Program-made: the position numbers and the translations under genes
The notes under the pieces: model-generated
What the model was told of the DNA's origin: nothing
Database searches by the model: none
The model's input: the letters and a program-made list of their open reading frames with translations, nothing else
Source: a virus
Direction: 5' to 3' (one strand)
IMG/VR virus record: IMGVR_UViG_3300030103_000217
Span: 1-23,773 of that record
Length of the DNA: 23,773 bases
In this document: positions 1 to 23,773 of the stretch, piece by piece
Layout: each line of letters begins with the position of its first letter
How positions within the stretch are numbered: the stretch's first letter is position 1

Positions 1-172
1 TGTACGGCGAGTCAACACATTCCGTACCTAAACATGTGATCTTCCACGTATCTTGGTTAGGGTCTACCTTTACGTGGTAGATTGGCCCCTTATGTGTTAA
101 CTTGTTTTGGTTACCTAGCGTGGTGGCTATGTCCTCGATCATGCGTAGCGTCTCGAAGTATCTAGCTGACAT
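1..172 (-). CDS. Unknown phage protein, N-terminal part, runs off the left edge
   Basis: Reading leftward from an ATG at 172, the frame stays open for 57 codons to the window edge. The protein begins MSARYFETLRMIEDIATTLG. The start lies inside the end of the preceding gene (11-bp overlap, 162-172), the tight packing seen in the rest of this leftward operon, which supports translational coupling. The visible part has a short helical N-terminus followed by a likely beta strand stretch (IYHVKVDP, WKITCLG). I do not recognise a family; the C-terminus is outside the window, so function cannot be judged. Confidence 0.6.
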   Translation of the reverse strand, partial: MSARYFETLRMIEDIATTLGNQNKLTHKGPIYHVKVDPNQDTWKITCLGTECVDSPY

Positions 173-1016
173 AGAACTCATCCTCATCCACACGCATACC
201 AACGCCATGAACGTAGTCACCTAGCTGCGCCACGCTCAGTACACTCAGCTTACCAATTAGCTCGTTGTATTCTTCTGACCCCTCAGTAAAGCGTACAGGC
301 CGAGCGTCATCCTCCAAACGTACAGATCTGTAGTTAACTTGCTTTAGGGGAATACCCGCGACTGTCTGACGCCCACTACGGTCTTGACCTACATGAACGA
401 ACATGGGGCTTTCGCCAGACCCTTGTAGCTCCCCCACATTTTGGTTGTACAGTAAGGTGTCCTGCACGAGTTGTTTAGTCTCGCCATCGGTGATCTGCTC
501 TACCATAGCTACTAAGGAACGAAATGCAGGGCAAGCCACATTGCTCACACCTAACTTGTCCACAGCTTCTTGACGTTTACCTTTCTCCTTCTGTAGCTGC
601 TCGTCTCGGTTCGAGCAGTACACATGGGAATTCATCGTGGCGATCTCAGTCACGCTGAACTCGGGCAGTGCTGCCGCAGCTTTCTTAACCGCCGTGTTAA
701 GGTTCTTGCTCCACTGCATATAGTGTTCTCGGTTGGCGGGGTGGTACCTGCCGTTCTTGATTGTACGACTATGAACCGCATAATTCTTATACCCTTCGCC
801 CACACTGATGATGCCCCTCGCGTATTTCTCATGCGGGTAATAGACCCAGCACGAAGTGTAGGCACCTTTGGTAAACCTTACCCCCCGCATCTTTCGGCTA
901 AGTACATGCTGAAAGTCGGCTAAGTCTTGGCGTGGAGTCCTTTCTTGGAGTTCAGCCGTTATCTCTTTGACCTTAGCAACAAGTTCGCGGTTAGGCTCGT
1001 ATATGTATTGAGTCAT
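162..1016 (-). CDS. Unknown phage protein, 284 aa
   Basis: The protein begins MTQYIYEPNRELVAKVKEI. I chose the ATG at 1016 because an AAGGGAGAG ribosome binding site sits just upstream and the preceding gene stops at 1019, two bases away. An ATG 51 bp further upstream would overlap that gene by 49 bp and has no such site. The N-terminal third is rich in Tyr, Arg and Lys, the middle (about residues 105-165) is predicted helical and charged, and the C-terminus is acidic (VDEDEFYVS). No catalytic motif or membrane segment is visible and I do not recognise the family. It is the sixth gene counted from the DUF3150-like gene and sits downstream of the MoxR/VWA set in the same direction, so co-transcription is likely. 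Function unknown. Confidence 0.75.
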   Translation of the reverse strand: MTQYIYEPNRELVAKVKEITAELQERTPRQDLADFQHVLSRKMRGVRFTKGAYTSCWVYYPHEKYARGIISVGEGYKNYAVHSRTIKNGRYHPANREHYMQWSKNLNTAVKKAAAALPEFSVTEIATMNSHVYCSNRDEQLQKEKGKRQEAVDKLGVSNVACPAFRSLVAMVEQITDGETKQLVQDTLLYNQNVGELQGSGESPMFVHVGQDRSGRQTVAGIPLKQVNYRSVRLEDDARPVRFTEGSEEYNELIGKLSVLSVAQLGDYVHGVGMRVDEDEFYVS

Positions 1017-1018
1017 GG

Positions 1019-2101
1019 TTACTCTCCCTTCGTTGTTGTAACTAAACCGCAGGCGCGGTTGGCCCATCGGTTGAAGTGTGCGCGTACTCTCTTAGCGTCT
1101 TCTGGTGTACAAGCGTATCTCATATCAGACTTTATCATGTAAGCGGTAAGCAATGGTACACGTAACTCATGGTCACTTGTAGTGATTATCTCTTGTACCT
1201 TGTCACCGTCAAACGAGTCATGGCTTGACCAGACGCCGCCTTTCAACACATTGTGCTGGCGCAGTATGGCCTTGGCATCGCGCACGTACTGCCAGTCATC
1301 AATGGCTAACATCTTTCCTACAGAACACGCCCACTGCCAGAACTCATCAAGGTGTGGCTTTAGCTCCTTCTTACGTTCCTTGTCCACACGCGACTTGGGG
1401 TTGACCGGCTTGAACTCAGGGCTGATTAGCTTCCAAGGCTGTAGGCTGTTTGGAAGTACCCCAGTCTTTTCCATAAGCTCTACGTCTGGCACGTATGCCT
1501 CCCTAGCGAACACCAGATACTTGTGGTCATCCTCACGCTGGTAGTGTTCAGCCCAGTGTTGGGAGCTTTTACTGTTCACATAATAGTCCCACTGTGCTGC
1601 ACCGACTGACCGACTCTTGGGTAAGTAATACTTAACCTGCCGTAGCCTGTCTGGGTTCGGTATATAGATGTGCTGCCTACCATCAGTGCCGCCGCTATAT
1701 CGCAGGGACGTAGGTAAGAACTCAGCTAGAAACTGATACCGGCTGGTATGTGCTTGGTCGCCTGACCCGTTGCGTATCTTAACCGTCTCTAGGTATGAGC
1801 CATCAGGTTGCAGTTGAATGTCCCACACAATAGGTGACAGGCTATATGTATCTACAATCGACGTAGGTATTGGATCGCGCCGAGCGTAGGTGCGAGTAAA
1901 TATCGGGTCACCGTACCCGCCGTCGCACAAGGCGTAGCAGGTAGGTGATAACTTAACAATGTGTTCCCACTTACGATCCCGTCTGTCGGCAGGGCGTAGA
2001 TCATCCTCCTTCTTGTGGTACTTACTGACCAACGGTTTGGTCTGGTTGTATTTGCGCTCGACATGCCAGAACGAGTCCAGCCCTTTGCTTAGTGTGTACA
2101 T
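1019..2101 (-). CDS. Unknown phage protein, 360 aa
   Basis: Begins MYTLSKGLDSFWHVERKYN and is rich in aromatic and charged residues (many Trp, Tyr, Arg, Asp), which suits a soluble protein; there is no signal peptide or membrane segment. It starts two bases after the stop of the VWA/metallopeptidase gene and ends two bases before the start of the next gene, so it is part of the same leftward transcription unit. A Lys/Arg-rich stretch near residues 235-248 (KSRVDKERKKELKPH) could contact nucleic acid, but no named domain is recognised. Its position directly behind the MoxR-VWA genes makes it a candidate client or accessory of that set; this is inference from position only. Confidence 0.75.
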   Translation of the reverse strand: MYTLSKGLDSFWHVERKYNQTKPLVSKYHKKEDDLRPADRRDRKWEHIVKLSPTCYALCDGGYGDPIFTRTYARRDPIPTSIVDTYSLSPIVWDIQLQPDGSYLETVKIRNGSGDQAHTSRYQFLAEFLPTSLRYSGGTDGRQHIYIPNPDRLRQVKYYLPKSRSVGAAQWDYYVNSKSSQHWAEHYQREDDHKYLVFAREAYVPDVELMEKTGVLPNSLQPWKLISPEFKPVNPKSRVDKERKKELKPHLDEFWQWACSVGKMLAIDDWQYVRDAKAILRQHNVLKGGVWSSHDSFDGDKVQEIITTSDHELRVPLLTAYMIKSDMRYACTPEDAKRVRAHFNRWANRACGLVTTTKGE

Positions 2102-2103
2102 GA

Positions 2104-3438
2104 TTAGTGGATCTCCGCTGGATCAATGTGTACGACCTTGCCGTTGTCGGGAGTCGCATGTTTGTTGTCGATCACACACCACAGGGTTGGGCAGTCCCAT
2201 GTACCCCAGTCACCGAACAGGTAACCATCGGTGAGGATGATCGTTGCTTGTGGCTTGATCTGATGCTGCTGCATGTGCTCGACCACGCACTCAACATCGG
2301 TACCGCCGCCACCTCGGGGTTTGGTAGATTGCGCCAGCGTGTCTAGCTCGTGGGACTCGTATGACTCGTCACCCACAACCTTGTGACCCCAGTACAGTAG
2401 GCGAACCTTGTCGGGCTTGACCGTAGTGCAGATCGACTGAACTTCTGACAGGAACACAGCCAGATCAGCGTCGGGGATAGACCCTGACGTATCAACAGCA
2501 ATCACAAGCTCATCGACCTTCTCGCTGATACCGCTAGGCATATAGACACCGGCACCAATGTATCGACGGTTGGGACGTTTCCATGTGGAGTAGTCGTTGC
2601 CAGTACAGGTTGTCTGAATGAACTCGCGCAGTACCTCACGCCAATCGACCTGCGATTGCATAAGCTCATCGAGTAGACGATTGCCCGTAATGCCCGACTT
2701 GCCAGCGATAATGCTGCCCTGACGTATCGCTATGTCTACCTCTTTCTCAAGCTCTTTGACTTCATCGTCTGACAGGTTATCTGCACCATCCCAGTCGTGC
2801 TCATCGAAACCCCGTGGCTCGTTGCCTTCTGGCTCTCCGTTACCGGAACTCCGTGAATCGGTTGGTTCACCGATACCGTCATCGTCACCGCCCTTGCCGG
2901 TAGGTGGAAATGGGAAACCGCCGCCACCTTTGGGCGGTTGCTGCGTACCATCATCCAATGTCTTGAAGATCACAGCAGTATCAGACCATGATCCATCGGG
3001 CTTGCGGAACTGTTCATCGTACAGCCCCATACGTTCGCCTACGTGTTCGCCATCTTTGTAGATAGGCATAGTGGCAAAGCCATCCTCTCGGTTCTCATCG
3101 ACCAGCTTGCCGTTGATGTTGTAGTCGCATGACGCATTAGCGAGTTTGTGGTTCTTGTCGTGCAAGTGTTTCCACGTTATCAGGTGCCGGTACATCTTGT
3201 GATAGCACTCATGCAGTATCACGAAGCGAAGCTCGGCATCGGTCAGGGAATCAACGAACGCTCGACCATAAGTCTCGTCACGCCCGTTGGTACATGCAGT
3301 TGGTACGTCATCGCTGACAGTCTTGCTGCCTACCATGAGTACACCAGCCAAGGCCATGTACCGTGGGTGAGCAGTAATAGCTATCACTGCTTTGGTGATC
3401 CGCTGCTCGGCGGTCAGTTGTTGGTTTAGTGCTAACAT
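2104..3438 (-). CDS. VWA-domain protein with N-terminal HExxH metallopeptidase-like domain (DUF2201-like)
   Basis: A 444-aa protein in two parts joined by a low-complexity Gly/Pro/Asp/Glu linker (about residues 165-225). The N-terminal part has H-E-C-Y-H at 76-80 with a further His at 85, followed by an S-C-D-Y-N-I-N segment at 103-109, the pattern of the zincin-like domain of DUF2201 proteins. The C-terminal part is a von Willebrand A fold with a full MIDAS set: D-T-S-G-S at 316-320, GGGGTD with Thr380, and I-L-T-D-G at 401-405. Such VWA proteins normally work with a MoxR AAA+ ATPase, present two genes upstream. Start at 3438 has a TAAGGAG site; it overlaps the end of the 45-aa zinc protein gene by 7 bp. 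Domain calls are firm. Whether the HExxH centre is a working peptidase and what its target is are unknown. Confidence 0.85.
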   Translation of the reverse strand: MLALNQQLTAEQRITKAVIAITAHPRYMALAGVLMVGSKTVSDDVPTACTNGRDETYGRAFVDSLTDAELRFVILHECYHKMYRHLITWKHLHDKNHKLANASCDYNINGKLVDENREDGFATMPIYKDGEHVGERMGLYDEQFRKPDGSWSDTAVIFKTLDDGTQQPPKGGGGFPFPPTGKGGDDDGIGEPTDSRSSGNGEPEGNEPRGFDEHDWDGADNLSDDEVKELEKEVDIAIRQGSIIAGKSGITGNRLLDELMQSQVDWREVLREFIQTTCTGNDYSTWKRPNRRYIGAGVYMPSGISEKVDELVIAVDTSGSIPDADLAVFLSEVQSICTTVKPDKVRLLYWGHKVVGDESYESHELDTLAQSTKPRGGGGTDVECVVEHMQQHQIKPQATIILTDGYLFGDWGTWDCPTLWCVIDNKHATPDNGKVVHIDPAEIH

Positions 3439-3569
3439 GTTATCTCCTTACTCCACACATCCTTATCTGTGTCCTCTTCAAGACACTCCTCACTACAGTA
3501 TCCCCACACACCACCGTAATTGATGGGCGTATCGCAGCCGTCTTTCAAACACTTATCTTGCTCGTCCAT
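3432..3569 (-). CDS. 45-aa zinc-finger protein between the MoxR and VWA genes
   Basis: Read directly: ATG at 3569, 45 codons, TAG at 3432-3434. A strong AAGGGGG site lies 4 bases before the ATG. The protein has four cysteines in a C-x4-C ... C-x3-C layout (Cys7, Cys12, Cys25, Cys29), with Y-C-S-E-E-C typical of the second half of small treble-clef or MYM/FCS-type zinc fingers, and a very acidic tail. A fifth Cys is the last residue. It starts 10 bases after the MoxR gene ends and overlaps the VWA gene start by 7 bp, so it is placed and coupled like a true member of the operon. Probable role: protein-protein or nucleic-acid adaptor; function not known. Confidence 0.75.
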   Translation of the reverse strand: MDEQDKCLKDGCDTPINYGGVWGYCSEECLEEDTDKDVWSKEITC

Positions 3570-3579
3570 GTCTACCCCC

Positions 3580-4683
3580 TTACACCTTGTCCGCTGCGAA
3601 CATGTAGCCGTTCTCTATAGCCCACTGAGTAAACAGCTTGCTCTGCATAACCATAGACTGTCTGGCTTTGTTGTATCTGCTGGATCGAACACCGTTGGCG
3701 AACAGACCTTGAGCTTCTTTGTCCAGCCGATCCACGTATGTCATCCACGCATCAATCCAATCACGCTCCACCGCAGCCAGTGCTTTGAACACCACCATGC
3801 AGGTAGCAGCTACGGACGTTGGCACCGTGGCATTGTCGGGATCGTTCTTGATTGACTCCAATGACGGTAGCTGGTCAGCCAGTTTGAGGAATGCCATAAA
3901 GTCTGCGGCGGCTCGGACACCGATAGTGCCCATGAGTGCTGCCTGTAACGTGTTATCGTCCAGCCCCTCACGACGTTTCAAGATGTCACTCGCTGCATGT
4001 AGTGAACGTGGCGTGCAGAACGCAGCCCGATCCACAGCTTTGGGGTGAAAGATGTACTGGTTGTCATCTGGATTCGGTACATCGCGGAAGTCTTGCATGA
4101 CTGCGGAATTCTCTTTGACCCAGCCCAGTATTGTGTGGTCGAGATCGTTACCAACGCCCCACTCGACCCACTCCATGTGGTCAGGCTTTTTAGTCTCGAC
4201 CACGGTGATACGGTTACGGGCATGTGCAGGTAACAGATCACCCACACCCTCGCTGCCGAGGTTGGTCGTGGCGAATATGATGGAGTCGGGGTGCAGTGTG
4301 TAGCTGCCGATCTTACGTTCGAGGATCAAACGTAGCAGGGCATTCTTGACTGCGGGGTTGGCCTTACCGAACTCGTCAATCATCAGGATGATCGGCTTGT
4401 CGTGGTGGGCACCCAATTCCTCGTTGGTCAGGTACGTCACATAGCCAGTGCCGTCATCCAGCTTGGCGATGTTGGGTATCGTGATGTCACCCAAGTCCTT
4501 GGTCGTGCAGTCGAGAAAACATGCTATGTAATCCGGCAGTGCCTCTGAGATTTCGGTAAGCAGTGATGACTTACCTGTACCCATGTGGCCTTGAAGTAAG
4601 ACTGTGCGAAGCCGACCGATTGCCAAGATTAGTGCCTTGGCTTGTTCGAGGCTCAGTGCGTAAGTTTGTTGTGCATAGCTCAT
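3580..4683 (-). CDS. MoxR-type AAA+ ATPase (CobS/CbbQ/RavA-like)
   Basis: A 367-aa AAA+ ATPase with Walker A G-H-M-G-T-G-K-S-S (32-40), Walker B I-L-M-I-D-E-F (99-105), sensor-1-like F-A-T-T-N (137-141) and an arginine-finger region H-A-R-N-R (154-158). The compact layout is that of MoxR proteins, which remodel protein complexes or help insert cofactors together with a VWA partner; that partner is encoded two genes downstream. In phages this type is often labelled CobS, but no other cobalamin gene is here. The start at 4683 follows AAGGAGATAGCC; an in-frame ATG 51 bp upstream would lie inside the regulatory palindrome at 4715-4737 and is rejected. It has its own promoter (4779-4807) and is the first gene of the leftward unit ending beyond the window. 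Confidence 0.9.
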   Translation of the reverse strand: MSYAQQTYALSLEQAKALILAIGRLRTVLLQGHMGTGKSSLLTEISEALPDYIACFLDCTTKDLGDITIPNIAKLDDGTGYVTYLTNEELGAHHDKPIILMIDEFGKANPAVKNALLRLILERKIGSYTLHPDSIIFATTNLGSEGVGDLLPAHARNRITVVETKKPDHMEWVEWGVGNDLDHTILGWVKENSAVMQDFRDVPNPDDNQYIFHPKAVDRAAFCTPRSLHAASDILKRREGLDDNTLQAALMGTIGVRAAADFMAFLKLADQLPSLESIKNDPDNATVPTSVAATCMVVFKALAAVERDWIDAWMTYVDRLDKEAQGLFANGVRSSRYNKARQSMVMQSKLFTQWAIENGYMFAADKV

Positions 4684-4714
4684 GGCTATCTCCTTTCCGT
4701 TTTGTTGTTTTGGT

Positions 4715-4737
4715 TTTGTGTATAAGTCATACACAAA
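4715..4737 (-). promoter_or_regulatory. Dispersed 23-bp palindrome, copy A (upstream of MoxR gene)
   Basis: Perfect 9-bp arms TTTGTGTAT (4715-4723) and ATACACAAA (4729-4737) around a 5-bp centre. The same element occurs at 6394, 7145, 7674 and 8747. Here it lies between a promoter and the gene start, about 35 bp after the expected transcription start and 31 bp before the ATG. It is either a dimeric regulator's operator or a stem-loop in the 5' leader. No T-run follows in the direction of transcription, so it is not a terminator. Confidence 0.75.
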
Positions 4738-4766
4738 GTTGGTTAGTGGTAGGCAGTATTGCCCTG

Positions 4767-4779
4767 TGGTGAATCACCA
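4767..4779. promoter_or_regulatory. 13-bp palindrome at the expected transcription start
   Basis: TGGTGA-A-TCACCA is a perfect 6-bp inverted repeat around one base. It touches the -10 box of the leftward promoter (4779-4784) and covers the expected start of transcription, a usual position for a repressor operator. Seen once only, so a chance palindrome is possible. Confidence 0.35.
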
Positions 4780-4807
4780 TTATACATGGTATTTCGTGTT
4801 ATGTCCA
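4779..4807 (-). promoter_or_regulatory. Sigma70-like promoter for the MoxR/VWA unit
   Basis: On the minus strand TGGACA (4802-4807), a 17-bp spacer and a perfect TATAAT (4779-4784). The spacer starts with TAACACG, shared with the promoters at 7210-7238 and 8684-8712. It lies 15 bp after the stop of the DUF3150-like gene and reads toward the MoxR gene. The hexamers and spacing are close to consensus, so host RNA polymerase probably uses it. Confidence 0.7.
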
Positions 4808-4821
4808 GTTACCTACCGACC

Positions 4822-5754
4822 TCAGAGATCCAAGGACGGTAGTTTGCTGATGATGTCTTTGACCTGCTGCTGCTTGTCTAGCCGCAACGTCTCGCTGTTC
4901 TTGAGCGCATCGGTGTTCACGCCGTACAGCGCATCCTCTAGCTGGTCTGCAATCGCAGTCATCTGAGTGTCGCCAGTGATGTTGAACCTACGCATCATAC
5001 GAATCAGCTCCAGCGACGTATCGAAGACGCTATCGTATAACTTGTTATATTTTTGATTACCCTTGGCATCTAGCTCATCTTTCGGGGATAGCTGACGCAG
5101 CACAGTCGATAGGTTCTTGTGCAGTCGCGTCCAGATGTCATTCATCGCGGCTTCAATGTTCTCGCTGTAGAACTCGTCATACTGTTGCTTGACTACCTCC
5201 AGAGCTTCTGCCGGTAGATCCAAACGTGGGTCGCCACGCCTCGGCACCTCGGAGAACACAATACGCCAGCGGAACTTTCTGCGTAGCTCGTCAACCGGCG
5301 GGTACTCGCTGTGGTCAAACATGTTACCTAGCTCTGCCATCGCGGTAGATGTACGCCACTGGTACGCATCCTCGAACAGTTGGTATAGCCGGTGGAACTC
5401 TTGCTCCAGATCCGTCATCACGTTCAGGTAGTCGAAGTATTCAGATGTCGGTATCAGGCGCAGCCCCATGTCAGACCACGGTAGGGTCATCGCGTAGTGG
5501 GTGTTGCGTGCGTTACCTACAAACTTCTTTAGGTCTTCCAGCTCAGTACAACCGGCGAGCAGGTTCTTGTTGTAGTTACCGGCTTTGGCTGACGCACCGC
5601 TGTCACGGGCTACCTTGGCTGACGCGGCTTTGTCTTTCTTACGCGCAGTCCACGTTGAGACTTGCATCTGCGATAGCATGAAAGCCGTGTCGAATGCTGG
5701 CGCGTTTACGGTTGGGCCTTGGGCCAGTGATTGAATGTTGCTTACTTGTTCCAT
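4822..5754 (-). CDS. DUF3150-like protein, partner gene of the MoxR/VWA set
   Basis: A 310-aa soluble, mostly helical protein. The central part resembles, from memory, DUF3150 proteins: a T-L-P-W-S-D-M-G-L-R-L-I-P stretch (about 90-102), then L-G-N-M-F-D-H-S-E-Y-P (about 142-152) and F-S-E-V-P-R-R-G-D-P-R-L-D (about 167-179). DUF3150 genes are commonly next to MoxR and VWA genes in phages and bacteria, and here the MoxR gene is next downstream. The start at 5754 follows TAAGGAG. It is 25 bp behind the phosphatase gene and shares that gene's leader sequence (AACCAAACCAACGATAAGGAG) but not the palindrome. Family assignment is a moderate-confidence recollection; no biochemical role is known to me. 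Confidence 0.7.
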   Translation of the reverse strand: MEQVSNIQSLAQGPTVNAPAFDTAFMLSQMQVSTWTARKKDKAASAKVARDSGASAKAGNYNKNLLAGCTELEDLKKFVGNARNTHYAMTLPWSDMGLRLIPTSEYFDYLNVMTDLEQEFHRLYQLFEDAYQWRTSTAMAELGNMFDHSEYPPVDELRRKFRWRIVFSEVPRRGDPRLDLPAEALEVVKQQYDEFYSENIEAAMNDIWTRLHKNLSTVLRQLSPKDELDAKGNQKYNKLYDSVFDTSLELIRMMRRFNITGDTQMTAIADQLEDALYGVNTDALKNSETLRLDKQQQVKDIISKLPSLDL

Positions 5755-5779
5755 TGGGAACTCCTTATCGTTGGTTTGG

Positions 5780-6367
5780 TTAAAAGTTGCCTTCGGCTAC
5801 CTGTAAGCAGGTTATGCCGTTGGATCGCCACATATCGACCACACGCTGGCGGTCATCTACTGCGAACAAGATGTTGCTCTTGTCCACGGTTTTCAGTATC
5901 TCGTTGAACATGTCCTGCTTGATGTCTTTGTCGGGGTCATGCCTACGGTTATCAGGACGCATCATCAGGTAGGTATCCAGATGAGCTTCGATAGACTCGC
6001 GGGTATAGCCCTCGTCTGCATAAAGATCATCGTGATACGAACCTTCGTAAGAGCACTTATCCAATAAGAAGTTACGAGTAACCTCGCGGTACTGCTCCAT
6101 ACGCCCAGTACAGAAGATGATCTGCTTGGCTGAGTCCTCGCACATCCACAGTAGATCCACTATAGGTTCGTTGGGTGTGTCCCACTCCATCGCCGCGTTG
6201 AAGGCATCGAAGTCCTTTTTCTTGCCGGTGACAAAGTGCCTTCGGTGTTCGATGTCAGCCAGTGTGCCGTCGATGTCAAAGATGACGGTTGGCACGTTAT
6301 CAATCGGTTCGGGCAGGATAACCCTGCGACCTGTGTTCCTATCTTCATGGGCTGTAAAAAATGGCAT
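5780..6367 (-). CDS. HAD-family phosphatase, polynucleotide 3'-phosphatase-like
   Basis: A 195-aa HAD-superfamily protein. Motif I is F-D-I-D-G-T-L-A-D with nucleophile Asp31 and acid/base Asp33; motif II is F-C-T-G-R (85-89); Lys150 fits motif III; the V-D-D-R segment at 170-173 gives the magnesium-binding acidic pair. This arrangement matches the phosphatase half of T4 polynucleotide kinase/phosphatase, which removes 3' phosphates from nucleic-acid ends. No P-loop kinase half is fused and none is seen nearby, so it acts alone or with a kinase encoded elsewhere. A 5'-nucleotidase role is the main alternative. The ATG at 6367 has AAGGAGG upstream; the in-frame upstream ATGs fall inside palindrome copy B and are rejected. 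Confidence 0.85.
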   Translation of the reverse strand: MPFFTAHEDRNTGRRVILPEPIDNVPTVIFDIDGTLADIEHRRHFVTGKKKDFDAFNAAMEWDTPNEPIVDLLWMCEDSAKQIIFCTGRMEQYREVTRNFLLDKCSYEGSYHDDLYADEGYTRESIEAHLDTYLMMRPDNRRHDPDKDIKQDMFNEILKTVDKSNILFAVDDRQRVVDMWRSNGITCLQVAEGNF

Positions 6368-6393
6368 TGCTGCCTCCTTATCGTTGGTTTGGT

Positions 6394-6416
6394 TTTGTGT
6401 ATAAGTCATACACAAA
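6394..6416 (-). promoter_or_regulatory. Dispersed 23-bp palindrome, copy B (before the phosphatase gene)
   Basis: Identical to copy A over all 23 bp, and the match continues on both sides (GTTGGTTAGTG and TTGG). It sits 5 bp after the stop of the preceding gene and 26 bp before the phosphatase ATG. I see no -35/-10 pair upstream, so this copy lies inside an operon, which favours an RNA-level role for at least this copy, or an internal operator. Confidence 0.7.
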
Positions 6417-6421
6417 GTTGG

Positions 6422-6805
6422 TTAGTGAACTGACACAAGCACCGCGCTTTTACGCAATGCCATGAGGTTGACGGTGCCGTGGCGCGAACAGTCGAGATAC
6501 TGAACGCCGCCCTTGATGTATACATGCTCGGGCATGTCGAGCAGACGGAACAGCGCATTGAGTCGGGACTGTGTAGTGCGCGACGGTGCGAGTACCTTAC
6601 GCCCGTTCACCTCCTTCTCGTATCCGCCACAGGACACCCATAACTTCTTTACCCCATCTCGATTCGACATGGTGGCGATGCGGTTGCCATGCAGTAACAG
6701 GTCGAGACTGCGGGTGGCTTGGTTGAACACGGACTGCGTGTTGCCCATTGCTTTGGTGTCGCCCTTGATGAACGCACCGATAACTTCTTTTTCGATCTTA
6801 CGCAT
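6422..6805 (-). CDS. Unknown phage protein, 127 aa
   Basis: A basic 127-aa protein beginning MRKIEKEVIGAFIKGDTKAM. The start at 6805 follows GTTAGGAGA and overlaps the end of the upstream gene by 8 bp, so the two are translationally coupled. The middle holds a repeated small-residue and Arg/Lys-rich stretch (R-T-T-Q-S-R-L-N-A-L-F near residue 77), followed by a beta-like C-terminal segment (V-Y-I-K-G-G-V-Q-Y). One Cys-Gly-Gly and one C-S-R-H segment are present but do not form a recognisable metal site. No known family is recognised. It precedes a nucleic-acid-end phosphatase gene, so early or DNA-metabolism expression is plausible. Confidence 0.7.
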   Translation of the reverse strand: MRKIEKEVIGAFIKGDTKAMGNTQSVFNQATRSLDLLLHGNRIATMSNRDGVKKLWVSCGGYEKEVNGRKVLAPSRTTQSRLNALFRLLDMPEHVYIKGGVQYLDCSRHGTVNLMALRKSAVLVSVH

Positions 6806-7121
6806 TACTGTCTCCTAACAGGTCACACATACGGTCTAGCTGGTACTCGGTAACGTGCGGCTTGTTCTTGGCTAGACCGGCCTGCGCTATGGTCACGAGT
6901 GTGTTTAGCTTTTCCAGCAGGTCATCGTGCTCGGCTTTGACCAACCTGATCTTGGCTTCGTGGTGAGCTTGGTCGTCCCAACGTAGAGTCTCGCTGGCCT
7001 TGTTTACAGATTCGAGGTGTCTGATCTCAAACGCGGCTGTCCTTAACGTCACATAACTATGCGGAATTGAGTCTGCGAGTTGCTCCAATTGCTCGGGCAA
7101 GCTCTTTTCTTCATCTGACAT
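6798..7121 (-). CDS. Unknown helical phage protein, 107 aa
   Basis: Begins MSDEEKSLPEQLEQLADSIP and is almost entirely predicted helix, acidic at the N-terminus, with a heptad-like centre (about residues 45-85: A-K-I-R-L-V-K-A-E-H-D-D-L-L-E-K-L) that may form a coiled coil. The ATG at 7121 follows AAAGGAGACAGCA. An in-frame extension upstream would read through palindrome copy C and is rejected. This is the first gene of the leftward unit driven by the promoter at 7210-7238. No family recognised; small early helical proteins of this kind often act as regulators or host-takeover factors, but nothing here proves that. Confidence 0.7.
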   Translation of the reverse strand: MSDEEKSLPEQLEQLADSIPHSYVTLRTAAFEIRHLESVNKASETLRWDDQAHHEAKIRLVKAEHDDLLEKLNTLVTIAQAGLAKNKPHVTEYQLDRMCDLLGDSNA

Positions 7122-7144
7122 TGCTGTCTCCTTTCGTTGTTGGT

Positions 7145-7167
7145 TTTGTGTATAAGTCATACACAAA
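7145..7167 (-). promoter_or_regulatory. Dispersed 23-bp palindrome, copy C
   Basis: Same 23 bp as copies A and B. Its upstream edge is 43 bp from the -10 box of the promoter at 7210-7238, against 42 bp for copy A, and the ATG follows 23 bp later. The fixed spacing says promoter and palindrome form one functional leader. Confidence 0.75.
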
Positions 7168-7209
7168 AAATGAGTGTGTCGGGCAGGGGTCTCCTCACCG
7201 ACAAGAGAT

Positions 7210-7238
7210 ATTGTCTCACATATAACGTGTTATGTCAA
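7210..7238 (-). promoter_or_regulatory. Sigma70-like leftward promoter with perfect -35 box
   Basis: On the minus strand TTGACA (7233-7238), a 17-bp spacer and GACAAT (7210-7215, 4 of 6 consensus). The stretch GACATAACACG spanning the -35 end and spacer start is identical to that in the promoter at 4779-4807. It reads into the 107-aa, 127-aa, phosphatase and DUF3150-like genes. Confidence 0.6.
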
Positions 7239-7250
7239 GCGGTGGTCAGG

Positions 7251-7546
7251 CGTGGTATCTGGTGGTGAGAAGTGTAATGTTACGCAATGTTACGTCCTAT
7301 GGGCTGGTAAGTCCTTGATAAGTAAGCAATGTTACATTGTTGCGTTTTTCAGGGAATTGAATGGGTCTGAGCGCAGACGCTCGGGAACGTAACATTAGTT
7401 CTGTGTAACGAGATTTTCTGCAAGTAGGGGGGTCAACGGGCGAGGTATATATACTTTTTGGTAAAAACGTAACATTGTAAGGACTACTATATATATATAC
7501 AGGTTTTTGTATAAATACATACTAATACTTACAACCAGATACCACG
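7251..7546. repeat. 13-bp perfect inverted repeat flanking the AT-rich core
   Basis: CGTGGTATCTGGT at 7251-7263 returns as its reverse complement ACCAGATACCACG at 7534-7546. The midpoint is near 7398. The enclosed 270 bp hold several iterons and the AT-rich tract (7445-7530). No gene with a ribosome binding site is visible inside. It may bracket a replication origin. Confidence 0.5.
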
Positions 7547-7626
7547 AAATACAACGAGGATAATGTTGCCTTTTTGCCATTTCAAAACGCAACATTGCGT
7601 AACATTAGCGTTTCGGACGTAACATT
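7276..7626. repeat. Iteron-like cluster of CGTAACATT (candidate replication origin)
   Basis: The 9-mer CGTAACATT or its reverse complement AATGTTACG occurs at 7276-7284 and 7286-7294 (reverse), 7388-7396, 7468-7476, 7598-7606 and 7618-7626 (forward). One-mismatch copies are at 7328-7336 (reverse) and 7588-7596 (forward), and a weaker one at 7562-7570. The copies to the left are reverse and those to the right mainly forward, with an AT-rich stretch of TA steps (7445-7500) between. Clustered oriented iterons beside an AT-rich tract in a gene-free region is the layout of a replication origin or a multi-site regulator region. No replication initiator gene is in the window, so the function is inferred. 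Confidence 0.6.
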
Positions 7627-7631
7627 AGCCC

Positions 7632-7793
7632 CGCACCTCGAATCTAGGAGCTGGTATCGTGGTAACGTGTTACTTTGTGTATGAACTATACACAAAACGT
7701 ATCATCCTGTGCCGCACATCTAATCTAGGAACTGGTGTCGGAGGCGCACTGCACAATGCGTTTGGCGCACCTCGAATCTAGGAACTGGTATCG
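7632..7793. repeat. Three 28-bp direct repeats in the non-coding region
   Basis: Copies at 7632-7659, 7713-7740 and 7766-7793. Each begins CGCAC, has AATCTAGGA in the middle and ends with CTGGT followed by ATCG or GTCG. Copies 1 and 3 differ at one base; copy 2 differs from copy 3 at three. Start-to-start distances are 81 and 53 bp. They lie between the iterons and the terminator of the 256-aa gene. Spacing and number do not fit a CRISPR array. Probably protein-binding sites or parts of a control region; identity unknown. Confidence 0.7.
7674..7696 (+). promoter_or_regulatory. Dispersed 23-bp palindrome, copy D (inverted orientation)
   Basis: Perfect arms TTTGTGTAT (7674-7682) and ATACACAAA (7688-7696) with centre GAACT. 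The centre resembles that of copies A-C only when read on the plus strand (GACTT versus GAACT), so this copy appears inverted. It lies between the first two 28-bp repeats, with no gene start near, and directly follows a smaller palindrome GTAAC-GT-GTTAC (7662-7673). Confidence 0.7.
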
Positions 7794-7806
7794 AAAAATT
7801 CGAGAC

Positions 7807-7833
7807 AAAAAAAATCCCCGCCGAAGCGGGGAT
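7807..7833 (-). terminator. Intrinsic terminator of the 256-aa gene
   Basis: In the leftward transcript an 8-bp perfect stem ATCCCCGC / GCGGGGAT (7814-7833) closes on a UUCG tetraloop and is followed by a run of eight T residues (7807-7814). It lies 21 bp after the stop codon at 7855. The features are textbook for Rho-independent termination. Confidence 0.93.
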
Positions 7834-7854
7834 CTCTCTGGGTTGGTGGGTGGA

Positions 7855-8625
7855 TTACTTGGCTTTGCGGTGGCTCAGAGTGCGAGTCAAACCTTCCAGC
7901 AGGTTTTGCACTGCTTGGCTTTCAGCGATTACTGCCTGCTGGCCTACATCGAATGCCGCTAGCTTGTTAACCAGTTCAATCAACACGGGGTGTTGAATCG
8001 AGCGCGGCGCTGGTGAGGTTTTAGCCTCAGTCACTGGGCCGGACTCAATGTGCGTGTCAGTTGAGACGCCGCCGGTTTGGGTATCCTTACCCTTGGCAGT
8101 TTGAGCCTTAGGCGCTTTGGTAGGCTTAACTACCGTGGGAACGCCCAGCATATTGTTAACCTCATTGCGGAGGTTCGCCATGCCGGTGCTGATACGGTTA
8201 GACGATGTGCGCTGCGCCTTGATGAAAGCCGCTACCGCATTCTTCTGCGATTTGGTAACGGGTTTTTTGTTGCCGCCGGACAGCTTCAACTTGTGAGCCT
8301 TCACCGCATCGCGATCCATGCTAAACAGTTCAAGCATGTTGAATCCGGCGAGGCCAACGGTACCGAACCGTTCATAGTTCGCCATGACATATCCACGTTC
8401 CAGCGCATGGAATTTGCTGTTATCGGCATATTGCGCTTTATTGAATGACAGATCAGTAACATTAATCATGGGCTTTGCGCCCTTGGCCTTGATGTACTGC
8501 GCCGTCTTCGACGACCATGTTAAGCCTAGCAGCGCCGCAGTAGCGTCTTTCTGCGCGGCTTTACTGCCCGCGAATGCCTTTGAGTGCGCCTCGATTCCTG
8601 CAAGATTGTAGTTTGAATTTGGCAT
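7855..8625 (-). CDS. Unknown phage protein, 256 aa, monocistronic
   Basis: Begins MPNSNYNLAGIEAHSKAFAG. The N-terminal ~130 residues are Ala/Lys-rich and mixed helical; residues about 120-160 are basic (K-K-P-V-T-K-S-Q-K-N); residues about 165-210 form a Pro/Thr/Ala/Lys linker; the last 45 residues are a helical segment that could oligomerise, ending in a basic R-K-A-K. This resembles a nucleic-acid-associated protein, but no helix-turn-helix or named fold is recognised. The gene stands alone, with its own promoter (8684-8712), palindrome copy E upstream and a strong terminator downstream. That independent control beside the divergent region makes it a candidate for an abundant early or regulatory product. 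Start at 8625 has an AAAGG site 6 bp upstream. Confidence 0.8.
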   Translation of the reverse strand: MPNSNYNLAGIEAHSKAFAGSKAAQKDATAALLGLTWSSKTAQYIKAKGAKPMINVTDLSFNKAQYADNSKFHALERGYVMANYERFGTVGLAGFNMLELFSMDRDAVKAHKLKLSGGNKKPVTKSQKNAVAAFIKAQRTSSNRISTGMANLRNEVNNMLGVPTVVKPTKAPKAQTAKGKDTQTGGVSTDTHIESGPVTEAKTSPAPRSIQHPVLIELVNKLAAFDVGQQAVIAESQAVQNLLEGLTRTLSHRKAK

Positions 8626-8683
8626 AATGCCTTTCTCCGTTTTGTTAAGTTAATGCCGGTGGATCACCCCGCCGACGCCCCAA

Positions 8684-8712
8684 ATTATAACACCATGACG
8701 TGTTACACACAA
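8684..8712 (-). promoter_or_regulatory. Leftward promoter of the 256-aa gene
   Basis: On the minus strand TTGTGT (8707-8712), 17-bp spacer, perfect TATAAT (8684-8689). The spacer again carries TAACACG, one base further from the -35 box than in the other two promoters. The -35 box is weak, so an activator may be needed; palindrome copy E lies 35 bp upstream of it. Confidence 0.6.
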
Positions 8713-8746
8713 GTAAACCGTGGTATATGGCGGCAAATAGTGGTTT

Positions 8747-8769
8747 TTTGTGTATAAATCATACACAAA
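8747..8769 (-). promoter_or_regulatory. Dispersed 23-bp palindrome, copy E (upstream of a promoter)
   Basis: Perfect arms TTTGTGTAT (8747-8755) and ATACACAAA (8761-8769), centre differing from copies A-C at one base. Unlike A and C it lies upstream of its promoter (-35 at 8707-8712), outside the transcript. This placement is easier to explain by a DNA-binding protein than by an RNA hairpin. Confidence 0.7.
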
Positions 8770-8991
8770 ACCGGCAAATCTGACCCCACCGCCCCCCGAC
8801 CCCCGCGCACTGCTAGCAGCTACGCACGGCGCATGTATTACTAATTCGCTCAAATAATCACTATCACCACGAGTTTGCACATCATTTTGTATTTTCTGGT
8901 AGTATCTGATGGTTTTTTGAGGCCGTTCCCTACTAATCCCCACACAGGAAACCCCCCACCCCAAAAATAAAAGTCTCCCCGAAAAAAATTT

Positions 8992-9022
8992 TTGCTATAT
9001 CTGGTGGTTTTTGATGTATATT
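8992..9022 (+). promoter_or_regulatory. Possible rightward promoter for the head genes
   Basis: TTGCTA (8992-8997) and TATATT (9017-9022) are separated by 19 bp, longer than the preferred 17, and lie 33 bp before the terminase ATG. It directly follows an A7T5 tract that could act as an UP element. Weak evidence. Confidence 0.25.
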
Positions 9023-9054
9023 CGCGGCAACGACTTACAGTCTGCGTACAATTT

Positions 9055-9705
9055 ATGACTCTATTTATAGAACCTGAGATCGGTGTGCCGCTGACAGATG
9101 ACACTCCGAATGTAGATCTGAAGGAACGCGCCGAAGCAGCGTGCAATACTGCGCTGAAACTGGCAGAGCATGGATTAGATTTGGAACCAACAGCCGAAGA
9201 TGAAGATGTAGCGGCAAAGCTCGCTATGTCTTATGCCGACGACCCCGAAAAGACTTCTCGCAAGGTCACCGCGAAGAAGGCGGCTACCCTCACACCCGCT
9301 TCTATGGTTCTGACAAACAACATACTGCAAGAGTTTGGACATTCGGTTGCAGAGAGTGCGACTCAGATCCGGCATCTAGTTACCAACAAACTTCTTTTAG
9401 AGTCCGAGAACGACGACCCACGCATACGGATTCGAGCTTTGGAACTTCTAGGTAAGATCTCAGACGTAGGACTGTTCGCAGAGAAGTCAGAGGTGACCAT
9501 AACGCACCAGTCCACGGATGATCTGCGTGACAAGTTACGTGGTAAGTTGGAGAAGCTGGTACAGCCTGTAGACGACATAGCAGAGGGCGACTACGAAGAC
9601 GTAGTGCTGGACGGCGAAGTGCTAGACCTCAAGAAAGAGCTTGGTCTGGACGACGTTGAAGCGGCTGCGAACGAGGTAGCGCAGGACGAGGACTACGATG
9701 GTTGA
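9055..9705 (+). CDS. terS: Terminase small subunit (probable)
   Basis: A 216-aa acidic protein directly before the large terminase gene. The middle and C-terminal half contain a helical stretch (I-R-A-L-E-L-L-G-K-I-S-D-V-G-L-F, near residues 129-144) that resembles the oligomerisation region of phage small terminases, which bind the packaging site and regulate TerL. The first ATG in the frame (9055) was chosen; it has no good Shine-Dalgarno sequence, unusual for this window. The gene end overlaps the TerL start by 8 bp. The call rests on position, size and composition, and on a remembered resemblance; an N-terminal helix-turn-helix is not obvious. Confidence 0.75.
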   Translation: MTLFIEPEIGVPLTDDTPNVDLKERAEAACNTALKLAEHGLDLEPTAEDEDVAAKLAMSYADDPEKTSRKVTAKKAATLTPASMVLTNNILQEFGHSVAESATQIRHLVTNKLLLESENDDPRIRIRALELLGKISDVGLFAEKSEVTITHQSTDDLRDKLRGKLEKLVQPVDDIAEGDYEDVVLDGEVLDLKKELGLDDVEAAANEVAQDEDYDG

Positions 9706-11251
9706 GGCCGTTCCCAGTTTTACTGAGGAAGAAGTACAGCAGATGCTGGACAACCTCGACGCCTTTTCAGATGAGGAGGTTGTGGAGATAAATCGCATCG
9801 TGGATGAGCTGGAAGTACGCAAAACGAACGAGGCGGCGTACGACGACCTCATAGAGTTCTGCAAACGGATGCAGCCAGACTACATTGTGGGCAAACATCA
9901 CCGGATCTTGGCGGATATGTTGATGGCTATTGAGGCGGGTAACAAGGATCGCATCTGTGTGAACATCCCACCGCGCCACGGCAAGTCCCAACTTGTCTCT
10001 ATCTTCTTTCCAGCGTGGTTTTTGGGGCGGAATCCGAACAAAAAGGTGATGATGGTGTCGCATACCACTGACTTGGCAGTGGATTTTGGTCGAAAAGTGC
10101 GGAATCTCATCTCTACAGACGACTATCAGGCCATATTTTCTACTGTACAGCTCGCCAGCGACTCAAAATCAGCCGGTAGATGGAACACAAACTCCGGTGG
10201 CGAGTATTATGCGTGCGGTATTGGCTCTGCACTGGCTGGTCGTGGTGCAGATCTGCTGTTGGTGGACGACCCACACTCGGAACAGGACGTAATTAACGGC
10301 AACTTCACGGTATTTGAGAAGGCATACGAGTGGTTTACCTTCGGTGCGCGTACTCGTCTAATGCCGGGAGGCCGCGTGGCGATAATCCAGACCCGATGGC
10401 ACCAAGATGACCTGACTGGGCGCGTTATACGCGACATGACGCAGAATGACAGGGCGGATGAGTACGAGGTGGTCGAATTCCCTGCCATACTGGAGATTGA
10501 AGACGAGGACACGGAAGAGATTGTCGAGAAACCGCTGTGGCCTGAGTTCTTTGACCTAGAGGCGCTGCTGCGGACTAAGGCGTCGATGCCTACATTCCAG
10601 TGGAACGCGCAGTATCAGCAGACACCCACGGCAGAAGAGGCCGCGCTGGTCAAGCGCGAGTGGTGGCAGATCTGGGAGCAGGACAGCCCGCCGTCATGTG
10701 AGTATATAATTATGTCGCTGGACGCAGCGGCAGAGAAACACAACCGTGCGGACTACACGGCGCTGACTACATGGGGTGTGTTCCTCAACGAAGAGTACGA
10801 CAACTATCACATCATCCTGCTGAACAGTATAAAGAAGCGGTTGGAGTTCCCAGAGCTGAAGGACTTGGCGCTGGAGGAGTACACTGAGTGGGAACCCGAT
10901 GCGTTCATTGTAGAGAAGAAGTCATCAGGTACGGCGCTGTATCAGGAGATGAGGCGTATGGGACTGCCTGTCTCAGAGTACACGCCTCACAGGGGATCAG
11001 GTGATAAGTTAGCGCGTCTTAACTCAGTATCTGATATTGTAGCGTCTGGTTTGGTGTGGGTACCTCCCACACGGTGGGCAGAAGAGGTAGTTGAAGAGAT
11101 TGCTGGATTTCCGTTTATGAGCCATGATGACTTGGTTGACTCAACAGTCATGGCTCTTATGCGTTTCAGGCAGGGCGGATTCATACGACTGCCAACAGAT
11201 GAGCCGGAAGAACCAAGATACTTTAAGTCGCGGCGGGGCGGCTTCTACTAG
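9698..11251 (+). CDS. terL: Terminase large subunit (packaging ATPase and nuclease)
   Basis: 517 aa, the usual size. The ATPase domain has Walker A P-P-R-H-G-K-S (91-97), Walker B L-L-L-V-D-D-P-H-S (186-194) and the coupling motif Q-T-R-W-H-Q-D-D (231-238). The RNase-H-like nuclease domain shows its acidic residues at Asp342 (S-L-D-A), Glu406 (I-V-E-K-K-S-S-G) and the D-D-L-V-D cluster (477-481). The protein translocates DNA into the prohead through the portal and cuts the concatemer. The start overlaps the TerS stop (ATGGTTGA). All key residues are present, so it should be functional. Confidence 0.97.
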   Translation: MVEAVPSFTEEEVQQMLDNLDAFSDEEVVEINRIVDELEVRKTNEAAYDDLIEFCKRMQPDYIVGKHHRILADMLMAIEAGNKDRICVNIPPRHGKSQLVSIFFPAWFLGRNPNKKVMMVSHTTDLAVDFGRKVRNLISTDDYQAIFSTVQLASDSKSAGRWNTNSGGEYYACGIGSALAGRGADLLLVDDPHSEQDVINGNFTVFEKAYEWFTFGARTRLMPGGRVAIIQTRWHQDDLTGRVIRDMTQNDRADEYEVVEFPAILEIEDEDTEEIVEKPLWPEFFDLEALLRTKASMPTFQWNAQYQQTPTAEEAALVKREWWQIWEQDSPPSCEYIIMSLDAAAEKHNRADYTALTTWGVFLNEEYDNYHIILLNSIKKRLEFPELKDLALEEYTEWEPDAFIVEKKSSGTALYQEMRRMGLPVSEYTPHRGSGDKLARLNSVSDIVASGLVWVPPTRWAEEVVEEIAGFPFMSHDDLVDSTVMALMRFRQGGFIRLPTDEPEEPRYFKSRRGGFY

Positions 11252-11260
11252 AGACAGATT

Positions 11261-13720
11261 ATGGCTATAGAAAAAGGTTTATACGCTGCACCTGAAGGCA
11301 TTGATGTAGGCGAAGAGGAAGAGGCATCACTAGAGATTGAGATTGTCGATCCAGAGATGGTGACGCTAGACGACGGCAGCGTCGAAATCACAATCATACC
11401 TGACGCTGACATGGGCGACATGATGCCCTTCGATGCAAACTTAGCCGAAGGTATGGAAGAGTCAGACCTGAATGAGTTAGCGGATGACCTAGTAGGTTTG
11501 GTGTCAGCCGACATCGACAGCCGCAAGGACTGGGCCGATACGTTTGTTAAGGGTCTGGACGTGCTGGGCTTCAAGTACGAAGAGCGCACTGACCCGTGGG
11601 AAGGCGCGTGTGGCGTGTACTCTACAGTCCTCGCTGAAGCTGCTATCCGCTTTCAAGCGGAAACTATGTCTGAGACGTTCCCAGCCGCTGGCCCTGTAAA
11701 GGTCAAGATCATTGGCCTAGAAGACAAAGACAAGGAAGAGTCTGCGAAGCGCGTAAAAGCGGACATGAACTACGAACTTACCGAGCGCATGGTGGAGTAC
11801 AGGCCAGAGCATGAGCGGCTGCTGTACAGCCTTGGCTTGGCTGGCAGTGCGTTCAAGAAGGTCTACTTTGACCCGAACATAGGCCGACAGGTAGCTCTAT
11901 ACATCCCTGCCGAAGATGTGGTTGTGCCCTACGGTGCCTCACATATTGAAACAGCAGAACGTGTTACGCACATCATGCGTAAGACAAAGAACGAGCTGAA
12001 GAAGCTACAGGTTAGTGGGTTCTATCGTGACGTGGATCTGGGTGATCCGCAGGCGTACCACACCGACATTGAAGAGCGTAAGGCTGAAGAGGGTGGCTAC
12101 TCTATTCAGGACGACAACCGCTACTCTATATACGAGATACACGCCGATCTGGTTATTGAAGCGTCAGGTGACTCCGAAGATGGGATCGCCAAACCATACG
12201 TGGTAACGCTGGAGCGTGGCACAAACGAGGTTCTGGCAATACGCCGTAACTGGAACCCCGAAGATTCACTGACTTTGAAGCGACAGCATTTCGTGCATTA
12301 TGTGTATGTGCCCGGATTTGGGTTCTATGGGCTTGGTCTTATCCACATCATAGGGGGATACGCTAAGGCTGGAACGTCGTTGATACGGCAACTGGTGGAC
12401 GCAGGCACACTGTCGAATCTACCGGGGGGCTTGAAAGCCCGTGGATTACGCATCAAAGGCGACGATACGCCGATTGAGCCGGGAGAGTTCAAGGATGTAG
12501 ACGTACCGTCAGGCAGTATCCGTGACAACATCATGCCGCTCCCATACAAGGAGCCAAGCCAGACTCTGTTAGCTCTGCTGAACCAGATCACGCAGGAAGG
12601 CCGTCGTCTGGGCGCTATCAGCGACATGAACATCTCGGACATGTCAGCCAACGCTCCGGTGGGCACTACACTGGCCCTGTTAGAGAGAACTCTCAAGCCG
12701 ATGGCAGCAGTGCAGGCCCGCGTGCATTATGCCATGAAGCAGGAGTTCAAGCTCTTAAAAGGCATCATGGCGGAATATGCTTCTGAGGACTACGCATACG
12801 AGCCGATTCGCGGCGAAGTGTCTGCACGTCGATCTGACTACATGTCAGTGGATGTGATCCCAGTCAGCGATCCAAACAGCTCTACGATGGCCCAGCGCGT
12901 TGTGCAGTACCAAGCGGTATTGCAGATGGCTCAGTCAGCGCCGCAGATATATGACCTGCCGCAGCTACACAGGCAGATGATCGAAGTGTTGGGCGTTAAG
13001 AACGCCGAGAAGCTGGTACCGACAGAAGACGATATACGTCCGACTGACCCAGTTAGTGAGAACATGAACGCTCTGAATGGTAAGCCTATGAAGGCGTTTA
13101 TCTATCAAGACCACGATGCTCACATGGCAGCACACCAAGCGTTTCTACAAGATCCTATGGTTGCAGCGACAATCGGGCAAAACCCGCAGGCGAAGCGCAT
13201 CATGGCATCTTTACAGGCTCACATTATTGAGCACCTCGGCTTCAAGTACCGCAAGCAGATGGAAGAAAAGCTGGGCGCACCGCTACCCAACCCGAACGCC
13301 GAACTGCCAGAGGATATGGAAGTCAACTTAGCTCGCTTGATCGCTACCGCTGGGGCGCAAGTGACACAACAGAACCAGCAGCAAGCGGCCCAACAAGCTG
13401 CCCAGAAGAAGGCTCAAGACCCTGTTGTGCAGATGCAACAGGCCGAGCTACAGATCAAGCAGCAAGAAGTGCAGCGTAAGGCGGCTAAGGATCAGGCAGA
13501 CGCCCAGATCGAACAGGCCAAGCTACAGCTACAAGCGCAAGAAAACATGCAGGACGCCCAGATGGATCAGGCAGAGCTTGCGCTCAAGCAGCAAGAGCTA
13601 CAGATCGACGCTCAGAAGGCAGGTGTGAAAATGGCTGCGGAACGCCGCAGAGATAACGCAAAAGCAGACTTGGATTTGCTCAAGACAATAAAGGATTCCA
13701 ACAACAATAGAGGCCAATAA
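11261..13720 (+). CDS. Portal protein (large, with Gln-rich coiled-coil C-terminus)
   Basis: 819 aa, directly after terL. The N-terminal ~55 residues are acidic. The core contains typical portal features: D-P-W-E-G-A-C, a long helical section, and a V-P-G-F-G-F-Y-G-L-G-L segment followed by helices (about 345-380). The last ~120 residues (about 695-815) are Gln/Ala/Lys-rich and almost surely a long coiled coil, comparable to the C-terminal barrel of P22-type portals, which extends into the capsid and senses packaged DNA. The dodecamer forms the DNA entry vertex and binds TerL and the adaptor proteins. It starts 10 bp after terL; the only ribosome-binding candidate is a weak GAGA (11251-11254). 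Confidence 0.9.
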   Translation: MAIEKGLYAAPEGIDVGEEEEASLEIEIVDPEMVTLDDGSVEITIIPDADMGDMMPFDANLAEGMEESDLNELADDLVGLVSADIDSRKDWADTFVKGLDVLGFKYEERTDPWEGACGVYSTVLAEAAIRFQAETMSETFPAAGPVKVKIIGLEDKDKEESAKRVKADMNYELTERMVEYRPEHERLLYSLGLAGSAFKKVYFDPNIGRQVALYIPAEDVVVPYGASHIETAERVTHIMRKTKNELKKLQVSGFYRDVDLGDPQAYHTDIEERKAEEGGYSIQDDNRYSIYEIHADLVIEASGDSEDGIAKPYVVTLERGTNEVLAIRRNWNPEDSLTLKRQHFVHYVYVPGFGFYGLGLIHIIGGYAKAGTSLIRQLVDAGTLSNLPGGLKARGLRIKGDDTPIEPGEFKDVDVPSGSIRDNIMPLPYKEPSQTLLALLNQITQEGRRLGAISDMNISDMSANAPVGTTLALLERTLKPMAAVQARVHYAMKQEFKLLKGIMAEYASEDYAYEPIRGEVSARRSDYMSVDVIPVSDPNSSTMAQRVVQYQAVLQMAQSAPQIYDLPQLHRQMIEVLGVKNAEKLVPTEDDIRPTDPVSENMNALNGKPMKAFIYQDHDAHMAAHQAFLQDPMVAATIGQNPQAKRIMASLQAHIIEHLGFKYRKQMEEKLGAPLPNPNAELPEDMEVNLARLIATAGAQVTQQNQQQAAQQAAQKKAQDPVVQMQQAELQIKQQEVQRKAAKDQADAQIEQAKLQLQAQENMQDAQMDQAELALKQQELQIDAQKAGVKMAAERRRDNAKADLDLLKTIKDSNNNRGQ

Positions 13721-13914
13721 TGGCTAAAACCGTCTTAGACGTGCTAAAGGAACGAATCGAGTCCGATAAGGACTCTGCACTACAATTTCTCAGTGGTGGA
13801 GGGGCTAAAGACTTCTCCATGTACAAGGAAACCACAGGTTTGATTCGAGGTCTCGAAACCTGTCTGGGCTATGTAGACGACCTCTCGCGCAATTTGGAGT
13901 ATGACGATGAGTGA
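13720..13914 (+). CDS. Small unknown protein between portal and co-chaperonin, 64 aa
   Basis: Starts MAKTVLDVLKERIESDKDSA; its ATG shares one base with the portal stop (TAATG). It is helical and acidic at the C-terminus (L-E-Y-D-D-E), with a Gly-Gly-Gly turn near residue 27. Small proteins of this type directly after the portal are common in aquatic phage genomes, but the function is unknown to me. The gene overlaps the co-chaperonin start by 8 bp, so it is clearly part of the head operon. Confidence 0.75.
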   Translation: MAKTVLDVLKERIESDKDSALQFLSGGGAKDFSMYKETTGLIRGLETCLGYVDDLSRNLEYDDE

Positions 13915-14275
13915 AGCTGTTGACACAGTTGAAGAGCTAGAAGCGCAACTACCTGTCCCTGTGGGGTATAGGGTGTTGATCGCGTTACCGCAGATCGAAG
14001 AAACCTTTGACGGGACTAACCTGTTAAAGACAGACACGATTAAGAATCAGGAACATATCATGTCGATTATCGGCCTAGTGGTCGATATGGGCGAAGAAGC
14101 GTACTCTGACAAAGAGCGGTTTCCTAGTGGGCCTTGGTGTAAACAAGGTGACTATGTTATGTTTCGTGCTAATTCAGGCACGAGATTCAAGGTTGGTGGA
14201 TTAGAGTATCGTTTGATGAATGATGACTCTATTGAAGCTGTTGTAGCAGACCCTGCTGGCGTAACACGAGCGTAA
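13907..14275 (+). CDS. GroES-like co-chaperonin (Cpn10 fold)
   Basis: 122 aa. The pattern fits a Cpn10 barrel: V-G-Y-R-V-L-I-A-L-P (19-28), a loop of about 15 residues (35-50) where GroES has its mobile loop, then G-L-V-V-D-M-G-E (56-63), K-Q-G-D-Y-V-M-F (79-86) and the last strands (K-V-G-G-L-E-Y-R-L-M, S-I-E-A-V-V). Viral Cpn10 proteins such as T4 gp31 replace host GroES so that the host GroEL chamber can fold the capsid protein. Here the gene lies between portal and scaffold, 2.1 kb before the capsid gene, which supports that role. ATG 13907 was preferred to 13901 because GGAG lies 7 bp upstream. Confidence 0.8.
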   Translation: MSEAVDTVEELEAQLPVPVGYRVLIALPQIEETFDGTNLLKTDTIKNQEHIMSIIGLVVDMGEEAYSDKERFPSGPWCKQGDYVMFRANSGTRFKVGGLEYRLMNDDSIEAVVADPAGVTRA

Positions 14276-14284
14276 GGAATAACT

Positions 14285-15325
14285 ATGCCTTTTCAAAAAG
14301 TAGAATTTGAGTTTCCAGAAGGAGACGCGGATGAAACAAAAGATACTATTGAAGTGGAAGACTCAGGCGAAGTCGAAATTGACATCTCTGGTAAAAAGAC
14401 TGCGGACGACTACGCGGATACTCCAGTCGAACCTGAAGTTGAAGTTAAATCAGAACCAGATGAGCTGGAAATTGAGGTTGTGGATGATACGCCAAAGGCT
14501 GATCGTAACCGCAAGCCATCTGAGCCACCGGCTGACGTTACAGATGAAGAACTTGAAGGCTACTCTGAAAAGGTACGTAACCGGATCAAGCATTTTAGCA
14601 AGGGGTACCATGACGAACGACGTGCTAAAGAAGCCGCTTTCAGAGAAAAACAAGAGCTAGAAGCCCTCACCCAACGCTTATTGCAAGAAAATAAGACGTT
14701 AAAGGGTGATGTGGGTACAACACGCGAGGCTTTGTTGGAACAAGCCAAACGTGTGGTTGACTCTGAGCTTAACGGAGCCAAAATAGCGTACAAGGACGCC
14801 TACGAGAGTGGTGATGCTGATAGGCTGTTAGAGGCTCAAGAGCACTTAACCACTGCCAAACTGAAGGCAGACAAACTAGATAATTTCAAATTACCTTCTT
14901 TACAAGAAGAAGAGACTGAGGTACAAGAACCTCAACCCGCTCCAGAACGGGTGCGTGATCCGAAGGCAGAGGCATGGGTAGAAGAAAATTCTTCTTGGTT
15001 CCATGTTGATGACGAGATGACAGCATACGCTATGGGGCTGCACCAGAAATTAGTTAAGGGTGGGGTTGACCCACGCACTGATGAATACTACGAGACTATT
15101 GATGCTCGTATGCGAAAAGTATTCCCAGAGAACTTTGACGATGTGGAACTTGAGATAGAAGAGCCAGAGCCGCGAAAGCAACCGAACGTTGTCGCTCCAG
15201 CTACTAGAAGCACCTCACCAAATAAGGTGACGCTTACTAAAACTCAGGTAGCACTTGCTAATAGACTCGGGGTACCACTAGAAGAATACGCCAGACAGGC
15301 TGCACTACAAAAGAGGAACGGATAA
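14285..15325 (+). CDS. Capsid scaffolding protein (probable)
   Basis: 346 aa. The N-terminal ~95 residues are very acidic (Glu/Asp/Val repeats) and likely disordered; residues about 100-190 form a strongly charged helical coiled coil (R-R-A-K-E-A-A-F-R-E-K-Q-E-L-E-A-L); a Pro/Glu linker follows; the C-terminal ~35 residues (L-T-K-T-Q-V-A-L-A-N-R-L-G-V-P) form a short helical domain of the kind that binds the capsid protein. Size, composition and place between portal and capsid gene match scaffolds, which guide prohead assembly and then leave. No protease domain is fused. The ATG follows TAAGGAATAACT. Confidence 0.85.
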   Translation: MPFQKVEFEFPEGDADETKDTIEVEDSGEVEIDISGKKTADDYADTPVEPEVEVKSEPDELEIEVVDDTPKADRNRKPSEPPADVTDEELEGYSEKVRNRIKHFSKGYHDERRAKEAAFREKQELEALTQRLLQENKTLKGDVGTTREALLEQAKRVVDSELNGAKIAYKDAYESGDADRLLEAQEHLTTAKLKADKLDNFKLPSLQEEETEVQEPQPAPERVRDPKAEAWVEENSSWFHVDDEMTAYAMGLHQKLVKGGVDPRTDEYYETIDARMRKVFPENFDDVELEIEEPEPRKQPNVVAPATRSTSPNKVTLTKTQVALANRLGVPLEEYARQAALQKRNG

Positions 15326-15774
15326 TGGCTCAGAATCGAATTAACCGTGAAAACGAAGCACGGGAAACACAAGTTCGTAAACGGTCATGGCAGCGACCCG
15401 AGGTACTACCCTCACCTACGCCAGAACCGGGATATGTGTTTCATTGGGTTCGTGTAGCTATGCAGGGGCAGGTGGACGCCCCTAACGTGTCCTCGAAATT
15501 GCGCGAAGGTTGGGAGCCTGTAAAGGCTGTAGATCATCCTGAAATTGCTTTGGTAGCCGTAGAGAATGAACGCTTTGCGGAAAACGTAGTGATTGGTGGT
15601 CTGATGCTGTGTAAAGCTCCAGAGGAACTTGCGAGCGAGCGGAATGCGTATTACAACGAACAAGCTCAGTCGCAAATGAACTCCGTAGACAACAACCTTA
15701 TGCGTGAGAATGATCCACGAATGCCTTTGTTTAACGAAAGAAAGACAAAGGTTACATTTGGTAACGGAACTTAA
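15325..15774 (+). CDS. Conserved-looking unknown head-region protein, 149 aa
   Basis: Starts one base into the scaffold stop (TAATG). The N-terminal ~25 residues are strongly basic (R-K-R-S-W-Q-R); the middle has a beta-like part with G-Y-V-F-H-W-V-R-V and W-E-P-V-K-A; near residue 88 is G-G-L-M-L-C-K-A-P, and the end is basic again. From memory, proteins of this size with a G-L-M-L-x-K-x-P motif lie between scaffold and decoration genes in many aquatic phages. Role unknown; a minor capsid or assembly protein is plausible from position. Confidence 0.75.
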   Translation: MAQNRINRENEARETQVRKRSWQRPEVLPSPTPEPGYVFHWVRVAMQGQVDAPNVSSKLREGWEPVKAVDHPEIALVAVENERFAENVVIGGLMLCKAPEELASERNAYYNEQAQSQMNSVDNNLMRENDPRMPLFNERKTKVTFGNGT

Positions 15775-15786
15775 CAGGAGCTAAAA

Positions 15787-16380
15787 ATGGCTTATCCTAC
15801 TGTAAGTGGCCCTTATGGCCTCGTTCCGGTAAAACTGCTTAGTGGCACTCCCTATGCTGGCACTGTACGCCAGTACAAAATCGCAAGTGGCTATGGCACT
15901 GCTATCTTTTACGGAGACGCTGTAAAGCTGGTTACCGGTGGTACTGTTGAACGTGATACGTTTGATGCTGCCATGACTCCAATTGGAGTCTTCATGGGTG
16001 TTTCATACACCGACCCCAACACCAATCAAAAGACCTTCCGGCAGAACTACATTGCTAGCACCGCCGCTTCTGATATTGAAGCGTACGTTTGCGATGCAAC
16101 TGACGTTCTGTTCAAGGTCGCTGTAGTGTCTTCTGGTACTACTATTGGTGACTTAGCGCAAACTGATGTTGGCGCAAACGTAGCTGGTGTAGACAACACT
16201 GGTGATAGCATCAACGGTAACTCTCGTTGCGCTATCTCAGACACGTCTGCTACCACTAACACACTCCCATTCCGCATTGTTGAACTGGTTGAAGAAACCA
16301 AGAACAGCTCTGGCGGGTTCACCGAAGCCTATGTGAAGTGGAATGCAGGTCATGCGTTCGACAACGCGACTGGTATTTAA
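15787..16380 (+). CDS. Capsid decoration or cement protein (probable)
   Basis: 197 aa, rich in Thr, Gly, Ala, Ser and Val with almost no long helices, so a beta structure is likely. It begins MAYPTVSGPYGLVPVKLLSG, a start familiar from phage capsid cement proteins, and lies directly before the major capsid gene. It has a strong AGGAG site. Such proteins sit on the outside of the shell and stabilise it. The middle (residues about 120-165) is Asp/Asn/Thr-rich and may be an exposed loop. The role is inferred from position and composition. Confidence 0.7.
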   Translation: MAYPTVSGPYGLVPVKLLSGTPYAGTVRQYKIASGYGTAIFYGDAVKLVTGGTVERDTFDAAMTPIGVFMGVSYTDPNTNQKTFRQNYIASTAASDIEAYVCDATDVLFKVAVVSSGTTIGDLAQTDVGANVAGVDNTGDSINGNSRCAISDTSATTNTLPFRIVELVEETKNSSGGFTEAYVKWNAGHAFDNATGI

Positions 16381-16391
16381 GGAGTTAATCA

Positions 16392-17300
16392 ATGGCTATT
16401 TCAAGAGCACAATTGCTAAAAGAACTCCTGCCCGGACTGAACGCTTTGTTTGGAATGGAGTATGCTAAGTATGGTGAAGAACATAAGGAGATCTTTGAAT
16501 CAGAGACTTCTGACCGTTCTTTTGAAGAAGAAACCAAGTTGTCAGGCTTTTCAGCAGCCCCCGTCAAAGGCGAAGGTTCTGCTATTGAGTACGACAACGC
16601 GCAAGAAGCGTTCACTGCACGCTATACGCACGAAACTATTGCTATGGGCTTTAGTGTTACCGAGGAAGCAATCGAAGATAACCTCTACGATTCGCTGTCA
16701 GCGCGTTACACGAAGGCACTAGCCCGTGCTATGGCGTACACGAAACAAGTAAAAGGCGCGTCCATCTTGAACAATGCGTTCGCAGCAGGCACCACTTACG
16801 GTGACGGCAAGACGCTTTGTGCGACGGATCACCCGCTTGTTTCTGGTGGAACCAACTCAAACCGTCCTGCTACGGCTTCTGACCTTAACGAGACTTCTTT
16901 GGAAGCCGCCGTTATCCAGATCGCTGGTTGGACTGATGAGCGTGGTTTGCTGATTGCAGCACGTCCTCGTAAGCTGGTAATCCCACCCAATCTTCAGTTT
17001 GTTGCAACTCGTTTGCTTGAAACCGAAGGTCGTGTAGGGACTGCGGATAATGACCTGAATGCGATTCGCAACAACGGTTCTATCCCAGAAGGTTACACTG
17101 TTAACCATTACCTGACCGATACGGACGCTTGGTTCTTGACCACCGACGTACCGAATGGCTTGAAGCACTTTGTTCGTACCCCGATGGCTACATCTATGGA
17201 TGCAGACTTTGATACGGGCAACTCGCGCTATAAAGCCCGCGAGCGATATAGTTTTGGCGTGTCCGACCCACTTGGGATTTTCGGTTCACCCGGAGCGTAA
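16392..17300 (+). CDS. Major capsid protein
   Basis: 302 aa with a strong AAGGAGTTAATCA site. The N-terminus is helical (L-L-K-E-L-L-P-G-L-N-A-L-F), followed by an E-loop-like part (T-K-L-S-G-F-S-A-A-P-V-K-G-E-G-S) and a long helical segment with T-E-E-A-I-E-D-N-L-Y (P-domain spine). C-terminal half: I-A-A-R-P-R-K-L-V-I-P-P and a final F-G-V-S-D-P-L-G-I-F-G. This agrees with an HK97-fold capsid protein, possibly of the Mu gpT type. It is the last gene before a strong terminator and follows scaffold and decoration genes, a standard order. Because the head operon ends here, its transcript should be abundant. Confidence 0.88.
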   Translation: MAISRAQLLKELLPGLNALFGMEYAKYGEEHKEIFESETSDRSFEEETKLSGFSAAPVKGEGSAIEYDNAQEAFTARYTHETIAMGFSVTEEAIEDNLYDSLSARYTKALARAMAYTKQVKGASILNNAFAAGTTYGDGKTLCATDHPLVSGGTNSNRPATASDLNETSLEAAVIQIAGWTDERGLLIAARPRKLVIPPNLQFVATRLLETEGRVGTADNDLNAIRNNGSIPEGYTVNHYLTDTDAWFLTTDVPNGLKHFVRTPMATSMDADFDTGNSRYKARERYSFGVSDPLGIFGSPGA

Positions 17301-17313
17301 AACGCTGCATGAG

Positions 17314-17343
17314 AAGGGGCACATTGTTGCCCCTTTTCTTTTT
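17314..17343 (+). terminator. Intrinsic terminator after the capsid gene
   Basis: AAGGGGCA (17314-17321) pairs with TGCCCCTT (17328-17335) around a 6-nt loop, followed by a pyrimidine run TTCTTTTT. It starts 13 bp after the capsid stop. It separates the head operon from the next block, so genes from 17414 on need read-through or a promoter in 17344-17400 (a TATAAG at 17350-17355 is a weak candidate). Confidence 0.9.
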
Positions 17344-17413
17344 CTACTGTATAAGTAGATTATCCCTGACAGGCGCATACCGTGCCTGACATAACCCAAG
17401 ACAGGAGATACAC

Positions 17414-17923
17414 ATGGGTACTACAACCTTCTCTGGTGCTATTCGTTCAGAAAGCACGGTCAAAACCATTAGCAAAAATGCCTCAACGGGTACAGTTACA
17501 GAGATTGTAACGCTTGGTGACGGGCCTGTTAGCCTTGCTGATGCCGACGTAACGCTTACCAATGCAACTCACAGTGGCAGGATTCTTCTTGTTCCAGATG
17601 GTGGTCAAGATAATACTTATACGCTTCCGGCTCCTATTGCTGGATCTGTTTTTAAGTTCGTATACGCTGGTGGCGCTGCTGATGCTACGGACGCGATTAT
17701 TGTTACTCCCGGCAACACTAATTTTTACATTGGTGGTGTTACTTTCCTAGATACAGATGGCAACGAAGTTAGCTCAGTATTCTCTGATGGAAACTCCAAC
17801 AGCAGCATACAGTTGAACGTACCTGCTGGTTTTGAAGTGACCATAATCGGTCTTGATACGACCAATTATCAGATTTTTGGGAATGTAACGAGCACTACTG
17901 CGCCTGCATTTGCTGACCAGTAA
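17414..17923 (+). CDS. Beta-rich virion protein, 169 aa
   Basis: Begins MGTTTFSGAIRSESTVKTIS, with a good ACAGGAG site. Composition is Thr/Gly/Asn/Asp/Val-rich with alternating strands and no cysteine, typical of phage decoration, fibre or head-surface proteins. A stretch near residues 56-73 (R-I-L-L-V-P-D-G-G-Q ... T-Y-T-L-P) has a jelly-roll-like look. It is the first gene after the terminator. From memory the M-x-T-T-T-F-S-G start recurs in aquatic phage structural proteins. No enzymatic motif. A structural role is likely, the exact place in the virion unknown. Confidence 0.65.
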   Translation: MGTTTFSGAIRSESTVKTISKNASTGTVTEIVTLGDGPVSLADADVTLTNATHSGRILLVPDGGQDNTYTLPAPIAGSVFKFVYAGGAADATDAIIVTPGNTNFYIGGVTFLDTDGNEVSSVFSDGNSNSSIQLNVPAGFEVTIIGLDTTNYQIFGNVTSTTAPAFADQ

Positions 17924-17935
17924 TAGGAGATAGTT

Positions 17936-18214
17936 ATGCCTAGCTCTGATATTCAGACTAAACGCATTACAGCTACAGGCGCTCTATCAGTTGGCCCTGC
18001 CCGAGTACGTCAGGTACAGGTAGTGTCAGCCAGTTCGGGGTCGCCAAGACTCACTATTACTGATGGCAGTGGTGGCGCTACGGTACTGGATCTAAGTTTC
18101 AGTACCGGAGTTACTACTTCGGTGAATATACCCGCTGACGGTCTCCGCTGCACAAGCGACATACACGCCAGCGTGGTTACCAACATTACCGCAGTGACAG
18201 TGTTCTATAGCTAA
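17936..18214 (+). CDS. Small beta-rich virion protein, 92 aa
   Basis: 92 aa with an AATAGGAG site. Short strands rich in Ser, Thr, Val and Ala (V-R-Q-V-Q-V-V-S-A-S-S-G-S), then T-S-V-N-I-P-A-D-G-L-R-C near residues 61-72. The I-P-A-D-G-L/I-R segment is familiar from small proteins beside capsid genes in aquatic phages, but the role is not known to me. It probably forms a single beta sandwich. It follows the 169-aa gene by 12 bp and almost touches the next gene. Confidence 0.65.
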   Translation: MPSSDIQTKRITATGALSVGPARVRQVQVVSASSGSPRLTITDGSGGATVLDLSFSTGVTTSVNIPADGLRCTSDIHASVVTNITAVTVFYS

Positions 18215-18215
18215 T

Positions 18216-18536
18216 ATGCGTAGTTACTACAAAAAAGCATCGCCGTGCCCCTCGTTCAAAAAAGGTGGTATGGCGGGCATGTCTGTAAAAAGTGGGGATA
18301 AACGTCCCACCAAGTCTGGCGCTGGTATGACAGCAAAAGGCGTTGCTAAATACAGACGGCAGAACCCCGGTAGTAAGCTACAGACCGCAGTAACGGAAAA
18401 GAAACCCACTGGAAAGCGTGCAGCACGTCGAAAGTCGTTTTGTGCGCGTTCCGCTGGACAAATGAAAAAGTTCCCCAAGGCCGCTAAAGATCCTAATTCT
18501 AGGTTGAGGCAGGCAAGGAGAAGATGGAGGTGTTAG
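18216..18536 (+). CDS. Very basic 106-aa protein, DUF6321-like
   Basis: Begins MRSYYKKASPCPSFKKGG and is about one third Lys/Arg. The C-terminal half (P-G-S-K-L-Q-T-A-V-T-E, K-S-F-C-A-R, then D-P-N-S-R-L-R-Q-A-R-R-R-W-R-C) matches, from memory, the DUF6321 type of phage proteins. Four cysteines are present, one the last residue. No ribosome binding site is seen; the ATG lies one base after the previous stop, so translation is probably coupled. The charge suggests binding to the packaged DNA, but that is inference. Confidence 0.75.
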   Translation: MRSYYKKASPCPSFKKGGMAGMSVKSGDKRPTKSGAGMTAKGVAKYRRQNPGSKLQTAVTEKKPTGKRAARRKSFCARSAGQMKKFPKAAKDPNSRLRQARRRWRC

Positions 18537-19217
18537 TTGGCGTACTTGCAGAGCAACGTACCGTATTTCAAATGCTGGGTGAGGAAAGAGTACACCCATA
18601 ACCACGAGAAGTATCATGGCGAGTTTATTCACGCTATGGCGATTGCAGTAACGACGATGCCAACTAGGTGTTTGAGTTTTCAGGTAATTTTTACTGGGGC
18701 TGAAACATACGACGAAGAAGGCGAACCCAATGTGCATGGAGGTGCGATGTGGGCACGTATGCCGATTACAGCGTTGGTAGGAGACACCCCTCTGGAGGAG
18801 TGGCCCGAACCCATGCCCGTATGGGCAGCACAGCCTTGGGATTGCAGTTCGAGGGATCACGCAGTGTACGTGCTTGACAGAGCCACACCGTGCCCTTGGC
18901 TGGCAAAAATAGATGGGGAGATGTACCCCGCGAAGTATATGTTCACAGTGGACTATACGAACAACGAGATTGCTGATGACCCTGCACAACATAAGCAGAG
19001 TCATGTGATGGAGCTATTGGATGCTGGTGAGTGGACTGGCAACATTGTAGCTCTACCAAATAATAGGGTGCGGGTGACACATCCCGCTTGGTTTGAAACG
19101 GGAGAGGGCGCACCAGATTTTCGTCCTTCCCAACACATTCACTACAGCAAGTCTGATCTGGACTACACGCTGGACGTGAATCAAGTGTTTGATAATCTGT
19201 ACGCGGATGAGGAGTAG
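18537..19217 (+). CDS. Conserved-looking unknown phage protein, 226 aa, TTG start
   Basis: Starts at TTG 18537, immediately after the TAG of the previous gene; GGAGG at 18526-18530 with 6-bp spacing supports this start, and no ATG is near. Middle motifs: M-P-V-W-A-A-Q-P-W-D-C (near 93-103), P-C-P-W-L-A-K-I-D-G and L-P-N-N-R-V-R-V-T-H-P-A-W-F (near 173-186). Rich in Trp, His and acidic residues, soluble, no signal peptide. From memory this protein recurs in uncultured aquatic phages without known function. Placed among virion genes, it may be a head or neck component; the several His, Cys and Asp residues could bind a metal, unproven. Confidence 0.75.
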   Translation: MAYLQSNVPYFKCWVRKEYTHNHEKYHGEFIHAMAIAVTTMPTRCLSFQVIFTGAETYDEEGEPNVHGGAMWARMPITALVGDTPLEEWPEPMPVWAAQPWDCSSRDHAVYVLDRATPCPWLAKIDGEMYPAKYMFTVDYTNNEIADDPAQHKQSHVMELLDAGEWTGNIVALPNNRVRVTHPAWFETGEGAPDFRPSQHIHYSKSDLDYTLDVNQVFDNLYADEE

Positions 19218-19220
19218 GGC

Positions 19221-20198
19221 ATGAAGCCGAAGAAGATGTTTCTAGGTGGTTTGTTAGGTCGTAAAAAGAAAGACGATGATAAGCCTATGACAATGACCCA
19301 GAGAAAAGCTGAAGAAGCTAAGAAACGTGCGAGAGCCGCGCAGATGCGTAGTGAGTCTAAAGCGCGTAGAGGTCGTACAGCTAGTACAACGGCTGTAGGT
19401 GGGCAACGTAACAAGCGACAAGCTCCTATGGACGCAGAACGTGCAGCTAACATGGCTATGGTCAAGAAAGACCGCCCAATGCCTAAGCGCCCTTCTGCTA
19501 TCAGCTTGGCTAATGCGGCTACACCAAAGCCTACTCGCCCTGCAAAGCCACAAAAAGCGCCTACAACTGCGCCACGCCCACCTAAAGCAGAGGCTCCTGC
19601 GAAGCCAACAGCTAAGAAGCCACCACGTCCATTACGCGGCACGGTGACTGGTAAAGGCGGGCGTAATGTCGGTGAAGGCCGAGACAAGCGTGCTAACGTA
19701 ACTCGTGAACAGCTAAAAGAGACGGGTATGACTTTGCGTCAGTACCTAAACTTTATGGATCGTGAAGGCAAGCGTCCACCTAAGAAGTCTGGAGTGGATA
19801 AAGTACCCAACAAAAAAGACCCACGTAAGAAAGTGATGAGGGGTGGCATGATGAAGTCGAAAATGAAAGCCAAGGGCATGAAAGCTGGCGGCAAGATGAA
19901 GTCCAAAGGTTACAGTGCTGGCGGCAAGATGAAGTCCAAAGGTTACAGTGCTGGCGGCAAGATGAAAGCCAAAGGCATGAGTGCTGGCGGTGGCCCACTG
20001 AAGAAAGCCCCAGAAGGCAATACGGGACTCAAAAAGCTACCTGAAAAAGTACGCAACAAGATGGGCTTCATGGCTAAAGGCGGCATGATGAAGACCAAAG
20101 GTTACGCTAAAGGTGGCGCTGCTGGTGGTAAGAAGAAGCAGAAGGTTCGCGGTGCCGGTATTGCTCGTAAGGGCGTACGTCCAGCGAAGATGCGATGA
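19221..20198 (+). CDS. Histone-H1-like, Lys/Gly-rich basic protein, 325 aa
   Basis: A low-complexity, highly basic protein. Residues 15-90 are Lys/Arg/Ala-rich helix; about 95-140 are Pro/Ala/Lys-rich (resembling histone H1 tails); a short more ordered part near 160-180 (R-E-Q-L-K-E-T-G-M-T-L-R-Q-Y-L-N-F-M) may fold; the rest is a Gly/Lys/Met-rich repeat region holding three 11-residue units A-G-G-K-M-K-S-K-G-Y-S. It ends V-R-G-A-G-I-A-R-K-G-V-R-P-A-K-M-R, related to the tails of two neighbouring proteins. The likely role is binding of DNA inside the head or of nucleic acids early in infection; no proof. It overlaps the next gene by 4 bp (ATGA) and has a GAGGAG site. Confidence 0.8.
   Translation: MKPKKMFLGGLLGRKKKDDDKPMTMTQRKAEEAKKRARAAQMRSESKARRGRTASTTAVGGQRNKRQAPMDAERAANMAMVKKDRPMPKRPSAISLANAATPKPTRPAKPQKAPTTAPRPPKAEAPAKPTAKKPPRPLRGTVTGKGGRNVGEGRDKRANVTREQLKETGMTLRQYLNFMDREGKRPPKKSGVDKVPNKKDPRKKVMRGGMMKSKMKAKGMKAGGKMKSKGYSAGGKMKSKGYSAGGKMKAKGMSAGGGPLKKAPEGNTGLKKLPEKVRNKMGFMAKGGMMKTKGYAKGGAAGGKKKQKVRGAGIARKGVRPAKMR
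19884..19982 (+). repeat. 33-bp in-frame tandem repeat inside the basic protein gene
   Basis: Units start at 19884, 19917 and 19950, with a partial fourth at 19983. The first two are identical at all 33 bp, the third has diverged in its second half. Each encodes A-G-G-K-M-K-S-K-G-Y-S or a variant. DNA-level identity of two units points to recent duplication; copy number may vary between relatives. Confidence 0.9.
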
Positions 20199-20374
20199 GA
20201 CACTACTATAAGTCAGGCGGTAAGGTGAAGTCGGGCGGCAAGATCTGCCCGAAAGGTAAGGCGTGGGCAAAGCGCACGTTTGATACCTACCCGTCTGCTT
20301 ACGCAAACATGGCGGCTTCTAAGTATTGCAAAGACCCTAACTATGCTAAGGGCAGCAAGAAGAAGAGTAAGTAA
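20195..20374 (+). CDS. Small basic protein, 59 aa
   Basis: Read directly: ATG at 20195 overlaps the preceding TGA (ATGA) and its TAA overlaps the next ATG (TAATG), so it is tightly coupled on both sides. It begins MRHYYKSGGKVKSGGK and has a small compact core: C-P-K-G-K-A-W-A-K-R-T-F-D-T-Y-P-S-A-Y-A-N-M-A-A-S-K-Y-C (two Cys, positions 18 and 45, that could form a zinc site or disulfide). The tail is K-G-S-K-K-K-S-K. From memory, the G-K-A-W-A-K-R ... Y-P-S-A-Y-A-N pattern is widespread in aquatic phages. It shares the M-R-x-Y-Y-K start with the 106-aa protein. Function unknown. Confidence 0.8.
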   Translation: MRHYYKSGGKVKSGGKICPKGKAWAKRTFDTYPSAYANMAASKYCKDPNYAKGSKKKSK

Positions 20375-20697
20375 TGGGACAGCTTAAACAGTGGCGTGAC
20401 CAGCAGTGGGTTCGTATCGGCACCGATGGCAAGATCAAAGGGCCATGCGGCACGTCAAAGAACAAAAAGAACCCAGATCGCTGTTTACCCAAAGCTAAGG
20501 CGCAGTCACTGAGTCAGTCTGAACGTGCTACTACAGCACGTAAGAAGAAAAAGGCTGGTTCTAGGGGGCAGCAGGTGGTGTCTAATACCCCTAAAGCCAA
20601 GGTTAGAACGGCAAAGGCCGGTGGTCAGATACGCGCAAACCACAGAGGTTGCGGTGCAGTAATGAATAACAGGCGTAAAAAGACCCTGTACGTATAG
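20374..20697 (+). CDS. Basic protein, 107 aa, with RGCG tail
   Basis: N-terminal part: W-R-D-Q-Q-W-V-R-I-G-T-D-G-K-I-K-G-P-C-G-T-S-K and R-C-L-P-K-A-K-A-Q-S-L-S-Q-S-E-R-A, a pattern I associate with DUF5872-type proteins, then a Lys/Arg-rich linker, and the tail H-R-G-C-G-A-V-M-N-N-R-R-K-K-T. Cys at 28 and 39 (P-C-G, R-C-L) are the only cysteines apart from the RGCG one. It is the third member of a tightly overlapping basic set. Its tail resembles those of the 325-aa and 45-aa proteins. Role unknown. Confidence 0.8.
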   Translation: MGQLKQWRDQQWVRIGTDGKIKGPCGTSKNKKNPDRCLPKAKAQSLSQSERATTARKKKKAGSRGQQVVSNTPKAKVRTAKAGGQIRANHRGCGAVMNNRRKKTLYV

Positions 20698-20706
20698 GAA
20701 CATACA

Positions 20707-21396
20707 ATGGCTACATCTGGAACAACTGCATTTGATATGGACTTCACGGAGATCGCTGAAGAGGCGTGGGAGCGTGCAGGTCGTGAAATGCGTTCTGGGT
20801 ATGACCTACGTACCGCCAGACGCTCTATGAACCTGATGACCATTGAGTGGCAGAACCGAGGCATTAACCTGTGGACTATTGACGAAGGCACTGTCGATAT
20901 GGTCGAAGGTACAGGGCAATACGATCTACCCGCCGACACTATAGACCTGCTGGAACAAGTTATACGCACGGGCAGTGGGAGCACCACTACGCAGTCTGAT
21001 CTGACCATAAGCCGTATTAGTGTCAGCACATACGCATCCATACCTAACAAGTTAACAGAAGGTAGACCGATTCAGGTTTACGTAGAACGTCTTAGAGATA
21101 ACCCTAAGATCAACGTATGGCCTGTACCTGATAAGAGTAACGAGTACGTATTTAAGTATTATCGTATGCGCCGTATTCAAGACGCGGGCACTGGCGTAGA
21201 GACTGCGGACATGAACTTCCGTTTCTTGCCCTGTCTAGTATCGGGGCTGGCGTACCACATAGCCATGAAAGATCCAGAGCTTATGCCGCGCATACCCATG
21301 TTAAAAGACGTTTACGAAGAGCAGTTTATGTTGGCTGCTGGGGAAGATAGAGACAAAACGGCTGCTCGTTTCGTACCTCGTGTTGGTAGAATCTAA
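20707..21396 (+). CDS. Head-tail adaptor protein, P22 gp4-like (probable)
   Basis: 229 aa with an AGGAA site. N-terminal helices: F-D-M-D-F-T-E-I-A-E-E-A-W-E-R-A-G, R-T-A-R-R-S-M-N-L-M-T-I-E-W-Q-N-R-G-I-N-L-W; then a beta part with V-E-G-T-G-Q-Y-D-L-P-A-D-T-I-D, N-V-W-P-V-P-D and F-K-Y-Y-R-M-R-R-I-Q-D. This order (helical bundle then beta sandwich with a G-x-x-x-Y-x-L-P motif) is that of phage adaptor proteins that plug below the portal. Position after the portal/capsid genes agrees. Exact family not verified. Confidence 0.65.
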   Translation: MATSGTTAFDMDFTEIAEEAWERAGREMRSGYDLRTARRSMNLMTIEWQNRGINLWTIDEGTVDMVEGTGQYDLPADTIDLLEQVIRTGSGSTTTQSDLTISRISVSTYASIPNKLTEGRPIQVYVERLRDNPKINVWPVPDKSNEYVFKYYRMRRIQDAGTGVETADMNFRFLPCLVSGLAYHIAMKDPELMPRIPMLKDVYEEQFMLAAGEDRDKTAARFVPRVGRI

Positions 21397-21398
21397 CA

Positions 21399-21764
21399 AT
21401 GGGCAATCGGTACGCTTCCACTAAACGTGCTATAGCAGAGTGTGACATCTGTGGGTTTCAGTATAGACTACGAGAGCTAAAGAACTTAATACGAAAAGGG
21501 CAGGACACTAACTTAAAAGCATGTCCTGAGTGTTGGAGTCCAGATCACCCGCAGCTCAAACTAGGTGAAGTTCCAGTACACGATCCGCAAGCTATAAAAG
21601 ACCCTCGGCCTGATAGGAGTTTAGGTGCGGCAGGGGTTACAAGTAGTAGGCAGATACAGTGGGGATGGAATCCTGTTGGCGCAGGTAGTGACCCATTTGA
21701 CCTAACTCCTAACGACTTAGTAGCAACTGGTCAGGTAGGCACGGTAACAGTAACAACAACCTAG
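21399..21764 (+). CDS. Zinc-ribbon protein in the head-tail region, 121 aa
   Basis: Cys15-x2-Cys18 (C-D-I-C-G) and Cys42-x2-Cys45 (C-P-E-C-W) form a four-cysteine zinc ribbon in the first 46 residues, preceded by a basic M-G-N-R-Y-A-S-T-K-R. After it comes a Pro-rich, partly ordered C-terminal part ending in Thr/Val. The ATG is two bases after the previous stop with no good ribosome binding site, so coupling is likely. It is rare to see a zinc ribbon among connector genes; a minor virion or assembly factor is possible. Function unknown. Confidence 0.75.
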   Translation: MGNRYASTKRAIAECDICGFQYRLRELKNLIRKGQDTNLKACPECWSPDHPQLKLGEVPVHDPQAIKDPRPDRSLGAAGVTSSRQIQWGWNPVGAGSDPFDLTPNDLVATGQVGTVTVTTT

Positions 21765-21772
21765 AGGTGTTT

Positions 21773-21910
21773 ATGAAAAAGACTAGTAATGTTAAGCCAG
21801 TAAAAGAAGCTCCTAAGCCAGACATGTCTGGTGTTAAGACTACTGGAATCAAGGTACGCGGTACCGGCGCTGCAACCAAAGGCACGATGGCCCGTGGCCC
21901 TATGGCGTAA
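21773..21910 (+). CDS. Small basic protein, 45 aa, with RGTGAA tail
   Basis: Read directly: ATG at 21773, TAA at 21908-21910, an AGAGG site 5 bp upstream, 8 bp after the zinc-ribbon gene and 3 bp before the next. Sequence is Lys/Pro-rich (K-P-V-K-E-A-P-K-P) then K-V-R-G-T-G-A-A-T-K-G-T-M-A-R-G-P-M-A. The tail matches the C-terminal pattern of the 325-aa and 107-aa proteins. Being nothing more than a linker plus this tail, it is the clearest case of the tail acting as an independent unit. From memory, tiny proteins ending like this are common in aquatic phages. Function unknown. Confidence 0.75.
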   Translation: MKKTSNVKPVKEAPKPDMSGVKTTGIKVRGTGAATKGTMARGPMA

Positions 21911-21913
21911 AAC

Positions 21914-22543
21914 ATGAACTACACCGAGCTAAAAACAAATGTTCAGGACATCTGTGAAACTTCTTTTACGGATGACCAGCTTGCTTTGTTTACAGAACAG
22001 GCGGAACAGAAGATATACAACACTGTGCAGATACCCGCGCTACGTAAGAATGTGAGCGGTGTTATGACTTCTAGCAATGAGTATCTGTCTACTCCATCAG
22101 ATTTCTTGTATGTCTATAGCCTTGCAGTTGTAGACGGCAGCGGTAATTTTACGTTTTTGCTCAACAAAGACGTTAACTTCATACGTGAGGCGTATCCCAG
22201 CTCTTCTTCTACGGGAACGCCTAAGCATTATGCGTTGTTTGATAACGACACGATTTTATTAGGGCCAACGCCTAATTCTGGGTTTACGACACAGCTTCAT
22301 TACGGGTATTACCCACAATCTATTGTTGTAGCAGGCACTACTTGGCTTGGAGAAGAGTTTGATTCTGCGCTGCTAAACGGCACTCTAGTAGAGGCCATAC
22401 GCTTTATGAAGGGTGAGCCAGACATGATCGCGCTGTACGAAAAAATGTATGCTAGTGCCGTAGCGTTGTTGAAGATACTAGGCGACGGTAAGTTGCGCTC
22501 TGATACGTATCGTTCTGGGCAAACAAGGTTGACGGTTCAATAG
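21914..22543 (+). CDS. Adaptor or head-closure-like structural protein, 209 aa
   Basis: N-terminal helices (M-N-Y-T-E-L-K-T-N-V-Q-D-I-C-E, F-T-D-D-Q-L-A-L-F-T-E-Q-A-E-Q-K-I-Y) and a beta middle (Y-L-S-T-P-S-D-F-L-Y-V-Y-S-L-A-V, D-N-D-T-I-L-L-G-P-T-P) followed by helices with E-A-I-R-F-M-K-G-E. The order helical start, Y-x-x-x-P-x-D strand, helical end is again that of connector and adaptor proteins, and the gene is in the connector region. It could be the second ring below the first adaptor. Family placement is from layout only. Confidence 0.65.
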   Translation: MNYTELKTNVQDICETSFTDDQLALFTEQAEQKIYNTVQIPALRKNVSGVMTSSNEYLSTPSDFLYVYSLAVVDGSGNFTFLLNKDVNFIREAYPSSSSTGTPKHYALFDNDTILLGPTPNSGFTTQLHYGYYPQSIVVAGTTWLGEEFDSALLNGTLVEAIRFMKGEPDMIALYEKMYASAVALLKILGDGKLRSDTYRSGQTRLTVQ

Positions 22544-22551
22544 GTATCTAA

Positions 22552-22842
22552 ATGTTTTTTGAAGCTCCACAATCAGAAATTGGCAATGTTTTAGTATCTA
22601 CTACAGAGCATAAAGGGCATGATCCCGACTTCTGGGCAGAGTCCGCAGCGGACAGAATTGTGAGCGTAGGTGGAAACTGCCATCCTGTAATCGCAGAACA
22701 GGCAAACGAATTCAAAAGGGCTGTCAGGGCGACGGTCTTATTCTATATCAAAGAAGCGATTCGTAGTGACAGAGTTACTCTTGCCGCAGAATTTGAAAAC
22801 CAAGGCCATGCTGATATGGCGAACATCATAAGGAGTCTATAA
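22552..22842 (+). CDS. Conserved-looking unknown small protein, 96 aa
   Basis: Starts MFFEAPQSEIGNVLVSTTEH, centre E-S-A-A-D-R-I-V-S-V-G-G-N, then helices (F-K-R-A-V-R-A-T-V-L-F-Y-I-K-E-A-I). It overlaps the next gene by one base. Helical C-terminal half with regularly spaced hydrophobic residues suggests an oligomer. From memory it is frequent in uncultured marine phages next to the following gene, so the pair probably works together in the virion, but the function is not known. Confidence 0.7.
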   Translation: MFFEAPQSEIGNVLVSTTEHKGHDPDFWAESAADRIVSVGGNCHPVIAEQANEFKRAVRATVLFYIKEAIRSDRVTLAAEFENQGHADMANIIRSL

Positions 22843-23273
22843 TGGCTATCACGACTGCAATGTGTACGTCTTTCAAGAAAGAGCTTTTGGAAGCGGTACA
22901 CAACTTTAAGAACTCTGGTGGAAGTACGTTTAACTTGGCGCTGTATACAAGCAGTGCTTCTCTGGGCGCAGGCACCACCGCATACACGACATCTAACGAA
23001 GTGTCGGGCACAAACTACACCGCAAAGGGCGCGGCTCTGACTCGCGTAGATCCGTCTTCGTCAGGCACGACTGCGTTGACAGACTTCTCCGACCTTACGT
23101 TCTCGAATGCGACAGTCACGGCGAGAGGCGCACTTATCTTCAATGATTCCGCATCAGGCGATCCCGCTGTCTGTGCATTGGACTTCGGTGGCGATAAGAC
23201 CTCAACAGCAGGTGATTTCACTATTCAGTTCCCTACTGCGGATGCGTCTAACGCCATTATCCGAATTGCCTAG
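22842..23273 (+). CDS. Beta-rich virion protein, 143 aa
   Basis: Begins MAITTAMCTSFKKELLEAVH and has a K-K-E-L-L-E-A-V-H-N-F motif followed by S-T-F-N-L-A-L-Y-T and many Ser/Thr/Gly/Ala strands, ending I-I-R-I-A. It is typical, from memory, of a small structural protein common in marine phages, likely part of the tail or tail tip. The start shares one base with the preceding stop. No enzyme motif. It directly precedes the Trp-Gly-rich tail gene. Confidence 0.75.
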   Translation: MAITTAMCTSFKKELLEAVHNFKNSGGSTFNLALYTSSASLGAGTTAYTTSNEVSGTNYTAKGAALTRVDPSSSGTTALTDFSDLTFSNATVTARGALIFNDSASGDPAVCALDFGGDKTSTAGDFTIQFPTADASNAIIRIA

Positions 23274-23276
23274 TGC

Positions 23277-23773
23277 ATGACAGATATAACCGGCTGGGGT
23301 AGAGGTGGCTGGGGAGACGGTGCTTGGGGCACTTCTCTCCCCGTAACGGTTAGTGGCGTATCTGCTACTGGCGCGGTCACTGCTGCCTCAACGGTTACTA
23401 ATAACACCCTAGCTGTAACGGGTGTTGAAGGAACGGCATCTGTAGGGTCTGTCTCTGTTGCGTTAGGAGCAACTGTCCCTGTAACGGGAGTATCAGCCAC
23501 TGGTTCTACCGGTTCTGTATCCACAATATCTAGCAACACCCTCCCCGTCACAGGTGTTGTGGGTACAGGGCAGATAGGGACACTTTCTTTCTCTTTGAGC
23601 ATTGTTCAAGGAGTTACTGGGGTAGAGGGCACTGGATCATCAAACACTGGCACCGCAACTGGTGGCGCAACCGGCGCACCTTCAGGTGTTGAAGCTACTG
23701 GATCTGTAGGCACAGTATCCACGATAAGTAACAACACACTGCCGGTTACAGGTGTTGAAGGAACAGGAACGCT
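23277..23773 (+). CDS. Repetitive tail-type protein with Trp-Gly head, partial
   Basis: Read directly from ATG 23277; the frame stays open for 165 codons to the window end. The start M-T-D-I-T-G-W-G-R-G-G-W-G-D-G-A-W-G is unusual, with three W-G units. After it come Thr/Val/Gly/Ser repeats built on N-N-T-L-P-V-T-G-V-E-G-T-G plus S-V-G-T-V-S (clear units near protein residues 42, 84 and 151). This is a beta-repeat virion protein, most likely a tail fibre or tail structural protein that meets the host. Expression is coupled to the gene before it (3 bp away). The length cannot be known here. Confidence 0.8.
   Translation, partial: MTDITGWGRGGWGDGAWGTSLPVTVSGVSATGAVTAASTVTNNTLAVTGVEGTASVGSVSVALGATVPVTGVSATGSTGSVSTISSNTLPVTGVVGTGQIGTLSFSLSIVQGVTGVEGTGSSNTGTATGGATGAPSGVEATGSVGTVSTISNNTLPVTGVEGTGT

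Follow-up and report, generated by a model that had tools for sequence, protein, structure and literature searches.

Dispersed palindromes in an uncultured phage vary together with a candidate regulator gene

Introduction

Repressor-operator immunity of the lambda type involves palindromic operators, autoregulation, and a specificity that differs between related phages. In T4-type phages, PeSL cassettes (promoter plus stem-loop) place stem-loops near early promoters between genes. A more dispersed arrangement is found in cluster A mycobacteriophages such as L5 and TipsytheTRex. There the repressor works with operators and stoperators; many dispersed sites lie in promoters and short intergenic gaps, one of them upstream of the repressor gene, and both repressors and site motifs are highly divergent between subclusters (PMC6550527, PMC9283540). 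The sites are described as asymmetric 13-mers, oriented with transcription and bound by an HTH monomer (PMC9283540).

Here we analysed a whole 23,773-nt stretch of viral DNA (the window) that carries five copies of one palindrome. As in cluster A, one site lies upstream of a candidate regulator gene and others lie in intergenic gaps, and the site motif appears to vary between phages together with that candidate. Unlike the asymmetric 13-mers of cluster A, the sites are palindromes with a variable spacer, and in contrast to the N-terminal HTH of the cluster A repressors, Pfam, PHROG and fold searches recognised no HTH in the candidate protein. The lambda-type features have their counterparts in palindromic putative operators, a proposed autoregulation and specificity differences between related phages, but the sites are spread over operon leaders and intercistronic gaps, and there is no match to an HTH family. 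A temperate life like that of cluster A would be marked by an integrase or parABS; no tyrosine integrase (PF00589) was detected in 12 long contigs, which are possibly fragments, while the control matched in 14/14. The palindromes resemble PeSL cassettes in being stem-loop-like and between genes; unlike them, they repeat the same arms throughout a genome, and from one genome to the next the arms change along with a single gene. Searches of the open-licence literature turned up no paper with such a palindrome system described in its title or abstract.

Results

Five perfect palindromes form a 4-kb cluster

A preliminary description of the window had listed a 23-bp palindrome at positions 4715, 6394, 7145, 7674 and 8747 (copies A to E). 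All five were confirmed with perfect 9-bp arms, in a single 4-kb cluster. By chance 0.01 copies were expected, and none of 100 shuffles reached five. At up to three mismatches, no additional copy was present in all 23,773 bases. G004, a 56.8-kb contig that matches 23,751 of the window's 23,773 positions, has the same five copies and no others. The sites, genes and elements are as follows.

2104..3438, minus strand: DUF2201 VWA-like protein, directly downstream of the ATPase gene
3580..4683, minus strand: gene for a MoxR/CobS-like AAA ATPase, a putative target through copy A
4715..4737, no strand: copy A, leader site 31 bp from the ATG of the ATPase gene
4779..4807, minus strand: promoter-like element upstream of copy A, TGGACA-17-TATAAT
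4822..5754, minus strand: 310-aa gene of the leftward operon, without a trusted family match
5780..6367, minus strand: HAD/PNKP-like phosphatase gene, putative target (copy B)
6394..6416, no strand: copy B, between two leftward-operon genes, 26 bp before the HAD/PNKP-like gene start
6798..7121, minus strand: 107-aa gene with no convincing match to any family, a putative target through copy C
7145..7167, no strand: copy C, leader site 23 bp from the start of the 107-aa gene
7210..7238, minus strand: promoter-like element TTGACA-17-GACAAT, upstream of copy C; its spacer contains TAACACGTTA
7674..7696, no strand: copy D, in non-coding, origin-like DNA flanked by the terminator of the 256-aa gene and the promoter that follows
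7808..7839, minus strand: intrinsic terminator that follows the E-gene and separates it from copy D, made up of ATCCCCGC-ttcg-GCGGGGAT and then a T run
7855..8625, minus strand: E-gene, downstream of copy E, encoding a 256-aa basic protein (pI 10.0), candidate cognate DNA-binding regulator
8684..8712, minus strand: promoter-like element TTGTGT-17-TATAAT of the E-gene, hexamers read by eye; its spacer contains TAACACGTCA
8747..8769, no strand: copy E, in the divergent gap that separates the 256-aa gene from the packaging genes, on the upstream side of that gene's promoter-like element

Copies A, B and C precede the leftward starts at 4683, 6367 and 7121, as had been noted. The claim that all copies lie between genes stood overall; a simple ORF caller does put copy E within a 104-aa ORF, which we judge to be spurious. 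The matching distance of A and C from a -10 hexamer was recovered (42 bp and 43 bp, respectively). Copy E was said to lie upstream of a promoter, and by eye it does, about 35 bp upstream of the -35-like TTGTGT, a hexamer that agrees with the consensus at 3/6 positions and is absent from the list of the promoter scan. With 4.5 promoter-like sites expected, that scan returned 5, so such matches are weak on their own. The same promoter/terminator scan overlooked the intrinsic terminator at 7808..7839. The remark that copy D is inverted has little meaning, given perfectly palindromic arms and a variable spacer. Copy D adjoins 28-bp repeats and TAACATT-type repeats in its repeat-rich region.

Relatives carry different palindromes at the same positions

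The relatives have genes and site positions in common with the window, but not the site sequence. Most have a palindrome family of their own, with arms constant per genome and variable spacers, and at least 16 different arm sequences occur among them. At up to three mismatches, the window motif was present in 0 of 40 relatives' contigs, picked from 80 loci for having other or no clear palindromes. According to the preliminary description, arms that are not conserved in relatives with conserved genes would speak against a regulon. The window arms are indeed missing from these 40 contigs; most of these relatives, however, keep their own palindromes at the same places, so that the literal refutation turns into evidence for co-variation of regulator and operator.

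The leader of the ATPase gene was surveyed in 76 of the 80 loci, the other four beginning inside the gene or its first bases. Nine had no leader palindrome of at least 6 bp, 13 had one with fewer than three copies, and 54 had one with three or more. In 52 of these 54, the distance from the repeated leader palindrome to the ATPase start was 15-34 nt. A locus has up to 18 copies, and the same slots before starts recur across the operon. In L032 and L034, a palindrome lies immediately upstream of the 310-aa gene. Exact copies were outside ORFs of at least 110 aa in 200/225 cases (40 loci). A leader position is not general, because only 85/218 copies were within 40 bp of the next operon-strand start (ORFs of at least 110 aa) and 101/218 were more than 160 bp away.

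We sorted the motifs into classes by hand, using the palindrome surveys of the loci. The spacer reads RRNYY in 36 of 37 contexts, the exception being L007, a record without the E-gene. Two named phages with related terminases, 023Pt_psg01 and DSL-LC04, were considered and set aside, with at most three copies of any palindrome in their 39.4-kb and 34.3-kb stretches.

Phages can borrow host regulators, which counts in favour of sites that belong to such a regulator. We nevertheless consider this extremely improbable and rejected it: the RRNYY pattern had one exact match in the genomes of 84,980 species, and closely related phages carry different palindromes.

The palindrome switches with the E-gene

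In class 1, the E-gene protein is encoded in 15 of 16 IMG/VR motif records, a tally made up of 13 records plus L006 and L017 (42% and 71% identity to their nearest class-1 members). L007, the sole class-1 motif record without the gene, is probably a chance match. In the reverse direction, 13/13 E-gene records also hold the motif. Of the 14 motif records of class 2 (GTTATAGG), 11 have the gene for the class-2 protein, although one of the 11 is known by a 30-aa end only and three supplied the queries; the remaining three contigs begin at sites past the E-gene. In the class TTCGGGCA, palindromes were present in 12/12 gene records.

Among the 66 genes called in G004, the E-gene was the sole plausible one common to all same-motif contigs compared, and it had a full-length match in no different-motif contig compared; genes near contig ends could not be compared. 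E-gene similarity separated same-motif from different-motif pairs with an AUC of 1.00 (55 pairs from 11 genomes, the near relatives with an E-gene pick; L025 was left out, as its contig begins past the gene). By comparison, AUC values were 0.55-0.80 for six cluster genes and 0.74 and 0.81 for two distant genes. A search with the RNA polymerase family profile PF00940 was uninformative, since its controls were silent as well.

The switch can also be followed between close phages. In the ATPase tree, classes 1 and 2 are each split (AU p 2.7e-5 and 4.5e-61). L033 and L032 are identical at 1066/1101 nt of the ATPase gene and at 94.1-96.1% over four main blocks (5.9 kb), and despite this their E-genes and palindromes differ. 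The flank was well kept at site A only (143/155, right side), those of the other sites having changed too. Overall, motif variation between phages accompanies the candidate regulator; the exception is five loci with one palindrome of a foreign class each, such as L034 with four class-1 sites plus one class-2 site.

Could another phage protein read the sites, with the E-gene merely linked to them? Flanked by sites E and D, the E-gene could travel with them as one block, genes near the contig ends were beyond comparison, and one other gene, g014, encodes an HTH protein and also reached an AUC of 1.00, but from 5 genomes and 10 pairs only. On the other hand, the switch extends to sites A and C, which are separated by conserved DNA, and the HTH part of g014 (residues 1-57) is identical in class-1 G008 and class-2 G017. 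We rejected g014 as the site reader on this identity, and regard another phage reader in general as highly improbable.

The E-gene encodes a basic, fast-evolving protein

From 51 ORFs chosen by position, size and ribosome-binding site, 41 E-gene picks were kept; the ten dropped were the wrong gene in truncated loci (L042, L045, L062, L065, L070, L071, L079, L080, L086 and L089). The protein is basic and fast-evolving, with a pI of at least 8.5 in 35/41 picks against 20/77 background proteins. Blast linkage joins 31 of the 41, possibly in part via shared C-terminal pieces, and a profile comparison of the window group with short members gave a weak match (14% probability, E 0.0019). Pfam and PHROG showed no DNA-binding domain in the window protein or 10 family members. 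The predicted folds are helical, and a variant HTH is possible; a fold search returned no PDB match for the 256-aa or the 176-aa model. In a second look, mainly a C-terminal two-helix hairpin came near helical hairpins at Z about 5, which proves nothing because helical hairpins are common. Searching 50,697 phage records by tblastn with three members, including the window's own, gave nothing, and a nucleotide search of phages with window positions 3000-9000 gave no match.

Rep-like proteins often autoregulate, and copy D lies in the repeat-rich, origin-like region beside the 28-bp and TAACATT-type repeats. Both points favour an E-gene product that is a replication initiator or a centromere-binding protein, with the palindromes as origin or partition sites wherever there is non-coding space. 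This appears very unlikely, given that the sites recur at the same pre-start slots across the operon, up to 18 per locus, and that the E-gene proteins had no Rep or ParB family match in Pfam or PHROG. DnaA boxes (TTATNCACA) were rejected separately: spacers such as GACTC and GAATC destroy the box, and the arms that occupy the same slot in other classes are unrelated.

The palindromes are more readily read as DNA than as RNA

The preliminary description had also allowed for an RNA stem-loop, and the palindromes might control translation or decay as hairpins in the 5' leader, whether or not it is the same basic protein that binds them. Copies A, B and C do lie in leaders, as do the sites 15-34 nt before the ATPase start in other loci; the predicted hairpin of copy A is stable (-8.4 kcal/mol), and the E-gene protein is basic and helical. 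The stem sequence is fixed and the loop free, however, the opposite of the usual hairpin recognition, in which the loop is conserved and the stem merely pairs. RNA structure alone was rejected, as copies in a genome keep their arm sequence beyond mere pairing.

Across 44 loci, from which the arms themselves were defined, there were 22 one-mismatch copies against 243 exact ones. The 10 in leaders comprised no G-U, three A-C and seven other mismatches; those elsewhere between genes, one G-U, three A-C and four other; and those inside ORFs, one G-U, one A-C and two other. The one-mismatch leader copies thus show no G-U pair, but they are few, most mismatches affect the outermost position of the arms, in several cases one site recurs among related contigs, and the copies are not all independent because some of the 44 loci are related.

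Position argues in the same direction. Copy E is upstream of a promoter-like element in classes 1 and 2, although in L031, L037, L072 and L074 it is downstream of one (read by eye). Copy D lies beyond a terminator in class 1: among 19 loci checked (5 class 1 and 14 others), a terminator stood between the E-gene and D in 5/5 class-1 loci. Outside class 1 it was clear in 3/14 loci (L029, L036 and L087) and doubtful in L088; in L094 the palindrome itself serves as the terminator match, and nine had none by the rule used. On the mismatch pattern and the placement of E and D, and even with a stable hairpin, we favour palindromes that act as DNA; the RNA alternative seems unlikely.

Discussion

In our view the five palindromes probably serve as operators in a regulon that the phage itself encodes; the 256-aa protein or its dimer would read them on the DNA and most likely act as a repressor. 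The preliminary description had proposed a phage regulon with a DNA-binding regulator and the 256-aa gene as a candidate, and the comparison of sequences lends support to both, as gene and motif co-occur and switch together between close phages. The identical arms at scattered places and the free spacers support sequence-specific recognition in trans, and the alignments support a switch of the sites together with the E-gene alone. The 256-aa protein as binder, its dimer state, its DNA target and its repressive effect are what we infer from these patterns. The E-gene product is best read as a member of an undescribed family of DNA-binding proteins; it would regulate its own gene and act, probably as a dimer, through dispersed operators.

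In such a regulon, the 256-aa protein (or dimer) would bind TTTGTGTAT-RRNYY-ATACACAAA on double-stranded DNA. Through copy E it would control its own gene, and through copies A, B and C the leftward operon. Repression would be most likely, with RNA polymerase blocked between genes or just past the start site, and copy D may couple the protein to the origin-like region.

More broadly, these proteins might be undescribed helical, sequence-specific DNA-binders of uncultured phages without a detected integrase, with at least 16 palindromes, an operator set exchangeable at about 95% identity, and genomes with one foreign site (e.g., L034) as intermediates; we hold this to be about as plausible as its opposite. 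If it is true, pairs of protein and site would offer a natural way to decipher a DNA-recognition code. It is an old question how a regulator changes its DNA specificity when the gene and all its scattered sites must change. Here many paired solutions occur at syntenic positions, some of them a few percent apart, and therefore the switch and its possible intermediates could be studied directly, as a natural experiment in how gene switches alter their code. With no trusted Pfam or PHROG family and nothing in the 50,697 phage records, the proteins may represent a new type of DNA-binding protein, and their pairs with the palindromes may supply a set of orthogonal repressor-operator pairs. If the system acts in superinfection, these phages would compete via mutually incompatible regulatory codes.

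A clustered palindrome in the window and in same-motif contigs

Scanning of the window, which is a complete IMG/VR record, recovered all five perfect copies of the palindrome TTTGTGTAT-N5-ATACACAAA claimed in the preliminary description (shuffle mean 0.01), and no further copy appeared in the window with up to three mismatches allowed. The sites and the gene considered below are as follows:

4715, copy A, leader of the ATPase gene
6394, copy B, before the HAD/PNKP-like gene
7145, copy C, leader of the 107-aa gene
7674, copy D, origin-like region
8747, copy E, upstream of the E-gene promoter-like element
7855-8625 (-), E-gene, encoding a 256-aa basic protein

Neighbours of the sites encode a MoxR/CobS-like ATPase, a DUF2201 VWA-like protein, a PNKP-like phosphatase, proteins without assignment and, rightward, the terminase large subunit. 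The 56.8-kb contig G004, which agrees with the window at 23,751 of 23,773 positions, holds the same five copies and none additional. Therefore, the sites form one cluster, with packaging genes on one side and the leftward operon on the other. The leftward region also encodes a radical SAM/SPASM protein (G004:28036-28860), which has a match in contig G003 and none in G008, G017, G019, G020, G021 or G025.

The exact arms are present in 16 IMG/VR records. Five copies each in similar surroundings occur in G002, G003, G004, G005 and G011; the remaining records, many of them short contigs, carry one to four. The spacer is variable, yet in 36 of the 37 distinct contexts it follows a purine-purine-N-pyrimidine-pyrimidine pattern. 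The sole exception, locus L007, also lacks the E-gene, and its motif is probably a chance match. A more distant relative, L006, has one exact copy, one with one mismatch and one with two.

Palindrome families in wider relatives

With the ATPase gene as query, 149 wider relatives were found in IMG/VR; the analysis went on with the best 80. Upstream of this gene, most relatives have a palindrome at the equivalent place with a different sequence. Among 76 loci examined, the leader palindrome was repeated at least three times within the locus in 54 and had fewer than three copies in 13; none was found upstream of the ATPase in 9. The repeated palindrome lay 15-34 nt from the ATPase start in 52 of the 54. 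In controls, no palindrome exceeded two copies, either in five shuffled loci or in seven other pieces of long contigs. Example arms are TTTGTGTAT-N5, GTTATAGG-N2, TTACCGGTCA-N, CATCTCA-N, GTTATAAC-N2, TGTTAGTG-N3, TTTACGGAA, TGTTAGGGA-N2, TTTAGGGA-N2, TTCGGGCA-N2, GTAGTGA-N, GTTGGTCA-N2, TCTAGTCG-N and GTATGGAA; we refer to TTTGTGTAT as class 1 and GTTATAGG as class 2.

The window motif, with up to three mismatches, was absent from all 40 relatives' contigs picked out of the 80 loci because they carry a different palindrome or no clear one. When 36 loci were tabulated against 16 motifs, the result was near-diagonal; each of the five off-diagonal entries is a single copy. Over 44 loci we counted 243 exact, 22 one-mismatch and 4 two-mismatch copies, against 0.0, 0.1 and 0.6 for shuffled arms. 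Although ORFs of at least 110 aa make up 69% of the DNA, 200 of 225 exact copies (40 loci) lie outside them. The distance to the next operon-strand start was at most 40 bp for 85 of 218 copies and more than 160 bp for 101.

In the promoter-like elements of A, C and the E-gene, a second palindrome, TAACACGTTA or a near-variant, sits in the -35/-10 spacer; another copy stands next to D. Several motif classes share this element, so variability does not extend to the control DNA as a whole, though loci L056 and L073 lack the element. It may be bound by another regulator that is itself conserved. Copy D stands among repeated TAACATT/AATGTTA boxes in an origin-like region. The coordinates of these features are:

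7223-7232, 7663-7672, 8696-8705 and about 4792-4801, TAACACGTTA-type palindromes
7270-7800, origin-like region
7632-7659, 7713-7740 and 7766-7793, three 28-bp repeats around copy D

The E-gene co-occurs and switches with the motif

A search with the window E-gene protein returned 13 relatives, and every one comes from a record that bears the motif. L006 and L017 also encode the E-gene (their closest class-1 members are 42% and 71% identical, respectively), and overall 15 of 16 class-1 motif records have it. The class-2 protein is encoded by 11 of 14 class-2 motif records (one matched by a 30-aa end only, three being the query sources), and the other three contigs start at sites past the E-gene. 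For class TTCGGGCA, palindromes occur in all 12 records with the gene.

We compared the 66 genes called in G004 with other contigs; the comparison bears on all but those towards the contig ends that were matched in G008 alone (g000, g001 and g058 to g063, among others). The E-gene was found in all five same-motif contigs (G003, G008, L002, L005, L011). Different-motif contigs gave no full-length match: none in G020, G026, L032, L038, L051 and L058 and partial ones in G021, L031 and L037, while G017, G019 and G025 do not reach its position. The adjoining terminase genes showed 64-94% identity in different-motif contigs covering them. E-gene similarity separated same- from different-motif pairs with an AUC of 1.00 (55 pairs, 11 genomes), compared with 0.55-0.80 for the VWA, ATPase, 310-aa and 127-aa proteins and both terminase subunits and, on fewer genomes, 0.74 for DNA polymerase and 0.81 for helicase.

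The ORF g041 has the same distribution as the E-gene and was judged spurious because it spans site E itself. The 91-aa HTH protein g014 (G004:21033-21308) also reached an AUC of 1.00, but on only 10 pairs from five genomes. It is kept across motif classes and is unlikely to set the class, since its residues 1-57 are identical between class-1 G008 and class-2 G017. That g014 reads TAACACGTTA is speculation.

In a tree of 20 ATPase rows, classes TTTGTGTAT and GTTATAGG each appeared in separate places, and forcing either class together was rejected (AU p 2.7e-5 and 4.5e-61, respectively). A natural comparison is offered by L033 (class 1) and L032 (class 2), whose ATPase genes are identical at 1066 of 1101 nucleotides. 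They share four main aligned blocks totalling 5.9 kb at 94.1-96.1% identity and four smaller ones at 76-94%, yet no meaningful similarity links their E-genes, and the two loci carry different palindromes. At site A the palindrome is swapped and the surroundings are kept (right flank 143/155, left 111/159); the DNA bordering C, D and E is more altered, and B was left out as its surrounding genes differ. Counting against a strict one-class rule, L034 has four class-1 sites plus a class-2 palindrome before the 310-aa gene (L034:6904). One foreign-class palindrome apiece occurs in L024, L031, L056 and L073 (L024:12377, L031:3476, L056:8366, L073:12156). We take these as possible relics or imports of other regulons; they may also mean cross-regulation or, for shorter arms, chance.

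The E-gene protein

Fitting-size ORFs after the first palindrome (E) were picked in 51 loci, and 41 picks were retained. A pI of at least 8.5 was found in 35 of these 41, compared with 20 of 77 similarly sized background proteins. Neither Pfam nor PHROG gave a trusted match for the window protein and ten other members, and tblastn of three members against phage records found nothing. The model of the window protein was moderate (pLDDT 76, pTM 0.57); that of a 176-aa member was good (pLDDT 90.7, pTM 0.65) and helical throughout, a two-helix hairpin forming its C-terminal part. Fold searches with these models gave no convincing match. Single linkage by blastp joins 31 of the 41 proteins, perhaps partly via common C-terminal pieces, and when profiles of the window group and the short members were compared, the match was weak (probability 14%, E 0.0019); the E-gene proteins are therefore likely, rather than demonstrably, one family. 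Two alternative C-terminal modules (L033/L005/L029/L031 versus window/L024/L034/L037) are shuffled among them irrespective of motif class, as would be expected if these proteins swapped a dimerisation or effector domain.

DNA or RNA as the target

The preliminary description also allowed an RNA stem-loop in the leaders of A, B and C, and such a hairpin is possible there. However, the arms are constant and the loop is free, the opposite of usual hairpin recognition. Ten one-mismatch leader copies would give, on the transcribed strand, no G-U pair, three A-C and seven other mismatches, and those in other intergenic places one, three and four; these counts are small and not independent. Read by eye, site E stands upstream of the E-gene -35-like hexamer, by about 20-35 bp, in classes 1 and 2, but falls inside the leader, downstream of a promoter-like element, in L031, L037, L072 and L074. 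In each of the five class-1 loci tested, a strong terminator separates the E-gene from site D; outside class 1 it is clear in 3 of 14 loci, and D might be transcribed from elsewhere.

Proposed mechanism and known systems

In Cluster A mycobacteriophages, repressors and stoperator motifs diverge between subclusters (PMC6550527, PMC9283540), and the site is asymmetric and bound by a monomer (PMC9283540). Our system resembles stoperators in its proposed working and in the divergence of regulator and motif between phages. Nevertheless, its sites are palindromic, and we did not file it under Cluster A because the asymmetric, monomer-bound site that defines that system is lacking here. A tyrosine integrase was not found in 12 long contigs, which may be fragments, and no paper describing this palindrome system was found by title or abstract.

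The earlier suggestion of the 256-aa gene as regulator gains support, at the level of sequence, from its co-occurrence and joint switching with the motif. The same comparisons support recognition in trans and a coupling of E-gene and sites; that the E-gene protein is the binder, acts as a dimer on DNA and represses is what we infer. A phage-encoded, probably dimeric E-gene protein would bind the palindromes as DNA and repress its own promoter via site E, and at A, B and C the bound protein would slow or block operon transcription. A phage DNA-binding protein with dispersed sites is the simplest account.
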